The translations under genes were made by a program, and so were the position numbers. Source: Burkholderia seminalis DSM 23518 (GTDB taxonomy: Bacteria > Pseudomonadota > Gammaproteobacteria > Burkholderiales > Burkholderiaceae). From it: a stretch of DNA of 64,000 bases. Below the pieces are notes generated by a model, which searched no databases, was not told the origin of the DNA, and saw nothing but the letters and a program-made list of their open reading frames with translations. The stretch spans positions 682,001 through 746,000 of the forward strand of contig NZ_CADFDK010000001.1 in NCBI RefSeq assembly GCF_902832885.1, written 5' to 3'. Each line of letters opens with the position of its first letter. The first letter of the stretch is position 1. This document shows positions 1 to 64,000 of the stretch, piece by piece.

Positions 1-950
1 ACCGCGTCCATCAATACGCTCTGGTTCATGACGTTGGACGGGAATTGAGCCAGGTTGAACTGTTCGTTGAACGGAATCGCCTTGCCCTGACTGTCCTCGA
101 TGCCGATCCCGAAATTACTGTCCTTCGCGGGCACCAGCAAGCCGTTCTGCACCGGATAGCTCGTTTCGAAGTACCCGTCGACGCGTACCGCAACGTTGCA
201 TTTCTTCGTCAACGACAGCGAAAACCGCTTGCGCGGCACCGCCGGCAGGAAGCCGTTGCCCACCGCCTGCACCTGCCCGAAATTGACGATGCCCGGCTCG
301 GGAGTCACGAGCACGTCGACGAAGCACGGTGTCGGCTTGAGATTGCGTAGCCCGCTCAGGCGGTACTGGAAGCTCGGGTTGTAAGCATTCAGCCCGAACT
401 CGCCGTCGAACTGGAACACCGTATAGATGTCGCTCGGCGGTTGAACCCAGTTGCCCTTCTTGCGTACGACAACCTGATAGTCGATGCTGATTCGCGTCTG
501 CAGGCAACGCTTACGGTCGAAGTCGTACCTGCTGCACGGCGGCACCGAATAGCCGGTGAACACCCCACCCCCGCGGTTGCTGGTCTTGTCGAAGTAATCG
601 ACCCCCTGGTAGCGGATACCGATCTCGAGCCCCCATGCGGCAGGATTCGTGCGGTTCGGATTCGCGTAGAAATAGATGTTGTCGACCACTTTCAGGCTGC
701 TGTCGTCACCCAGGTCCTTGTAGCAATAACCCGAGGTTGTGCGCACGGGCGACACCCAGATCACATAGCCGTCCGGCGCATCGGTCGGATACGACGCCAC
801 GCCGCCGATTGGCTCCGTCAACGAAGTTGCGCCGCTGTTGGTCAGGCAGCGCAGCGCCCAGGCGGGCTGCACGGCCGCGACCAGCAGCAGGAGCACGATC
901 CAGCGTAACCAGGCCGCGGAGGATGCCCGAAGATGCATTCGCCCGCTCAT
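1..950 (-). CDS. Fimbrial tip adhesin (3' end cut by window edge)
   Basis: The reading frame is open from an ATG at 950 to the left edge (316 codons, no stop). The N-terminus is MSGRMHLR followed by a hydrophobic stretch ending AVQPAWA, a secretory signal. The mature part is rich in Cys, Tyr and Gly and has two blocks, with a second Cys-containing block after about residue 205 (PTPCFVDVLVTPEPG, then KKCNVAVRVDGYFE) that resembles the pilin domain of a two-domain chaperone-usher adhesin. Its ATG overlaps the chaperone stop as ATGA, so it is the last gene of the fimbrial operon. Adhesin identity is inferred from position and architecture; no ligand can be predicted. Confidence 0.75.
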   Translation of the reverse strand, partial: MSGRMHLRASSAAWLRWIVLLLLVAAVQPAWALRCLTNSGATSLTEPIGGVASYPTDAPDGYVIWVSPVRTTSGYCYKDLGDDSSLKVVDNIYFYANPNRTNPAAWGLEIGIRYQGVDYFDKTSNRGGGVFTGYSVPPCSRYDFDRKRCLQTRISIDYQVVVRKKGNWVQPPSDIYTVFQFDGEFGLNAYNPSFQYRLSGLRNLKPTPCFVDVLVTPEPGIVNFGQVQAVGNGFLPAVPRKRFSLSLTKKCNVAVRVDGYFETSYPVQNGLLVPAKDSNFGIGIEDSQGKAIPFNEQFNLAQFPSNVMNQSVLMDA

Positions 951-1693
951 TTCTTCACGCTCTTGCAGGCACCGGCGTCGCACGCATACTCGACCGCCAC
1001 CTGGCCGCCGTAATCGTCGATATGCGTGACGAACAGCGTCGACGGCGTCGCGGCCTTGAACGGCACGTCGGCCGTGCTCATCGGGCTCACCATCACCGGC
1101 TCGATCGGCACCGTCGTCTTCTGCGCGCCCGCGCTCACGTCGACCACCGTCACGTGATACGGCGTCGGGTTGTCGAACACCAGCTTGTGCGCGGCCGCGT
1201 CGACGCGCAGCGTCATCGGCAGCGTCCAGTCCTCGTCGCGCGCGGGCTGCACGGCCTTCGGCCGGTAAAACAGCTTCATCTGCGTATGCAGTGCGATCTG
1301 CAGCGTGTTCGGCGTGTCGGTCTTCGGCGGCACTTCGCGGATGTTCAGGTAGAACACCGATTCCCGGTCGGCCGGCAGCTCCGTGCCCGGCAGCTTCGCG
1401 ATCCGCAGCACGTTGCGCTCGTTCGCCTCGACGCGCTGCAGCGGCGGCACGACCATCAGCGGCGTCGCGATCTTGTTGCCCTTCGTGTCCTCGAGCCACG
1501 ACTGCACGAGATACGGATACGTCGTGCTCTTGTTGGTGATCGTGACGATCGCCGCCTGTTCGCCTTCGTTGAAGATCACGCGCGTGCGGTCGGGCACGAT
1601 CGCCGCCTGCGCGGCGCCCGCGAGCAACGTACCGGCGGTCGCGAGCACGCACCATGCGCGCCGCGAAAAGGAAAGGGAGAAAGCGTTCTTCAT
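947..1693 (-). CDS. Periplasmic fimbrial chaperone (PapD/FimC family)
   Basis: About 248 aa, a normal length for the family. It begins MKNAFSLSFSRRAWC and has a signal peptide ending GAAQA. The mature protein has the PapD-like pattern: AIVPDRTRVIFNEGEQAA at the start, then SWLEDTKGN, PPLQRVEANERNVLRI and FYLNIREVPPK, and later GAQKTTVPIEPVMVSP. PapD-type chaperones donate a beta strand to fold pilus subunits in the periplasm and hand them to the usher. An in-frame ATG lies 12 nt upstream of the chosen start, but the chosen one is followed directly by the signal peptide. It lies 16 nt after the usher gene and overlaps the adhesin start by 4 nt. Confidence 0.92.
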   Translation of the reverse strand: MKNAFSLSFSRRAWCVLATAGTLLAGAAQAAIVPDRTRVIFNEGEQAAIVTITNKSTTYPYLVQSWLEDTKGNKIATPLMVVPPLQRVEANERNVLRIAKLPGTELPADRESVFYLNIREVPPKTDTPNTLQIALHTQMKLFYRPKAVQPARDEDWTLPMTLRVDAAAHKLVFDNPTPYHVTVVDVSAGAQKTTVPIEPVMVSPMSTADVPFKAATPSTLFVTHIDDYGGQVAVEYACDAGACKSVKK

Positions 1694-1709
1694 CGCTGGA
1701 TCCATGAAA

Positions 1710-4196
1710 TCATCGTTCGACCCGCGCGGCCGCTGCATGCGACTCGCCGGACGTCTGGCACGTCACCGGGATCGGCGTGCCTTCGAGTTGAAGCTGGTTC
1801 GGCAGTGCATCGACCGTGCAGAGCGTGCGTTCGCCCGCGCGCACCGCCAGCGTCGACTTCGGCTGAACCTGGGTCAGGAACGCCGCACCGCCCTCGCCGA
1901 CGATGCCGAGCTCCTTGCCGTTCGCCGCGTCCTGCACCGACGCCCCGAACGGCAACGGCTTGCCGGCTGCATCCGTCAGCGTCAGGTACAGGTTGCTGCC
2001 GCGCGCGGCGGAGAACTTCACGAAGCCGATCGCACCATCGGTCAGCACCATGCGCTGGATCGGGTTCGTCACCTGCACTTCGAGCGGCAGCTTCTCGACG
2101 TTGACCGTCGCGTCGTACACGTTGTACGGCGAGATGCCGTCGAGCACCGCGTAGCCGCGCGCATCCGTACGCGCGAGCGTGCCGGACAGCGGCACGTCGG
2201 GCACGCCGTCGGTCGACACCAGCAGGCGCGTATCGCCCGCATTGCCGTTCGCGTGCGCGGACACGCCGTACTGCGTCGCGACGAACGAGCCGTCGACTTC
2301 GAGCGACGCGGCCGCGTAGGCATTCGCGAGCGTCGACGCCTGCGCGGTGAGCTGGTACGCCGACGTGCGCTGGCGGAAGCTCGCGTTCGCCGACGCGCGG
2401 CCGTCGGTTTCACCCGCATTGACCTGGTAGGTGCGGCCGGCCGGATCGTCGTAGATGTAGCCGGCGTTCACGCTCGTGCTGCCGCTGCCGGTCGTCAGGT
2501 TCGACGTGACCGTGTGGCGGCCGCCGATCGGCAGCGTGGCGGTCACCGAGAACTGGTTGCCGCTCGCGCCCGCGCTCTGCGTGCGAAACGCCGACACGCT
2601 GACGTTCAGGTTGCGCAGCGTGCCGATCGAGAACGCACGCGTCAGCGTGAGGCCGACACGCTGCTCGGACGAACGCGCCCAGTAGGTCGTCTGGTCGTAT
2701 GAAAAATAGGTCGACGTGTCGCCGAAACGCTTCGACATCGTCGCCGAATAGCGCTGCTTGCTGTTGGCAAGACCGTACGCGGTCGGGTCGCCCGAGAATT
2801 GCGCGAAGTTCGTGTACTCGCGCTCGGAAAAGCGATAGCCGAAGAAGCGCACGTCGGCATCGAGCCCGTCGAAGTGCTTCGAGTAGTTGATGCGATACGA
2901 GTTGCCGTTGCGCGTCGCGCCGCTCCACCACAGCCGCGCACGCGCATGCGTGACGTCGGCCGACACCGCGCCGAACGCGCCGAAATCGCGGCCGACGCCG
3001 AGCGCGACCGACGTATAGCCCGATGCCGCGATGAAGCCGCCGTAGGCGGTGATGTCGAACGGCAAGCCGTACGCGATTTCGCCGAAGCCGAAGAACGGCG
3101 TGATGCCGGCGCCGCCGAACAGGCGCGGCTTGCCGACCGCGGCCTTGTAGCGCAGCTGCCCGGTGCGCGCGAGAAACGGCACGGCGGCCGTCGTCACCTG
3201 GAAGCGCTGGACGCTGCCGTCCTCCTCCTCGACCGCGACGTCGAGCGTGCCCTGCACGCTCGTGTTGATGTTCTGCAGCGCGAATGCGCCGGGCGACACG
3301 CGCGTCACGTACAGCACGCGGCCCGCCTGCGACACCGTCACGGTCGCGTTGGTGCGCGCGACGCCCGAGATCAGCGGCGCATAGCCGCGCAGCGAAGGCG
3401 GCAGCATGCGGTCGTCGCTGCGGATCGACGCGCCGGTCAGCGCGAACGTGTCGAAGATGTCGGAGGTCAGGTAGTCGTCGCCGAACGTCACCGTCGACTG
3501 GATCGACGGCAGCGCGCGGAATGCATACAGCCGGCTGAAGCGGAACGTGCGGTCCGCGTACGCCGTGTTGCCCACGTTCGATTGCGCCTGGTAGTCGCCG
3601 CGAAAGCGCCATGCATCCCAGTTCGCGCCAACCGTCCCGTAGGCCTGGACCGAATTCGTCTGCCCGCCGCCCGCACCGAAGTTGCGGTTCGTGTTGGCGA
3701 TCACGCGATAGTCGAGCATCGCGCCCGGAATCCCTTCGGACCAGCGCTCCGGCGGCAGATAGGTCGAATCGGTGAATTCGAGCGCGGCCTGCGGAATCGT
3801 GATCTTGAGCCGCCCGTCGCTCTTCAGGTAACGCACGGTCGCGCCCTCGATCGCGCCGAGGTCGACGCAACGTCCGCCCTGGAAGCGCGGCAGGTCCTTC
3901 GCGAGCGACGGTTTCAGCCCGAACTGCGCGACGAGTTCCGGGGGCAGGCACGGCTTGCCCGCGCCGGATGAGTCGAGCGCGATGAACTGGATCGCCTGCA
4001 GCCCGTAGAACAGGTCGTTGACCTGCACGTCGAGCATGTACTCGCCCGGTAACGTGAAGTCCGCCTGCGAGAACTGCGACAGATCGACATTGTTCGTGCC
4101 GTCGATGTTCAGGAACGACGAATTGAATTCCGTCGCATGGCTCTGGCTGCCGACGACCAGCACGGAGACGCAAAGGAAGGAATGTCTGATTCGCAC
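1710..4196 (-). CDS. Outer-membrane fimbrial usher (PapC/FimD family)
   Basis: 828 aa, the usual usher size. It appears to start with GTG (MRIRHSFLC...), followed by a signal peptide ending SQSHA. The N-terminal domain begins TEFNSSFLNIDGTNNVDLSQF, the chaperone-binding motif of ushers. Next come the 24-strand barrel with plug (SIQSTVTFGDDYLTSDIFDTF, GYAPLISGVARTNATVTVSQAG) and C-terminal plug-like domains ending with a Cys pair (TLCTVDALPN and PVTCQ). Ushers form the outer-membrane secretion and assembly pore for pilus subunits. The gene lies between the major subunit and the chaperone in a minus-strand operon. No strong ribosome-binding site precedes the GTG, so the exact start is less certain. 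Confidence 0.93.
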   Translation of the reverse strand: MRIRHSFLCVSVLVVGSQSHATEFNSSFLNIDGTNNVDLSQFSQADFTLPGEYMLDVQVNDLFYGLQAIQFIALDSSGAGKPCLPPELVAQFGLKPSLAKDLPRFQGGRCVDLGAIEGATVRYLKSDGRLKITIPQAALEFTDSTYLPPERWSEGIPGAMLDYRVIANTNRNFGAGGGQTNSVQAYGTVGANWDAWRFRGDYQAQSNVGNTAYADRTFRFSRLYAFRALPSIQSTVTFGDDYLTSDIFDTFALTGASIRSDDRMLPPSLRGYAPLISGVARTNATVTVSQAGRVLYVTRVSPGAFALQNINTSVQGTLDVAVEEEDGSVQRFQVTTAAVPFLARTGQLRYKAAVGKPRLFGGAGITPFFGFGEIAYGLPFDITAYGGFIAASGYTSVALGVGRDFGAFGAVSADVTHARARLWWSGATRNGNSYRINYSKHFDGLDADVRFFGYRFSEREYTNFAQFSGDPTAYGLANSKQRYSATMSKRFGDTSTYFSYDQTTYWARSSEQRVGLTLTRAFSIGTLRNLNVSVSAFRTQSAGASGNQFSVTATLPIGGRHTVTSNLTTGSGSTSVNAGYIYDDPAGRTYQVNAGETDGRASANASFRQRTSAYQLTAQASTLANAYAAASLEVDGSFVATQYGVSAHANGNAGDTRLLVSTDGVPDVPLSGTLARTDARGYAVLDGISPYNVYDATVNVEKLPLEVQVTNPIQRMVLTDGAIGFVKFSAARGSNLYLTLTDAAGKPLPFGASVQDAANGKELGIVGEGGAAFLTQVQPKSTLAVRAGERTLCTVDALPNQLQLEGTPIPVTCQTSGESHAAAARVER

Positions 4197-4244
4197 GCGG
4201 CGCTACCGGAAGTCCAGGAAGAAGAAAACGGGAGGAAGGAAGAA

Positions 4245-4273
4245 GGAGGAAGGGATGCGCGCATCCCTCCTCC
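4245..4273 (-). terminator. Stem-loop after the fimbrial subunit gene (probable attenuator or mRNA stabiliser)
   Basis: A nearly perfect inverted repeat (GGAGGAAGGGATGC facing GCATCCCTCCTCC, one bulge, 2-nt loop) lies about 12 nt beyond the subunit stop codon. On the minus-strand transcript it is followed by pyrimidine-rich sequence including TTTTC. A hairpin here would leave more message for the abundant subunit than for the usher downstream. The fold is seen; the function is inferred. Confidence 0.6.
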
Positions 4274-4284
4274 GGTACGGCCGC

Positions 4285-4797
4285 TTACTGGTAACGGACC
4301 GTGAAGTTGGCGACGCCGTCGGCGGTACCCGGCGTCACGCCGGCTGCCGTCGCTTCGTACATCGCTGCGAAGCGAGCGATGTTCGTGCCGTTCTGCAGCA
4401 CGGTCGGTGCCTTTTGCTCGGCGCCGTTGTCGAGGTATTCGCCCGACGCCGCCTGCAGGCGGATGCCGACGTTGGTCGCCGAACCGATCGTGGCGAGCAG
4501 CTTCGGCTGGCCCGCGCTCGACGTGCCCGTGAACGTGAAGTACGCGTTCTGCGCGATGCTCGTGTCGCAGTCGGTCAGCTTGATGTCGAAGTTGGTCGGC
4601 GTGGACTTGTCGCCGGCTTGCTTGAACACGTTGGTCGGCACCTTGCCGAGGTTCACGGTCTGGTTGACCGAGCCCGAGTCGATGCCGCATGCGCCCGCGA
4701 CGATCTCGCCCGTGAAGTTGATCGTGCCGGTGCCCGCTGCGAAGGCCGAGGTGGACAGGGCCGCGAGTGCGACAGCGGTCAGGATGGATTTTTTCAT
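4285..4797 (-). CDS. Major fimbrial subunit (type-1-like pilin)
   Basis: 170 aa with a 20-aa signal peptide (MKKSILTAVALAALSTSAFA). The mature pilin has the two conserved cysteines of chaperone-usher subunits (GEIVAGACGID near residue 37 and LTDCDTS near 78), the GTINFTGEI N-terminal donor-strand motif, and the C-terminal beta-zipper ending GVANFTVRYQ with the penultimate Tyr recognised by the chaperone. It polymerises into the pilus rod. It is the first gene of the operon. The MKK start is chosen because the longer frame upstream lacks a signal peptide at its N-terminus. Confidence 0.93.
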   Translation of the reverse strand: MKKSILTAVALAALSTSAFAAGTGTINFTGEIVAGACGIDSGSVNQTVNLGKVPTNVFKQAGDKSTPTNFDIKLTDCDTSIAQNAYFTFTGTSSAGQPKLLATIGSATNVGIRLQAASGEYLDNGAEQKAPTVLQNGTNIARFAAMYEATAAGVTPGTADGVANFTVRYQ

Positions 4798-5654
4798 GAC
4801 GTTTCCCGTAAGGAGTGCAAATGGAATGGACGACGTATCGGACACAAACGGCAGCGCATGGCGACCCCCGTCCGACACGAGGCGGCATTATCGAGATAAT
4901 CGTGAAAGTTTTCTGTAAATCATTGTCAAATGCTTATGACAATCTCCGATTTACCCCTCTTGAACCACATTCCTTCCGCTCGATTTCCAATCCTGCATTT
5001 TCCATCCGCAGTCCTTTTTTATTTCACGGAACCGATTGAAGATTAGGGGAAAATCTTTCCGATGACCGTCGACACCCCGCATCGCCCCGCCTGTATTGAC
5101 CCCGGCAATCACCGCCAATCAAAAGACAAAATATTGTCCAATGCCGCCATCGTTGTCCGGAGACAACGGCAATCTCAAATCATTTCCAACTGACAGGAAA
5201 TTAACCGAGGTATTTAACCAATACGGAATCGCCGCGCAAACGATTGCGAAAAGATACAAACGTTTTACTGCGACACTTTGCCGCCATGATTAATTCCAAT
5301 TCATTGATTAATCCATTCGTCAATTGCCCATTTGAAATCGCACGCCTGCGCGGTCATCGGAACGCGATTGGCCGGCCCGGAGGAACGAGACGAAGAGACG
5401 AGAATGCAGCGCATACGTTTGCGCCGGCAGGCGACACGAGCGGTCGTCGGATGCGGGTTGCCGCGGAAGGCGCGCGTGCGCCCCGCCGCGAAATGAATCA
5501 CACCTGGAGGATTCGCCGGACAGCGAAAGGAAGTGCCGACAGCGACCGGCGATACGGCCGGCAGTACGACTGTCGCGGCGGCGGCCGCACGCCGGATCGT
5601 ACCGCCGCCGTCATGTCGTGCGGTGCGCCGCGGCACCGGGCGACGACACGCATG
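4798..5654. promoter_or_regulatory. Non-coding AT-rich region between fimbrial and efflux operons
   Basis: 857 nt with no convincing gene. Roughly 4900-5340 is far more AT-rich than anything around it (poly-T and TAAA tracts, for example ttttttatttcacgg near 5015), whereas 5340-5650 returns to normal composition. It must hold the fimbrial promoter (minus strand). AT-rich DNA upstream of a fimbrial operon is a typical target for H-NS-type silencers; this is inference. A 7-bp dyad CGTTGTC-CGGA-GACAACG lies at 5151-5168. No invertible element with long inverted repeats was seen. Confidence 0.5.
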
Positions 5655-7118
5655 TCACGCGGAAATCGCCGCCTCGGCCGAGGCCGGTGTCCAGCCGCCA
5701 CCGAGCGCGCGGTACAGCGCGATCGCATTCGCGAGCCTGAGCTGCTTGAGCCGGATCAGCTCCTGCCCCGACTCGTACGTGCTGCGCTGCGCGTCGAGCA
5801 GTTCGAGATACGTCGCGACACCGCCCGCATAACGACGCTCGGCGAGCTTCAGCCGCGCGCCGTCGGCCGCATACACCGCCTGTTGCGCGGCAAGCTGGCG
5901 ATCGATCCAGTCGCGCGCGGCGAACGCGTCGGCCACTTCACGGAACGCGGTCTGCACCGCCTTCTCGTATTCGGCGACCGCGATGTGCTTGCGTGCGTTC
6001 GCGACGTCGAGATTCGCGCGATTGCGGCCGCCCGCGAAGATCGGCAGCGTGATGCGCGGCGCGAACGTCCATACGCTCGTGCCGGCGGAGAACAGGCTCG
6101 AAAACGCGTCGCTGACCGAGCCGTAGTCGGTGGTCAACGCGATGCGCGGAAAGAACGCCGCGCGCGCGGCGCCGATCTGCGCGTTGGCGGCCTTGAGCCG
6201 CGCCTCGGCCTGCCGGATGTCTGGCCGCCGTTCGAGCAGCGCGCTCGGCGCGCCCGGCGCCACCGGTGCGATCGACAGCGTGTCGAGCGCGCTCGCGTCG
6301 TCGGGCCCGTTGCGTGCGAAGTCACCCGCTAGCAGCTGCAGCGCCCGCACGGCCTGCGCATGCTCGCGCTGCAGCGCGGCCTGCGAGGCACGCGCGGAGG
6401 CCACCAGCATCTCGGCCGAGCGCAGCTCGATCGCGTCGCTCGTGCCGGCCGCATAACGACGCTGCGTGAGCGCGGCCATGCGTTCGCGCGCATCGAGCGT
6501 GCGCTGCGCGAGCGCAAGCTGTTCGTGCAGCGAGCGTTCCGACACGTACGCGCCCGCCACTTCGGCGATCACGCCGATGCGAACCGTGCGCTGCGCGTCG
6601 GCCGTCGCGAAATACTCGGCAAGCGCCGCATCGGACAGGTTGCGCACGCGCCCGAACAGGTCGAGCTCGTACGCGCTGACGCCGACGCCCGCGCGGTACA
6701 GCCCGCTGATCGCGCTTTCGCGCACGACCGGGTCGTACTGGCGGGCGCGCTCGTAGCCGAGATTCGCATCGACCGACGGCATCAGGTCCGCGCGCTGCAC
6801 GCCGTACAGCGCGCGCGCTTCGTCGAGCCGGCCGGCCGCGATCCGCAGGTCGCGGTTGTTGGCGAGCGCGGCGTCGATCCACGCCTGCAGCGCCGGATCG
6901 GTGAAATACGCGTGCCAGTCGTCGAGCAGCGCGGCATCCCGCGCCGCAACCGGTTCGGCGGCCGGCGCCGCGCTGCCGTCGACCGGCGCATAGCTCGACG
7001 GCACCGGTGCCGCGGGCCGCTCGTAACGCGGGGCGAGCGAGCACCCGGCGAGCGCGAGCGCGGCGACCAGCGCGAGCCGAACCCGCAGCACCGCGCGTGC
7101 ATTCAGCGCAACCATCAT
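5655..7118 (-). CDS. oprA: RND efflux outer-membrane lipoprotein (OprM/OprA family)
   Basis: 487 aa outer-membrane channel of a tripartite drug pump. The signal peptide ends in a lipobox LALAGC, giving a lipidated Cys near residue 26, followed by SLAPRYERPAAPVPSSY, typical of OprM/NodT proteins. Two repeated outer-membrane-efflux domains follow, with the family signatures DLFGRVRNLSDAALAEY, AEVAGAYVSERS, LLERRPDIRQAEARLKAANAQIG and ELLDAQRSTYESGQEL. The ATGATG start overlaps the stop of the inner-membrane pump gene, so the two are translationally coupled. The oprA symbol rests on the match of the whole locus to amrAB-oprA. Confidence 0.9.
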   Translation of the reverse strand: MMVALNARAVLRVRLALVAALALAGCSLAPRYERPAAPVPSSYAPVDGSAAPAAEPVAARDAALLDDWHAYFTDPALQAWIDAALANNRDLRIAAGRLDEARALYGVQRADLMPSVDANLGYERARQYDPVVRESAISGLYRAGVGVSAYELDLFGRVRNLSDAALAEYFATADAQRTVRIGVIAEVAGAYVSERSLHEQLALAQRTLDARERMAALTQRRYAAGTSDAIELRSAEMLVASARASQAALQREHAQAVRALQLLAGDFARNGPDDASALDTLSIAPVAPGAPSALLERRPDIRQAEARLKAANAQIGAARAAFFPRIALTTDYGSVSDAFSSLFSAGTSVWTFAPRITLPIFAGGRNRANLDVANARKHIAVAEYEKAVQTAFREVADAFAARDWIDRQLAAQQAVYAADGARLKLAERRYAGGVATYLELLDAQRSTYESGQELIRLKQLRLANAIALYRALGGGWTPASAEAAISA

Positions 7119-10100
7119 TGCGAACCCTCCATCGCCGCCGGCCGCGCCCCGCCGCGCCGGCGCGGGCCGACGTCGAACAGGCGGCCGACGATCACGAAAA
7201 ACAGCGGGACGAGGAACACCGCGAGCACGGTCGCCGTGATCACGCCGCCGAGCACGCCGGTGCCGATCGCCATCTGCGCGCCGGACGCGGCGCCCGACGC
7301 GAACGCGAGCGGCAGCACGCCGACGCCGAACGCGAGCGACGTCATCACGATCGGCCGCAGCCGCAGGCGTGCTGCCTCGAGCGCGGCGTCGACGAGCGAC
7401 ATGCGCTGCGCGACGAGATCCTTCGCGACTTCGACGATCAGGATCGCGTTCTTCGCGGACAGCCCGATCGTCGCGATCAGCCCCACCTTGAAATAGATGT
7501 CGTTCGGCATCGCCCGCAGCGTGACGCCGAGCACCGCGCCGATCACGCCGAGCGGGACGACCAGCATCACCGCGAACGGGATCGACCAGCTCTCGTAGAG
7601 TGCCGCGAGCGCCAGGAACACGACGAGCACCGACAGCGCGAACAGCATCGGCGCCTGCGCGCCCGACAGCCGCTCCTCGAACGATTGCCCCGACCACGCA
7701 TAACCGATGCCGGCCGGCAGCTGCGCGGCGATCCGCTCGATCGCGGTCATCGCATCGCCGCTGCTGTGGCCGGCCGCGGCCGAACCGTTGATCGTGAACG
7801 ACGGATAGCCGTTGTAGCGCGTGAGCTGCGGCGGCCCGAGCGTCCAGTGCAGCGTCGTGAACGCCGCGAGCGGCACCATCTCGCCGCGCGCGTTGCGCAC
7901 GCGCAGCTTCTTCACGTCGTCCGGATCGAGCCGGTGCAGCCCGTCGGCCTGCACCATCACGCGCCGCACCTGCGTGCCGTGCATGAAGTCGCCGATATAG
8001 TCCGAACCGAACATCACCGCGAGCGTCGTATTGATCTCGTCCATCGACACGCCGAGCGCGGACGCCTTCGCGCGATCGATGTCGAGCTTCAGTTGCGGCG
8101 CATCCTGCGTGCCCGCGAACATCAGGTCGGTCAGCGCACGGTCCTTGCCGCCCGCGGCGAGCAGCTGTTCGCGCGCGGCGCTGAACGTCGCGTAATCGAG
8201 CCCGCCGCGGTTCTGCAGCCGGAAGTCGAAGCCGCTCGACGAGCCGAGATCGGGCAGCGCCGGCGCGTTCATCGCGAACACCGTGGTGTTCGGCGTGCCC
8301 GCGAATCGCGCGTTGATGCGCGCGACGATCGACTGCACGTGATCGCGTTCCGCCTGGCGCATCTTCCAGTTCTTCAGCGTGACGAAGATCATCCCGCCGT
8401 TCGGCCCTTCGCCGTACAGGTTGAAGCCGCCGAGCGCGAACGTATACGCGGCCGGCTCGTCCTTGCGGATATACGACTCGACCTCGCGCACGCTCTGCAT
8501 CGTTTCCGCGAGCGGCGTGCCTTGCGGGCGGATCACCATCACCATGAAGTTGCCCTGGTCCTCGTCCGGCAGGAACGCGGTCGGCAGCTGCGCGAGCATC
8601 AGCACCGCGGCCGCGATCAGCGCGCCGTACACCACGAGCCAGCGCACGGGCTTCTTCAGCATCGTGCCGACCCGCGTCGCGTAGCGCTGCGTCGCACGCG
8701 CGACGAAACGGTTGAACCAGCCGAAGAAGCCGCGCTTCTCGTGATGGTCGCCGGACACGGGCTTGAGCAGCGTCGCGCACAGCGCGGGCGTCAGCGACAG
8801 CGCGAGGAACGCGGAGAAGCCGATCGACACCGCGAGCGACAGCGCGAACTGCCGGTAGATGTTGCCCACCGCGCCGCCGAAGAACGCCATCGGCACGAAC
8901 ACCGACGTCAGCACGACGGTGATCCCGACGATCGCGCCGCTGATCTGCTTCATCGCCTTGACGGTCGCGTCGTACGGCCCGAGCCCCTCCTCGACCATCA
9001 GCCGCTCGACGTTCTCGACGACGACGATCGCGTCGTCGACGAGGATGCCGATCGCGAGCACCATCCCGAACATTGTCAGCACGTTGATCGAGAAGCCGGC
9101 CGCATACATCACGCCGAACGTGCCCGCGAGCGCGACCGGCACGACGAGCGTCGGGATCAGCGTCGCGCGCAGGTTCTGCATGAACAGGAACATCACGAGG
9201 AACACCAGCACGCCGGCCTCGATCAGCGTCGTGACGACCTTGTTCATCGACACGCGCACGAACGACGAGGTCTCGTACGGGATCTGGTACTTCACGCCCG
9301 GCGGGAAGAACCGGGACAGCTCGTCCATCGTCGCGCGCACGCGTTTCTCGGTCGATACCGCGTTCGAGCCCGGCGCGAGCTTGATGCCCATCCCGGTCGC
9401 GACCTTGCCGTTCACGTACGACGGGTAGTTGTAGTCGTTGCCGCCGAACTCGACACGCGCGACGTCGCGCAGGAACAGCGCGGAGCCGTCGGCCTGCGTG
9501 CGCAGCGCGATCGCGCCGAATTCGGCCGGCGTCTTCAGCGGCGCATCGGCGAACACGGTCGCCGCGATCGGCGCGCTGGCCGGCACCGCGCCGCGCCCGA
9601 TGTCGCCGATCGTCACGCGCGCGTTGTGCGCGCGCACGGCCGACGCGATGTCCGACGCGGTGAGGCCGTGCCCGGCCATCTTCACCGGGTCGGGCCAGAT
9701 CCGCATCGCGTACTCCGCGCCCCAGAACTGCACCCGGCCGACACCCTCGACGCGACGCAGCGCCTGCACGACGTTCGCCGATGCATATTCGCCGAGCTGC
9801 ACGTCGGTCATCCGGCCGTCGTCGGACGTGAGCGACACGACGAGCTGGATGTTGTCGGCGGCCTTCTCGACCTGGATGCCGTCGCCGCGCACCGGTTCGG
9901 GCAAGCGCGCCTCGACCATCTTCAGCCGGTTCTGCACTTCGACGGCCGCGAGATCGGCGTTCACGCCCTGCTTGAACGTCAGGTACAGCGACGCCATCCC
10001 GACGCTGCTGGTGGCCGACGTATACATCAGCCCCGGCGCGCCGTTCATCTCGCGCTCGATCAGCGCGGTCACCGATTCCTCGACGACCTGCGCGGACGCG

Positions 10101-10252
10101 CCCGGGTACGTCGCATAGATACTGACGACGGGCGGTGCGATGTCCGGGTACTGCGCAACGGGCAGCGCGCGGATCGCGAACATGCCGCCCAGCATGATGA
10201 AAATGGCGATCACCCACGCGAAGACGGGGCGATCGATGAAGAAACGTGCCAT
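7115..10252 (-). CDS. amrB: RND multidrug efflux transporter, HAE-1 family (AmrB-like)
   Basis: 1045 aa, the normal AcrB size. It begins MARFFIDRPVFAWVIAIFIMLGG, the first transmembrane helix. The proton-relay Asp pair of transmembrane helix 4 is present (GILVDDAIVVVENVE, about residues 405-406) and the essential Lys lies in SAKNAILIVEVAKD (about 934). The loop GPNGGMIFVTLKNW and the large porter domains are complete. It uses proton motive force to extrude drugs from the inner membrane and periplasm; Burkholderia AmrB is known for aminoglycoside and macrolide export. It is 15 nt from the adaptor gene and overlaps the channel gene by 4 nt. Substrates are inferred from homology only. Confidence 0.94.
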   Translation of the reverse strand: MARFFIDRPVFAWVIAIFIMLGGMFAIRALPVAQYPDIAPPVVSIYATYPGASAQVVEESVTALIEREMNGAPGLMYTSATSSVGMASLYLTFKQGVNADLAAVEVQNRLKMVEARLPEPVRGDGIQVEKAADNIQLVVSLTSDDGRMTDVQLGEYASANVVQALRRVEGVGRVQFWGAEYAMRIWPDPVKMAGHGLTASDIASAVRAHNARVTIGDIGRGAVPASAPIAATVFADAPLKTPAEFGAIALRTQADGSALFLRDVARVEFGGNDYNYPSYVNGKVATGMGIKLAPGSNAVSTEKRVRATMDELSRFFPPGVKYQIPYETSSFVRVSMNKVVTTLIEAGVLVFLVMFLFMQNLRATLIPTLVVPVALAGTFGVMYAAGFSINVLTMFGMVLAIGILVDDAIVVVENVERLMVEEGLGPYDATVKAMKQISGAIVGITVVLTSVFVPMAFFGGAVGNIYRQFALSLAVSIGFSAFLALSLTPALCATLLKPVSGDHHEKRGFFGWFNRFVARATQRYATRVGTMLKKPVRWLVVYGALIAAAVLMLAQLPTAFLPDEDQGNFMVMVIRPQGTPLAETMQSVREVESYIRKDEPAAYTFALGGFNLYGEGPNGGMIFVTLKNWKMRQAERDHVQSIVARINARFAGTPNTTVFAMNAPALPDLGSSSGFDFRLQNRGGLDYATFSAAREQLLAAGGKDRALTDLMFAGTQDAPQLKLDIDRAKASALGVSMDEINTTLAVMFGSDYIGDFMHGTQVRRVMVQADGLHRLDPDDVKKLRVRNARGEMVPLAAFTTLHWTLGPPQLTRYNGYPSFTINGSAAAGHSSGDAMTAIERIAAQLPAGIGYAWSGQSFEERLSGAQAPMLFALSVLVVFLALAALYESWSIPFAVMLVVPLGVIGAVLGVTLRAMPNDIYFKVGLIATIGLSAKNAILIVEVAKDLVAQRMSLVDAALEAARLRLRPIVMTSLAFGVGVLPLAFASGAASGAQMAIGTGVLGGVITATVLAVFLVPLFFVIVGRLFDVGPRRRGGARPAAMEGSQ

Positions 10253-10267
10253 GTTGGTTTGAACCGG

Positions 10268-11467
10268 TCAGGTTTGACGGGCGGCCGCCTGCGAAGCGGC
10301 CGCGGCCGGCGCCGCCTTCGACGGCGGCGACTTCTCGACGGGCTTGACGGCCGTATCGGGCGCGAACTGCGACGCGTCGTCGACGATCACGCGTTCGCCG
10401 CCCGCGAGGCCGCGCGTGATGCGCCAGTCACGGCCGCTCATCTGGTCGGCCGTGACCTCGACGTCCTTGACCTTGCCGTTCGTGCCGACCACGCGTACCG
10501 ACGTACGGTCGGCGGTGCGCAGCAGCGCGTCGCGCGGCACGAGGATCGCGCGCTGGTCGACCGCCGTGTCGAGCGCGATCCGCACGTACGCGCCCGGCAG
10601 CAGTTCGCGCTCCGGATTCGGGAACAGCGCGCGCATCGCGACGGTGTCGGTGGTCGGATCGACCGCGAGATCGCTGAACAGCAGCTTGCCCTTCAACGGA
10701 TACGCGGTGCCGTCGGCGCGCAGCAGCGTCACCGCGACGTCGTGCTGCGCAATGCCCGTCGCGCGCCCGCTCTTCACCGCGCGGCGCAACGCGTCGACAT
10801 CGGCGGCCGGCTGCGAGAAGTTCACGTAGATCGGATCGAGCTGCTCGACGGTCGTGAGCGGCGTCGCCTGGTCCTGGCCGACGAGCGCGCCTTCGGTCAC
10901 GAGCGCGCGTCGCGCGCGGCCCGCGATCGGTGCGGTGACGGTGGCATAGTCGAGCTGCAGTTGCGCACGCGCGAGCTCGGCCTTCGCCGATGCGACCTCG
11001 GCCTTCGCCTGCGTATCGGCCGCAACGGCTTCGGTATGGTCGCGCTCGCTCACCGCGCGGTCGCGCACCAGATCGTCGTAGCGGCGGCGCTTGTCGCTCG
11101 CCGCGAGCGCCGCGGCCTGCGCTTTCGCGAGCGCGCCCTGCGCGGCGTCGCGGGCGGCCTTCAGCGGCGCGGGATCGATGCGGAACAGCACCGCGCCCTG
11201 CTTCACTTCCTGACCTTCCTCGTAGGTGCGCGCGGTGACGATGCCCGCGACCCGCGCGCGCACTTCCGCCTGCCGGTACGCGTCGAGCCGGCCCGGCAGT
11301 TCGACGGTCATCGGCACGGCCGTCGGACGTACCGTCACGACGGTGGCCTGCTTCGCGGTCTCCGGCGCGGCGTCCTTGTCGCCCTTTCCACATCCGGCCA
11401 GGGCCAGCACGGCCGCCAGCGCGAACGGCGCCAGCCCGTGGCGCGACAGGGAGCGATTGTTATTCAT
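10268..11467 (-). CDS. amrA: RND efflux periplasmic adaptor lipoprotein (AmrA/AcrA-like)
   Basis: 399 aa membrane-fusion protein. The lipobox LALAGC gives an acylated Cys near residue 26. The order is lipoyl half (TVELPGRLDAYRQAEVRARVAGIV), alpha-helical hairpin (FRIDPAPLKAARDAAQGALAKAQ through ARAQLQLDYATVTAPIAGRARRA), then beta-barrel and membrane-proximal domains (VDQRAILVPRDALLRT). The C-terminus is an Ala/Pro/Lys-rich tail. It joins the inner-membrane pump to the outer-membrane channel. As the first gene of the operon, its promoter must lie in the 150-nt gap shared with the divergent TetR gene. Confidence 0.93.
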   Translation of the reverse strand: MNNNRSLSRHGLAPFALAAVLALAGCGKGDKDAAPETAKQATVVTVRPTAVPMTVELPGRLDAYRQAEVRARVAGIVTARTYEEGQEVKQGAVLFRIDPAPLKAARDAAQGALAKAQAAALAASDKRRRYDDLVRDRAVSERDHTEAVAADTQAKAEVASAKAELARAQLQLDYATVTAPIAGRARRALVTEGALVGQDQATPLTTVEQLDPIYVNFSQPAADVDALRRAVKSGRATGIAQHDVAVTLLRADGTAYPLKGKLLFSDLAVDPTTDTVAMRALFPNPERELLPGAYVRIALDTAVDQRAILVPRDALLRTADRTSVRVVGTNGKVKDVEVTADQMSGRDWRITRGLAGGERVIVDDASQFAPDTAVKPVEKSPPSKAAPAAAASQAAARQT

Positions 11468-11520
11468 GTGTGACCTCGGATCGTTCGCCGCCGATACAAT
11501 GCGGCGGCTCAGGGTGGCCG

Positions 11521-11543
11521 ATTATAATCAGTCACGACTGATT
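11521..11543. promoter_or_regulatory. Palindromic TetR-type operator with -10 box for the efflux operon
   Basis: A perfect 18-bp inverted repeat AATCAGTC-AC-GACTGATT at 11526-11543 lies between the divergent efflux and TetR genes. On the minus strand it is followed at once by TATAAT (11526-11521), a perfect -10 hexamer for the efflux operon. A palindrome filling the -35/-10 spacer is classic for a TetR-family repressor site. No good -35 hexamer is visible. The sequence is seen; which protein binds it is inferred from adjacency. Confidence 0.75.
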
Positions 11544-11617
11544 AAATACTTTCCGTTTCAATCTGACCGACACACTGTCTCAATAAAACGACAGCGAATT
11601 GTAAGGAGCTTCACGAC

Positions 11618-12268
11618 ATGGCCCGCAAGACCCGGGAAGAATCGCTCGCCATCAAGCACCGGATCCTCGACGCCGCCGAGCTCGTGCTGCTCGAGAAAGG
11701 CGTCGCGCAAACCGCGATGGCGGACCTCGCCGAGGCCGCCGGGATGCCGCGGGGCGCCGTCTACGGCCATTACCGCAACAAGATGGAAGTGTGTCTCGCG
11801 ATGTGCGACCGCGCGTTCGCGCGCACGTCGGAAGGCTTCGACGCGGGCGACGGCCTGCCGCCGCTCGCCACGCTGCGGCGCGCGGCGTCGCACTACCTGC
11901 AGGAATGCGGCGCACCGGGCCCGATGCAGCGCGTGCTGGTGATCCTCTATACGAAGTGCGAGCAAAGCGAGGAAAACGGCGCGCTGCAGCGGCGCCGCAT
12001 GCTGCTCGAACTGCAGATGCTGCGGATCACGAAGGCGCTGCTGCGCCGCGCGATCGCGGCCGGCGAAATCGCCGCCGATCTCGACGTGCACCTGGCCGCC
12101 GTCTATCTCGTGTCGCTGCTCGAAGGCGTGTTCGCGTCGATGATCTGGACCAACCGGCTGCGCGGCAATCTGTGGAACGACGCCGAAGCGATGCTCGACG
12201 CCGGTTTCGACACCGTCCGGACATCGGCCGCGTTGCGCGTTCGCGCGCAAAAATTGCCAGGCCAGTGA
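11618..12268 (+). CDS. amrR: TetR-family repressor of the efflux operon (AmrR-like)
   Basis: 216 aa. The N-terminal helix-turn-helix is clear: HRILDAAELVLLEKGVAQTAMADLAEAAGMPRGAVYGHYRNKMEV (residues about 15-60, in pieces), which is the TetR_N signature. The C-terminal half has the helical ligand-binding character of the AcrR/TtgR group. It is divergent from the pump operon with a shared palindromic operator, the usual arrangement for a local repressor that releases DNA on drug binding. A ribosome-binding site (AAGGAG) sits about 10 nt before the ATG. The symbol is by synteny with amrAB-oprA; loss of function would be expected to raise efflux. Confidence 0.85.
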   Translation: MARKTREESLAIKHRILDAAELVLLEKGVAQTAMADLAEAAGMPRGAVYGHYRNKMEVCLAMCDRAFARTSEGFDAGDGLPPLATLRRAASHYLQECGAPGPMQRVLVILYTKCEQSEENGALQRRRMLLELQMLRITKALLRRAIAAGEIAADLDVHLAAVYLVSLLEGVFASMIWTNRLRGNLWNDAEAMLDAGFDTVRTSAALRVRAQKLPGQ

Positions 12269-12406
12269 AAAACGTCGTAACAAATGCTGATTTAGCCCGA
12301 TTTACCGCACTGCGAAACGAATGAGCTGACCCTCTTTAAAATTTTTAACGTTTCCCGGAACATCGGTAGACTGACGCTGTCATCTTTCTTTAGCGTCTTC
12401 GTGATA

Positions 12407-12506
12407 ACCGGGTTCGACCCGGTATGCACGCCGCCGTTCGAAGCGGGCTCGCCCCGTATGTTGGGTCGAACGGAAACGACACAGGCCCCTGGCGGGGCCT
12501 GTTTTG
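12407..12506 (+). ncRNA. Candidate structured small RNA or leader RNA
   Basis: The 326-nt gap 12269-12594 has no gene. It starts AT-rich (TTTAAAATTTTTAACG near 12335), then carries three consecutive inverted repeats. Hairpin 1 is ACCGGG-TTCGA-CCCGGT (12407-12423). Hairpin 2 is a perfect 8-bp outer stem CCGTTCGA (12434-12441) with TCGAACGG (12466-12473) enclosing CGGG/CCCG. Hairpin 3 is the terminator described separately. This looks like a short RNA with its own terminator, or the 3' region of the TetR transcript. No Rfam family was recognised; the fold is read by eye. Confidence 0.45.
12482..12506 (+). terminator. Intrinsic terminator
   Basis: A perfect 8-bp GC-rich stem CAGGCCCC, 4-nt loop TGGC and GGGGCCTG is followed by TTTTGTT. 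It is a textbook Rho-independent terminator on the plus strand. It ends transcription from the TetR gene and/or from the candidate small RNA, so the M23 peptidase gene starting 90 nt later probably has its own promoter or is reached by read-through. Confidence 0.85.
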
Positions 12507-12594
12507 TTGCACGCCCGCCGCCCGCCCCGTCGCCGTTCGACGGATGAGCCGCCGGCGGCCCCTGCCCACACCCCTTTGAACCGCTTTCCTGGAT

Positions 12595-13869
12595 GTGGAC
12601 ACCTTGGTCAAGTCTGCCGCTACTCCTGATGCTTTCGCGCCCGGCCGCGCGCAGCGCATCGCGCGCGCGCTCGTGCCGGCCGCCGTGCTCGGCGCCCTCG
12701 CCGCATTCGGTCTCGCCGCCGCGCTGCCGGCCGTATCGCAACTGCCCGGCGCCGTCGATTCCGGCACGGCCGCGCTGCCGCAGCGCGTACTGTCCGACAC
12801 GCCGTTTCCGACCGCGCAGCATTTCGTGACGAGCGAACTCGCCCGCACGATCGGCGAGCGCAACGAACATGTCGATCTCAACGACCGCAGCCAGCAGCCG
12901 GGCCTGTTCGCCCCGCTCAGCGCGCACCGCAACGACATGCTCGGCTATGCGAGCCTGTTCCGGTTCGCGGCGCCCGAGAACCAGAACGGAATGCGCGCGG
13001 GCGACATCGAACTCACGCTGTCCGACACGCTGAACCGCCTCGACGTACCGCCCGAAGTGCGCATCCAGCTCGGCGATCTCGTCACCGGCAAGGTCGCGAT
13101 GCGCGCAAGCGCGCAGCGCGGCGACTACTACCGCGTCGCGTTCGACACGAACGACGGCACGCCGCGCCTCACCGCGCTCGAGCTGCGCGTCGCCGGCCGC
13201 ACGTTCGGCGCGATCTGGTTCCGTGCGCCGGGCGCCCAGCACGGCGCGTACTACACGCTCGACGGCGCGCCGCTCGAAGCGGCCGCGTTCACGATGCCGG
13301 TCAAGTGGACGCGCATCAGCTCGTTCTTCGGCGAGCGCATCCATCCGCTCTCGCAGGCGATGGCGTTCCATACGGGTGTCGATCTCGCCGCGCCGAGCGG
13401 CACGCCCGTCGATGCGGCGGCCGACGGCGTCGTATCGTTCGCCGGGTTCGATCCGGGCGGCTACGGCCGCTACGTGATCGTCGATCATGCGGACGGCTAC
13501 TCGACCTACTACGCGCACCTGTCCGCGTTCGCGCGCGGGCTCAAGGTCGGCGAAACCGTCAAGCAGGGCCAGCGCATCGGCTCGGTCGGGATGACGGGCG
13601 CCGCCACGGGCCCGCACCTGCATTTCGAGGTGCGTGTCGCGAACGATCCGGTCGACCCGCTCGTCACGCTCGCCAGCGCGCAGACGGCGCTGTCTGACAT
13701 GCAGCTCACCGCGTTCCGCCAGGAAGCCGCGCAATGGCGCTTCCGCCTCGCGTCGATCAATACGGCGCCGTTCGGGTTCGCGCAGAACGACGGGCCGCTG
13801 TGGGGCGATTTCGCGACCGACAAATCGACGCTGCGCGCGGTCTTCAATACGCACTACTCGGCGTCGTAA
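12595..13869 (+). CDS. Periplasmic M23 (LytM-type) metallopeptidase
   Basis: 424 aa with a GTG start. An N-terminal hydrophobic segment (about residues 21-45, LVPAAVLGALAAFGLAAALPAV) anchors or exports it. The C-terminal half is a peptidase M23 domain with zinc ligands in HTGVD (about 259-263) and HLHFE (about 341-345), and the lipoyl-like turn FDPGGYGRYVIVDHADGYSTYYAHL. Such proteins cut peptidoglycan cross-links or, if degenerate, activate amidases; both catalytic motifs look intact here. It resembles MepM/YebA-type endopeptidases in length and layout. An overlapping ATG exists in another frame; no strong ribosome-binding site is seen for the GTG. Confidence 0.88.
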   Translation: MDTLVKSAATPDAFAPGRAQRIARALVPAAVLGALAAFGLAAALPAVSQLPGAVDSGTAALPQRVLSDTPFPTAQHFVTSELARTIGERNEHVDLNDRSQQPGLFAPLSAHRNDMLGYASLFRFAAPENQNGMRAGDIELTLSDTLNRLDVPPEVRIQLGDLVTGKVAMRASAQRGDYYRVAFDTNDGTPRLTALELRVAGRTFGAIWFRAPGAQHGAYYTLDGAPLEAAAFTMPVKWTRISSFFGERIHPLSQAMAFHTGVDLAAPSGTPVDAAADGVVSFAGFDPGGYGRYVIVDHADGYSTYYAHLSAFARGLKVGETVKQGQRIGSVGMTGAATGPHLHFEVRVANDPVDPLVTLASAQTALSDMQLTAFRQEAAQWRFRLASINTAPFGFAQNDGPLWGDFATDKSTLRAVFNTHYSAS

Positions 13870-13897
13870 CGCGCGTGCCGCTGCGTCCGGCGCGCCG

Positions 13898-14626
13898 TTA
13901 CTGCGCGGGTTCCGTGCACTCCGCCGCCTGCACGGCGCGTTGCGCGCGCGGGCGGCGCGACAGCAGCCAGCGTGCCGCGCCGTCGAGCGACGTGCACAGC
14001 ACCAGATAGATCACCGCGACGAACAGGAAGATCGGCGCCGGATACACCATCAGCCGGTTGTTCACCTGCGTCGCGACGAACGACAGCTCCGGCACGCCGA
14101 CGATATACGCGAGCGACGTGTCCTTCACGAGCGCGACCCACTGGTTGACGAACGACGGCGTCATGATCCGGATCGCCTGCGGCAGCAGCACGTAGCGCAC
14201 CGTCTGCCAGCGCGTGAGCCCGAGCGACAGCCCGGCCTGCCATTGCCCGTCACCCGCCGCGACGATGCCCGCATGCACCGCATGCGCGAGATACGCGCCG
14301 CCGATCAGGGCAAGCGCGCACACGACCGTCGCGAGCCCCGGCACGTCCATGTGCAGCAGCACGGGCATCAGGAAATACGTCCAGAAGATCAGCATCAGCA
14401 CCGGAATCGCGCGGAAGAAGCCGATGAACGCGAGCAACAGCACGCGTGCCGGGCCGCGTGCGAGTGCCATCGCGACGCCGAGCGCGACACCGAGCACCGC
14501 CGACGCGATGGCGGACGCGATCGCCAGCACCAGCGACAGCGCGGCACCGCCCAGCGGGCCGTCGGGATATGCGCCGACGAGCAGGTACGGCAGGTTGGAG
14601 AGGAGCAGCGAAAGGTCCATCGTCAC
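13898..14626 (-). CDS. Amino-acid ABC transporter permease (GltK/HisM family)
   Basis: 242 aa polar amino-acid permease. It has five or so hydrophobic segments and the binding-protein-dependent transport motif (GLSLGLTRWQTVRYVLLPQAIRIMTPSFVNQ, residues about 135-165), the EAA loop that contacts the ATPase. It starts with GTG overlapping the TGA of the partner permease, or at the ATG two codons later. With the upstream permease and binding protein it makes the membrane part of a glutamate/aspartate-type importer. No ATPase gene follows: the next gene is the divergent-facing peptidase end. Confidence 0.88.
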   Translation of the reverse strand: MTMDLSLLLSNLPYLLVGAYPDGPLGGAALSLVLAIASAIASAVLGVALGVAMALARGPARVLLLAFIGFFRAIPVLMLIFWTYFLMPVLLHMDVPGLATVVCALALIGGAYLAHAVHAGIVAAGDGQWQAGLSLGLTRWQTVRYVLLPQAIRIMTPSFVNQWVALVKDTSLAYIVGVPELSFVATQVNNRLMVYPAPIFLFVAVIYLVLCTSLDGAARWLLSRRPRAQRAVQAAECTEPAQ

Positions 14627-15345
14627 CGCCCCGCGCCGAGCCGGTCACGCCATTGCGTGGCCGCGTACGCACCGGCCTCGATCGCGGCCACCGCCGCGAC
14701 GTACAGCAGCGTCGCGACGCCGAACGCGGCGAAGGTCTTGAACGTCTCGGTCTCGACCTGCCTGGACGCATACGACAGCTCGGCCACGCCGATCGCCATC
14801 GCGAGCGACGAGTTCTTCACGAGATTCATGTACTGGCCGAACAACGGCGGCAACGCGATCCGCACGGCCTGCGGCAGCACCACGTAGCGCAGCGACTGCA
14901 TCGGCGTGAGGCCGAGCGCGGCGGCCGCGTCATGCTGCGCGCGCCGCACGCCGCGCAGGCCGGCTTCGCACTCCTCGGCGACGAACGCGGCCGTGTAGGC
15001 GCTCAACCCGACCCAGCCCGCGACGAATTCGAACGACGGCCACGCGAGCGTGAACGGACCGGCGCTCACCGCATGGCGCGCATTCAGCCACGCGATCCAC
15101 GTGTCGGGCAGCAACGACGCGACGCCGAAATACCAGAACAGCAACTGCACGAGCAGCGGCGTGTTGCGAAATGCGACGATGTACGCGGCGGCGGCCGCGC
15201 GCGGTGCCGCGCCGCGTGCATGACGCATGACGGCGAGCAGCAGCCCGCCGACGGTCGCCGCAACGGCCGACGCGGCCGCGAGACCGAGCGTCAGCAGGAA
15301 GCCCTGCCAGAGCCAGGACAGATATTTGGGAGCCAACCCGAGCAT
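14623..15345 (-). CDS. Amino-acid ABC transporter permease (GltJ/HisQ family)
   Basis: 240 aa. It begins MLGLAPKYLSWLWQGFLLTLGLA. It carries the HisMQ-type features NTPLLVQLLFWYFG and the EAA loop GLTPMQSLRYVVLPQAVRIALPPLFGQYMNLVKNSSLAMAIG. The long insertion between helices (SLLPDTWIAWLNARHAVSAG) is typical of GltJ. It pairs with the following permease (4-nt overlap). The frame stays open far upstream, but the MLG start fits the family and lies 101 nt after the binding-protein stop, beyond a hairpin. Confidence 0.88.
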   Translation of the reverse strand: MLGLAPKYLSWLWQGFLLTLGLAAASAVAATVGGLLLAVMRHARGAAPRAAAAAYIVAFRNTPLLVQLLFWYFGVASLLPDTWIAWLNARHAVSAGPFTLAWPSFEFVAGWVGLSAYTAAFVAEECEAGLRGVRRAQHDAAAALGLTPMQSLRYVVLPQAVRIALPPLFGQYMNLVKNSSLAMAIGVAELSYASRQVETETFKTFAAFGVATLLYVAAVAAIEAGAYAATQWRDRLGAGR

Positions 15346-15389
15346 GTCGTATGACGGGCGCGAAACGCGCGATCGAAAGAAAACGAAAA

Positions 15390-15426
15390 GCGCCGCGACG
15401 CCGGTATCCCGGCGCTCACGCGGCGC
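15390..15426 (-). terminator. Nested stem-loop after the amino-acid binding-protein gene
   Basis: An outer perfect 8-bp repeat (GCGCCGCG at 15390-15397 with CGCGGCGC at 15419-15426) encloses an inner 6-bp stem CGCCGG-tatc-CCGGCG. On the minus-strand transcript it is followed by CTTTTCGTTTTC. It lies 20 nt past the binding-protein stop. It probably acts as a partial terminator or mRNA stabiliser that makes the binding protein more abundant than the permeases. Confidence 0.65.
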
Positions 15427-15446
15427 ACGTGCGGCCGGAGCCTGAA

Positions 15447-16262
15447 TCAGGTCTTGTCGCCGATGCGGAAGATGCGCGTGAGCGGCGTCTTCGTCGTCGG
15501 CCCGAACCACGCGTCGTAGATCTGCGTCGCGCGGCCGTTCGCCTCGAGGCCCTTCAGCGTGTCGTTGACGAAGCCGAGCAGGCGCGTCTCGCCCTTCGGC
15601 ACGCCGACGCCCATGTAGTCGTTCGAGATCGTGAATGCCGGGATCTCGTAGTTCTGCTTGTCGGGCACATTCGCGAGCAGGCCGATCAGCTTCGGGCCGT
15701 CCTGCGTGATCGCCTGCACGTTGCCGGCGCGCAGCGCGGCGAATGCGAACGGCGTATCGTCGTACGCGACGATCGTCGCCTTCGGGAATTTCTCGCGCAG
15801 CGTGATCTCGTTGGTCGTGCCCTTGTCCGCGCCGACGCGCAGGCCGTTCAGCTGGTCGGCCGATTTCAGCACGCCCTTCTTCGCGAGAAACTGCTGGCCC
15901 GACGAGAAATACGGAATGCTGAAGTCGACCTGCTTCGCACGCTCGTCGGTGATCGTGAAGTTCGCGAGCACGAGATCGACCTTGCCGGACGTCAGGAACG
16001 GGATGCGGTTCGCGGGATTGGTCGGCTGCAGTTGCAGCTTCACGCCGAGCTTGTCGGCGAGCGCCTTCGCGTAGTCGACGTCGAGGCCGACGATGTGGTT
16101 GTTCTTCGCGTCGACATAACCGAACGGCGGGTTGCTGTCGAACGTCGCGACGCGCAGCACGCCGGCCTTCTTGATGTCGTCGAGCCGGTCCGCATGCGCG
16201 ACGGTGCCTGCGGTGATGAGCGCGGCCCCGACGAGCCACGTAGCGAGAGTGTGGAATTTCAT
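15447..16262 (-). CDS. Periplasmic amino-acid-binding protein (GltI/family 3 SBP)
   Basis: 271 aa with a 24-aa signal peptide (MKFHTLATWLVGAALITAGTVAHA). The mature protein is a family 3 solute-binding protein: DIKKAGVLRVATFDSNPPFGYVDAKN, then VGLDVDYAKALADKLGVKLQL, VDLVLANFTITDERAKQVDFSIPYF and the ligand-site GADKGTTNE. It captures a polar amino acid in the periplasm; FDSNPPFGY and the interdomain sequence fit the glutamate/aspartate/cystine groups, but the exact ligand cannot be read. The MKF start is chosen over a longer frame because it begins the signal peptide. First gene of a three-gene minus-strand unit. Confidence 0.9.
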   Translation of the reverse strand: MKFHTLATWLVGAALITAGTVAHADRLDDIKKAGVLRVATFDSNPPFGYVDAKNNHIVGLDVDYAKALADKLGVKLQLQPTNPANRIPFLTSGKVDLVLANFTITDERAKQVDFSIPYFSSGQQFLAKKGVLKSADQLNGLRVGADKGTTNEITLREKFPKATIVAYDDTPFAFAALRAGNVQAITQDGPKLIGLLANVPDKQNYEIPAFTISNDYMGVGVPKGETRLLGFVNDTLKGLEANGRATQIYDAWFGPTTKTPLTRIFRIGDKT

Positions 16263-16442
16263 GAGCACGACCTGATTTGTTATGAAGGCCGCCGCGGATC
16301 GCGCGGCGGCCCGGTTCGAAGAACATCGCGACGCAGTGTGTCGCCGCGAAGCCGCTAACGTAGCAGCGCGTGCGGCGAATCCGAACCAACAAATGGTGCT
16401 TTGCTCTGCGGGTTTCGTGATGAGGCGCGCGGTACGGCGCAC

Positions 16443-16473
16443 AAAAAAAAGACGCCCGCTGCACGCAGCGGGC
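16443..16473 (-). terminator. Intrinsic terminator of the agmatine operon
   Basis: A 9-bp perfect stem GCCCGCTGC-ac-GCAGCGGGC has an eight-A run beside it on the plus strand, which is a run of T on the minus strand after the hairpin. It lies 106 nt beyond the stop of the last agmatine-deiminase paralogue and separates this operon from the amino-acid transporter genes downstream. Confidence 0.9.
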
Positions 16474-16578
16474 GCGAATCCCAGTCAAGGAGGTGTCACA
16501 CGAACTACAGGCCCAGATTAAGGAATTCGCGTGAAACGGACAACGAATCGATTTCCATATCGATATGACGCGACACGC

Positions 16579-18087
16579 TCACGCCGGTACTTCCCGGGTC
16601 GCGCAGTGGATGCCGCCGCCGCCCGACGCGATGCCGAGGATGTCGACCTGCACGATCGCGCGACTGCCCGCATATGGCCGGATCGCGGCGACCGCGGCCG
16701 CGTCCGCCGCCGCATCGTTGAACTTCGGCATCACGATCGCGCCGTTGCACGTATAGAAGTTGATGTAGCCGGCCGCGAAATGCGACATCTGTCGCTCGCT
16801 GAGCGTCGTGCCGGCCGAGGTCCCGAAGCTGACGGGCGGCACGAGCTCGACGATCCGCAGCGGCCGGCCGTTCGCGTCGGTCTGGCCCGCCAGGCGCTTC
16901 CGGTTCGCGTCCGTCAACGCACGCTCGCCGGTCGAATTCGACGCGTCGTAACAGCAGGCGACCACGCCGGGCGCGAGAAAACGCGCATAGAAATCGACGT
17001 GACCGTTCGTGATGTCGCTCTCGCCGGCCGGCGTCGCCGCGCCGCCGGCACCGCCCACGCCGCTGCCGCGCGGATAGGTCGGCGTGCCCGGCAACCAGAT
17101 GATCTTCCGCACCCCGAGCGTGCGCTGCAGTTCGGCGAGCACGACCTCGCGGGCCGTCGGCAGCAGCGTGGCGTTGGCGATCACGCCATTCGGGATGTCG
17201 AACAGCTGCGGATTGCGGTTCACGTGCAGCACGGCCGATTCGGTGAGGATCGCCGTCGCGTCGCCGTCGAATTCGATCGCGCCGCCTTCGAGCGTCAACG
17301 TGCTGCGGACCAGGGTCGCGCCTTGGGTCTGCGCCATCCAGCCCGCCACCCTGCCGTCCTGGCTGAATGGCTGGAAGAACTTGCCGGCCTTCGACCGGTT
17401 GCTCGCGGCCAGGATCGCCGGCGCAATCGTGCCCGCGCTCTGGCCGGCGCCGTCGGTGTTGGCGTTGCCCCAGCCGTTGAAATTGAAACCGATCGCGTTC
17501 AGTGCATTGCCGTTCGCCGTGTCGCGGACGAACACGCACCCCGTGTCGCGCACCCAGAAATCGTTGAAACCGTCGGCGAGCGGCACGAGGGTGATTCCGC
17601 CCGTGCCCGCGGCGCGCGCCGCATAGCGCGCATGCAGGTCCGGATTCGCGACACTCGCGCTCGCGAGCAGCGCGCGGGCCGCGTCCAGATCGACCGGCAG
17701 CACCAGCATGGTGACCGGTTCGGTCGCGCCGATCGCCTTCGCGACGTCCATCAGGTCGGCCCGCACGCGATCGATGCCGGCATCCGTACTCTGTGACGTG
17801 ACGGGCGACCAGATGCCGTCCACGCCGGACGCGAAGGTCATGTAGGTCGACGCGTGCGGCGCATCTTCCGCCGGCAGCCGGTACACGGCCTGCCGTGCCG
17901 ACGGTGTCGGGCGCGAGGCGGACGCCGCGTCGGCCGTACCGCCGTCGCCGCCGCCGCATGCGGCCAGTCCACCCAGCAGCGGCATGCCGAGCCAGGCGGC
18001 CGAACAGCGGATGAATCCGCGTCGGCCGGCATCCGGCATGGGCGACGCGTTCGGGTTCGTGATCACGTCGTTTCGTTGCTTCGCCAT
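16579..18087 (-). CDS. Exported agmatine-deiminase-family lipoprotein (Tat signal)
   Basis: 502 aa, much longer than cytosolic AguA (about 345). The N-terminus has a twin-arginine motif GRRGFIR (residues 21-27), a hydrophobic stretch and a lipobox LAAC (Cys 44), so it is probably a Tat-exported lipoprotein. The porphyromonas-type peptidyl-arginine deiminase (PAD) fold follows. The expected residues are kept: WVRDTG (Asp), LEGGAIEFDG (Glu), NGHVDFYARF (His/Asp) and the catalytic Cys in GGGGIHC (Cys 495). It departs from the family at RDTGC (others RDTGP) and at the tail (CATREVPA instead of CTTQQ). A good ribosome-binding site (GGAGTGG) supports the MAK start. Substrate is unproven. Last gene of the operon, 151 nt after its neighbour. 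Confidence 0.82.
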   Translation of the reverse strand: MAKQRNDVITNPNASPMPDAGRRGFIRCSAAWLGMPLLGGLAACGGGDGGTADAASASRPTPSARQAVYRLPAEDAPHASTYMTFASGVDGIWSPVTSQSTDAGIDRVRADLMDVAKAIGATEPVTMLVLPVDLDAARALLASASVANPDLHARYAARAAGTGGITLVPLADGFNDFWVRDTGCVFVRDTANGNALNAIGFNFNGWGNANTDGAGQSAGTIAPAILAASNRSKAGKFFQPFSQDGRVAGWMAQTQGATLVRSTLTLEGGAIEFDGDATAILTESAVLHVNRNPQLFDIPNGVIANATLLPTAREVVLAELQRTLGVRKIIWLPGTPTYPRGSGVGGAGGAATPAGESDITNGHVDFYARFLAPGVVACCYDASNSTGERALTDANRKRLAGQTDANGRPLRIVELVPPVSFGTSAGTTLSERQMSHFAAGYINFYTCNGAIVMPKFNDAAADAAAVAAIRPYAGSRAIVQVDILGIASGGGGIHCATREVPA

Positions 18088-18238
18088 GTATTCCACTCCA
18101 TTGCGCGGACGGCGCGCATGCGTACGCGCCGGAATCCGTTCCACGAAACGGATTCCGCATTGTTATTCAGTAATCCGAAAATATATAAAAATGGCAGCGG
18201 CATTCGAACCGGTCACGCGGACCGGTCCGCGCCCCCGC

Positions 18239-19351
18239 TCAGGCCGGCTGCTGCTGCGTCGTACAGTGAATGCCGCCGCCGCCCGCGGCGATGCCGTCGA
18301 TGTTCAACTGGATGACTTCGCGGCCGGGAAACAGGTCGACGAGCGTGTCGCGCGTGTTGCGGTCGGCGCGACTGTCGCCGAATTGCGGCGCGATCACCGC
18401 GCGATTGCATACGTAGAAATTGATGTAGCCGGCCGCGAACTCGTCGTTCTCGTACGCATGCCGGACGGTCCTCGGCCCCGGCAGCACGACGACCTTCAGC
18501 GGGCGCCCCTTCGCATCGGTGGACTTGCGCAGGATCTCGAGGTGCTGCCGCGTCACCGCATGGTCGTACGACGCCGGATCCGTGTCGAGCCCGGCCACCA
18601 CGACACCCGGGCTCGTGAAACGCGCGTAGAAGTCGGTATGCCCGTCGGTGATGTCCTTGCCGGCAATGCCGGGCAGCCAGATGATCTTCTTCAGCCCGAG
18701 CAGGCGGCTCAGCTCGGCTTCGCACTGCGCCTGGCTGACGCCCGGATTGCGGTTCGCATTGAGCACGCAGCTGCGCGTGATGATCGCCGTGCCCTCGCCG
18801 TCCACCTCGATGCCGCCGCCTTCCAGCACGAGCTTCGTGTCGATCGGCCGCGCGCCGGCGCGTTCGGCCACGAACGGCGCGACTTCCGCGTCCTGGTCGT
18901 GTTCCTGCTTGTTGCCCCAGCCGTTGAAATTGAAGCTCACGCCGCCGAGCTGGCCCGACGCGTTCTTCACGAACACGGGCCCCGTATCGCGCATCCACAG
19001 ATCGTCGACCGGATGCTGGACGAGCTCGACCGACGCGCCGCACAGCCGCGATGCGAGCGCGTAGTCCTGCTCCCGCACCAGCATCTTGAGCGGCTCGTGC
19101 GCGGCGATCGCCTTCGCGACCGCGGCCAGGTTCTCGCGCACCACGGGCAACAGCCGCGCGCCCCAGATGTCCGCGCTCGGGCCGAACGCCATCCAGGTCG
19201 CCGTGTGCGGCGCGCCTTCGTCCGGCATGTGCCAGGTCGCGCCCTGCTGCGCGTGCGCGGCGCGGCCGAACAACCCGCCCATCGCGCCGGCGGCCAGCGC
19301 CGCGCCCGATACGGACAGGCCGCGTTTCAACAGTTGACGTCGTGTGGTCAT
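18239..19351 (-). CDS. Tat-exported agmatine deiminase paralogue
   Basis: 370 aa. It begins MTTRRQLLKRGLSVSG, a classic twin-arginine signal, with probable cleavage after AAHA (residue 34). The mature domain is a complete agmatine-deiminase-type PAD domain: DDLWMRDTGPVFV (Asp 122), LVLEGGGIEVDGEG, DGHTDFYARF, YINFYVCN and catalytic Cys 363 in GGGGIHCTTQQQ. It would hydrolyse agmatine to N-carbamoylputrescine in the periplasm, where Tat delivers folded enzymes. It resembles the second agmatine cluster described in some Pseudomonas aeruginosa strains (agu2), as I recall. It is 50 nt downstream of the PotF-like gene. Confidence 0.85.
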   Translation of the reverse strand: MTTRRQLLKRGLSVSGAALAAGAMGGLFGRAAHAQQGATWHMPDEGAPHTATWMAFGPSADIWGARLLPVVRENLAAVAKAIAAHEPLKMLVREQDYALASRLCGASVELVQHPVDDLWMRDTGPVFVKNASGQLGGVSFNFNGWGNKQEHDQDAEVAPFVAERAGARPIDTKLVLEGGGIEVDGEGTAIITRSCVLNANRNPGVSQAQCEAELSRLLGLKKIIWLPGIAGKDITDGHTDFYARFTSPGVVVAGLDTDPASYDHAVTRQHLEILRKSTDAKGRPLKVVVLPGPRTVRHAYENDEFAAGYINFYVCNRAVIAPQFGDSRADRNTRDTLVDLFPGREVIQLNIDGIAAGGGGIHCTTQQQPA

Positions 19352-19401
19352 CGCATTCCTCTTTCGCTTGCCGGTTATTTCGATTGTTTCTGCGCGGGCC
19401 G

Positions 19402-20514
19402 TCACGGCCGCGCGGTCTTGAAGCCGAGCCAGGTGCGGCCTTCCAGGCGCATCGCGGCCGGCGATTCGGCGATCGGCGTGAACAGTGTGCGCCGCGTCGC
19501 CTCGTCCGGATAGATGCCCGGATCGCGCACCAGTGCCGGGTCCATCAGCTTCAGCGCGCCCCGGTTCGCGTTCGCGTAGCGCGTCGCATTCGAGATCTTC
19601 GCGATCACGTCCGGACGCAGGATGTAGTCGATGAACGCGTGCGCGTTGTCCGGATGCTTCGCCGATGCCGGAATCACCATCGCATCGAACCACATCAGGC
19701 TGCCGATGCGCGGGATGTCGTACACGATGTCGCGCTTCGGATCGCGCGCCTTCGCCTTCTGCGCGGCCAGGTTGATCGCACCGGAGAAGCCGACCGTCAC
19801 GCACAGCTCGCCGTCGATCAGCGCGTCGGCATCGGACGAGCCGACGAACTGGCGGATGAACGGCCGCACCTTCATCAGCATCGCCTGCGCGGCCGCGTAA
19901 TCCTGCGCGGACGGCCGCATCGGGTCGCGGCCGACGTAGCGCAGCGCGAGCGGCAGCACCGTGCTCGCGGAGTCCTGCAGGCCGAGCCCGCATTGCGCGG
20001 CGACGCGTGCCGCGATCGCCGGGTTGAACAAGAGGTCGAGGCTGTCGGCCGGCATGTCCTTGCCGAGGATCGCGCGCACCTTCGCGCGGTCGTAGCCGAC
20101 GCCCACGGTGCCCCACATGTACGGCACGCCGTACTGGTTGCCGGGATCGGACTGCGCCATCTGCTTCAGCAGCGACGGGTCGAGATACTTCAGGTTCGGC
20201 AGCCGGCCCTTGTCGAGCTTGCGGTACACGCCGGCCTGGATCTGCCTGGCCATGAAGTCGTTGGTCGGCCACACGAGGTCGTAGCCGCTGTTGCCGGTCA
20301 GCAGCTTCGACTGCAGCGTCTCGTCGCTGTCGTACGCGTCGTAGCGCACCTTGATGCCGGTTTCCTTCTCGAACGCGGCAATCGTGTCCGGCGCGAAATA
20401 GTTGCTCCAGTTGTACAGGTTCAGCACGTTCTCTTCGTCGGCGCGGGCCGCACCGGCCAGCACGCACAGCGCGAGGCCCGGCACCGCGATGCGCAGCCAT
20501 CCTTGGTGTTTCAT
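19402..20514 (-). CDS. Periplasmic polyamine-binding protein (PotF/PotD-like), orphan
   Basis: 370 aa with a signal peptide (MKHQGWLRIAVPGLALCVLAGAARA). The mature start EENVLNLYNWSNYFAPDTIAAFEKETGIKVRYD is the PotF signature, and DLVWPTNDFMARQIQAGVYRKLDK, PYMWGTVGVGYD and LCVTVGFSGAINLAAQ align with polyamine-site segments of PotF/SpuD. It would bind putrescine, agmatine or a related product in the periplasm. No potG/H/I-like ATPase or permease gene is present anywhere in the window, so it must share a transporter encoded elsewhere, or act as a sensor. It is 10 nt from aguB. Confidence 0.88.
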   Translation of the reverse strand: MKHQGWLRIAVPGLALCVLAGAARADEENVLNLYNWSNYFAPDTIAAFEKETGIKVRYDAYDSDETLQSKLLTGNSGYDLVWPTNDFMARQIQAGVYRKLDKGRLPNLKYLDPSLLKQMAQSDPGNQYGVPYMWGTVGVGYDRAKVRAILGKDMPADSLDLLFNPAIAARVAAQCGLGLQDSASTVLPLALRYVGRDPMRPSAQDYAAAQAMLMKVRPFIRQFVGSSDADALIDGELCVTVGFSGAINLAAQKAKARDPKRDIVYDIPRIGSLMWFDAMVIPASAKHPDNAHAFIDYILRPDVIAKISNATRYANANRGALKLMDPALVRDPGIYPDEATRRTLFTPIAESPAAMRLEGRTWLGFKTARP

Positions 20515-20524
20515 CGCGAATCCC

Positions 20525-21439
20525 TCATCGATAACAGGACGACACGCCGTCGCTGGTCAGCAACGTGCGGTACATCTCGGGGCGGCGATCGCGAAAAAAG
20601 CCCCACGATTGCCGGTCGGCGCGGATCGCGTCGAGGTCGAACGTCTGCACGAGCACGGCTTCGTCGGTGCGGTTCGCCTCGGCCCGCTTCTCGCCGGTGT
20701 GATCCGCGATGAAGCTCGACCCGTAGAACACGCCGGTCAGCCCCTGCTGCCGCGGATTGCCGTTGCCGATGCCGACTTCGCGGCCGATCCGGTTCGCCGC
20801 CACGACCGGCACCATGTTGGCCGCTGCGTGACCCTGCATCGTGCGCTGCCAGTGGCCGGCCGAATCGAACGCGCTGCTGAACGGCTCCGAGCCGATGATG
20901 GTCGGAAAGCACAGGATCTCCGCGCCCATCAGCGCGAGGCTGCGCGCCGTCTCCGGATACCACTGGTCCCAGCAGATGCCGATGCCGATCCGCCCGAAAC
21001 GCGTGTCCCACACCTTGAAGCCGGTGTCGCCCGGTGTGAAATAGAACTTCTCCGTATAGCCCGGCCCGTCCGGAATATGCGTCTTGCGATAGACGCCGAG
21101 GACGCGCCCGTCGGCGTCCGCCACCGCGATCGAGTTGTACGCGGCATTGCCCGCGCGCTCGAAGAAACCGATCGGCAGCACGATGCCGAGCTCGCCGGCC
21201 AGCGCCGCGAAACGGGCGATCTGCGCGTTGCCTTCGAACGGCTGCGCGTGTTCGAGATGACGCACGTTCTGGTCGAGGCAGAAGTACGGCATCGCGAACA
21301 GTTCCGGGCACAGCACGAGATTCGCGCCCTGTGCGGCGGCCGCGCGGATCAGGCGCTCCGCGGCGGCCATGTTGTCTTCGAGATTCCAGCTGCCCGACGC
21401 CATCTGCACGGCGGCGACGGTGATGTGTTTGGACGGCAT
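20525..21439 (-). CDS. aguB: N-carbamoylputrescine amidohydrolase
   Basis: 304 aa nitrilase-superfamily enzyme. The Glu-Lys-Cys triad is visible: Glu 46 in CPELF, Lys 119 in YRKTHIPDGPG and Cys 156 in GICWDQWYPE. Strong AguB features are PYFCLDQN near residue 52 and GYTEKFYFTPGDTGF. It cleaves N-carbamoylputrescine to putrescine, CO2 and ammonia in the cytosol. There is no signal peptide, in contrast with the exported paralogues downstream. It is 45 nt after aguA and 10 nt before the binding-protein gene, so clearly co-transcribed. Confidence 0.94.
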   Translation of the reverse strand: MPSKHITVAAVQMASGSWNLEDNMAAAERLIRAAAAQGANLVLCPELFAMPYFCLDQNVRHLEHAQPFEGNAQIARFAALAGELGIVLPIGFFERAGNAAYNSIAVADADGRVLGVYRKTHIPDGPGYTEKFYFTPGDTGFKVWDTRFGRIGIGICWDQWYPETARSLALMGAEILCFPTIIGSEPFSSAFDSAGHWQRTMQGHAAANMVPVVAANRIGREVGIGNGNPRQQGLTGVFYGSSFIADHTGEKRAEANRTDEAVLVQTFDLDAIRADRQSWGFFRDRRPEMYRTLLTSDGVSSCYR

Positions 21440-21484
21440 TGCGTTGCTCCTCGGTGAAACCGGAAACCGCTGACGAAACGTCGC

Positions 21485-22522
21485 TCAGTGCGCGACGGAC
21501 GGCTGCTGCTGCGTCGAACAATGAATGCTGCCGCCGCCGATCGACAGCGTCGGGATCGGCAGCATCTGCACCTTGCGCGTCGGGAACGCGCGGCTGAACG
21601 CATCGCGTGCGGCCTCGTCCTGTTCAACGCCGAACGCGGTCACGATCACCGCGCCGTTCACCAGGATGTAGTTCGCGTAACAATCGCAGTAGCGCTCGGA
21701 GCCGAAGCGTTCGCCGACGATCGGCGACGGCAGGTCGAGCAGCTCGAAACGGCGCCCCGCCGCATCGGTCGCGAGTTCCAGCGCACGGCGGTTTTCGCGC
21801 ATCACGCGGAAATAGTCGCCCTGCTCGGGCGCTGCGGTCTGGCACAGCATCCGCCCCGGCGCGACGAACGACGCGATGCCGTCCACGTGCCCGTTCGTCT
21901 CCACTTCGTCCGGGTTGCCCGGCAGCCACACGATCTTCTCGACGCCCAGCATCCGGCGCAGCTCCGCCTCGATCTCCGCGCGGCTCAGGTGCGGGTTGCG
22001 ATTGGGATGCAGCAGGCAGCTTTCAGTCGTGACCAGCGTACCCTGCCCGTCGACGTAGAACGAACCGCCCTCCAGCACCATGTGCGAATTGAAGATCTCG
22101 GCGCCGGCCGCACGGGCGATGTCCTGCCCGGCCTGCTGGCAGCCGTCGTACGGCTGGTACTTCTCGCCCCAGCAGTTGAAGCGGAACACGGCCGCGCCGA
22201 GCCCGTGCCGTTCGCTGACGAGGAAGATCGGCCCGCAATCGCGCAGCCAGTTGTCCTCGGCCGCGACCGGCAGCACGTCGACGCTCGGGCCCACCAACTC
22301 GCGCGCGGCATCGGCCTGGCTGTGGTGTACCGCGACCACGCAGCGCTGGTAACGCGCGATCGTCCGCGCGACCAGCGCGAATTCGCGGCAGACCTGCGCG
22401 TAATGCGCCCCCCAGAGGTCCTCGCGATTGTCGAGCACCGGCCATCCGAGCCACGTGGCGTGCATGGATTCCCATTCGGCGGGCATCCGGTAACCGCGCT
22501 GGCGAGCATCAAAGCGACCCAT
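21485..22522 (-). CDS. aguA: Agmatine deiminase (cytosolic)
   Basis: 345 aa without a signal peptide. It carries the full agmatine deiminase set: MPAEWESMHATWLGWP near the N-terminus, NWLRDCGPIF (Asp 95), LEGGSFYVDGQGT (Glu 151), NGHVDGIASF (His 212) and catalytic Cys 335 in GGGSIHCSTQQQP. It converts agmatine to N-carbamoylputrescine and ammonia, the step before AguB. First gene of a five-gene minus-strand operon that holds two exported homologues. The promoter lies in the 101-nt gap shared with the divergent LysR gene. Confidence 0.94.
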   Translation of the reverse strand: MGRFDARQRGYRMPAEWESMHATWLGWPVLDNREDLWGAHYAQVCREFALVARTIARYQRCVVAVHHSQADAARELVGPSVDVLPVAAEDNWLRDCGPIFLVSERHGLGAAVFRFNCWGEKYQPYDGCQQAGQDIARAAGAEIFNSHMVLEGGSFYVDGQGTLVTTESCLLHPNRNPHLSRAEIEAELRRMLGVEKIVWLPGNPDEVETNGHVDGIASFVAPGRMLCQTAAPEQGDYFRVMRENRRALELATDAAGRRFELLDLPSPIVGERFGSERYCDCYANYILVNGAVIVTAFGVEQDEAARDAFSRAFPTRKVQMLPIPTLSIGGGSIHCSTQQQPSVAH

Positions 22523-22570
22523 CGATCCGACTCCGTTGTGATTGATGAGCGATTTTCCGTCAGGTTAAAC

Positions 22571-22608
22571 TTGATGAATATTGATATTTATTGGCTTGAT
22601 CAATCAAT
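22571..22608. promoter_or_regulatory. Probable LysR-type operator between aguA and its regulator
   Basis: The short AT-rich gap holds three copies of TTGAT (22571, 22581, 22596) and two of ATCAA (22599, 22603), including the palindrome TTGATCAA (22596-22603) and the wider pair ATTGAT(22580-22585)/ATCAAT(22599-22604). These fit the dyadic T-N11-A sites of LysR regulators placed beside their own start. Binding by the adjacent regulator is inferred. Confidence 0.6.
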
Positions 22609-22623
22609 TCACCTCATATCTCG

Positions 22624-23553
22624 ATGCAACGCGTTCCGTCCCTGAAACTGCTGAGCGGCTTCGAAGCCGCGGCCCGGCTGGGCAATTTCTCGCGCGCAGC
22701 CGATGAACTGCACCTGTCGCAATCGGCGATCAGCCATCAGATCCAGCAACTCGAAGCGCAGCTCGGGCAGCCGCTGTTCCGCCGGCGCGGCCGCGGCGTC
22801 GAGCTGACCATTGCCGGCGAGGTCCTGCAGCGCAGCGTCCAGCGCGCGATGGACACGTTGCGCGGCGGCCTCGACCGCATCGCGACCTACCTGAACCCGG
22901 GGCTCGTCGTGCTGGTGTGTCCGGCGCCGTTGCTGCACGGCTGGCTGCAGCCGCGCCTCGAGCAATTGCAACAGGCACTGCCGGACCTGTGCCCGCTGTT
23001 GTCGACCGACGAAACCGCGCGCTACGTCGACGAGATCGACGTCGACATGACGATCGGCACGCGGCCGATGCTGCAGCCGGGCCTGGTCGATATCCCGTTC
23101 ATGCGCGACGAGTGGGTGACCGTGTGCGCGACACCGCTCGCCGAGACGCTCGCCCGCGTGCCGCGCGCCGAACACGCGCGGCACGCGGGGCTCGTCTGCC
23201 TCGAAGCGAGCCTGACCGACGAGCGCATGGCGACGGTCTTTCGCGAACGACTGTCGGACTTCCGGATGCAGGCGATCTATGACGACCAGCGGCTCGTGCT
23301 GGACGCCGTGCAGCGCGGCCGCGGCATTGCGTGCCTGCCGCGCCTCGTCGCGCAGGCCGGCCTCGACCAGCACGCGCTGACCGTGCTGGCCGACTACCCG
23401 CGCCTGCCCGGCACCACGTGGTGGCTGTCGCGGATGGAAGGCCCGTCGCGCTCGCCGATCGTCGGGCAAATGTTCGACTGGCTGGTCGAGCAAGGCATCC
23501 GGTCGAGCGTGGCGGCCCCGGCGCCCGACCACGCGAAGCCGCCGTCCGCGTAA
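22624..23553 (+). CDS. LysR-family regulator of the agmatine operon
   Basis: 309 aa. The N-terminal winged helix-turn-helix is clear (SLKLLSGFEAAARLGNFSRAADELHLSQSAISHQIQQLE, residues about 6-45), of the GcvA-like subtype. The remainder is a substrate-binding-like effector domain (LVVLVCPAPLLHGWLQPRL ... GRGIACLPRLVAQAG). It is divergent from aguA with a shared intergenic dyad, so it most likely controls the agmatine operon in response to agmatine or N-carbamoylputrescine. The ligand cannot be read from sequence. Confidence 0.87.
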   Translation: MQRVPSLKLLSGFEAAARLGNFSRAADELHLSQSAISHQIQQLEAQLGQPLFRRRGRGVELTIAGEVLQRSVQRAMDTLRGGLDRIATYLNPGLVVLVCPAPLLHGWLQPRLEQLQQALPDLCPLLSTDETARYVDEIDVDMTIGTRPMLQPGLVDIPFMRDEWVTVCATPLAETLARVPRAEHARHAGLVCLEASLTDERMATVFRERLSDFRMQAIYDDQRLVLDAVQRGRGIACLPRLVAQAGLDQHALTVLADYPRLPGTTWWLSRMEGPSRSPIVGQMFDWLVEQGIRSSVAAPAPDHAKPPSA

Positions 23554-23562
23554 GCGCGCGCA

Positions 23563-23595
23563 CAAAAAAAACGTCCCGCCGATGGGCGGGACGTT
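23563..23595 (-). terminator. Intrinsic terminator of the KgtP-like gene
   Basis: An 11-bp perfect stem AACGTCCCGCC-GATG-GGCGGGACGTT sits next to eight A on the plus strand, which read as a T run after the hairpin on the minus strand. It lies 35 nt past the transporter stop. It can also fold in the LysR transcript coming the other way, though there is no T run on that side. Confidence 0.88.
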
Positions 23596-23629
23596 CGTCA
23601 CGATGCCGGGGTGCGCAACGCGCCGCCGA

Positions 23630-24934
23630 TCACGGCTCGTGACGCAGATACCCTTCCTTGCTCGGGTCGCGCATCCGCCACGACACGATCAGCGAGATCG
23701 CGCACAGGGCGGTCACGTACCAGTAGAAGGTTTCCTCGCTGCCGATCGACTTGAACCACAGCGCGACGTACTCGGCCGAGCCGCCGAAGATGGCGTTCGC
23801 CACCGCATACGACAGGCCGACGCCCATCGCGCGCACTTCGGGCGGGAACATCTCGGCCTTGATGAGGCCGCTGATCGACGTGTAGAAGCTGACGATCGCC
23901 AGCGCGACCGTAATCAGCACGAATGCGGCCACCGGGCTCGCCACGTCCTTCAGCGCATGCATCAGCGGCACCGTGCCGATCACCGCGAACGAGCCGAACA
24001 GGATCATCGACGTACGACGGCCGATCTTGTCGGACAGCGCGCCGAACACCGGCTGCATCAGCATGTACACGAGCAGCGCGACGGTCATCACGTTGCTGGC
24101 CGTCTTCGCATGCATGCCGGCCGTGTTCACGAGGTATTTCTGCATGTACGTCGTGAACGTGTAGAAGATCAGCGAGCCGCCGGCCGTGAAACCGACCACC
24201 GTGAAGAATGCGCCCTTGTGCTGCCACACGCCGCGGATCGTGCCGGCGTCCTTCTTGTCGCGCGAAGCGCTCGTCGACGTCTCGTCGAGCGATTTCCGCA
24301 GGTACAGCGAGATCAGCGCGGCCGCCGCGCCGACGACGAACGGAATGCGCCAGCCCCACGCCTTCAGTTCGCCGGCCGACAGCGTCTGCTGCAGGATCAC
24401 GAGCACGAGCAGCGCGCACAGCTGGCCGCCGATCAGCGTCACGTACTGGAACGACGCGAAGAAGCCGCGGCGCCCCTTCAGCGCAACCTCGCTCATGTAG
24501 GTCGCGCTCGTGCCATATTCGCCGCCCACCGACAGGCCCTGGAACAGGCGCGCGACCAGCAGCAGCGCCGGCGCGAGCGCGCCGATCTGCGCGTAGGTCG
24601 GCAGCACCGCGATCACGAGCGACCCGCCGCACATCATCAGCACCGAGATCATCATCGCCGCGCGACGGCCGTGACGGTCGGCGATGCGGCCGAACAGCCA
24701 GCCGCCGATCGGACGCATCAGGAAGCCGGCAGCGAACACGCCGGCCGTGTTCAGCAACTGCGTCGTCGTGTTGCCGCTCGGAAAGAATGCCGGTGCGAAG
24801 TACAGCGCGCAGAACGAGTAGATGTAGAAGTCGAACCACTCGACGAGGTTGCCCGATGAGGCGCCGACGATGGCGAACACGCGCCGCCGGGTGTCGTGCG
24901 CGGACAGCGCAGCTTGGTCGGTCTGGACATCCAT
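23630..24934 (-). CDS. kgtP: MFS metabolite:H+ symporter (alpha-ketoglutarate permease family)
   Basis: 434 aa, matching E. coli KgtP (432 aa), with about 12 hydrophobic segments. MHS-family signatures are present: [30 protein letters not shown] (helix 1), [22 protein letters not shown] (MFS motif A), [20 protein letters not shown] and [12 protein letters not shown]. It imports a dicarboxylate such as 2-oxoglutarate with protons. The MDV start is preferred over a longer frame by length. It is a single gene between two terminators. Substrate is by family resemblance; related members carry proline, citrate or shikimate. Confidence 0.85.
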
Positions 24935-25116
24935 GGGTTGGTCTGTTCCTTTTAGTGCTTTCTGGGCGAGACGGCTGGGGGCCGCCGCGTGCGGTCGCAT
25001 GTGGCACCGGTTCCGGTGCCCGACGCTACGGGATTTTAGCGAAATGTAAAGTAACAGGCGCTCCGGGTTCGTCCGGATGTAGAAAAATTTTCTCCCGCCG
25101 CGCGTTCGTCATATGA

Positions 25117-25141
25117 AAACGCCAGCCGTCAGGCTGGCGTC
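25117..25141 (-). terminator. Intrinsic terminator of the prkA-DUF444-spoVR operon
   Basis: A 9-bp perfect stem ACGCCAGCC-GTCA-GGCTGGCGT has AAAA on the plus side, giving TTTTC after the hairpin on the minus strand. It is 28 nt past the spoVR stop. Confidence 0.85.
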
Positions 25142-25168
25142 CGATGCAAACATTGCCGAAGACACCGG

Positions 25169-26692
25169 TCAAACGCGGATCTCCGGCGGCACGTAGCGGC
25201 ACTCGTAGCGCTTGCGCACGGTGCCGGCCTCGTCGACGCTTTCGAGATACACGTCGAACTGCCAGAGCCGCGCCATGTGCTTGAGCACTTCGTCGCTGTC
25301 GCTGGACAGGTGGCGGTTGTCGGTCATGAAGTGACGCAGCGTGAGGCTGCGGTCGCCGCGCGTGTTGACGGCCCACACCTGGATGTTCGGCTCGCGGTGA
25401 TGGATGTCGTACTGCCGCGACAACGCCTGCCGCACGTACTGGTAGCCGGAATCGTCGTGGATCGCCGAAACCTCGAGCGAATCGCGCATGTCGTCGTCGA
25501 GCACCGAGAAGAGGCGCATCTCGCGGATCAGGTTCGGCGACAGGTACTGCGCGATGAAGCTCTCGTCCTTGAAGTTGCGCATCGCGTAGTGCATCGCCGG
25601 CAGCCACGGGGTACCCGCGATCTCCGGGAACCACTTGTAGTCCTCCTCCGTCGGCGCCTCACAAATCCTTCGGATGTCGCTCATCATCGAGAAACCGAGC
25701 GCATACGGGTTGATCCCGCTGTAGTACGGCTTCGTGACGGGCGGCTGGTAGACCACGTTGCTGTGCGAATGCAGGAACTCCATCATGAAGCCGTCTTCCA
25801 GCTTCCCCTGGTTGTACAGCGTGTTCAGCAGCGTGTAGTGCCAGAACGTCGCCCAGCCTTCGTTCATCACCTGCGTCTGCCGCTGCGGGTAGAAATACTG
25901 GCCGATCTTGCGCACGATGCGGATCACTTCCCGCTCCCACGGCTCGAGCAGCGGCGCATTCTTCTCCGCGAAATACAGCAGGTTCTCCTGCGGCTCGGGC
26001 GGATAACGCTCTTCCTGCTCCTCCATCAGCTCGGGCTTCTTGCCCGGCAGCGTGCGCCACAGTTCGTTCACCTGCGACTGCAGGTACGCCTCGCGCTCGC
26101 GCCGCAGCGCCGCTTCCTTCGACAGCGACGGTTTTTGCGGGCGCTTGTAGCGGTCGACGCCGTAATTCATCAGCGCATGGCACGAATCGAGCAGTTCCTC
26201 GACGCGATCGAGGCCGTAGCGCTCCTCGCATTCCGCGACGTAGTTCTTCGCGTACACGAGATAGTCGATGATCGCGTGCGCGTCGGTCCACAGCCGGAAC
26301 AGGTAGTTGCCCTTGAAGAACGAGTTGTGCCCGTACGCCGCGTGCGCGATGACGAGCGCCTGCATCGTCATCGTGTTCTCTTCCATCAGGTACGCGATGC
26401 ACGGATTCGAATTGATGACGATTTCGTACGCGAGGCCCATCTGGCCGCGGCGATAGCTCTTCTCGGTCGCGAGGAAGTGCTTGCCGAACGACCAGTGACG
26501 GTAGTTGACGGGCATCCCGACCGACGCATACGCATCCATCATCTGCTCGGCGCTGATCAGTTCGAGCTGGATCGGGTAGATATCGAGCTCGTACTGTTCA
26601 GCGACCTGCGAGATGTGCGTGTCGTACTCCTCGAGCAACTCGAACGTCCAGTCGGACGGGCACGGCAGCGGCTTGCGTTCGGCAACGTTCAT
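25169..26692 (-). CDS. SpoVR family protein (YcgB-like)
   Basis: 507 aa from the chosen ATG, close to E. coli YcgB (510). Conserved SpoVR stretches are DWTFELLEEYDTHISQVAEQYELDIYPIQLELI, YEIVINSNPCIAYLMEENT, HAAYGHNSFFKGNYLF and MNEGWATFWHY. It is a cytoplasmic protein of unknown biochemistry, repeatedly found in an operon with PrkA and a DUF444 protein. The start at 26692 has a good ribosome-binding site (AAGGAAG). A longer in-frame ATG at 26848 overlaps the upstream stop as ATGA and would add 52 low-complexity, Pro/Ala/Gln-rich residues; which is used is open. Confidence 0.9.
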   Translation of the reverse strand: MNVAERKPLPCPSDWTFELLEEYDTHISQVAEQYELDIYPIQLELISAEQMMDAYASVGMPVNYRHWSFGKHFLATEKSYRRGQMGLAYEIVINSNPCIAYLMEENTMTMQALVIAHAAYGHNSFFKGNYLFRLWTDAHAIIDYLVYAKNYVAECEERYGLDRVEELLDSCHALMNYGVDRYKRPQKPSLSKEAALRREREAYLQSQVNELWRTLPGKKPELMEEQEERYPPEPQENLLYFAEKNAPLLEPWEREVIRIVRKIGQYFYPQRQTQVMNEGWATFWHYTLLNTLYNQGKLEDGFMMEFLHSHSNVVYQPPVTKPYYSGINPYALGFSMMSDIRRICEAPTEEDYKWFPEIAGTPWLPAMHYAMRNFKDESFIAQYLSPNLIREMRLFSVLDDDMRDSLEVSAIHDDSGYQYVRQALSRQYDIHHREPNIQVWAVNTRGDRSLTLRHFMTDNRHLSSDSDEVLKHMARLWQFDVYLESVDEAGTVRKRYECRYVPPEIRV

Positions 26693-26844
26693 ACGCGCTT
26701 CCTTCTGCCCGGAACCGGGCAAGTCGGCGGCCGGCGGCGGCGGTTCGGCCTGCGCGCGTTGCTGCACTGCGTCAGGGCCGGCCGGGGCGTCGCCGGAAGG
26801 GCGCGGCTCGTAGCCGCGCGACTCGTTGTGCAGATGGCGGGTTG

Positions 26845-28113
26845 TCATGACGTTTCCACCTGCTTTTCGAACAATTCGCGAAACACCGGGTAAATGTCGG
26901 CAGCCGATTCCACTTTTTTCATCGCGAGATGCGGCTGCGACAACGCCAGTTGCGCGTATTCCAGCCACAGGTTCTGCTCTTCCGGCGCGACCTGGATATA
27001 CGCGAAGTAACGCGTCTTCGTGAGGATATCCTCTTCCAGGATTTTGCGACACTTGGGCGAATCGTCGGTCCAGTTGTCGCCGTCGGACGCCTGCGCGCCG
27101 TAGATGTTCCACTCGGTCGGCGAGTAGCGTTCGTCCATCACCTTGCGCATCAGTTCGAGCGCGCTCGACACGACCGTGCCGCCGCTCTCGGTCGAATGGA
27201 AGAAGGTGTCCTCGTCGACCTCCTCGGCGCGCGTGTGGTGACGGATGAACACGACCTCGATCCGTTCGTAGTTGCGCTTGAGGAACAGGTACAGCAGGAT
27301 GAAGAAGCGCTTCGCGAGATCCTTGCGCTGCTCGTCCATCGAGCCCGACACGTCCATCAGGCAGAACATCACGGCCTGGCTCGACGGCTGCGGCTGCTTC
27401 ACGCGGTTGATGTAGCGCAGGTCGAACGGATCGATGAACGGAATCCGCCAGATGCGCCCTTTCAGGTGATGGATCTCGGCCTCGAGCGTCGCGATTTCGG
27501 TGCGGCGGTCCTCGGGGTCGTTCTTCAGTGCCTCGAGTTGCGCTTCGAGCTCGCGCAGTTCGTTGACGAGCGGCGAGCCGAGCGCGATGCGCCGGCCAAG
27601 CGCGCTGCGCAGCGAACGCACGACGTCGATGTTGTTCGGCGTGCCTTCCGCCGACCAGCCCGCGCGCACGTTCTTCCAGCTCGGCACCGTCAGCAGATGC
27701 GTCTTCACGAGGCGCGGCAGTTCGAGATCGTCGAAGAAATACTGCATGAACTCGTCGCGCGACAGTTCGAACACGAAGTCGTCCTGCCCCTCGCCTTCGT
27801 TGCTCGCCTGACTGCCGCCGCCGCCCGAGCCGCCCTGCGGGCGCGGGATCTTGTCGCCGCGCACGTAGTCCTCGTTGCCGGGGTGCACGTACTCACGACG
27901 CCCGCCAGGCGCGTGCCGGAAATTCGGCTCCGCGATGTCCTTGCGCGGGATCGTGATGCTCTGCGTGCTCTGGATATCCTTGATGCTACGGTCGCGCACC
28001 GCGTCGGACACGGCACGACGAATGTAGTTCTTGACGCGACGCAGGAAGCGTTCGCGATTGGCGATGCTCTTGTTCTTGCCGGCCAGCCTGCGGTCGATGA
28101 TTTGATGAAGCAC
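26845..28113 (-). CDS. DUF444 von Willebrand A-like protein (YeaH family)
   Basis: 422 aa. The N-terminus (MLHQIIDRRLAGKNKSIANRERFLRRVKNYIRRAV) and the Gly/Ser-rich linker after DKIPRPQ are typical of YeaH. A VWA-type metal-site motif MDVSGSMDE lies near residue 254. It has no signal peptide. YeaH acts with the kinase YeaG/PrkA in E. coli in nitrogen-starvation and stress adaptation; mechanism is unknown. It lies 125 nt after prkA and reaches into the spoVR leader. Confidence 0.92.
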   Translation of the reverse strand: MLHQIIDRRLAGKNKSIANRERFLRRVKNYIRRAVSDAVRDRSIKDIQSTQSITIPRKDIAEPNFRHAPGGRREYVHPGNEDYVRGDKIPRPQGGSGGGGSQASNEGEGQDDFVFELSRDEFMQYFFDDLELPRLVKTHLLTVPSWKNVRAGWSAEGTPNNIDVVRSLRSALGRRIALGSPLVNELRELEAQLEALKNDPEDRRTEIATLEAEIHHLKGRIWRIPFIDPFDLRYINRVKQPQPSSQAVMFCLMDVSGSMDEQRKDLAKRFFILLYLFLKRNYERIEVVFIRHHTRAEEVDEDTFFHSTESGGTVVSSALELMRKVMDERYSPTEWNIYGAQASDGDNWTDDSPKCRKILEEDILTKTRYFAYIQVAPEEQNLWLEYAQLALSQPHLAMKKVESAADIYPVFRELFEKQVETS

Positions 28114-28238
28114 TCCCGGTCTCCCGCTCGAATGTCGATATGCCGGGACGCTCGCCGCACATGCCGTCTCCCGTCATGCGGGCGGCGTCTCTGAAAGTGC
28201 CCGTACGGACTCGCCGTACGGGCGCGGAACCGCGCGCG

Positions 28239-30161
28239 TCATGACGACTTGCGCACGCGCAGGTACCAGTCGCAAAGCAGCCTCACCTGCTTCGGCGTAT
28301 AGCCCTTCGCGACCATCCGGTTCACAAAGTCCTCATGCTTGCGCTGCTCCTCCGCCGAACCCTTGGCGTTGAACGAAATCACCGGCAACAGTTCCTCGGT
28401 GTTCGAGAACATCTTCTTCTCGATCACGACGCGCAACTTCTCGTAGCTCGTCCACACCGGGTTCTTGCCGGCGTTCGCCGCACGCGCGCGCAACACGAAG
28501 TTCACGATCTCGTTGCGGTAATCCTTCGGATTGCTGATGCCCGCCGGCTTCTCGATCTTCTCCAGCTCCGCGTTCAGCGCGGCGCGGTCGAAGCTTTCGC
28601 CGGTATCGTGGTCGCGGAATTCCTGATCCTGGATCCAGAAATCCGCATACGTGACATAACGGTCGAAGATGTTCTGACCATATTCCGAATACGACTCGAG
28701 GTAGGCCGTCTGGATCTCCTTGCCGATGAACTCCGCGTAGCGCGACGCGAGCACGTCCTTCACGAAGGACAGGTACTTCTGCTCGATTTCCGGCGGGAAC
28801 TGCTCGCGTTCGATCTGCTGTTCGAGCACGTACATCAGGTGCACGGGGTTCGCCGCGACCTCGCTCGAATCGAAGTTGAACACGCGCGACAGGATCTTGA
28901 ACGCGAAGCGGGTCGACACGCCGGTCATCCCTTCGTCGACGCCCGCGTAGTCGCGATACTCCTGGTAAGACTTCGCCTTCGGATCGGTGTCCTTCAGGTT
29001 TTCACCGTCGTACACCTGCATCTTCGAGAACAGGCTCGAATTCTCCGGCTCGTGCAGGCGCGACAGCACCGAGAACTGCGACATCATCTTCAGCGTGCCC
29101 GGCGCGCACACGGCTTCGGCCAGCGACGAGTTGCGGATCAGCTTCTCGTAGATCTTGGTTTCTTCCGACACGCGCAGGCAATACGGCACCTTCACGACGA
29201 AGATCCGGTCGAGCAGTGCCTCGTTGTTGCGGTTGTTGCGGAACGCCTTCCACTCCGACTCGTTCGAGTGCGCGAGGATCACGCCGTCGAACGGAATCGC
29301 GCCGAAGCCTTCGGTGCCCTTGAAGTTGCCTTCCTGCGTCGCGGTGAGCAGCGGATGCAGCACCTTGATCGGCGCCTTGAACATTTCGACGAATTCGAGC
29401 AGGCCCTGGTTCGCGAGACACAGGCCGCCCGAGTAGCTGTAGGCGTCGGCATCGTCCTGCGCGTACTGTTCGAGCTTGCGGATGTCCACCTTGCCGACCA
29501 GCGACGAGATGTCCTGGTTGTTCTCGTCGCCCGGCTCGGTCTTCGCGATGCCGATCTGCCGCAGGATCGACGGATAGCGGCGCACCACGCGGAACTGGCG
29601 GATGTCGCCGTTGTATTCGTGCAGGCGCTTGACGGCCCACGGACTCAGGATGCTTTTCAGGTAGCGGCGCGGGATGCCGTACTGTTCCTCGAGGATCGGG
29701 CCGTCTTCGTCGTAGTCGAACAGCCCGAGCGGCGATTCGTTGACGGGCGAGCCCTTCAGCGAATAGAACGGCACGCGCTCCATCAGTTGCTTCAGACGCT
29801 CGGCGATCGACGACTTGCCGCCGCCCACCGGGCCCAGCAGATAGAGGATCTGCTTCTTCTCTTCGAGCCCTTGCGCGGCGTGGCGGAAATACGCGACCAC
29901 CTGCTCGATCACTTCCTCCATTCCGTAGAACTCACGGAACGCCGGATAGACCTTGATGACCTTGTTCGCAAAGATGCGCGACAGGCGCGGATCGTTGCGG
30001 GTGTCGATGTGTTCAGGTTCCCCGATTGCTGCCAGCATGCGTTCACCAGCCGTCGCGTACGCGGATGGATCGTTCTTGCAGAGCGCGAGATACTCCTCCA
30101 GCGAGAGCTCTTCCTCTCGCGTTTTTTCGAAGCGGTTCGCGAAGCTGCTGTAAATATCCAT
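28239..30161 (-). CDS. PrkA family serine protein kinase / AAA+ protein (YeaG)
   Basis: 640 aa (E. coli YeaG 644). The N-terminal AAA+ domain has a Walker A GPVGGGKS (residues 110-117) and a Walker B-type region (FDGVILAHSNESEW). The C-terminal PrkA domain follows (ISNPKDYRNEIVNFVLRARA ... KNPVWTSYEKLR). It begins MDIYSSFANRFEKTREEELSLEEYL with an excellent ribosome-binding site (GAGGGAGG). PrkA proteins are stress-linked kinases, with ATPase or protease activity reported for some members. First gene of the three-gene operon. Confidence 0.94.
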   Translation of the reverse strand: MDIYSSFANRFEKTREEELSLEEYLALCKNDPSAYATAGERMLAAIGEPEHIDTRNDPRLSRIFANKVIKVYPAFREFYGMEEVIEQVVAYFRHAAQGLEEKKQILYLLGPVGGGKSSIAERLKQLMERVPFYSLKGSPVNESPLGLFDYDEDGPILEEQYGIPRRYLKSILSPWAVKRLHEYNGDIRQFRVVRRYPSILRQIGIAKTEPGDENNQDISSLVGKVDIRKLEQYAQDDADAYSYSGGLCLANQGLLEFVEMFKAPIKVLHPLLTATQEGNFKGTEGFGAIPFDGVILAHSNESEWKAFRNNRNNEALLDRIFVVKVPYCLRVSEETKIYEKLIRNSSLAEAVCAPGTLKMMSQFSVLSRLHEPENSSLFSKMQVYDGENLKDTDPKAKSYQEYRDYAGVDEGMTGVSTRFAFKILSRVFNFDSSEVAANPVHLMYVLEQQIEREQFPPEIEQKYLSFVKDVLASRYAEFIGKEIQTAYLESYSEYGQNIFDRYVTYADFWIQDQEFRDHDTGESFDRAALNAELEKIEKPAGISNPKDYRNEIVNFVLRARAANAGKNPVWTSYEKLRVVIEKKMFSNTEELLPVISFNAKGSAEEQRKHEDFVNRMVAKGYTPKQVRLLCDWYLRVRKSS

Positions 30162-30262
30162 GCTACCTCCCTCGCCTAAGTCTGAAGACGTGCCTGCCTT
30201 CGTACGACTGCGCAGAAGCAAGCGCGTTCGAATTCATCCTAAACCCTTTCTTATTTTTTTTC

Positions 30263-30286
30263 ACGAACTCTTCGTATGAAGTTCGT
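30263..30286. promoter_or_regulatory. 24-bp dyad upstream of prkA
   Basis: A perfect inverted repeat ACGAACT (30263-30269) / AGTTCGT (30280-30286), with TTCGTATGAA in the centre, lies about 100 nt before the prkA start. It is next to an A/T tract (30251-30261) and has no T run after it on either strand, so it looks like a regulator site rather than a terminator. The rest of 30287-30635 shows no gene. Confidence 0.5.
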
Positions 30287-30642
30287 CATTCTCGACAACA
30301 TCGCTTTGACAACGCATTTCGTCGTTTTACAATCGATCTCCCGAGCCGCAGAAACTGCATCCGCCACCTCTCGTCGAACGACGAAACGTCTTGTGCGTTG
30401 GAGACATCCGACGTCGTCACCGCCTCCCTTCATCCCTATACGTTCGAGCAGCCGCGTGCGATGACACGCCGCGTGCACCGTTACAAATTTTTTTCGCAGC
30501 GCCCTTACGGAGATACCCGTACGACGGATGCGGGAACATGACGCGCACGCCGCCGCGCATCCATCGATGCGGGCCGCGCGATGCACGCGGCGATACGCGA
30601 TCGTGCGTTCGCACCCGTCACGTCGCGTCCGCCGCGCAAACG

Positions 30643-30669
30643 ACGACGCCCGCATGTCGCGGGCGTCGT
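30643..30669 (-). terminator. Probable terminator of the chemoreceptor gene
   Basis: An 11-bp perfect stem ACGACGCCCGC-ATGTC-GCGGGCGTCGT lies 39 nt beyond the chemoreceptor stop. On the minus strand it is followed by CGTTTG, a weak T run, so termination may be partial. Confidence 0.65.
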
Positions 30670-30707
30670 TCGTCACCAAATGGGGATAGATGCGCGGCAC
30701 GCGCGAA

Positions 30708-32480
30708 TCAGAAGGTTTCCCAGTCGTCACCGCCGGCGGTGGCGGCAGCCGGTGCCGGCGCGGCAGCGGCCGCGACGGGCTTGCGCGCGGGCATCGTGGC
30801 GGCCGTGCGCTGCGGCGGTGCATCGCGATCGTCGCGCGCAGGCGGCTGCACGGGCGCGGCAACCGCGGCGGAAGGCGAGCGCGGAACGTGCGTCACGCGA
30901 CGCGCCGCAACCGGCGCGACGGCGCGCGCCGTTTCGTCGTCGAGCTGGAATACCGCCGCCGTTTCGCGCAGGCGCCCGGCCTGCTCGTCGAGCGACTGCG
31001 CGGCGGCGGCGGCTTCCTCGACGAGCGCCGCATTCTGCTGCGTGACTTCGTCCATCTGCGCCACGGCGCGCGCGACCTGGTCGATCCCGCCGCTCTGCTC
31101 CTCCGACGCCGCCGCGATCTCGCCCATGATGTCGGTCACGCGCTGCACCGCGCCGATCACGTCGCTCATCGTGCGCCCGGCTTCGTCGACCAGCGTCGAA
31201 CCGGTGCGGATGCGCTCCACCGACGCGTCGATCAGCGCCTTGATTTCCTTCGCCGCGCTCGACGAGCGTTGCGCGAGGCTGCGCACCTCGCCGGCGACGA
31301 CCGCGAAGCCGCGGCCCTCCTCGCCCGCACGCGCGGCTTCGACGGCCGCATTCAGCGCGAGAATGTTGGTCTGGAACGCGATTCCCTCGATGATCGCGAT
31401 GATGTCGGCGATCTTCGCCGAGCTGTCGTTGATCTCGCCCATCGTGCCGACGACCTGGCCGACCACCGTATTGCCCTTGTTTGCAATCTCCGACGCATTC
31501 GCGGCCAGCGCGCTTGCCTGGCGCGCATTGTCCGCGTTCTGCTTCACGGTGCCGGTCAGCTGTTCCATGCTCGACGCGGTTTCCTGCAGCGCGGCGGCCT
31601 GCTCCTCGGTGCGCGACGACAGATCGATGTTGCCGGCCGCGATCTGGCGCGCCGCGGTCGCGATCGACTCGCTGCCGCCGCGCACGGTGCGCACCGTGTC
31701 GACCAGCCCGCGCTGCATCTTCGCGAGCCCTTCGAGAAGCTGGCCCATCTCGTCGCGCCGTTCCACGACGATCGGCCGGCGCAGGTCGCCGGCGGAAATC
31801 GCGTCGAAATGCGACAGCGCGTCGGCGATCGGGCGACCGATCGCGCGGCTCAGCGCCACCCATGACAGCAGTGCGGCGCCGACACCGGCCAGCAGCGCGA
31901 CGATCGACAGTACGCGCAGCGTGTCGAACACCGATTCCGCTTGATCGAAGAGCACTTGCGCATTGGTGAACTGGAAGTTGCGCAGCGCTTCGCCGGCCAC
32001 CGAGAGGTCGGTATAGAGCGTCTGGAGCTGCTTGGCGCCGTCGCCGAAGCGATCGCGCTGGTCCGCCCCGAGCAGGCTCGCGAACGCGTCACAGGCGCGC
32101 TGCAGCGCCACGCGCTTCGCGGCGACGTCCTGCGCGAGCCGGTCTTCCTCGGGGCCGCGCGGCAGCGCGAGGTATTTCTGCCACCATGCGTCGGACTGCG
32201 CGCGCATCGCGCGGCTGCGCTCGACGGCGGCCGCCGACTCGGGCGTGCCGGCCAGCAGCGCCGCGCGGTCGAGTGCGAGCCGTTCGCGTGCCGAAAACAT
32301 TTCCGCGACCGCCACGTCGACCGCGCTCGGCATCTGGTTCGTGAAAATCTCGCGCGTCGACACGTTCGAACGCGTCATCCCGTACAGCCCGAGCACGCCG
32401 GTTACGCCCAGCAGCATCGCCAGAAACGCCATCGTCAAACCGATGCGCGCACGAATCGTCAGGTTCCTGAACACCATCAT
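30708..32480 (-). CDS. Methyl-accepting chemotaxis protein (Tar/Tsr type)
   Basis: 590 aa. One transmembrane helix near residues 11-33, a four-helix-bundle type periplasmic domain, a second helix near 187-209 and a HAMP domain ([22 protein letters not shown]) are followed by the cytoplasmic signalling hairpin. The highly conserved tip is present ([22 protein letters not shown] and [18 protein letters not shown]). The C-terminal pentapeptide DWETF after a long Ala/Pro-rich linker is the tether for CheR/CheB adaptation enzymes, as in E. coli Tar/Tsr. It senses an unknown chemical and controls CheA. A single transcription unit. Confidence 0.93.
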
Positions 32481-32679
32481 CCATCCTGTATTGCGTCGTC
32501 ATGAACGGGCCGGGCCCGTTGGCTGGAAGCATTGCTTCACTGGTTGCATTTACGACTGCGCGACGCACAACTTGATGGTTTTGGCGTGATTTTTTCGAAT
32601 TATTCGTCTATTTATTACAAATAGCTGAACGAATGATGCAAATTCGGGCCAATTCGAGAAATGGAGGGGGGAAGGCCCG

Positions 32680-32719
32680 GCGACCGGCCGGCACGTTGCC
32701 GCAAGCGCGACCGGCCGGC
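32680..32719. repeat. Short direct repeat in the chemoreceptor-rbsK gap
   Basis: A 13-bp sequence GCGACCGGCCGGC occurs twice (32680-32692 and 32707-32719), and a related GACGGCCGGCCG follows at about 32731. It sits in the 293-nt gap 32481-32773, whose left part (32560-32640) is AT-rich and probably holds the chemoreceptor promoter. The GGCCGGCC cores can fold on each other and may end the ribose operon transcript. No T run is present. Confidence 0.45.
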
Positions 32720-32773
32720 GCCTCGCACGAGACGGCCGGCCGCGATCGGGAAACGGAAACCGGCGATCCGGCC

Positions 32774-33703
32774 CTAGTCGGCCAGTTCGGCGCGCGTCGG
32801 AATCGACGGCTGCGCGCCCGCCCGCGTGACCGACAGCGCCGCCGCGCGTTGCGCGAAGCGGATGGCCGCATCGACATCCGCGCCGGCCGCGAGCCGTGCG
32901 GAAAAACCGCCGATGAAGGTATCGCCCGCCGCCGTCGTGTCGACGGCCTGCACGACCGGCGCCGGATAGTGCCGCGCGACGCCGTCGGCCGTCAGCGCGA
33001 GCACGCCGCGCGCGCCGAGCGTGACCAGCACGTTGCGCGCGCCGCCGGCCTGCAGCGCACGCGCGGCGGTTTCCGCCTCCGCCGGGTCGCGCACCGGCAG
33101 CGCGGTCAGCGCGGCCGCCTCGACCTCGTTCGGGATCAGGTAATCGACGAGCGGCAGCCAGCCCGCCGGCAGCGGCGCGACGGCCGGCGCCGGATTGAGC
33201 ACCACCGTGCGGCCGAGCCGCCGCCCGGCCGACAGCGCCGCGAATACGGCGTCCGGCGGCGTTTCGAGCTGGCAGATCAGCACGTCGGCCGACGCCAGCG
33301 CGGCCTCGTGCCGCGCAACCGTCGCGGGCGTGACCTCGCCGTTGCCGCCCGCGACGATCACGATCGCGTTCTGGCTCGCGTCGTCGACGACGATCAGCGC
33401 GACGCCGGTCGACGCCGACGCGCTCGTCGCGAGCCCGGTGCAGTCGATGCCCTCGGCTTCCAGGCCCGCGCGCAATGCCGCGCCGTGCGCATCCGCGCCG
33501 ACGCAACCGATCATCGCGACCTGCGCACCGAGCCGCGCGGCGGCGACGGCCTGGTTGCCGCCCTTGCCGCCGGCCGCCTGGGCAAACGCATGCCCGGCGA
33601 GCGTTTCGCCCGGCAGCGGCAGCCGCGGCGCCCGCACGACGAGATCCATGTTGAGGCTGCCGACCACCGTGACGCGGCCGGCACCCGCTGCGGGCGCCGT
33701 CAT
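32774..33703 (-). CDS. rbsK: Ribokinase
   Basis: 309 aa PfkB-family kinase. It begins [37 protein letters not shown] and has the first PfkB signature AGGKGGNQAVAAARLGA and the second DTTAAGDTFIGGFSARLA with the catalytic Asp. It phosphorylates D-ribose to ribose 5-phosphate. The ATG overlaps the rbsR stop (ATGA), making it the last gene of rbsBACRK. Stop codon is TAG. Confidence 0.94.
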   Translation of the reverse strand: MTAPAAGAGRVTVVGSLNMDLVVRAPRLPLPGETLAGHAFAQAAGGKGGNQAVAAARLGAQVAMIGCVGADAHGAALRAGLEAEGIDCTGLATSASASTGVALIVVDDASQNAIVIVAGGNGEVTPATVARHEAALASADVLICQLETPPDAVFAALSAGRRLGRTVVLNPAPAVAPLPAGWLPLVDYLIPNEVEAAALTALPVRDPAEAETAARALQAGGARNVLVTLGARGVLALTADGVARHYPAPVVQAVDTTAAGDTFIGGFSARLAAGADVDAAIRFAQRAAALSVTRAGAQPSIPTRAELAD

Positions 33704-34731
33704 GCGCGGCCGCCCGACGCGGGCGGCTCGCGATAGACCGCCGTCGACTCGCGCAGCACGAGGCGCGGCGACACCACGCGACGACGGCTCGGCACGGCCG
33801 TCGAGCCGCCGCCGATCCGCTCGATCAGCGTCTGCGCGGCCATTTCGCCGAGCGCGCGCACCGACTGGCCGACCGTCGACAGCGCGGGATACGTGTAGCG
33901 GGAAAACTCGATGTCGTCGAAACCGATGATCGAGCAGTCGTCGGGCACGCGCAGCCCGCGCTCGGCCGCCGCGCGCAGCGCGCCGACGCCCATCAGGTCG
34001 TTGCCCGCGAAGATCGCGCTCGGCCGCACCGATTCGAACAGCCGCGACGCCGCGTGATAGCCGCCGAGGCACGAGAAGTCGCTTTCCGCGATCGCGCCCG
34101 GCACGATGTCGACGCCGCGCTCGGCCATCGCGCGGATGAAACCGTGCACGCGCATCGCGCTGACGGCGGTGTCGGTCGGCCCCGTGATGCAGCCGATCTT
34201 CGCGTGCCCGAGTTCGAGCAGGTGGCGCGTCGCGAGGTACGCGCCGCGCTCGTGGTCGATCTGCACGAGGTCGGCCGCAAGCCCCTCGATGTTGCGGTCG
34301 ACGACGACGAGCGGCGCATGGATATCGGCGAGCGTCTGCGCGAGCACCGCATCCTCGCCCGCCGATGCGACGATCAGCCCGTCGATGCGCTTTTCCTGCA
34401 GCACGCGCAGGTAGTTGCGCTGCTTCACGGGATCGTCGTCCGAATTGCAGAAGAACACGCAATAGCCGTTGGCCGCGCACTGATCCTCGATGCCGCGCGC
34501 AAGCTCCGCGAAGTACGGATTCGTGCTGTTCGGCACGACGAGGCCGATGGTCGCCGTCGCGCGCGCCTTCAGCGAGCGCGCCACGGCCGACGGCACGTAA
34601 TTGAGCTCGCGGATTGCGCCCTCGACCTTCGCACGCACATCCGCGGACACCGGCCGCGAATTGTTCACCACGTGCGAGACGGTCGTAAACGACACGCCCG
34701 CCATGGCTGCCACATCCTTGATCGTCGCCAT
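33700..34731 (-). CDS. rbsR: LacI-family ribose repressor
   Basis: 343 aa. The DNA-binding helix-turn-helix is at the start ([29 protein letters not shown]) and the hinge helix follows ([21 protein letters not shown]). The remainder is a periplasmic-binding-protein-like sugar sensor. RbsR binds an operator when ribose is absent. It is encoded inside the operon it is expected to control, between rbsC and rbsK. A perfect palindromic LacI-type site lies upstream of rbsB. Confidence 0.92.
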
Positions 34732-34766
34732 TTCCCGTTTCTCTCTGGTCTGTTCTGTCTGTCTTT

Positions 34767-35782
34767 CTACCGCGCGCGCGCCCGCCGGCTGCGATACGTA
34801 TCGAGCACGACGGCCACCACGATCACCGCGCCGGTGATGATCCGTTTCGTCGGCTCGTTCGCGCCGATCTGCGCCAGCCCCGCGGCCAGCACGGAGATGA
34901 TCAACACGCCGAAGAACGTGCTGATCACCGAGCCGCGCCCGCCCATCAGGCTCGTGCCGCCGATCACGACGGCCGCGATGACTTGCAGTTCGAGGCCCGC
35001 GCCCGCGTTCGGATCGGCCGCCTCGAGCCGCGAAATCTGGAACAGCGACGCAAGCCCCGCGAGCGCCCCCATCAACGCGAATACGAGAATTTTATACGGA
35101 CGCGGGTTAACCCCGGCAAGTCGGACGGCTTCTTCGTTCGTGCCGATCCCGACGAGGTAGCGCCCGAACACCGTGCGCGTGAGCACGAACTGGGCCGCGA
35201 TCATCACCGCGACCGCGATCAGGAACGCCGGCGAGATGCCGAGCGCGATCGGGTTCGACAGGAAATCGAACGCGTCGCCGATATACGCCGTCCGCGAATT
35301 CGTCAGCTGGTACGCGAGGCCGCGCGCGGCCTCCAGCACGCCGAGCGACACGATGAACGACGGAATCCGCCAGCCGACCGTGACCGCCCCCGTCAGCGCC
35401 CCCGTGATGGTCGCGACCGCGATCCCGATCAGCGCGGCCGGCAGCGGCCCCCACTGCCATTTCAGCGCGGCGACGCTGACCATCGACGCGGCGAGCGCGA
35501 GCACCGAGCCGACCGACAGGTCGATCCCGGCGATGATCAGCACGAAGGTCATCCCGACCGACATCACGACGAGATCGGGAATCTGGTTCGCGATCGTGCT
35601 GAACGTATCGTAGGTCAGGAAATGCGAGCTCAACACCGAAAACAGCGCGATCATCGCGGCGAGCGCACCGGCGAGCCCGAGATAGTTCGACAGGCCGAGG
35701 CGCGTGCCGGACAGCGTGCGCGCGCGGCGCCCCGTCACGTCCTGCTGGGCGCCTGCGTCGGCCGGGGATACGGGAGGCTGGG

Positions 35783-35786
<4 letters not shown>
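34767..35786 (-). CDS. rbsC: Ribose ABC transporter permease
   Basis: 339 aa with about ten hydrophobic segments and the RbsC/XylH signature GIDLSVGSVLALAASM and GTNEEAVRLAGVNPRPYKILVFALMG. It is longer at its N-terminus than E. coli RbsC (321), starting MTQPPVSPADAGAQQDVTGRRART. Its ATG overlaps the rbsA stop by 4 nt. It forms the membrane channel of the ribose importer. Confidence 0.93.
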
Positions 35787-37396
<1,610 letters not shown>

Positions 37397-37483
37397 CGCG
37401 ATCCTGATTGCGGCCGCGCGCACGCGGCGCGCGGGTATGACGCTCACAAGTGCATGTGCATGCAGTGGCCGTGATCGCGCTCA

Positions 37484-37536
37484 CTCCGGATAACGGCCGC
37501 CACGCCGGATTCTTGAGGGCGGCGGCCGGACCGGAG
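37484..37536 (-). terminator. Large stem-loop after rbsB
   Basis: A two-part stem of 14 bp: CTCCGG (37484-37489) with CCGGAG (37531-37536), and inside it CGGCCGCC (37494-37501) with GGCGGCCG (37521-37528). It starts 5 nt after the rbsB stop and occupies the 145-nt gap before rbsA. There is no T run. It is likely to protect the rbsB 3' end and/or hold back rbsA expression, matching the higher need for binding protein. Confidence 0.7.
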
Positions 37537-37541
37537 TCGCG

Positions 37542-38492
37542 TTACTTCGTCACGAGATCCACCGGCGTCTCGACCACGCCGGACATGTCGGCCTGCTTGC
37601 GATGCTCGGCGATCGCCTTCAGCGCCGTGTCGATGCCGAATACGGCCTGCTTCGCCGCGTACTGGTCGGCGGTCGCGAGCACGCGGCCGTCCTTCAGCAT
37701 CGGCTTGATCGCGTTGATGTTGTCGTAGCCGACCACGAGCACCTTGCCCTGCTTGCCGGCCGCGCGCACGGCCGACACGGCGCCGATCGCCATGTTGTCG
37801 TTGCCGCACAGCAGCGCCTTCAGGTTCGGGTATTCGTTGAGCATCGCGGCAGCCACCGCATTGCCCTTGTCGATTTCCCATTCGCCCGACTGCACGGACA
37901 CCACCTTCATCCCGCCCGCCTTCATCGCGTCCTGGAAGCCGGCCGTGCGCTGCTGCGCGTTGGTCGTCGTCGACACGCCTTCGACGATGCCGACCTGGTC
38001 GCCCGCCTTCAGCCGCTTCGCGAGGTAGTCGCCGATCTTGCGCGCCCCCTTGCGGTTGTCCGGGCCGACGAACGGCACGTTCAGGTTCTTCGACTTCAGC
38101 ACGTCGGGATCGAGCCGGTTGTCGATGTTCACGACGACGATGCCCGCATCGACGGCTTTCTTCACGACCGGCACGAGTGCCTTCGAGTCGGCCGGCGCGA
38201 GCACGATCGCATCGACCTTCGACACGATCATCTGCTCGACGATGCGGATCTGGTTCGCGGTGTCGGTCTCGTCCTTGATGCCGTTGGTGATCAGGTCGAA
38301 CTGATTCGCGTTGTGCTTCTGGTAATCCTTCGCGCCGGTTTCCATGGTCAGGAAGAACTCGTTGGCGAGCGACTTCATCACGAGCGCGACCTTCGGCTTG
38401 GCCGCGGACTGCGCGTGGACGGCCGGGGCGGCGGCGACCGCGACGGCGGCGAGCGCGGCGGTCAGGAAGCGACGGCGAAAGCGGACATTCAT
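37542..38492 (-). CDS. rbsB: D-ribose periplasmic-binding protein
   Basis: 316 aa with a signal peptide ending AAPAVHA (MNVRFRRRFLTAALAAVAVAAAPAVHA). It has the RbsB pattern: VALVMKSLANEFFLTMETGAKDYQKHN, VDAIVLAPADSKALVPVVKKAVDAGIVVVNIDNRLD, CGNDNMAIGAVSAVRAAG and VLVVGYDNI. It delivers ribose to RbsAC. The start is the second of two in-frame ATG codons; AGGAG lies at the right distance for this one. First gene of the operon. Confidence 0.93.
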   Translation of the reverse strand: MNVRFRRRFLTAALAAVAVAAAPAVHAQSAAKPKVALVMKSLANEFFLTMETGAKDYQKHNANQFDLITNGIKDETDTANQIRIVEQMIVSKVDAIVLAPADSKALVPVVKKAVDAGIVVVNIDNRLDPDVLKSKNLNVPFVGPDNRKGARKIGDYLAKRLKAGDQVGIVEGVSTTTNAQQRTAGFQDAMKAGGMKVVSVQSGEWEIDKGNAVAAAMLNEYPNLKALLCGNDNMAIGAVSAVRAAGKQGKVLVVGYDNINAIKPMLKDGRVLATADQYAAKQAVFGIDTALKAIAEHRKQADMSGVVETPVDLVTK

Positions 38493-38543
38493 ACACATCT
38501 CCTGGCGACTGGCCCGTCGGGCCGGACTGTTGTTTTAATGTGA

Positions 38544-38555
38544 GCAAACGTTTGC
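38544..38555. promoter_or_regulatory. RbsR (LacI-family) operator
   Basis: A perfect 12-bp palindrome GCAAACGTTTGC, the LacI/RbsR-type consensus with central CG, lies 52 nt before the rbsB start. It is followed downstream on the minus strand by AT-rich ACATTAAAA that may be the -10 region. Repression by the operon-encoded RbsR is inferred. Confidence 0.85.
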
Positions 38556-38658
38556 GCCACACTACCCGGGCAATGGCCATCAATGCTGCTATCGGTACCA
38601 CGGAATGGAAGCGAGGCAGACGGCCGACTGCCTGGCGCGTGCTGTCGTTGACGCGCCA

Positions 38659-38679
38659 CCGCCGGCGGGACGCCGGCGG
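38659..38679. repeat. Perfect GC hairpin in the rbsB-DUF805 gap
   Basis: A 9-bp inverted repeat CCGCCGGCG-gga-CGCCGGCGG lies in the 313-nt gap 38493-38805, after an AT-rich stretch (38728-38755) containing TGATCAATATTTAAGG. It may end the DUF805 transcript (minus strand), but no T run follows. No gene is seen in this gap. Confidence 0.4.
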
Positions 38680-38805
38680 AGTGAAGGCTATGCTGTACCG
38701 ATTCGCTTCGCCGCGCAACCTGTCTGATCAATATTTAAGGGTTTATTCGGAGTGTGCGATCGGGCTGCACGACGCGCAAATGCGACAGTCGCGGCTTGCC
38801 GCGCA

Positions 38806-39192
38806 TCACGCAGGGTCCTGCGGCGCAGGTGTCGCTTCATCGACCGACGGCGGCTCGCCGAAACGGTTCGCATGCGGCGTACCGGCGATGAAACCGTTCA
38901 TCACGAACAACGCGATCGCACCGACGATCGGCACGACGAGCAGCAGCACCCACCATCCCGACTTGTCGATGTCGTGCAGCCGTTTCACGGTAACCGCCAG
39001 CCACGACCACGTTGCCACGACGGCGATCGCGCCGGCGACGAGCACCACTGCCAGCGGCAGATCGTCGTCCGGTGAGCCGCGCGAACCGGCATCGAGGAAC
39101 GCGCCGATCAACCCGGAAACCAGCGAGTAGATCCACCACGGCAGGCGCTCGGTCCGGCCTTTGAAGGAAAAGAGAAACCATGTCGGATTCAT
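38806..39192 (-). CDS. DUF805 inner-membrane protein
   Basis: 128 aa. It begins MNPTWFLFSFKGRTERLPWWIYSL, the conserved DUF805 start (Ph-x-GR-x3-R-x-x-WW). Three or four transmembrane segments are seen, and the motif VKRLHDIDKSGWWVLL is diagnostic (R-L-H-D). The Ala/Pro-rich C-terminus is cytoplasmic or periplasmic tail. Function of the family is unknown. A single gene between the ribose and sulfate operons; about 330 nt to its right (39193-39524) hold no gene. Confidence 0.85.
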   Translation of the reverse strand: MNPTWFLFSFKGRTERLPWWIYSLVSGLIGAFLDAGSRGSPDDDLPLAVVLVAGAIAVVATWSWLAVTVKRLHDIDKSGWWVLLLVVPIVGAIALFVMNGFIAGTPHANRFGEPPSVDEATPAPQDPA

Positions 39193-39461
39193 TGCTCGCC
39201 CCTTCGTCGTGCGGCGTGAACGCCCGCCATCAGACCATGCACGCGCATTGAATCATATCTTCCGAATCATGGCCCGGCCGGGAGGCCGAAACCGGATCGA
39301 CGCGTTCGCCCGTGCCGTTTCTGGTTGTTCTGTCGGCAGGAGAACGCATGCTGAACGCCGCATCCGGCGAAGGGCCCGGCCGGGAGCGGCGGGCACAGTC
39401 GATGGTTCGATGAATCAGGTCATCGCGCCGGCGGCCATTTCGCCGCCGCCGGATGTTCGGT

Positions 39462-39477
39462 GCCGTGCGCGCACGGC
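39462..39477 (-). terminator. Palindromic hairpin after cysB
   Basis: A perfect 16-bp palindrome GCCGTGCGCGCACGGC lies 48 nt beyond the cysB stop and is followed on the minus strand by another GGCGGC/GCCGCC hairpin (about 39431-39448). No T run is present. It is the probable 3' end of the sulfate operon. The remaining gap up to 39193 shows nothing else. Confidence 0.45.
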
Positions 39478-39524
39478 GCGCCATCCGCGGCAACGGCCCG
39501 GACGGCGCGCGAGGCGCGCAACCG

Positions 39525-40451
39525 TCAAACGGCTTCGCGCAACAGCCCCGCGATTTCCGCTTCGTTCAGGTGCGGCGCGAACATCTCGATCAGCCGGTAC
39601 GCATAGGCGCGCAGGAACGCGCCCTTGCGCAGCCCGACGCGCGTCGTGCTCGCCTCGAACAGGTGCTGCGTATCGAGCGCGACGAGCCCGGTGTCGCGCT
39701 GCGGATCGTAGGCCATCGCAGCGACGACGCCGATCCCCATCCCGAGTTCGACGTAGGTCTTGATCACGTCCGCGTCGATCGCGGTCAGCACGACGTCCGG
39801 CACGGCGCCCGCCTGCGTGAACGCCTGGTCGATGTGCGAGCGGCCCGTGAAGTCCTGGTCGTACGTGATGATCGGATACTCGGCGATTTCCTCGAGCGTC
39901 AGGTTCTCGCGGCCGACGAGCGGATGGCCCTTCGGCACGACGACCGTGTGATGCCACGAATAGCACGGGAACGTCACGATGTCCGGATAGCGGTCGAGCG
40001 CCTCGGTCGAGATGCCGAGATCGGCTTCGCCATTCAGGATCATCTGCGCGATCTGCTGCGGGCTGCCCTGGCGCAACGCCAGATGCACCTTCGGGAACAC
40101 CTCGGTGAACTGCCGGATCACCTTCGGCAGCGCGTAGCGCGCCTGCGTGTGCGTCGTCGCGACGACGAGGTGGCCGCTGTCCTGGTCGGCGAACTGGCGC
40201 GCGACGCGGCGCAGGTTCTCGGCGTCGAGCAGCATCCGCTCGATCAGCTGGTGCACCGCCTTGCCGGGCTCCGTGAGCCCCGTCAGCCGTTTGCCGCGCC
40301 GAATGAAGATGTCGACCCCCAGTTCATCCTCGAGATCCTTGATCTGCTTCGACACGCCCGACTGCGACGTATACAGCACGTTCGCGACTTCCGTCAGGTT
40401 CATGTTCTGGCGCACCGCTTCGCGCACGAACCGCAATTGCTGAAAATTCAT
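39525..40451 (-). CDS. cysB: CysB-type LysR regulator of sulfur assimilation
   Basis: 308 aa. The N-terminal helix-turn-helix MNFQQLRFVREAVRQNMNLTEVANVLYTSQSGVSKQIKDLEDELGVDIFIRRGKR is characteristic of CysB/Cbl rather than general LysR. The effector domain keeps the CysB ligand loop ATTHTQARYALPKVI and YDQDFTGRSHIDQAF. It activates sulfate and cysteine genes with O- or N-acetylserine as inducer in relatives. It is 75 nt after cysA, with a ribosome-binding site (AAGAGG), so it is co-transcribed with the transporter; CysB and its paralogue SsuR are both known in Burkholderia cenocepacia, and this one fits CysB by position. Confidence 0.87.
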   Translation of the reverse strand: MNFQQLRFVREAVRQNMNLTEVANVLYTSQSGVSKQIKDLEDELGVDIFIRRGKRLTGLTEPGKAVHQLIERMLLDAENLRRVARQFADQDSGHLVVATTHTQARYALPKVIRQFTEVFPKVHLALRQGSPQQIAQMILNGEADLGISTEALDRYPDIVTFPCYSWHHTVVVPKGHPLVGRENLTLEEIAEYPIITYDQDFTGRSHIDQAFTQAGAVPDVVLTAIDADVIKTYVELGMGIGVVAAMAYDPQRDTGLVALDTQHLFEASTTRVGLRKGAFLRAYAYRLIEMFAPHLNEAEIAGLLREAV

Positions 40452-40526
40452 GGGTATGCCTCTTAGGCTGTCGTTGTTTGATTGTCGATTCGGAGCATGT
40501 CCCGCCCCCTGCCCTGTATTGTCTCG

Positions 40527-41585
40527 TCAACGCGCGGGAAAGACACGCACCGCGCGCGGTACGGCCGTCGCACCGTCGCCGACCTGCAGCGACAGCGCAC
40601 GCCATGCATCGCGATCCAGTTCCGCCTCGAGCGCGCCGCCCGCGCGCGCCTCGAGCTCCACGCGCACCGAACCGCCGAGCGGGATCACGCGGCGCACGTC
40701 CACCGCGATGCCGTCCCGGTGCCCTTCGCCCGCCGGCCACAGCTGCAGGTCGTGCGGTCGCACGTAGGCATTCGCGGGGCCCGCGAAATCGGCGTCGACC
40801 TCGATCGGCGCGGCCGCGCCCTCGGCCACGAAGCCGCGCCCGGCCACCGTGCCCGGCAGCCGGTTCGCCGCGCCGAGGAACTCGTACACGAACGCGCTTT
40901 GCGGATGATCGTAGACGTCCTGCGGGCTGCCGACCTGCTCGACGTGGCCGCGATTCAGCACGACGATGCGGTCCGCGACTTCCAGCGCCTCCTCCTGGTC
41001 GTGCGTGACGAAGATCGTCGAGATGTGCAGGTCGTCGTGCAGCCGGCGTAACCAGCCGCGCAGCTCCTTGCGGACCTTCGCGTCGAGCGCGCCGAACGGC
41101 TCGTCGAGCAGCAGCACCTTCGGCTCGACCGCGAGCGCGCGGGCGAGCGCGATACGCTGGCGCTGGCCGCCGGACAGTTCGGACGGATAGCGCTGCGCGA
41201 GCCAGTCGAGCTGCACCAGTTTCAGCAACTCGTGCACCTTCTCGCGGATCACGGCTTCCGACGGCCGCTCGCGGCGCGGCTTCACGCGCAGCCCGAACGC
41301 GACGTTCTCGAATACGGTCATGTGGCGGAACAGCGCGTAGTGCTGGAACACGAAGCCGACCTGGCGGTCGCGCGCGCCGACCGACGCGACGTCGAGCCCC
41401 TGCAGCACGACCTGGCCGGCGTCCGCGTGCTCGAGGCCCGCGATCACGCGCAGCAGCGTGGTCTTGCCGCAGCCGGACGGCCCGAGCAGCGCGACCAGCT
41501 CGCCCGGCGGAAAGTCGAGCGAGACGTTGTCGAGCGCCGTGAAATCGCCGAAGCGCTTCTGAAGGTTACGGACGGTGATACCCAT
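40527..41585 (-). CDS. cysA: Sulfate/thiosulfate ABC transporter ATPase
   Basis: 352 aa. The ABC domain has Walker [17 protein letters not shown]-loop [20 protein letters not shown], signature [19 protein letters not shown] and Walker [14 protein letters not shown]-terminal TOBE-like domain follows ([23 protein letters not shown]). It powers CysTW. The [15 protein letters not shown] start is preferred over an upstream ATG, and it lies 13 nt after cysW. Confidence 0.94.
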
Positions 41586-41598
41586 TCTGGTTGCCTCT

Positions 41599-42540
41599 TT
41601 ACGATTTCGACGAAACGGCGGCGGGGCCGGCATGTGCGGGCGCGATGTCGCTCGCGCCGGCCAGTTCGGCGGCGAGATGACGCTCGGCGATCAGCTTCAG
41701 CGCGAGCGTGACGAGCGCGAGCAGCGCCAGCACCGACGCCACCGCGAACGCCGCCGCGAAGTTGTATTCGTTGTACAGGATCTCGACGTGCAGCGGCATC
41801 GTGTCGGTCTGGCCGCGGATATGGCCCGACACGACCGACACCGCACCGAACTCGCCCATCGCGCGCGCATTGCACAGGATCACGCCGTACAGCAGGCCCC
41901 ACTTCACGTTCGGCAGCGTCACGCGGCGGAAGATCTGCCAGCCCGACGCGCCGAGCACGCGCGCGGCCTCCTCCTCGTCGGTGCCTTGCGCCTGCATCAG
42001 CGGGATCAGCTCGCGCGCGACGAACGGGAACGTGACGAAGATCGTCGCGAGCACGATGCCCGGCACCGCGAAGATGATCTGCACGTCGTGGTTCTGCAGC
42101 CACGGCCCGAGCCAGCCCTGCGCGCCGAACAGCAGCACGTACACGAGGCCCGAGATCACCGGCGACACCGAGAACGGCAGGTCGATCAGCGTCGTCAGCA
42201 GCGCCTTGCCGCGGAATTCGAACTTCGCGATCGCCCACGACGCGCACACGCCGAACACGAGGTTCAGCGGCACGGCGATCACGGCGACGGTCAGCGTCAG
42301 CTTGATCGCCGACCACGCGTCGGGATCGGCCAGCGATTCGAGATAGAAGCCGACGCCCTTGCGCAGCGCCTCGACGAACACCGCGGCGAGCGGCACGACG
42401 AGGAAGAACGCGAGGAACGCCAGCGCGATGCCGGTGAGCAGCCAGCGCACGACGCGCGACTCGCTGACGGGATCGAGCCGTTTCGTGGCGCGCACGGCCG
42501 GCGACGGGGTTTTCAGCACGACGGTGGCCTCCTGGCTCAT
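41599..42540 (-). CDS. cysW: Sulfate ABC transporter permease
   Basis: 313 aa. Six or so hydrophobic segments, with the EAA loop [46 protein letters not shown] typical of CysW. Starts [12 protein letters not shown] with a cytoplasmic lead of about 30 residues, and its ATG overlaps the cysT stop (ATGA). It forms the channel with CysT. Confidence 0.93.
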
Positions 42541-43430
42541 TGCTGGCCTCCTGCCGCGACGGCGGCGACGGTGGCGGGCGCGGGGCCGCTTGCGCCCTTG
42601 CTCGTCCGCCGCTGCAGATACCACTGCAGCGTGTTGATCAGCAGCAGCATCAGGAACGACACGACCAGCATCACGACCGCCAGCGCGGTCGCGCCCGCGT
42701 AGTCGTACTGCTCGAGCTTCGTGATGATCAGCAGCGACGTGATCTCGGATTTCATCGGCACGTTGCCGGCGATGAAGATCACCGAGCCGTATTCGCCGAG
42801 CGCACGCGCGAACGCGAGCGCGAAGCCGGTGAGGAGCGCCGGCAGCACGGCCGGCAGCACGACGCGGCGGAACGTGAGCCAGCGCGACGCGCCGAGGCAT
42901 GCGGCCGCTTCCTCCTGCTCGCGCTCGAAATCCTCGAGCACCGGCTGCACGGTGCGCACGACGAACGGCAGCCCGATGAAGGTCAGCGCGACCAGCACGC
43001 CGGCCGGCGTGAACGCGATCTTGATGCCGAGCGGCGCGAGATACTGGCCGACCCAGCCGTTGGTCGCGTAGACGGCCGCGAGCGAGATGCCGGCGACCGA
43101 CGTCGGCAGCGCGAACGGCAGGTCGACGATTGCATCGACGAGGCGCTTGAACGGGAACGTGTAGCGCACGAGCACCCACGCGACGAGGAAGCCGAACACG
43201 GCGTTGATCAGCGCGCCGCCGAGCGCGGCCGAGAACGTCAGCCGGTACGACGCGAGCACGCGCGGCGACGTGACGGCGGTGACGAACTGGTCCCACGACA
43301 GCGTCGCGGTCTTCAGGAACGTGGCGGCGAGCGGGATCAGCACCACGAGGCTCAAATAGGCCACCGTGATGCCGAGTGTCACGCCGAAACCGGGCAGCGC
43401 GCTCGGCTTGCGAAAGGTGTACGTCGTCAT
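42537..43430 (-). CDS. cysT: Sulfate ABC transporter permease
   Basis: 297 aa. The EAA loop [54 protein letters not shown] matches CysT/CysU. An Ala/Gly/Pro-rich C-terminus ends GGQQ. It lies 121 nt after the sbp stop, beyond a hairpin, and overlaps cysW by 4 nt. Confidence 0.93.
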
Positions 43431-43514
43431 CGGATGCTCTTGCTGGGTCGATGCTGCTCACGGGTCCGACGCAAACGCCGGCGCAGTGAATCGCGCCGGC
43501 GGGCCGTCGGGGAG

Positions 43515-43538
43515 GCGGCGCGCTGCGTGGCGCGCCGC
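43515..43538 (-). terminator. Stem-loop after the sulfate-binding-protein gene
   Basis: A 9-bp perfect stem GCGGCGCGC (43515-43523) / GCGCGCCGC (43530-43538) lies 13 nt past the sbp stop, with no T run. It probably stabilises the sbp message or reduces transcription into cysTWA. Confidence 0.6.
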
Positions 43539-43551
43539 TGTCGTTATGGCG

Positions 43552-44589
43552 TTACTGCGGCTTGTAGATCGAGTCGAACACGCCGCCGTCCGCGAAATGC
43601 GTCTTCTGCGCATTCGTCCAGCCGCCGAACGTGTCGTCGACCGTGTACAGCTTCAGCTTCGGGAACTGCTTCGTCAGTTCCGCCGGCACGTTCTTCGAAC
43701 GCGGCCGGTAGTAGTTGCGCGCCGCGATCTCCTGGCCCTGCGGGCTGTACAGGAAGTTCAGGTACGCTTCGGCCAGCTTGCGCGTGCCCTTCTTGTCGAC
43801 CACCTTGTCGACCACCGCGACGGGCGGCTCGGCCAGGATGCTCACCGACGGCACGACGATCTCGAACTTGTCGGTGCCGAATTCCTTCACCGACAGGAAT
43901 GCCTCGTTTTCCCACGCGATCAGCACGTCGCCGATGCCGCGCTGCACGAAGCTCGTCGTCGCGCCCCGCGCGCCCGAATCGAGCACGCCGGCGTTCTTGT
44001 AGAGCTTCGTGACGAATTCCTTGGCCGTCTGCTCGTTGCCGCCCGGCTTGTGCACCGCGTACGCCCATGCCGCCAGGTAGTTCCAGCGTGCGCCGCCCGA
44101 CGTCTTCGGGTTCGGCGTGACGATCGAGATGCCCGGCTTGGTCAGGTCGTCCCAGTCCTTGATCCCCTTCGGATTGCCCTTGCGCACCAGGAACACGATC
44201 GTCGACGTGTACGGCGACGCGTTGTCGGGCAGGCGCTTCTGCCAGTCCTTGTTCACGAGCCCCTTGTTCGCGAGCGCGTCGATGTCGTACGCGAGCGCCA
44301 GCGTGACGACGTCGGCCTGCAGGCCGTCGAGCACCGAGCGCGCCTGCGCGCCCGACCCGCCGTGCGACTGCTTGAAGTTGACGGTCTCGCCCGTCTTCGC
44401 CTTCCACTCCTTGCCGAACGCCTGGTTGAAGTCCTGATACAGCTCGCGCGTCGGGTCGTACGACACGTTCAGGAACGTCGTATCGGCCCGGGCATGCGTC
44501 GCGACGCCCAGCGCCGCCGCCGCGCCCAGCGCGAGTGTTGCGATCAGGCGGCCCACTCCGCCCACCAGCCCCGTATTGCGCTTCGCCAT
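43552..44589 (-). CDS. sbp: Periplasmic sulfate-binding protein
   Basis: 345 aa with a signal peptide ending ATHARA. Mature start [35 protein letters not shown], then [51 protein letters not shown] and [19 protein letters not shown] identify the Sbp/CysP family. It binds sulfate (or thiosulfate) and hands it to CysTWA. First gene of sbp-cysTWA-cysB. The leader is AT-rich. Confidence 0.94.
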
Positions 44590-44649
44590 CCTTGGTTCTC
44601 CAGTGTTGTCGGTATTGCGATGTCGGGCCAGTCTAGCGAACGGGTTACA

Positions 44650-44682
44650 TGATTAAAAATAATCGTTCCTCATTTTTTAATA
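44650..44682. promoter_or_regulatory. AT-rich promoter region with likely CysB site upstream of sbp
   Basis: The otherwise GC-rich sequence contains ATGATTAAAAATAATCG followed by CATTTTTTAATAC, about 60-95 nt before sbp. CysB sites are AT-rich imperfect repeats of this kind. The exact -10 and -35 are not fixed. Regulation by CysB is expected from the operon content. Confidence 0.5.
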
Positions 44683-44810
44683 CTCAAAAGTGCTAACGCA
44701 GACGGGACGGACGGTTGCGGCAGATAAACCGCCGTCGGGGCGTCGCAAAATCACGCCGGAACCGGCGCGATCGCGTCGAACCTCACGTAACACTTGAAAT
44801 TCGCGAAGTA

Positions 44811-44826
44811 CTGTATAAAAATACAG
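44811..44826. promoter_or_regulatory. SOS (LexA) box 1 of lexA
   Basis: CTGTATAAAAATACAG matches the LexA consensus CTGT-N8-ACAG exactly, 28 nt before the lexA start. Autoregulation by LexA is the expected function. Confidence 0.92.
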
Positions 44827-44830
44827 CTCA

Positions 44831-44846
44831 CTGTCTATCCATACAG
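44831..44846. promoter_or_regulatory. SOS (LexA) box 2 of lexA
   Basis: CTGTCTATCCATACAG again matches CTGT-N8-ACAG exactly. It is 20 nt (about two helix turns) from box 1 and ends 7 nt before the lexA ATG, leaving no room for a good ribosome-binding site. Two boxes in phase suggest cooperative autorepression. Confidence 0.9.
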
Positions 44847-44853
44847 TTGAGCC

Positions 44854-45501
44854 ATGACCAAACTCACCGCCCGTCAGCAGCAAGTGTTCGACTTGATCCG
44901 TCGCGCGATCGAGCGCTCCGGATTCCCGCCCACCCGTGCCGAGATCGCGGCCGAGTTGGGCTTCAGTTCGCCGAATGCGGCCGAGGAGCACCTGCGCGCG
45001 CTGGCGCGCAAGGGCGTGATCGAGCTGGCCGCCGGCGCGTCGCGCGGCATCCGCCTGCTCGGCATCGACGACGCCCCGCATCAGTTCACGCTGCCGCACG
45101 CCGGCCTGATGCAGCTGTCGCTGCCGCTCGTCGGCCGCGTCGCGGCCGGTAGCCCGATCCTCGCGCAGGAGCACATCTCGCAGCACTACGCGTGCGATCC
45201 CGCGCTGTTCACGAGCAAGCCCGACTACCTGCTGAAGGTGCGCGGCCTGTCGATGCGCGACGCCGGCATTCTCGACGGCGACCTCCTCGCCGTGCAGAAG
45301 CGCACGGAGGCAAAGGACGGCCAGATCATCGTCGCGCGTCTCGGCGACGACGTCACGGTCAAGCGCCTGATGCGCCGGCCTGGCGGTCTCGAGCTGATCG
45401 CGGAGAACCCGGATTACGAAAACATCTTCGTCAAGGCCGGCAGCGCGGAGTTCGCGCTGGAAGGCATCGCCGTCGGACTGATCCGATCAGGCGAACTCTG
45501 A
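44854..45501 (+). CDS. lexA: SOS repressor LexA
   Basis: 215 aa. The winged helix-turn-helix is at the start ([50 protein letters not shown]). The self-cleavage bond Ala 98-Gly 99 is in VGRVAAGSP, with the catalytic Ser 133 (VRGLSMRD) and Lys 170 (VTVKRLMRR). DNA damage and RecA filaments trigger cleavage and release of SOS genes. It is followed after 26 nt by an unknown gene with a strong ribosome-binding site, so the operon is SOS-controlled. Confidence 0.96.
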
Positions 45502-45527
45502 CATTCCGTCTCGCTGAGGAGAACATC

Positions 45528-45863
45528 ATGGAACGCCTTGCCCGTCTGCTGCCTTTCCGTCAATTCGGCCGCCTGCGTCATCTGCGCGGCCGCACGCCCT
45601 GCGCACCGCTGTCCGCGGCCGCGCCCGTGCAAGAAGAAGTCGCAGTCGAACGGCAGGCGTCCCTGCTGCCGTCGGCGCTCCCCGCGTTCGCGCGGGTATC
45701 GCTGAACGCCGGCCTGAATCATGCGGAACCCGCGCGCCGCGCGCCGGTGCGGGTCTATCACGGCCGTTCGCGGCTGATCATGGTCGGCACGATCGACGCC
45801 GTATGCCGGATGATCGACCGCTGCATCGCGGAGGAACGATCGGCTACGCCGGGTGGTCTCTGA
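45528..45863 (+). CDS. Unknown small protein in the lexA operon
   Basis: 111 aa. It begins MERLARLLPFRQFGRLRHLRG and ends IDRCIAEERSATPGGL, with a strong ribosome-binding site (GAGGAGAA). No domain, signal peptide or membrane helix is recognised; the middle is Ala/Pro-rich and the C-terminal part (RRAPVRVYHGRSRLIMVGTIDAVCRMIDR) looks folded. It sits where Pseudomonas lexA operons carry the division inhibitor sulA, but no SulA similarity is seen by eye. It overlaps nothing and is 26 nt from lexA, so it should be induced by DNA damage. Confidence 0.7.
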   Translation: MERLARLLPFRQFGRLRHLRGRTPCAPLSAAAPVQEEVAVERQASLLPSALPAFARVSLNAGLNHAEPARRAPVRVYHGRSRLIMVGTIDAVCRMIDRCIAEERSATPGGL

Positions 45864-45892
45864 TTGCGGAACATCCCCGCACCGGAGGCAAC

Positions 45893-46597
45893 GTGACTGG
45901 ATCGTCGGGCCGCGCATGGCGGCTCAAGCCCCTGCTGATCGTCGTGCTGGCCGTCGCCGTCGTGGCGGCGGTCGGCTACGCGTACGCGTCGCCGTACGTC
46001 GCGCTCGGTCGCCTGAAATCGGCGATCGACGCGCGCGACGCGCAGGCCATCAGCGAATACGTCGATTTTCCGTCGCTGCGCATCAGCCTGAAGCAGCAGG
46101 TGACTGAAGAGTTGATGCGCCGGATCGACGCGGTGAAGAAGAACAATCCGTTCGCGGTGATCGGCGCGCTGATCGGGTCCGCACTGATCGGCCCGCTGGT
46201 CGATGCGTACGCGACGCCGGAGGGCGTGGCCGCGCTGATGAGCGGATTGCCGCCGCGCGGCAATCCGGGCGAGCGTCCGCCCGAATGGTCGAATCAGCCG
46301 CAAGTCGATGCGTCAGCCGACACGCCCGCCCGCCCGGCGCCGGCGAGCGCCGCCGGCCCCGTCAGCAACGCGGCCGCAACGGCTGCGTCATCACCCGCAT
46401 CCCCGTCTGCCGCGCCGGCCAGCGCGGGCGATGCAACGCATCCGCCGCATCAGCAGCAAACCAGCGCGGGATACCGGAATATCGATGAATTCGTCGTCAC
46501 GTACCAGCGCACCGCCGACGGCACGCGCTATGCGGCGATATTCCACCGCTTCGGCCTGTTCTCGTGGAAATTGTCCGCGATCGACCTGCACGCGTAG
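45893..46597 (+). CDS. DUF2939-type membrane-anchored protein
   Basis: 234 aa from a GTG start with a near-perfect ribosome-binding site (GGAGG, 4 nt spacer). One transmembrane helix near residues 14-32 (LIVVLAVAVVAAVGYAYA) is followed by the DUF2939 pattern YVALGRLKSAIDARDAQAISEYVDFPSLRISLKQQV. A long Ala/Pro/Ser linker follows, then a C-terminal segment (FVVTYQRTADGTRYAAIFHRFGLFSWKLSAIDL). Function unknown. It is 29 nt from the previous gene, and so may belong to the lexA operon. Confidence 0.75.
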   Translation: MTGSSGRAWRLKPLLIVVLAVAVVAAVGYAYASPYVALGRLKSAIDARDAQAISEYVDFPSLRISLKQQVTEELMRRIDAVKKNNPFAVIGALIGSALIGPLVDAYATPEGVAALMSGLPPRGNPGERPPEWSNQPQVDASADTPARPAPASAAGPVSNAAATAASSPASPSAAPASAGDATHPPHQQQTSAGYRNIDEFVVTYQRTADGTRYAAIFHRFGLFSWKLSAIDLHA

Positions 46598-46633
46598 CAG
46601 GCTGCGCGGTACCCGCGCCGCTGATGCAGCGGC

Positions 46634-46662
46634 GCCCGACCGGCTCGCAGCGCCGGTCGGGC
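46634..46662. terminator. Hairpin between the lexA operon and uspA
   Basis: An 11-bp perfect stem GCCCGACCGGC / GCCGGTCGGGC (46634-46644 and 46652-46662) lies between convergent genes (ends at 46597 and 46681). It has no T run on either side, so it may act through both strands or with Rho. Confidence 0.5.
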
Positions 46663-46680
46663 CGTCATCGCATCATTCGA

Positions 46681-47178
46681 TCATTTGCCGTTCGCGATGG
46701 CCGCTTCACGCTCGCGCGCGATTTCTTCCTTCTGCTCCTGCGCGGACGAACACGCCACCAGGATGCTGCAGTTCACGCGATCGAGCAGTTGCGTATTGCC
46801 CGACCCCATCCACCATCTCGACAGCCCGCTGCGGCACCGGTGGCCGACGACGACGAGATCGACCTTCAGTTCCGTCGCGAGATTCGCGATTTCGTCGATC
46901 GGATAACCGAATGCGAAATGGCCTTCGGCCTGCACGCCGCGCTCACGCAGCCAGTTCACGCCTTCCTGCAGGATTTCCCGCGCGGTTTCCTCGAACCGGC
47001 CGCACGCGACGTCCGTCAGCAGACCTGCGCTTTGCGCAATGCTCGAACGCATGTCGACAACCGACAGCAAGTGCGTTTCCGCCTTCAGGTCCATTGCGAG
47101 ATTGGCACCGCAGCGCAGTGCCTTGCGCCCTTCGAGGGTGCCGTCGTAACACAGCAAAATCTTGTTGTAACTGGCCAT
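46681..47178 (-). CDS. Universal stress protein (UspA family)
   Basis: 165 aa, longer than the minimal 140-aa domain by a C-terminal Glu/Lys/Ala tail. The start MASYNKILLCYDGTLEGRKALRCGANLA and the nucleotide-binding pattern VDLVVVGHRCRSGLSRWWMGSGNTQLL (G-x2-G-x9-G-S/T like) are those of an ATP-binding Usp. Single gene, convergent with the lexA operon and divergent from the ABC exporter. The 326-nt gap to the right (47179-47504) holds promoters for both; a TAGAAT at 47360-47365 is a possible plus-strand -10. Confidence 0.88.
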   Translation of the reverse strand: MASYNKILLCYDGTLEGRKALRCGANLAMDLKAETHLLSVVDMRSSIAQSAGLLTDVACGRFEETAREILQEGVNWLRERGVQAEGHFAFGYPIDEIANLATELKVDLVVVGHRCRSGLSRWWMGSGNTQLLDRVNCSILVACSSAQEQKEEIAREREAAIANGK

Positions 47179-47504
47179 GAAACCTCCCTATCGCGACAAC
47201 GAGCCTACGCATTCATCATGGTGCGCCGCAATTCAGGATGCAAGGGATGGAAAACGCTGATTCGCCCCGCTCGGCGCGTGCGCGATGATGCAGTGCACGA
47301 TCGGTGCCCGCATGCATCGCACCGTGCAGGCATGCCCTGAAGAGACGCAGCCGATGCACTAGAATGGCCCGTTCGTACTCCAGCGGGCCATCGCCACGCC
47401 GGCGTCGCGCGCTTCGGTCATGTCCGTGTGACACGCATTCGCGCGATCCGTTCGCTTGCCGGCCACGCATCGGATAGCCACGCGCGCCCGCTTACAACGA
47501 CAAC

Positions 47505-48425
47505 ATGCCCATGTCCGTCGCACCGATCGATTTCCGCAACGTCGAAAAACGCTATGGCGACAAGCTCGTCGTCAACGGCCTGTCCTTCAACGTGCAGGCC
47601 GGCGAATGCTACGGCCTGCTCGGCCCGAACGGCGCCGGCAAGACCACCACGCTGAAGATGCTGCTCGGCCTCGCGCATCCCGATGCCGGCACCATTTCCC
47701 TGTGCGGCGAACCGGTTCCGTCGCGTGCGCGGCATGCACGCCAGCGCGTCGGTGTCGTCCCGCAGTTCGACAATCTCGACCCCGACTTCACCGTCCGCGA
47801 GAATCTGCTCGTGTTCAGCCGCTATTTCGGGATATCGGCGCAAGCCGCGCGCGCACTCGTGCCGCCACTGCTCGAATTCGCGAAGCTCGAGAGCAAGGCC
47901 GAGGCGAAGGTCGGTGAACTGTCGGGCGGCATGCGGCGTCGCCTCACGCTCGCCCGCGCGCTCGTCAACGATCCCGACGTGCTGGTGCTCGACGAACCGA
48001 CAACGGGCCTCGATCCGCAAGCGCGGCACCTGATGTGGGAACGCTTGCGCTCGCTGCTCGCGCGCGGCAAGACGATCCTGATCACCACGCACTTCATGGA
48101 AGAAGCCGAACGCCTGTGCGACCGGCTATGCGTGATCGAGGAAGGCCGCAAGATCGCCGAGGGCGCGCCGCACGCGCTGATCGAATCGGAGATCGGCTGC
48201 GACGTGATCGAGATCTACGGGCCGGATCCGGCCGCGCTGCGCGACGAGTTGTCGGCATTCGCGAAGCGCACCGAGATCAGCGGCGAGACGCTGTTCTGCT
48301 ATGTGAGCGACGCGGAGCCGCTCAGCGCGAGACTCAAGGGTCGCACGGGGTTGCGCTATCTGCACCGCCCGGCCAATCTGGAAGATGTATTCCTGCGGCT
48401 CACGGGCCGCGAAATGCAGGACTGA
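47505..48425 (+). CDS. nodI: ABC exporter ATPase (NodI family)
   Basis: 306 aa. The ABC domain has Walker [16 protein letters not shown], signature [34 protein letters not shown] and a C-terminal extension of about 80 residues, as in NodI/DrrA. The family is named for Nod-factor export in rhizobia, but Burkholderia without nodulation genes commonly carry it. Probably moves a lipid-like or polysaccharide compound out with the permease six nt downstream. A second ATG lies two codons in. Confidence 0.85.
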
Positions 48426-48431
48426 TCGATC

Positions 48432-49265
48432 ATGGACGTGCGCAACTATTCCGCCGCCACACCGTCCGCGCCTTCGCGCGAATCACGCTTCGCGATCGCG
48501 ATGCCCGCGAACGCCACCAACTGGATTGCCGTCTGGCGTCGCAACTATCTCGTCTGGCGCAAGCTCGCGCTCGCATCGATGTTCGGCAATCTTGCCGATC
48601 CGATGATCTATCTGTTCGGGCTGGGTTTCGGGCTCGGCCTGATGCTCGGCCACGTCGACGGGGTGTCGTATATCGCGTTCCTCGCGGCCGGCACGGTCGG
48701 GTCGAGCGTGATGATGTCCGCGAGCTTCGAGTCGATGTATTCGGGTTTCTCGCGGATGCACGTGCAGCGTACCTGGGAAGCGATCATGCATACGCCGCTC
48801 GCGCTCGGCGACATCGTGCTCGGCGAGATCGTCTGGGGGGCCAGCAAGGCGATGCTGTCGGGGGTCGCGATCATGCTGGTCGCGGGTGCGCTCGGCTATG
48901 CGCGATTTCCGTCGATGCTCGCGGCGCTGCCCGTGATCGCGCTCGCGGGCCTCGCGTTTGCCAGCGTCGCGATGATCGTGACGGCGCTTGCGCCGTCCTA
49001 CGATTTCTTCATGTTTTATCAGACGCTCGTGCTGACGCCGATGCTGCTGCTGTCGGGCGTGTTCTTCCCGATCACGCAGTTGCCGCCGGTCGCGCAGCAC
49101 GCGGCCCAGGCGCTGCCGCTCGCGAACGCGGTCGAACTGATCCGGCCCGCGATGCTCGGCCGCCCGGCAACCGACATCGCGTTGCACGTCGCGGTGCTCG
49201 CCGGCTACGCGGTCGGCGGATTCGTGCTGTCCGCGTGGCTGTTCCGGCGGCGGATGATGCGCTGA
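48432..49265 (+). CDS. nodJ: ABC exporter permease (NodJ/ABC-2 type)
   Basis: 277 aa with about six hydrophobic segments. ABC-2 signatures are present: [32 protein letters not shown] at the start and [40 protein letters not shown] near the end. It forms the membrane part of the NodI exporter. Ends just before a convergent hairpin. Confidence 0.87.
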
Positions 49266-49268
49266 CGG

Positions 49269-49287
49269 CCGGCGCACCAGGCGCCGG
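49269..49287. terminator. Hairpin between nodJ and the convergent unknown gene
   Basis: A 7-bp perfect stem CCGGCGC-accag-GCGCCGG lies in the 37-nt gap between two convergent stops (49265 and 49303). No T run on either strand. Confidence 0.45.
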
Positions 49288-49302
49288 TCTGATGCGACGA
49301 CG

Positions 49303-49725
49303 TTACTCGTCGTCGTCGCTCCACGGGATCTCGACGTCGGTCAGGAACGCGACGGTCGCGAGCGGGCCGCCTTCCTGGCGACCGAGCTTGCCGTCCGCGC
49401 GGTGCCATTCGACGCGGAACTGCGTACCCGGATCGTCGGCCACCAGATAGACCGAGCGCAGCTCTTCCTTGTCGGCCTCCTCCACCGGGCCGTCGAACGA
49501 CACCAGCATCTTCTGCGGCCACACGCCGTTGACGGGATCGTAAATGCGGTCGCCCTGCGGAATGTCGATGCTGGCCTCGACGCCGATCGTTGCGGAGGCC
49601 TCGATGATCATCGTGCCGAGTGCGTTCAACACGGCAGTCGCCCGCGCGGAATTGGCCTGGCGGATCGCGAGATCGCCGCGCGTCAGCGCCTTTTCGAGTC
49701 GAGGATGAATCTTCGGTTGGGTCAT
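49303..49725 (-). CDS. Unknown conserved protein
   Basis: 140 aa. No recognised domain. It begins MTQPKIHPRLEKALTRGDLAIRQANSARATAVLNAL (an amphipathic helical start). The middle has DRIYDPVNGVWPQKMLVSFDGPVEE, and the acidic C-terminus reads VEIPWSDDDE. No signal peptide or membrane helix. A good ribosome-binding site (AGGAAAA) and GC-rich codon use support a real gene. It is convergent with nodJ and 97 nt after the permease gene on the same strand. Confidence 0.7.
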   Translation of the reverse strand: MTQPKIHPRLEKALTRGDLAIRQANSARATAVLNALGTMIIEASATIGVEASIDIPQGDRIYDPVNGVWPQKMLVSFDGPVEEADKEELRSVYLVADDPGTQFRVEWHRADGKLGRQEGGPLATVAFLTDVEIPWSDDDE

Positions 49726-49821
49726 GCGTTTTCCTGTTTGCTTCTTGTAAAGGGCACCGCGCGCGTGAAGCGGCGGCGCCGGATGAATATGAATACGGCT
49801 ATCGCACCGGGCTTGCGCGCG

Positions 49822-50880
49822 TCAGAACCCGAGCGCGAGCGCGAGCAAGCCGCTCACGATCCCGAATACGACAACGAGCGTCGCGACGATCGCCAGCATG
49901 TACGGCTTGAACGAGCGCGCGAGCATCGCGAGCGACGGCACGCTGATCGGCGGCAGCGTCATCAGCAGCGCGGCGGCCGGGCCGACACCCATGCCGAGCG
50001 ACAGCATCGCCTGGATGATCGGCACCTCGCCGGCCGTCGGGATCACGAACAGCATGCCCGCGACCGCGAATGCGACGATCCAGCCGAGATGATTGCCGAT
50101 GTCCGGGCCGATATGCGGGAACAGCCATGCGCGCGCGGCGCCAAGCAGCAGCACGAGCACGATGTATTCGGGCACGAGTCGCACGGCCATGCGCGCGAGC
50201 AGCTTCACCCAGCGGACGAACGGATTGCCGGCCGCGGCCTGCTCGGCCGCCAGCGCGGCGAGCTGCGCATCGTCGATGCTGCGGTCTTCAGGCCGCGCGA
50301 TGCGGTTCAGCAGATAGCCGATCCCGAACACCATCGCGATACCGAGCACGAGGCGCAGCGCGCTCCAGTGCCAGCCGAGCACGAAACCCATGAACACCAG
50401 CGCGGCCGGGTTCAGCACCGTGTTACCGAGCCAGAACGCGACCGCGCCGCCCGGCGACGCATGGCGTGCACGCAGCCCCGCGACGACCGGCGCCGCGCAG
50501 CACGTGCACATCATCCCGGGCAGCGACAGCAGGCCGCCCGCGGCAACGCTGCCGAATCCGGTCCGGCCCAGCACGCGCGCGACCCAGTGCGCGGGCAGCA
50601 GCGCCTGCACGGCCGAGCCGAGCAGCAGGCCGAGCACCATCGCCTGCCAGATCGCCTTGCCGTACGCCCAGGCGTAGTCGAGCGCGGCCTTCAACGACGG
50701 CTCGGGGGCGCTCGCCGACGTGCCCATCAGGATCGACTGGCCGATCGAATGGTGCTCGGCGGCGACGAACGCCTTGTTGTAGTACGGAAACCATTTCACA
50801 TAGAACAGTCCCGCGACCGCGATCAGCAGGAAGGTCATCCAGCCGAGCGCCGGATTGGGTTGGGTGCGTGTGGTCGTCAT
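49822..50880 (-). CDS. Permease with conserved Cys motif (PF03773/DUF318-like)
   Basis: 352 aa with about eight transmembrane helices. The motif GMMCTCCAAPVVAGLR (residues about 122-137) is characteristic of this permease family, which includes organoarsenical (ArsP-like) permeases and many uncharacterised members. WLGNTVLNPAALVFMGFVLGW and AGEVPIIQAMLSLGMG repeat the pattern. Substrate unknown; the clustered Cys suggest a thiophilic ligand. The ATG overlaps the selenouridine-synthase stop (ATGA), so the pair is coupled. Confidence 0.8.
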   Translation of the reverse strand: MTTTRTQPNPALGWMTFLLIAVAGLFYVKWFPYYNKAFVAAEHHSIGQSILMGTSASAPEPSLKAALDYAWAYGKAIWQAMVLGLLLGSAVQALLPAHWVARVLGRTGFGSVAAGGLLSLPGMMCTCCAAPVVAGLRARHASPGGAVAFWLGNTVLNPAALVFMGFVLGWHWSALRLVLGIAMVFGIGYLLNRIARPEDRSIDDAQLAALAAEQAAAGNPFVRWVKLLARMAVRLVPEYIVLVLLLGAARAWLFPHIGPDIGNHLGWIVAFAVAGMLFVIPTAGEVPIIQAMLSLGMGVGPAAALLMTLPPISVPSLAMLARSFKPYMLAIVATLVVVFGIVSGLLALALGF

Positions 50881-52004
50881 CGTGTAGTCGTCGATTGGTC
50901 TTTGTCGGTTTTGGATTGCGTGCCCGCGGCAAGCGCGGCCGATGCGGGCAACCCGGCTCGCGCGAGTTCGGCCAGCAGCGTGCGCGCCTGATCGCGCACG
51001 TCGGCGGCGTTGGGCCGGAACGTGAACGTCAGCGCCCGGTTCGGCTTGTTGTAGACCGCGCGGTAGGTTCGTGCGTAGGCGGGATCGTAATGCCTGTCGA
51101 TCAGTTCGGTGAACAGTTCGGCGCGCGCGTTCGCATCGATCAACGCCTTCCAGTGCGTCACCTGTTCACGGCTATGCAGGCCGATCAGCCGATGAAGTTG
51201 CGCCTTGAACGCGTCCGGTTCGTCGAACAGGTGCGCGTAATCGTCGAGAAGGAACGCGATCCGTTCGTCGTGCGCCGCCTCGACATGTACCCACGGGCCG
51301 GCATGAAACGCTTCGATCAGCGCGATCGGCAACTGCACGAGCCCGATCCTGCGGCTTTCCGATTCGACGAACACCGGCCATTCGGGGTCGAAACGTGCAA
51401 GCGTTTCGACGAGCCCCGAATCGAACCCCTTCTGCGCGGGCTGCGGCTTGCCCGGCAGCGCGCCGAGCAGCGAGCCGCGATGGCACGCGAGCGCCTCGAG
51501 ATCGAGCGTCTGTGCGCCTACGTCGCGCAATGCGTTCAGCAGGCGCGTCTTGCCGCAGCCGGTATGGCCGACGAGCGCGATGTAGCGAAAGCGCGTCGGC
51601 AGCGAATCGAGCGTCGCGCACACCGACTGGCGGTACGACTTGTACCCGCCGTCGAGCTGGCGCGCCTTCCAGCCGATCAGGTTGAACCAGGTCGTCATCG
51701 AGCCCGAGCGCTTGCCGCCGCGCCAGCAGTAGATCAGCGGCCGCCAGTTGCGCGGCCGGTCGGCGAACGTCGTGTCGAGATGGCGCGCGATGTTGCGCGC
51801 GACCATCGCCGCCCCGACGCGCGTCGCCTCGTACGGCGATACCTGGCGGTACATCGTGCCGACGAGCACGCGCTCCTCGTTGCTGAGCACGGGCGCGTTC
51901 AGCGCGCCGGGGATATGATCCTCGGCGAACTCGAGCGGCGTGCGCACGTCGATGATCTCGTCGAACTCGCCGGCGCGATCGAGGGTGACAATCAGGTTCT
52001 TCAA
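50877..52004 (-). CDS. mnmH: tRNA 2-selenouridine synthase
   Basis: 375 aa, near the usual 360-370. The N-terminal rhodanese domain has its catalytic Cys 93 in IYCWRGGKRSGS. The C-terminal P-loop domain has GHTGCGKT (146-153). The family (SelU/YbbB) swaps sulfur for selenium at wobble position 34 of certain tRNAs, with geranylation as an intermediate, using selenophosphate from SelD. No selD or selA lies in the window. The start is TTG with no strong ribosome-binding site; a CTG five codons upstream is an alternative. Confidence 0.9.
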   Translation of the reverse strand: MKNLIVTLDRAGEFDEIIDVRTPLEFAEDHIPGALNAPVLSNEERVLVGTMYRQVSPYEATRVGAAMVARNIARHLDTTFADRPRNWRPLIYCWRGGKRSGSMTTWFNLIGWKARQLDGGYKSYRQSVCATLDSLPTRFRYIALVGHTGCGKTRLLNALRDVGAQTLDLEALACHRGSLLGALPGKPQPAQKGFDSGLVETLARFDPEWPVFVESESRRIGLVQLPIALIEAFHAGPWVHVEAAHDERIAFLLDDYAHLFDEPDAFKAQLHRLIGLHSREQVTHWKALIDANARAELFTELIDRHYDPAYARTYRAVYNKPNRALTFTFRPNAADVRDQARTLLAELARAGLPASAALAAGTQSKTDKDQSTTTR

Positions 52005-52073
52005 TTTGGCGTCGAACAGGGGCGATGCGGCTCGAAGAGCCGCATGGGCACGGAAGGCGGATTGACGATTATC

Positions 52074-53021
52074 TCACGGCCGGCGTCTCGGGCCGCGCTC
52101 GGCCGTCGGCGGCGTCGATGCAACCCGCATCGCGTCGATCAGGTGGTCGCGGAACGCACGTACCGACGCGGGCAGATCGCGCCCCGCCATCGTCTGCACC
52201 TGGATGCTGCGCTCGCGCAGCTGCGGGTTCGTCACGGGCACGACGACGAAACCGTCCGCATCGAAACGGTCGCGTACCGACAGCAGCCCCGTGAACATCA
52301 CCGCCCCCGTGCGCCGCGCGTAGCCGTACATCGCCGCCGTGTTGTTGCTCGTCAGTTCGGGCTCGAGCAGCAGCCCGTCGAGCGCGCACGCAATGTCGAT
52401 CAGCTGGCGCACCGTCGTGCCGGCCTCGGGCAGCGCATGCGCGTGCCGCGCGACATCGGCGAGCGACACCGCGTCGCGCGTCGCGAGCGGATGATCGTGC
52501 CGCACCAGCGCGAAGACCGGCGCGCGCTCGGTATGCTCGACGCGCACGCCCTTCTCCGGTGCAAGACTGAACGTCAGCGCGATGTCCGCATCGCCGTCGC
52601 GCACGCGCCGCGTCGCTTCCGCCGGCGACACGACCCACATGGTGAAATCGACGCCCGGGTGGCGCGCCTTGAAGCTTGCGAGCGCGCCGGGCAGAAAATC
52701 GATCGCGAACCCTTCGGAACACGCGATCTTCAGCAGGCTGCCGTGCAGCGCGTCGAGGCCGCCGATGTCCTTCATCACGTGCTCGGCTTCCAGCAGGCTG
52801 CGCTGCGCGAACGCCAGCAGCCGCTCGCCGGCCTCCGACAGCGCCATCCCGCGCGGCCGCCGCTCGAAGAGCGGCGCGCCGAGCTCGCTCTCGAGCTTCG
52901 CGATCTGCCGGCTGATCGCCGACACGGCCACGTGCAGCCGCGCGGACGCGTCGCTGATCGAGCCGGTGCGCGCCACTTCGACGAAATACCGCAACGCCAG
53001 GCCATGCAGGAAAGCCGCCAT
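52074..53021 (-). CDS. LysR-family regulator (divergent from the M20 peptidase gene)
   Basis: 315 aa from an ATG with ribosome-binding site GGAG. The helix-turn-helix is LRYFVEVARTGSISDASARLHVAVSAISRQIAKLESELGAPLFERRPRGMALSEAGERLL. The effector domain follows (GSLLKIACSEGFAIDFLPGALASFKARHPGVDF). It is divergent from the M20/MFS pair, so it probably controls their expression in response to a peptide-like or amide substrate. A seven-codon longer start exists upstream without a better ribosome-binding site. Confidence 0.87.
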   Translation of the reverse strand: MAAFLHGLALRYFVEVARTGSISDASARLHVAVSAISRQIAKLESELGAPLFERRPRGMALSEAGERLLAFAQRSLLEAEHVMKDIGGLDALHGSLLKIACSEGFAIDFLPGALASFKARHPGVDFTMWVVSPAEATRRVRDGDADIALTFSLAPEKGVRVEHTERAPVFALVRHDHPLATRDAVSLADVARHAHALPEAGTTVRQLIDIACALDGLLLEPELTSNNTAAMYGYARRTGAVMFTGLLSVRDRFDADGFVVVPVTNPQLRERSIQVQTMAGRDLPASVRAFRDHLIDAMRVASTPPTAERGPRRRP

Positions 53022-53093
53022 CGTTCTGTCTCCGCGCCGCATCCGGCCGCGCCGCTTTGCCTTTTCGGCAAAGAAAGGTTCGAAATTCGATCA

Positions 53094-53122
53094 TTGTGAC
53101 AAAAAAAACGGCTTCCTAGAAT
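53094..53122 (+). promoter_or_regulatory. Sigma-70-type promoter for the M20 peptidase gene
   Basis: TTGTGA (-35, 53094-53099), a 17-nt spacer and TAGAAT (-10, 53117-53122) lie 65 nt before the TTG start. An A8 tract fills the start of the spacer, and TTCGAAATTCGATC just upstream may be a regulator site. Both hexamers differ from consensus by one or two bases. Confidence 0.7.
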
Positions 53123-53186
53123 CGATCGCACTTCACGTTGCATGCGCGGTCCGCGCGTGTAGCGCCCCCGTCAGAGGAGATACGAC

Positions 53187-54608
53187 TTGAGCCGTACCGC
53201 CGCCATCCAGCACGCGCTGAACCAGTTCGAATCCGGCGCGTTCTTCACGACCCTGAGCCGCCGCGTCGGCCTGCGCACCGAAAGCCAGGACAGCGGCAAC
53301 GACGCCGCGCTGCGCGCGTACCTGACCGACGAGATCGCACCCGAGGCCGCCCGCCTCGGCTTCACCTCGCGGATCGTCGACAACCCCGTCGCTGGCGGCG
53401 GCCCGTTCCTGCTCGCGTCGCGCCATGAAGACGATGCACTGCCGACCGTGCTGATCTACGGCCACGGCGACGTCGTGCGCGGCTACGACGCGCAGTGGCG
53501 CGCGCCGCTGTCGCCGTGGACGCTGACGGCCGACGGCGACCGCTGGTATGGCCGCGGCAGCGCCGACAACAAGGGCCAGCACACCATCAACCTCGCCGCG
53601 CTCGCAAGCGTGCTCGACGCACGCGGCGGCCGGCTCGGCTTCAACGCGAAACTGCTGATCGAAATGGGCGAGGAAACGGGGTCGCCGGGGCTCGACGCGC
53701 TGTGCCGTCAGGCGCGCGACGCGCTCGCGGCCGACGTGCTGATCGCGTCCGACGGCCCGCGCATCGCCGCCGCGCGCCCGACCGTGTTCCTCGGCTCGCG
53801 CGGCTCGGTCAACTTCAAGCTGAGCCTGCGCGCCCGCGACGGCGCACACCATTCCGGCAACTGGGGCGGGTTGTTGCGCAATCCGGCGATCGTGCTCGCG
53901 CATGCGCTTGCGAGCCTCGTCGACGCGCGCGGCGCGATTCGCGTCGAGGGACTTCGCCCGCCGCCGATCCCGGCCGCCGTGCGCGACGCGCTCGCCGACC
54001 TTTCCGTCGGCGGCGGCCCGGGCGACCCGGCCCTCGATGCCGACTGGGGCGAGCCCGGCCTCACCGCGGCCGAGCGCGTGTTCGGCTGGAACACGTTCGA
54101 GATCCTCGCATTCAAGGCCGGCAATCCCGAGCATCCCGTCAACGCGATCCCGCCCGTCGCGTACGCGCACTGCCAGTTGCGTTTCGTCGTCGGCACCGAC
54201 TGGGAAGCGCTGCATGCGCACCTGCGCGCGCACCTCGACGCGCACGGGTTCACCGACATCGAAATCGACGTCGAACGCGGCGCGCCGGCCACGCGTGTGC
54301 CGCCGGACGATCCGTGGGTCCGCTGGGCCGTCGCGTCGCTGGCGCGCACCACCGGCAAGAAGCCCGCGATCCTGCCGAATCTCGGCGGCACGCTGCCGAA
54401 CGAGGTGTTCGCCGACACGCTCGGGCTGCCGACGCTATGGGTGCCGCACTCGTACCCGGCGTGCTCGCAACACGCGCCCGACGAGCACCTGCTCGCGAGC
54501 GTCGTCAGCGAGGGGCTGCAGATGATGGCCGGCCTCTTCTGGGATCTCGGCGACGACGCGCCGCCCGTTCGCCGCGCGGCATCCGCCGCGGCCGGCGCTG
54601 CCCTGTAA
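53187..54608 (+). CDS. M20 family metallopeptidase / deacylase
   Basis: 473 aa with a TTG start and ribosome-binding site AGAGGAGA. Zinc-site motifs are complete: YGHGDVVRG (His/Asp), RGSADNKGQ (bridging Asp), LIEMGEETGSPG (catalytic Glu) and ASDGPR (Asp), with a C-terminal ligand His in SYPACSQHAPDEH. The dimerisation domain is present. Such enzymes hydrolyse dipeptides, acyl-amino acids or related amides in the cytosol. It is followed 35 nt later by an MFS transporter, suggesting uptake and hydrolysis of one substrate. Confidence 0.88.
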   Translation: MSRTAAIQHALNQFESGAFFTTLSRRVGLRTESQDSGNDAALRAYLTDEIAPEAARLGFTSRIVDNPVAGGGPFLLASRHEDDALPTVLIYGHGDVVRGYDAQWRAPLSPWTLTADGDRWYGRGSADNKGQHTINLAALASVLDARGGRLGFNAKLLIEMGEETGSPGLDALCRQARDALAADVLIASDGPRIAAARPTVFLGSRGSVNFKLSLRARDGAHHSGNWGGLLRNPAIVLAHALASLVDARGAIRVEGLRPPPIPAAVRDALADLSVGGGPGDPALDADWGEPGLTAAERVFGWNTFEILAFKAGNPEHPVNAIPPVAYAHCQLRFVVGTDWEALHAHLRAHLDAHGFTDIEIDVERGAPATRVPPDDPWVRWAVASLARTTGKKPAILPNLGGTLPNEVFADTLGLPTLWVPHSYPACSQHAPDEHLLASVVSEGLQMMAGLFWDLGDDAPPVRRAASAAAGAAL

Positions 54609-54643
54609 CGCGCTTTGCCCCTTTCTCGGGACCTGCCCATACG

Positions 54644-55930
54644 ATGAACACGACCACCCTGACCTCGCAGGACGCCGCCCGCCCCAGCGCGGCGAAGATC
54701 CGGCGCATCATCTTCGCGGCGTCGATCGGGAACGCGCTCGAATGGTTCGACCTGATCGTCTACGGCTTCTTCGCGGTGACGATCGCCAAGCTGTTCTTCC
54801 CCGCGACGAGCGAAGCGACGTCGCTGATGCTGACGCTCGGCACGTTCGGGCTGTCCTACCTGATCCGGCCGATCGGCGGTTTCGTGCTCGGTGCCTATGC
54901 GGACCGCGCGGGCCGCAAGGCATCGCTGCTGCTGTCGATCGCGATGATGATGGCCGGCACGTTGCTGATCGCGCTGATGCCGACCTACGCGTCGATCGGC
55001 ATTCTCGCGCCGCTCGGGATCATGCTGTCGCGGTTGATGCAGGGCTTTTCCGCCGGCGGCGAATTCGCGAGCTCGACCGCGTTCCTCGTCGAACACGCGC
55101 CGCAGCGGCGCGGCTTCATGTCGAGCTGGCAGTTCGCGAGCCAGGGCCTCGCGACACTGCTCGCGTCGGGCTTCGGCGCATTGCTGACGGCCACGCTGAC
55201 ACCCGCGCAGCTCGAAAGCTGGGGCTGGCGCGTGCCGTTCCTGTTCGGGCTCGCGATCGGCCCGGTCGGGCTGTATATCCGCCGTTATGTCGACGAAGGC
55301 GTCGAGTTCAAGACGCAGGCGCGCTCCGAAGCGCCGGTGCGCGAGCTGTTCGCGGAGCAGAAGGTGCGGGTGCTGCTGTCGATCGGCGCGCTCGTGATCT
55401 CGACCGCGATCAACTACATGATCCTGTACATGCCGACTTACGCGATCAAGCAGCTCGGGCTGCCTGCGTCGACCGGATTCGCGGCAACGCTCGCGACCGG
55501 CTTCGTGCTGACGCTCGTCACGCCGGTCGTCGGCCATCTGTCAGACAGCACCGGGCGCATCCGCATGATGGCGGCCGCGGCATTGCTGATGCTCGGCACC
55601 GTGTGGCCGACGTTCGCGTGGCTGACACATCACGCGTCGTTCGCGACGATGCTCGCCGCACTGGTCTGGATCGGCGTGCTGAAGGCGATGTACTGCGGCG
55701 CGCTGCCGGCGCTGATGGCCGAACTGTTCCCGTCGCAGACGCGCGCAACGGGGCTCGCGGTCAGCTACAACACGGGCGTCACGTTGTTCGGCGGCTTTGC
55801 GCCGTTCATGATCACCTGGCTGATCAGCGCGACCGGCAACCGGCTGTCGCCCGCGCTCTATCTGATGGGCTGCGCGGTGCTGAGCCTCGCCGCGCTGTTC
55901 GTCGCGCGCACGCGGCTCAAGATGCGATAA
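54644..55930 (+). CDS. MFS metabolite:H+ symporter (MHS family)
   Basis: 428 aa with about 12 transmembrane segments. The MHS signatures are IGNALEWFDLIVYGFFAVTIAKLFFPA, RPIGGFVLGAYADRAGRKASLL and LMQGFSAGGEFASSTAFLVE, and LSDSTGRIRMM. Probably imports the substrate hydrolysed by the M20 enzyme, or a related carboxylate. Downstream it converges with the aldo/keto reductase gene, separated by GC-rich inverted repeats. Confidence 0.86.
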   Translation: MNTTTLTSQDAARPSAAKIRRIIFAASIGNALEWFDLIVYGFFAVTIAKLFFPATSEATSLMLTLGTFGLSYLIRPIGGFVLGAYADRAGRKASLLLSIAMMMAGTLLIALMPTYASIGILAPLGIMLSRLMQGFSAGGEFASSTAFLVEHAPQRRGFMSSWQFASQGLATLLASGFGALLTATLTPAQLESWGWRVPFLFGLAIGPVGLYIRRYVDEGVEFKTQARSEAPVRELFAEQKVRVLLSIGALVISTAINYMILYMPTYAIKQLGLPASTGFAATLATGFVLTLVTPVVGHLSDSTGRIRMMAAAALLMLGTVWPTFAWLTHHASFATMLAALVWIGVLKAMYCGALPALMAELFPSQTRATGLAVSYNTGVTLFGGFAPFMITWLISATGNRLSPALYLMGCAVLSLAALFVARTRLKMR

Positions 55931-55996
55931 CCCGGGCAGCGGCAGCGCGTCGCTGCGCCGCCGGTGCGGCCGGCCGCGGCATCGCTGCCGCCCGGG
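55931..55996. terminator. GC-rich inverted repeats between convergent genes
   Basis: CCCGGG (55931-55936) and CGGCAG (55940-55945) can pair with CTGCCG (55985-55990) and CCCGGG (55991-55996), with further short repeats inside. It occupies the 77-nt gap between the MFS and aldo/keto reductase stops. No T run; bidirectional termination is a guess. Confidence 0.35.
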
Positions 55997-56007
55997 CCGC
56001 GCGTCGT

Positions 56008-57060
56008 TTACGGCGCCGGGTTCGGCTGCCGTTCGTGCAGCGCGTCGATCTCGGCAAGGATCTCGTCGGACAGTTTCACGTCGATGCTGCCGATGTTCTC
56101 CTTCAACTGCTCGAGCGACGTCGCGCCGACCAGGTTGCTGCGCACGAACGGCCGGCTGTTGACGAACGCGAGCGCGAGCTGCGCGGGCGACAGCCCGTGG
56201 CGCTGCGCGAGCGCGACGTAACGCGACGTCGCCTCGACGGCCTGCGGCTTGCTGTAGCGCTGGAAGCGCTCGAACAGCGTGATGCGCGCCCCGGCCGGAC
56301 GCGCGCCGTTCTCGTACTTGCCGGACAGCCAGCCGAACGCGAGCGGCGAGTACGCGAGCAGGCCCACGCCGTCGCGATGCGTGAATTCCGACAGCCCGTT
56401 CTCGAACGTGCGGTTCAGCAGGCTGTACGGATTCTGGATGCTCGCGATACGCGGCAGCCCGAGTTTCTCGGCCGCGCGCAGGAACTGCGCGACGCCCCAC
56501 GGCGTTTCGTTCGACACGCCGATCGCGCGCACCTTGCCGGCCTTCACGAATTCCGCGAGCACACCGAGCGTTTCCTCGATCGGGACCGTGTAGGCGTCGT
56601 CGACCCACGGATACGCGGGACGGCCGAACGTCGTCGTGCTGCGATCGGGCCAGTGCAGTTGATAGAGGTCGACATAGTCGGTCTGCAGCCGCTTGAGACT
56701 GCCGTCGAGCGCTTCGGTCAGGTTCTTGCGATCGAACTGGTTGCCCTCGCCGCGGATATGGCGCGGGTTGTGCGGCTGCCGCGCGGGGCCCGCGATCTTC
56801 GTCGCGAGCACGATGCGCTCGCGCTGCGCACGATGCTGAGCGAGCCAGGTGCCGATGTACTGCTCGGTGCGGCCTTGCGTGTCGGGCTTCGGCGGCACCG
56901 GATACATCTCCGCGGCATCGATCAGCGTCACGCCCTGCGCGATCGCGTAGTCGATCTGCTCGTGCGCGTCGCGCTCCGAGTTCTGTTCGCCCCACGTCAT
57001 CGTGCCGAGCCCGATCAGGCTGACCTCGATGCCCGAATCGCCGAGTGTGCGGTATTCCAT
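56008..57060 (-). CDS. Aldo/keto reductase (Tas-like)
   Basis: 350 aa (E. coli Tas 346). It begins MEYRTLGDSGIEVSLIGLGTMTWGEQNSE. The catalytic tetrad is visible: Asp/Tyr in LIDAAEMYPVPPKP, Lys in LATKIAGPA, His in YQLHWPDR. The coenzyme-binding end is SNLVGATSLEQLKENIGSIDVKLSDEI. NADPH-dependent reductase of unknown physiological aldehyde or ketone; cytosolic. Single gene; the next gene upstream on this strand starts its own promoter. Confidence 0.9.
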   Translation of the reverse strand: MEYRTLGDSGIEVSLIGLGTMTWGEQNSERDAHEQIDYAIAQGVTLIDAAEMYPVPPKPDTQGRTEQYIGTWLAQHRAQRERIVLATKIAGPARQPHNPRHIRGEGNQFDRKNLTEALDGSLKRLQTDYVDLYQLHWPDRSTTTFGRPAYPWVDDAYTVPIEETLGVLAEFVKAGKVRAIGVSNETPWGVAQFLRAAEKLGLPRIASIQNPYSLLNRTFENGLSEFTHRDGVGLLAYSPLAFGWLSGKYENGARPAGARITLFERFQRYSKPQAVEATSRYVALAQRHGLSPAQLALAFVNSRPFVRSNLVGATSLEQLKENIGSIDVKLSDEILAEIDALHERQPNPAP

Positions 57061-57206
57061 GCTGTTCCTGTCGCGTCGGTGGAAAGCAGAAACGCTATCA
57101 TATTGAAGCGACCGCTTCAGATGTGCGCCGCGCACGCTTACAAGCCGCCTTCGACGCCGCCCGGCGCGTCCCCCGCGGGCCCGGACGGCAGCGTTGCGGC
57201 CCGCCG

Positions 57207-57638
57207 TTACTGCGGCCGCTGGATAAAGCAGGTCGCCGACGCATGCGCGACGATCTTGTCGTCCGGCGTCTTCAGCGTCCCCTCGGCGACGCCCAGCGAA
57301 CGCGACAGGTGAATCACGCGCCCTTCCGCGACCAGATCGACATCGCGCGGCACCGGCCGCAGCATCTTCACGTGCAGGTCGACCGTGCCGTAGCCGACGC
57401 CCGCGTCGAGCATCGAATGCACCGCGCACCCCGTGACCGAATCGAGCACCGTCGCGGCGAACCCGCCATGCACGCCGCCGAGCGGATTCAGGTGACGGCC
57501 GTCCGCCCGCGCGGAAAACTTCACGTAACCGAGTTCGACGTCGAGCGGGCGCATCGGAATCGTCTCGGAAATCGACGCGAGCGGCGCATCGCCCGAGACG
57601 GCTGCGCGCAGCAGATCGAGACCTGAAAGCGGATTCAT
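57207..57638 (-). CDS. Hotdog-fold thioesterase (PaaI-like)
   Basis: 143 aa. The PaaI/4HBT pattern is LNPLGGVHGGFAATVLDSVTGCAVHSML with the HGG turn, preceded by MRPLDVELGYVKFSARADGRHLNP. It hydrolyses an acyl-CoA or aryl-CoA. Start MNPLSGL has a good ribosome-binding site (GGAGAC), whereas the longer frame does not. It is divergent from the HxlR gene, with matching dyads in front of each. Confidence 0.87.
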   Translation of the reverse strand: MNPLSGLDLLRAAVSGDAPLASISETIPMRPLDVELGYVKFSARADGRHLNPLGGVHGGFAATVLDSVTGCAVHSMLDAGVGYGTVDLHVKMLRPVPRDVDLVAEGRVIHLSRSLGVAEGTLKTPDDKIVAHASATCFIQRPQ

Positions 57639-57679
57639 CGGGTTGTCTCCGGGTTGAAAGCGCGTCGCCGCGCGAGTAA

Positions 57680-57707
57680 GTTCTAAATTGGAACTCATTA
57701 TTGACAA
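57680..57707 (-). promoter_or_regulatory. Operator and promoter of the thioesterase gene
   Basis: AGTTC-taaattg-GAACT (57679-57695) shares the core GTTC-N7-GAAC with the dyad at 57757-57771. On the minus strand a possible promoter is TTGTCA (57707-57702), 16 nt, TAGAAC (57685-57680), so the dyad overlaps the -10. HxlR-family control is inferred. Confidence 0.6.
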
Positions 57708-57752
57708 CGATGCCGGCCGTTGTCAACGCAGCCGCGCCTGTGACAACCGAAG

Positions 57753-57775
57753 GCGGGTTCTATAATCGAACCCGC
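57753..57775 (+). promoter_or_regulatory. Operator and -10 box of the HxlR gene
   Basis: A perfect 8-bp inverted repeat GCGGGTTC-tataatc-GAACCCGC has TATAAT (57761-57766) as its centre, so a bound regulator would cover the promoter. TGTGAC at 57739-57744 is a plausible -35 (16-nt spacer). The GTTC-N7-GAAC core is repeated in front of the divergent gene. Confidence 0.75.
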
Positions 57776-57814
57776 TATTTCGCTGAACCGCAGCAAGACG
57801 CAAGAGACTCGACG

Positions 57815-58303
57815 ATGAAATGGGATGACATCGGCACGCTGAACTGTTCGGTCGCGCGCGCGCTCGCCGTGCTCGGCGACCGCTGGACCATGCTGATTCT
57901 GCGCAACGCGTTCCTCGGCTGCCGCCGCTTCGATGCGTTCCAGACCCAGCTTGGCCTCACGCGCCACGTGCTGGCCGAACGGCTCGCGCGGCTCGTCGAC
58001 GAAGGCGTGCTGGTCAAGCGTGCGTATCAGGAGCGGCCGCCGCGCTTCGAATACCGGTTGACGGACAAGGGCCGCGACCTCTACCCGGCGCTGCTGGCGC
58101 TGACGGCATGGGGCGATCGCTGGAAGGACGACGGCCAGGGGCCGCCGGTGCAATTGCGCCACCGTACCTGCGGCCAGCTGATGCATGCGGTCACCGTTTG
58201 CTCGGCCTGCGGCGAACCACTCGATGCGCGCGACGTGCAACCCGAGCCCGGCCCCGGGTGGATCGCTGCGCGCGAAACCGGCACGCCGACGGTCAAGGAT
58301 TGA
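57815..58303 (+). CDS. HxlR-family transcriptional regulator
   Basis: 162 aa. The HxlR winged helix is MKWDDIGTLNCSVARALAVLGDRWTMLILRNAFLGCRRFDAFQTQLGLTRHVLAERLARLVDEGVL, with Cys 11 near the start, as in thiol- or aldehyde-sensing members. A C-terminal extension has RTCG and VCSACGE (a CxxC pair) that could bind metal. It probably represses itself and the divergent thioesterase. The MKW start is preferred because it begins the HxlR domain. Confidence 0.88.
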   Translation: MKWDDIGTLNCSVARALAVLGDRWTMLILRNAFLGCRRFDAFQTQLGLTRHVLAERLARLVDEGVLVKRAYQERPPRFEYRLTDKGRDLYPALLALTAWGDRWKDDGQGPPVQLRHRTCGQLMHAVTVCSACGEPLDARDVQPEPGPGWIAARETGTPTVKD

Positions 58304-58442
58304 CGCGCGACGCAACTTCACTGCATCGGCTCTGCACGAATGAACATCGCGCGCGACATCGCGTCGCGATACGCGCGTGACCGCGCTGCTACGTCTGCGT
58401 TACACTCACGGCCCGCTGTCTCGAAATTATTCGCTGTCCAAG

Positions 58443-59066
58443 ATGTTGTCGCGCAATCGCCTCGCCGCTGCCTGTCTCGCCGCCTCCCTGCTCGCCACAC
58501 CCTTCGCCGCCTTCGGCAAGACGCAAAGTGAATCGCTGCTCCAGCAGGCGATCGACCTCGTGTCGCGATGGCTGCCGACGCCCACGCATGAAGCGCCCGC
58601 GACGCAGGTGGTCGAATCGGCGTTCTCGCCCGACGGCGGCGCCGAGGCACTCGTGCTGAAAGCGATCGGCGCCGCGCGCAGTTCGATCCGCGTGGCCGCG
58701 TATTCGTTCACGTCGCCGCCCGTCACGCGCGCACTGCTCGACGCGAAGCGACGCGGCGTCAATGTCGCGGTGGTCGTCGACGACAAGGGCAACCGTGCCA
58801 AGAGCAGCAAGCAGGCACTGAACCTGCTCGTCAACGCCGGCATCCCGACCCGCACGATCGACACCTATGCGATCCACCACGACAAATACCTCGTGATCGA
58901 CGCCGAGCACGTCGAAACGGGTTCGTTCAACTACAGCGCGTCGGCGGCCAGCCGCAATTCGGAAAACGTCGTCGTGGTCTGGAACAATCGGCAACTCGCG
59001 TCGCGCTACCTCACGCACTGGCAAAGCCGCTTCGACCAGGGCGCGCCGTACCGCTCCAGCTACTGA
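58443..59066 (+). CDS. Exported phospholipase D-type nuclease (single HKD motif)
   Basis: 207 aa with a signal peptide (MLSRNRLAAACLAASLLATPFAAFG). One HxK(x)4D motif is present: His 146-Asp-Lys 148 with Asp 153 in HHDKYLVIDAEHVETGSFNYSASA, as in the Nuc endonuclease of plasmid pKM101, which acts as a dimer. The conserved VVVDDKGNRAKSSKQALNLL precedes it. It would cut DNA or RNA or phospholipids in the periplasm. A family with one HKD per chain needs dimerisation. Confidence 0.87.
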   Translation: MLSRNRLAAACLAASLLATPFAAFGKTQSESLLQQAIDLVSRWLPTPTHEAPATQVVESAFSPDGGAEALVLKAIGAARSSIRVAAYSFTSPPVTRALLDAKRRGVNVAVVVDDKGNRAKSSKQALNLLVNAGIPTRTIDTYAIHHDKYLVIDAEHVETGSFNYSASAASRNSENVVVVWNNRQLASRYLTHWQSRFDQGAPYRSSY

Positions 59067-59695
59067 CGCACGCCACGGGCTGGGCGCCGCTTCCCGATAC
59101 CCCGCGCTCGCACCGCCGTGATGCAGATGATCGGCGAGCGTGACGCGACGCTCAATTCGGCCGAATGGCCAGTCGCCGCTTCACGCCTCGAACGACATGC
59201 GCGCCGGACGGCGCATTCAATGGATTTCAGCGATCCGTCCTGTCGCGGCACCGGCCTGCGTGGTCGGGACACAGCGGTTCGCGTGCCCGTCCACGCTGCT
59301 TGCCGGCGTCGTCGACACAGCAGGCAGCGCATTGCGCACGCAATCCGTGCTGAACGCCAGGGTGTTCTGAACCATCGGGTAAAGAAGATACAGCGCAAAT
59401 GCGAGATAACCCGCGTACAGAATTCGAACCATGGGGCGGTGGGATGCGAAGAACGATTGGACTCGCCCTATTTACGGCATTGCACCGCGCACCTTGAGAC
59501 ATCGCGCAGCCGATTCTGCATCGTGATGCAACGCAGACGCATGCCACCCGCTTCTCACTGCATCTGCGTCGATCGGGACAGCGTCGGGAATGCCCGTCAC
59601 CGAGGGGCGGGTTGGCGACGCGCCGAATAATGCGCGATACTGTCCAACATACGATCCTGTGACCGGCCTTGCAGCCGGGACAAGCGACCAGGCCC
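59067..59695. other. Mostly non-coding gap with one uncertain small ORF
   Basis: 629 nt between the nuclease and the diguanylate cyclase genes. Composition is less GC-rich and codon use is weak. The only plausible gene is the minus-strand ORF at 59217-59432. The promoter for the cyclase gene must lie near the right end. No repeats, RNA gene or terminator were seen. Confidence 0.4.
59217..59432 (-). CDS. Doubtful small membrane protein
   Basis: 71 aa. N-terminus MVRILYAGYLAFALYLLYPMVQNTLAFS is a good membrane helix or signal anchor; the rest is short, with two Cys and Thr/Ala-rich sequence. Third-position GC is only moderate and no ribosome-binding site precedes the ATG, so this could be chance. 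It would be a single-helix inner-membrane protein. Confidence 0.3.
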   Translation of the reverse strand: MVRILYAGYLAFALYLLYPMVQNTLAFSTDCVRNALPAVSTTPASSVDGHANRCVPTTQAGAATGRIAEIH

Positions 59696-60667
59696 ATGCA
59701 AATCGCACCGAAACCGGCCAACGAGGCGGCTCGACTCGACGCGCTGCATTCGCTGTCGATCCTCGACACGCCGCCCGAAGAGCGATTCGACCGCTTGACG
59801 CGTCTCGCGCGCCGGCTGTTCGACGTACCGATCGCGCTCGTCAGCCTCGTCGACGAGAATCGTCAGTGGTTCAAGAGCCACGCGGGCCTCGACGCCACTC
59901 AGACATCGCGGGACGTATCGTTCTGCGCGCACGCGCTGCTCGCGGGCGACACGATGGTTATCCAGGACGCGCTGAACGACGGCCGCTTCCACGACAACCC
60001 GCTCGTCACCGGCACACCGGGCATCCGCTTCTACGCCGGCCGGCCGCTCGCGGCACCGAACGGCGCCCCCATCGGCACGCTCTGCCTGATCGACACGCGG
60101 CCGCGTTCGCTCGAACCCGAAGAACTCGCCCTGCTCGGCGATCTCGCCCACATGACGGAACGCGAAATCGCTGCGCTGCATTTCGCGACCACCGACGAAC
60201 TCACGCAACTGACGAACCGGCGCGGCTTCGAGATCCTCGCCCGTCATGTGCTGAGCCTGTGCGACCGCCTCGGCCGTCACGCGGTGCTGCTGTTCTTCGA
60301 CCTGAACGGTTTCAAGGCGATCAACGATCGCTTTGGCCATGCCGAAGGCGATCGTGCGCTCAAGACGTTCGCCGACACGTTGACCGGTGCGCTGCGCGAC
60401 AGCGACGTGATCGCACGGCTCGGCGGCGACGAGTTCGTCGTGCTGCTGAGCGCCACCGATCTGGCCGACGTCGTCGAGCCGGTCGAACGCGTGACGCAGG
60501 CGCTCGCCTTGCGCAATGCGGCCGACGCACGCGGCTACGCGATCCGGTTCAGCGTCGGCCACGTCGCGTACGATCCCGCCCGCCATCCGGGCGTGGCCGA
60601 CCTGCTCGCATCGGCCGATCAACTGATGTACGAGGACAAGCAGCGCGGCAAGATGACCGGCGCGTAA
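59696..60667 (+). CDS. GAF-GGDEF diguanylate cyclase
   Basis: 323 aa. A GAF domain occupies about residues 28-160 (LFDVPIALVSLVDENRQWFKSHAGLD, then SFCAHALLAGDTMVIQDALNDGRFHDNPLVTG), a small-molecule or light-independent sensor. The GGDEF domain follows, with the active-site GGDEF at 243-247 and the product-inhibition site RDSD at 234-237. It makes cyclic di-GMP in the cytosol. There is no membrane helix. The ATG is chosen over a TTG nine codons earlier. Confidence 0.9.
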   Translation: MQIAPKPANEAARLDALHSLSILDTPPEERFDRLTRLARRLFDVPIALVSLVDENRQWFKSHAGLDATQTSRDVSFCAHALLAGDTMVIQDALNDGRFHDNPLVTGTPGIRFYAGRPLAAPNGAPIGTLCLIDTRPRSLEPEELALLGDLAHMTEREIAALHFATTDELTQLTNRRGFEILARHVLSLCDRLGRHAVLLFFDLNGFKAINDRFGHAEGDRALKTFADTLTGALRDSDVIARLGGDEFVVLLSATDLADVVEPVERVTQALALRNAADARGYAIRFSVGHVAYDPARHPGVADLLASADQLMYEDKQRGKMTGA

Positions 60668-60687
60668 CCGCGGCAAGCCGGCCGCGG
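60668..60687. terminator. Hairpin between the cyclase and glyoxalase genes
   Basis: A 7-bp perfect stem CCGCGGC-aagccg-GCCGCGG begins right after the cyclase stop and lies between two convergent genes. No T run. Confidence 0.45.
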
Positions 60688-60732
60688 GTACTTGCCGCCG
60701 CCCCGCCGTTCAGCCGCGGGGGCGCCGCTGCG

Positions 60733-61206
60733 TCAGCTCCCGCAGGGCGGCGCGCTGGCCATGGCCTCCGCGATCTGCTCGGGCGTCAGGTCGCGCTGAT
60801 GCGTCGCGAGTGACCAGCGATGGCCGAACGGATCCTCGACCTGGCCGTAACGATCGCCCCAGAACATGTCGGCGGCCGGCATCGTGACCGTCGCACCGGC
60901 TGCGACCGCCTTCGCGATCGCCGCATCGGTGTCCGGTACGTACAGATGCAGGCAGACCGACGTGCCTTTCAGCGCCTTCGGCCCGAGCGCGCCGTGTTCG
61001 GGCATTTCATCCACCAGCATCAGCGTCGAATCGCCAATCGTGAGGCACGCGTGCGCGAGCCGGCCGTCAGGCATTGCCAGGCGAAACTGTTCGACTGCAT
61101 TGAATGCGCGCTTGTAGAAGTCGATGGCGGCTGTCGCGCCGGCGCAGATCAGGTGCGGCGTCAGCGTGCGCATCCCTTCCGGGATCGGTTTGACGGACGT
61201 GGACAT
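60733..61206 (-). CDS. Glyoxalase/VOC-fold protein (PhnB-like)
   Basis: 157 aa. It begins MSTSVKPIPEGMRTLTPHLICAGATAAIDFYKRAF with an AAGGAG ribosome-binding site. The two beta-alpha-beta modules are seen (LTIGDSTLMLVDEMPE and VCLHLYVPDTDAAIAKAVAAGATV) with VEDPFGHRWSLATHQRDLTPEQI near the end, the pattern of PhnB/YdcE-like proteins. No enzyme reaction can be assigned; related proteins bind metal. Single gene. Confidence 0.85.
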   Translation of the reverse strand: MSTSVKPIPEGMRTLTPHLICAGATAAIDFYKRAFNAVEQFRLAMPDGRLAHACLTIGDSTLMLVDEMPEHGALGPKALKGTSVCLHLYVPDTDAAIAKAVAAGATVTMPAADMFWGDRYGQVEDPFGHRWSLATHQRDLTPEQIAEAMASAPPCGS

Positions 61207-61384
61207 GGGTGTCGCTCCTTCAGTCGGTTGTCGTATCGAAAATCGGGACGGACGCGCGATGCGCACGCCTCCGATGCTACGACGGACGACCACGGCGGAA
61301 TTCGACACGACGCCCCGCCTATTTTTTGTTTTTTCGCGTCGCGGGTCGCGCGAGCGCCCGAATCGGGCGCCGTCACCCCCGCCG

Positions 61385-61924
61385 TCACCCCATTCGGTCG
61401 GCCCGCTCATCAGGCGCGCCGAACTGACGGCGGCATGCCTCCAGCAATCCGGCCACCGCGTCGAGTGGAAGATCGACAAACCGGGCAATCGGCAGCATCA
61501 CGCCACCCGGCACCCTGGTGCGCGACGAATGCGGCGAGAACTGGTAGCCGATGTAGCGATTTCCGGCCACGCTGATGATCCGGAATTCGGTGACGTCGCG
61601 CCATGGCGTGACGGGTTTTTCACGCGCGGCCCCGATCAGCCTGAAGCCTGTCTCGTCGATATGCAGCGCCATCTTGCGCCGCGACGCGAAGAAGAAGGCC
61701 GCGCTGGCCAGCGCCAGCATCGCGGCCAGCGCCGCCACGGGCCAGAGTGCCGGATCGGCCGCATAACCGCACAGGCTCGCCACGGCCAGCACCGCACACA
61801 CCACCGCCCTTCTCTTCAGGCTCCTGCCATCGACCGCCAGCGTCATCGGCAACTGGCCGATGACCGTTCCCTCGGCGGGATCGACATGCAGGCCGGAATC
61901 GTCTGTCACGTGTTCGTCGTTCAT
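61385..61924 (-). CDS. Membrane protein with PH-like domain
   Basis: 179 aa. The N-terminal about 35 residues are cytoplasmic, two transmembrane helices follow (AVVCAVLAVASLCGYAA and LWPVAALAAMLALASAAFFFAS), and then a beta-rich domain like bacterial PH domains (MALHIDETGFRLIGAAREKPVTPWRDVTEFRIISVAGNRYIGYQF). Function unknown. The start at MNDEHV is uncertain because a longer frame with GC-rich codons exists upstream. Confidence 0.65.
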   Translation of the reverse strand: MNDEHVTDDSGLHVDPAEGTVIGQLPMTLAVDGRSLKRRAVVCAVLAVASLCGYAADPALWPVAALAAMLALASAAFFFASRRKMALHIDETGFRLIGAAREKPVTPWRDVTEFRIISVAGNRYIGYQFSPHSSRTRVPGGVMLPIARFVDLPLDAVAGLLEACRRQFGAPDERADRMG

Positions 61925-62027
61925 TACTCGCTGGCTCGCGTCGACGGCAACCGGCCCATCGACGCGGGTGCCCAATCAGGATTCCAGTCTTGCTTACGCG
62001 GCATGCGCCCCGCGCCGACGGCGCCGG

Positions 62028-62267
62028 TCAATTGCACACCTTGACGGTACCGTTGGTCGTGCACTGACCGACGGCCCAGTGACTCTGCCCTGCCAGATGA
62101 GGTGCCATGCCCATGCCGCGAATCGGCTCGGCCGGCGACGCTGCCGGCACGGCTGCCGATGCGGTCTCGGGCGACGGCGGCGGAAGCGGCGCTTCGGGCG
62201 CGGCCTGGCAGGCTGCGAGCGCCAGACAAAGCGCGGATCCCAACGGAGCGATAACAGGCCTGGACAT
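62028..62267 (-). CDS. Small lipoprotein
   Basis: 79 aa. Signal peptide with lipobox LALAAC (Cys about residue 20) after MSRPVIAPLGSALC. The mature part is a Pro/Ala-rich linker and a short Cys-containing end (HWAVGQCTTNGTVKVCN), which may form a disulfide. No family recognised. A ribosome-binding site is weak, and the next gene upstream on this strand is 190 nt away. Confidence 0.6.
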   Translation of the reverse strand: MSRPVIAPLGSALCLALAACQAAPEAPLPPPSPETASAAVPAASPAEPIRGMGMAPHLAGQSHWAVGQCTTNGTVKVCN

Positions 62268-62457
62268 GATCTCGTACGCGTTTGCGCGATTCGATTCGGA
62301 TACCGGCTCGCCGAACCTCGCGCGCCCCTCCTGACCGTTCGGCGCAACCCGCATGCAGTATGGCGACGATTCGATACTACGCCTCGCGATCAGTGTCGTG
62401 CTAGCGGCCGTTCGGCCAGGTTCCGCAGTCGACGCCGCAGCGCGCGCGCCGGTCCGC

Positions 62458-62766
62458 TCAGATTTGCGGAAGATCGCGCAACGTGCGCGACTCGCTCGTT
62501 GCATCGATGTCGAGCTCGATGCCTTCCGACGCATCCCGATACAGCACGCGTTTCAGCCTGGGCCCGATCGCGGTGGCGTCCGATGCCGAAAAGATCGCGC
62601 GGACATCGCTGCCGGACGCAAGCGCGCGTGCCACGTCCGCCACCGGCGCCTCGCTCGGCGTCGCCGCCCACGACCGGTCGGCCGGATTCACGGCCGCCCA
62701 GCGCACGTGCGTCACGCGCGCGCTGAGCGGATCGATTCGGACACCATTCACCGCAAACATCGACAT
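62458..62766 (-). CDS. Unknown small protein
   Basis: 102 aa. It begins MSMFAVNGVRIDPLSARVTHVRWAAVNPADRSW with a strong ribosome-binding site (AAGGAG) and ends TSESRTLRDLPQI. No signal peptide, helix or known domain. The predicted fold is beta-rich with a basic centre (RLKRVLYRD). Divergent from the RraB-like gene, with 185 nt between. Confidence 0.65.
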   Translation of the reverse strand: MSMFAVNGVRIDPLSARVTHVRWAAVNPADRSWAATPSEAPVADVARALASGSDVRAIFSASDATAIGPRLKRVLYRDASEGIELDIDATSESRTLRDLPQI

Positions 62767-62951
62767 CGGAATCTCCTTCGGATTTTTCTCGCGGCCCGCC
62801 ACACGCCTGCGGAAAGCCGCAGTCGGCCACGGCTCTCGCCGACGTTCGCGCGCGGCACGCGATCATGCGCGCGTCGCTGCCCACGCGATTTTCGATGATA
62901 CATTGGGACGCTTTGCAACCGTCAACAGACAATCGTGTACGGGAGAAACAC

Positions 62952-63695
62952 ATGACCGACGCCTGGGGAACCTTCCCTGCCAGAATGGGCGACCATCAGG
63001 CTTTCATCAGCTTCAACCACAGCTTCGCGGAAATCGCCGAAGGCGATCCGCGCACGTCGCTGCTCACCGTGCGCGTTCCGTTCGCGCATCCGACGCCCGA
63101 AGGCCTGCCGGCCGGCGACGAATTCGCCGACCTGGCAAAGATCGAGGATCTGCTGGACGCGGCGATCACCGCGAAAGGCGGCGTGCAGGTCGGCCGCATC
63201 ACCGTCGACGGCAACCGGGATTTCCTGTTCTACGTGCCGTTCGACGAAGAGGCGGCGGCCGAGATCGTCGACGCGCTGGCCGAACAGACGACCTACGCGC
63301 TTCAGTACGCGCACCAGGACGATCCGGACAAGGCATCGTACTGGCAGACGCTATACCCGACCGACGACGACTGGCAGATGATGCGCGACATGCGCGTACT
63401 GGATGCGCTGCGGCAGAAAGGCGACGCCAGCGACGTGAGCCGGCGCGTGATGCACTGGGCGTACTTCCCGGACCCGAGCGACGCGCACCAGTTCGCGGAC
63501 TGGGCCGAAGGGAAAGGCTATCCGGTCGAGTCGGTCGCGCCGACCGAGGACGGCAAGTCGGCCGTACGGTTTTCGCACGAAGGCACGATGGCGCTGGCCG
63601 ACATCACGCGTCACACGATCGCGATCAATCGCGAGGTGCGTTCACTCGGCGGGGAATACGACGGATGGGAAACCAGCGTCGAACAGGCTGGCTGA
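62952..63695 (+). CDS. RraB-type regulator with DUF695-like N-terminal domain
   Basis: 247 aa. N-terminal half (MTDAWGTFPARMGDHQAFISFNHSFAEIAEGDPRTSLLTVRVPF) resembles DUF695. The C-terminal half carries the RraB (ribonuclease E inhibitor) pattern: KGDASDVSRRVMHWAYFPDPSDAHQFADWAEGKGYPVESVAP. RraB-type proteins slow RNase E in E. coli; here the regulator role is by family. Ribosome-binding site GGGAG precedes the ATG. No membrane segments. Confidence 0.8.
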   Translation: MTDAWGTFPARMGDHQAFISFNHSFAEIAEGDPRTSLLTVRVPFAHPTPEGLPAGDEFADLAKIEDLLDAAITAKGGVQVGRITVDGNRDFLFYVPFDEEAAAEIVDALAEQTTYALQYAHQDDPDKASYWQTLYPTDDDWQMMRDMRVLDALRQKGDASDVSRRVMHWAYFPDPSDAHQFADWAEGKGYPVESVAPTEDGKSAVRFSHEGTMALADITRHTIAINREVRSLGGEYDGWETSVEQAG

Positions 63696-63744
63696 GCGGA
63701 TCGGCATGGCCGTCGCGCACGACGTGACGCGACGCGTCCGGCGC

Positions 63745-63783
63745 AAAAAACATCCCGGCAGCGTTGTGACACGCCGCCGGGAT
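63745..63783 (-). terminator. Intrinsic terminator on the minus strand
   Basis: Stem ATCCCGGC (63752-63759) / GCCGGGAT (63776-63783) with an inner GCGT/ACGC extension, beside AAAAAA (63745-63750), which read as T6 after the hairpin on the minus strand. It can also fold in the RraB transcript (plus), but has no T run there. Confidence 0.8.
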
Positions 63784-63833
63784 CAAGGCATCGCCGGCCG
63801 AAACCGGCGATGGGCCTGAGGGTTCGCTCAGGC
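63745..63833 (-). ncRNA. Candidate small RNA with tandem hairpins
   Basis: Three inverted repeats lie in a row in a gap with no credible gene: GCCTGAG/CTCAGGC (63814-63820, 63827-63833), CATCGCCGG/CCGGCGATG (63789-63797, 63804-63812) and the terminator hairpin at 63752-63783. In the minus-strand orientation they read hairpin, hairpin, terminator with a T run. An alternative is that they are leader or read-through structures of a gene beyond the window. Only the folds are seen. Confidence 0.4.
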
Positions 63834-63955
63834 ACGAGGAAAACGATGCGTGCTGATCAGGCGAACGGTTGCCGAGGCGCGCCGTGGGTGCCATCGCGCA
63901 GCCTGCCGAACGCCTGTCCGGTTCCGCCGACGCGGTCTTCCGGCGTCGGACGGGC

Positions 63956-63988
63956 AAAAAGCCCCCGCTCCTGCGCGAGCGAGCGGGG
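63956..63988 (-). terminator. Intrinsic terminator of a gene beyond the right edge
   Basis: Stem CCCCGCTC (63963-63970) / GAGCGGGG (63981-63988) with AAAAA at 63956-63960, so a T run follows on the minus strand. It indicates a minus-strand gene ending just outside the window. Confidence 0.8.
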
Positions 63989-64000
63989 AAATAGTTGACC

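What the first reader, a model, noticed from the sequence alone, without database searches (positions are those of the whole stretch)
16579..22522. Agmatine operon with one cytosolic and two Tat-exported agmatine-deiminase paralogues
Five minus-strand genes run aguA, aguB, PotF-like binding protein, Tat-exported deiminase, Tat-exported lipoprotein deiminase, and end at a strong terminator. All three deiminases keep the Asp, Glu, His/Asp and Cys catalytic set. This implies that agmatine is processed on both sides of the inner membrane, with N-carbamoylputrescine or putrescine captured in the periplasm. The closest known analogue I recall is the agu2 cluster of some Pseudomonas aeruginosa strains linked to biofilm; a third paralogue as a lipoprotein is not something I know to be described.
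Basis: partly seen in the sequence, partly recalled or inferred. Interest (0 to 1): 0.72.

Follow-up and report, generated by a model that had tools for sequence, protein, structure and literature searches.

The report
Agmatine operon with two exported deiminases
A Burkholderia genome carries the known agu2 agmatine operon plus one extra, lipid-anchored deiminase; pairs of a free and an anchored exported deiminase turn up in many bacteria, and these exported enzymes lack an acid that holds agmatine in the plant enzyme, so what they really act on is worth testing.

Summary
Five minus-strand genes (aguA, aguB, PotF-like binding protein, Tat-exported deiminase A', Tat-lipoprotein deiminase A'') lie opposite a LysR gene and end at a strong terminator. 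Genes 1-4 and the LysR match in order the agu2ABCA' operon of Pseudomonas aeruginosa, whose Agu2A' is a known Tat substrate, so that part is known. The extra part is A'', a 502-residue Tat lipoprotein under purifying selection with long inserts in two active-site loops. It is no local oddity: adjacent soluble/anchored exported pairs occur in 31 of 94 analysed loci, in two opposite gene orders (lipoprotein first 16, last 15). Exported deiminases form one clade apart from cytosolic AguA. In all 130 exported-clade rows (of 133) where the motif could be read, the acid that hydrogen-bonds the terminal amine of agmatine in plant AIH (Asp220) is Ile or Val; 27 of 28 cytosolic rows keep Glu. Of 49 genomes searched, 25 have exported-clade deiminases but neither another PF04371 gene nor AguB over its cut-off. 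The two-compartment reading is plausible for this operon, but 'exported agmatine deiminase' is unproven and putrescine supply need not be the general role. New variant of a known kind.

The parts
22624..23553 (+). LysR-type regulator, divergent from the operon
   Evidence: HTH_1 and LysR_substrate; a LysR at 50% identity or more lies within 1.5 kb of a deiminase gene in 43 of 92 loci with an exported-clade deiminase
22523..22623 (.). shared regulator/operon promoter region
   Evidence: sequence; the one operator motif tried was not shared with relatives
21485..22522 (-). aguA: cytosolic agmatine deiminase (agu2A position), 345 aa, no export signal
   Evidence: PF04371 335.7 bits; TIGR03380 287.1 bits, below the 381.8 cut-off; keeps Glu before TNGH
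20525..21439 (-). aguB: N-carbamoylputrescine amidase, 304 aa
   Evidence: TIGR03381 464.5 bits, over cut-off; only copy over cut-off in the genome
19402..20514 (-). PotF-like periplasmic binding protein (agu2C position), signal-like N-terminus (by eye), no permease next to it
   Evidence: SBP_bac_8, PRK10682 PotF 357.2 bits, below its cut-off; four other PotF-like genes at 42-49% identity elsewhere in the genome
18239..19351 (-). A': Tat-exported soluble deiminase (agu2A' position), 370 aa
   Evidence: PF04371 364.8 bits; 53% identical to the A' of the P. aeruginosa record L050
19250..19351 (-). Tat signal peptide of A' (residues 1-34, TRRQLLK motif, AHA end)
   Evidence: sequence; twin Arg kept in the Burkholderia A' proteins except L040
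18088..18238 (-). conserved spacer between A' and A'' with predicted hairpins and a GGAG before the A'' start
   Evidence: alignment and consensus fold of 12 sequences; 9 of 37 pairs have at least one kept two-sided change, but the covariation term is small, -0.76 of -41.79 kcal/mol
16579..18087 (-). A'': Tat-lipoprotein deiminase, 502 aa, with about 100 residues of inserts
   Evidence: PF04371 232.7 bits; catalytic residues kept; inserts; AlphaFold2 model pTM 0.87
17956..18087 (-). Tat-lipoprotein signal of A'' (residues 1-44; RRGFIR, lipobox LAAC, Cys44)
   Evidence: sequence; twin Arg plus lipobox in 20 of 22 A'' genes
16452..16475 (-). intrinsic terminator
   Evidence: 10-pair stem, 8 G-C, T-run

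Best explanation
This is a Burkholderia agu2-type operon that handles agmatine-like guanidine compounds on both sides of the inner membrane. Inside the cell AguA and AguB turn agmatine into N-carbamoylputrescine and then putrescine. Outside the inner membrane a soluble Tat-exported deiminase (A') and a lipid-anchored one (A'') deiminate agmatine, or a close guanidine relative, as it enters the periplasm; the PotF-like protein collects the product or putrescine and hands it to a Pot-type permease encoded elsewhere. The LysR protein switches the operon on. Shown here: gene content, order, catalytic residues, conserved signal motifs, clade membership, purifying selection. Inferred: substrate, export and lipidation themselves, hand-over to a permease, regulation.
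Against: The direct amine-binding acid of plant AIH is Ile or Val in the 130 of 133 exported-clade rows that could be read (structure text; alignment). [quoted passage not shown] 25 of 49 genomes have exported-clade deiminases without any other PF04371 gene and without AguB over its cut-off, so putrescine supply through AguB is not likely to be the general role. The genome also has five agmatinase-family genes over cut-off, another agmatine route. No permease in the operon. All three deiminases miss the AguA equivalog cut-off.
Confidence: 0.55

Rival explanations
1. The exported clade (A' and A'') is a separate family of extracytoplasmic guanidine deiminases whose main substrate is not free agmatine but a guanidine compound with a masked or missing terminal amine, such as an acyl-agmatine or a guanidino acid. 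A'' is a further specialised, membrane-bound isoform.
For: Ile or Val in place of the amine-binding Asp/Glu (130 of 133 rows, 3 unread), Phe-Tyr after the catalytic HxD (130 of 130) and Glu at EGGxxE (132 of 133), none of these in the cytosolic rows. Two A'' inserts (model residues 143-171 and 270-288; low pLDDT) fall near the two loops reported to order on ligand binding in C. jejuni AIH (PMC6447857 passage). Exported-clade deiminases without AguB over cut-off and without another PF04371 gene in 25 of 49 genomes. Little effect of agu2 on agmatine levels.
Against: Sits in an operon with aguA and aguB here; the biofilm effect of Agu2A' on added agmatine (Williams 2010, recalled; paper not held). 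The Asp two before the WxRD Trp's Arg-Asp (plant Asp89) and both channel Trp are kept; the Glu of EGGxxE or the Asp one place before the Ile could take over amine binding, and no coordinates were on hand to test that. P. aeruginosa Agu2A, cytosolic, has Met there, so the acid is not strict outside the exported clade either.
Confidence: 0.3
2. Silencing of external agmatine: the exported deiminases destroy agmatine as a signal or toxin near the cell surface or release ammonia, and the product is not used.
For: Exported-clade deiminases stand without AguB over cut-off and without another PF04371 gene in 25 of 49 genomes; the anchored form would act at a membrane.
Against: AguB is in the same operon here; alternative amidases such as AguY exist (PMC12283126, abstract and section 5) and were not searched for genome-wide, so lack of AguB does not prove that the product is wasted.
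Confidence: 0.1
3. A'' is a decaying duplicate without function.
For: Long stem branch of the A'' clade (1.3 changes per column); dN/dS above that of A' in 4 of 4 comparisons, the last only just; the cluster is in fragments in one symbiont bin, L066.
Against: Catalytic residues kept in 14 of 14 aligned A'' proteins, dN/dS 0.14-0.25, 20 of 22 keep both signal motifs.
Confidence: 0.05

Closest known systems
agu2ABCA' operon of Pseudomonas aeruginosa PA14 (Williams et al. 2010; PA14_48450 = Agu2A')
   Same: Gene order A, B, binding protein, Tat-exported A', with a divergent LysR in record L050
   Different: The window has a fifth gene, the Tat lipoprotein A''; the four operon proteins are only 45-61% identical; 'None of the P. 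aeruginosa Tat substrates are lipoproteins' (PMC6085387 passage)
LysR with Tat-lipoprotein and Tat deiminase genes in Janthinobacterium, Collimonas, Iodobacter, Variovorax, Comamonas, Rugamonas and others (gene clusters seen here)
   Same: One soluble and one anchored exported deiminase side by side; a related LysR in the locus in 16 of 16
   Different: Lipoprotein gene first, not last; 11 of 16 loci lack aguA, aguB and the binding protein within the fetched flanks; the A'' inserts are gaps in at least 90% of the 34 other exported-clade rows; whether A'' descends from these lipoproteins is unresolved (AU p 0.479)
Agmatine deiminase / AIH (E. faecalis 2JER, A. thaliana 3H7K, M. truncatula 6NIB)
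   Same: Fold and catalytic residues
   Different: A' and A'' have Ile at plant Asp220 and carry export signals; A'' has inserts in active-site loops
Porphyromonas peptidylarginine deiminase (PPAD)
   Same: Guanidine-modifying enzyme of the same fold, exported (recalled)

Membership tests
agu2ABCA' operon | order aguA, aguB, binding protein, Tat-exported deiminase | tested here: met
agu2ABCA' operon | divergent LysR gene (as in record L050) | tested here: met
   22624-23553 plus strand; 32% identical to the L050 LysR
agu2ABCA' operon | induced by agmatine, acts on biofilm (recalled from Williams 2010; cited so in PMC4211729 and PMC4784309, passages) | not testable with these tools
   needs expression work
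agmatine deiminase (EC 3.5.3.12) | catalytic Asp, Glu, His/Asp, Cys | tested here: met
   all three proteins
agmatine deiminase (EC 3.5.3.12) | NCBIfam equivalog TIGR03380 at its cut-off | tested here: not met
   287.1, 268.1 and 159.5 bits against 381.8
agmatine deiminase (EC 3.5.3.12) | acid that binds the terminal amine (plant Asp220) | tested here: not met
   Ile in A' and A''; met only in the cytosolic AguA (Glu)
agmatine deiminase (EC 3.5.3.12) | turnover of agmatine | not testable with these tools
   enzyme assay needed
Tat lipoprotein | twin-arginine motif followed by a lipobox Cys | tested here: met
   A'' of the window; 20 of 22 A'' genes; by motif, no dedicated predictor
Tat lipoprotein | Tat-dependent export and lipidation | not testable with these tools
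   reporter fusion and lipid labelling needed
N-carbamoylputrescine amidase AguB | TIGR03381 at its cut-off | tested here: met
   464.5 against 410.25
peptidylarginine deiminase (PPAD) | closest sequence and fold | tested here: inconclusive
   weaker than agmatine deiminases; peptide activity untested

The most novel reading that the evidence does not exclude
Tat-exported deiminases are a distinct, widespread family of periplasmic guanidine deiminases with a re-built substrate pocket, often made in matched soluble and membrane-anchored isoforms; agmatine is not their main substrate, and the anchored form has been gained or lost more than once.
Probability: 0.33. Interest if true: 0.66.

Novelty: new variant of a known kind. 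Interest (0 to 1): 0.46.

Why it matters
In the plasmid records these proteins are named 'agmatine deiminase family protein', and the one exported member that I found in print, Agu2A', is linked to biofilm. If the pocket change means another substrate, the agu2-biofilm model and many annotations need revision. If they do act on agmatine, there is a common periplasmic step in polyamine use. Either way enzyme assays with defined guanidines would decide it.

Tried and rejected
One origin of all Tat-lipoprotein deiminases: rejected by the AU test (p 9.8e-8; the groups were named after the tree was seen). Origin of A'': both 'one clade with the other paired lipoproteins' (p 0.479) and 'local duplication of A'' (p 0.415) remain open because its branch is long. 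A shared LysR operator: a TTGAT/ATCAA palindrome in the window's promoter was found in 1 of 41 regions, the window itself, so dropped. Recurrent neighbours other than LysR: clustering of flanking ORFs gave no single partner gene. ABC-transporter genes lie near exported-type deiminases in Phyllobacterium, Mesorhizobium and Okeania, too few for a rule. A batch of ten neighbouring ORFs held no amidase family. AguY and putrescine transcarbamylase were not searched genome-wide.

Rows dropped before counts: duplicate loci L054, L055, L058, L062, L065 and the fragmented L066; fragments in L084 and L128 and a false regex hit that removed L033 A'', which I put back by hand for the A'' count and; rows without a WxRDxG match. 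The tree used 93 of the 161 rows after thinning at 88% identity, plus two reference AguA; the program warned of long branches that meet and of a bootstrap that had not quite settled. Signal types were set by regular expression plus hand correction of 13 rows, not by a dedicated predictor; a first regex gave false Tat calls and was replaced. A four-motif regex for the catalytic set failed in 8 of 161 rows: one A'' and three cytosolic rows only because residues beside the catalytic HC vary, one cytosolic row (L038) at EGG, and the three Sec-type Thiothrix-group rows at GHxD; the last four were not looked into.
Full report
What is there. The window lies in a 7.97 Mb genome. Its genus is Burkholderia: G027, which the tool calls 'same genus', has a contig of 431,170 bases, the length of the Burkholderia arboris LMG 24066 record that carries the same cluster. 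Five minus-strand genes, aguA, aguB, a PotF-like binding protein, A' and A'', run from 22522 to 16579 opposite a LysR gene at 22624-23553. A terminator with a ten-pair stem and a T-run lies at 16475-16452. The genome has no other PF04371 gene and no other AguB over cut-off.

Genes 1-4 are a known kind. A P. aeruginosa plasmid record (NZ_CP131792, L050) has LysR, deiminase, aguB, binding protein, deiminase in the same arrangement, with 32, 45, 61, 45 and 53% identity to the window proteins. The N-terminus of its last gene agrees with the printed signal of PA14_48450, Agu2A', listed among experimentally identified Tat substrates (PMC6085387, passages). Williams et al. 2010 itself is not held; what I say of its results is recalled or second-hand (PMC4211729, PMC4287709 and PMC4784309, passages).

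The fifth gene. A'' has a twin-arginine motif and a lipobox. Of 22 A'' genes, 20 have both; the two without the lipobox are from Diaphorobacter and from a metagenome bin labelled Rhizobium. It keeps the catalytic residues and is under purifying selection (dN/dS 0.14-0.25, against 0.06-0.14 for A' and 0.11-0.23 for AguA, four comparisons each). Of 36 genus-mates, 12 have any PF04371 gene and 11 of these have A''; G010 has A' and aguA but no A''. In G007 and G010 the aguA-aguB-binding protein set lies away from A', so the inner and the exported parts can separate.

The pair is a pattern. Among the exported-clade rows other than A'', 72 of 112 have a plain Tat signal by my pattern, 30 a Tat signal with lipobox and 10 neither. 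In the 94 loci with deiminase rows, a lipoprotein and a soluble deiminase are adjacent on one strand in 31: lipoprotein first in 16 (Oxalobacteraceae, Comamonadaceae, Iodobacter, Vogesella and others) and lipoprotein last in 15 (Burkholderia and Paraburkholderia), with three further pairs in which one signal is unclear. All 16 of the first group have a LysR related to the window's in the locus, and 11 of 16 have no aguA, aguB or binding protein in the fetched flanks. Loci were fetched with A'' as query, so these shares are not frequencies in nature. The other 14 of the 30 lipoprotein rows are not in such a pair.

Tree. In a 95-row maximum-likelihood tree the exported-clade deiminases stand apart from cytosolic AguA and two reference AguA proteins (branch support 98/85 with the Sec-type Thiothrix-group rows, 100/99 without them; long branches meet there, so the joins carry a warning). 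The clade includes a few actinobacterial rows without a recognisable signal. The A'' clade is firm (100/100) but hangs on a long branch inside the exported clade. The data reject one origin of all lipoproteins (AU p 9.8e-8) but reject neither a common origin of A'' with the other paired lipoproteins (p 0.479) nor a local duplication (p 0.415).

The substrate pocket. In plant AIH the terminal amine of agmatine is held by direct hydrogen bonds to Asp220 and Ala360 and through water by Asp89 (PMC6447857, section 14). Asp220 lies just before the Thr of TNGH; in the alignment of A' with the Arabidopsis chain it faces Ile. The cytosolic rows have Glu there in 27 of 28; P. aeruginosa Agu2A has Met. 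The exported-clade rows have Ile or Val in 109 of 112 non-A'' rows (the other three, Sec-type, could not be read) and Ile in 21 of 21 A'' rows; they also have Phe-Tyr after HxD (130 of 130 read) and Glu at EGGxxE (132 of 133), where cytosolic rows have Tyr, His or Asn (27 of 28, one unread). Asp89 and the two channel Trp are kept. The exported enzymes thus differ at the side chain reported to bind agmatine's free amine directly. This is a sequence inference; another residue may do the job.

Genome context. Of 49 genomes searched that hold related loci, 26 have only exported-clade deiminases by my reading of the table against the fetched loci, and 25 of these also lack an AguB over the TIGR03381 cut-off (13 of 49 have one; two of the 25 have a weaker hit near 250 bits; completeness not given). 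The exception is Yokenella. On a Phyllobacterium plasmid a Tat-type deiminase is followed by an ABC transporter set, an aminotransferase and aguB, which fits import of N-carbamoylputrescine. The window's genome has four other PotF-like proteins at 42-49% identity; the two that I checked are followed by PotG- and PotH-like genes. It has no SpeA over cut-off, three OKR-type decarboxylases and five agmatinase-family genes over cut-off.

Verdict. The operon is most likely a two-compartment agmatine or guanidine system, confidence about 0.55. The lipoprotein is a real, maintained gene and a new variant of a known kind.

Noticed in passing
18088-18238: The A'-A'' spacer is conserved in 12 aligned Burkholderia sequences and is predicted to fold into successive hairpins with a few compensatory changes; it may set the relative expression of A' and A''.
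   Followed up: partly
L040:10119-10266: In one relative (G013) the Tat signal of A' and the mature enzyme lie in different reading frames.
   Followed up: partly
L084:4650-5768: aguA of the record named Paraburkholderia domus LMG 31832 is interrupted by a stop codon while A' is open.
   Followed up: no
L060:2317-3855 and 9372-10913: Paraburkholderia sp. BL21I4N1 has two A'' genes, one on each side of the LysR-agu2 cluster; B. arboris has a second A'' elsewhere (L046).
   Followed up: no
L066:454-7941: The whole cluster is in short open frames in a Paraburkholderia symbiont bin, through gene decay or poor assembly.
   Followed up: no
L067, L077: A betaproteobacterium and Vogesella carry four deiminase genes in one cluster: one cytosolic, one Tat lipoprotein and two Tat-soluble.
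   Followed up: partly
L095:3563-5248: Downstream of the deiminase in a Methylobacter bin is a dCTP-deaminase-like protein with an intein-splicing domain.
   Followed up: no
L072, L074, L122: Thiothrix-group genomes have a very divergent deiminase with a Sec-type-looking signal directly before a Tat one.
   Followed up: no
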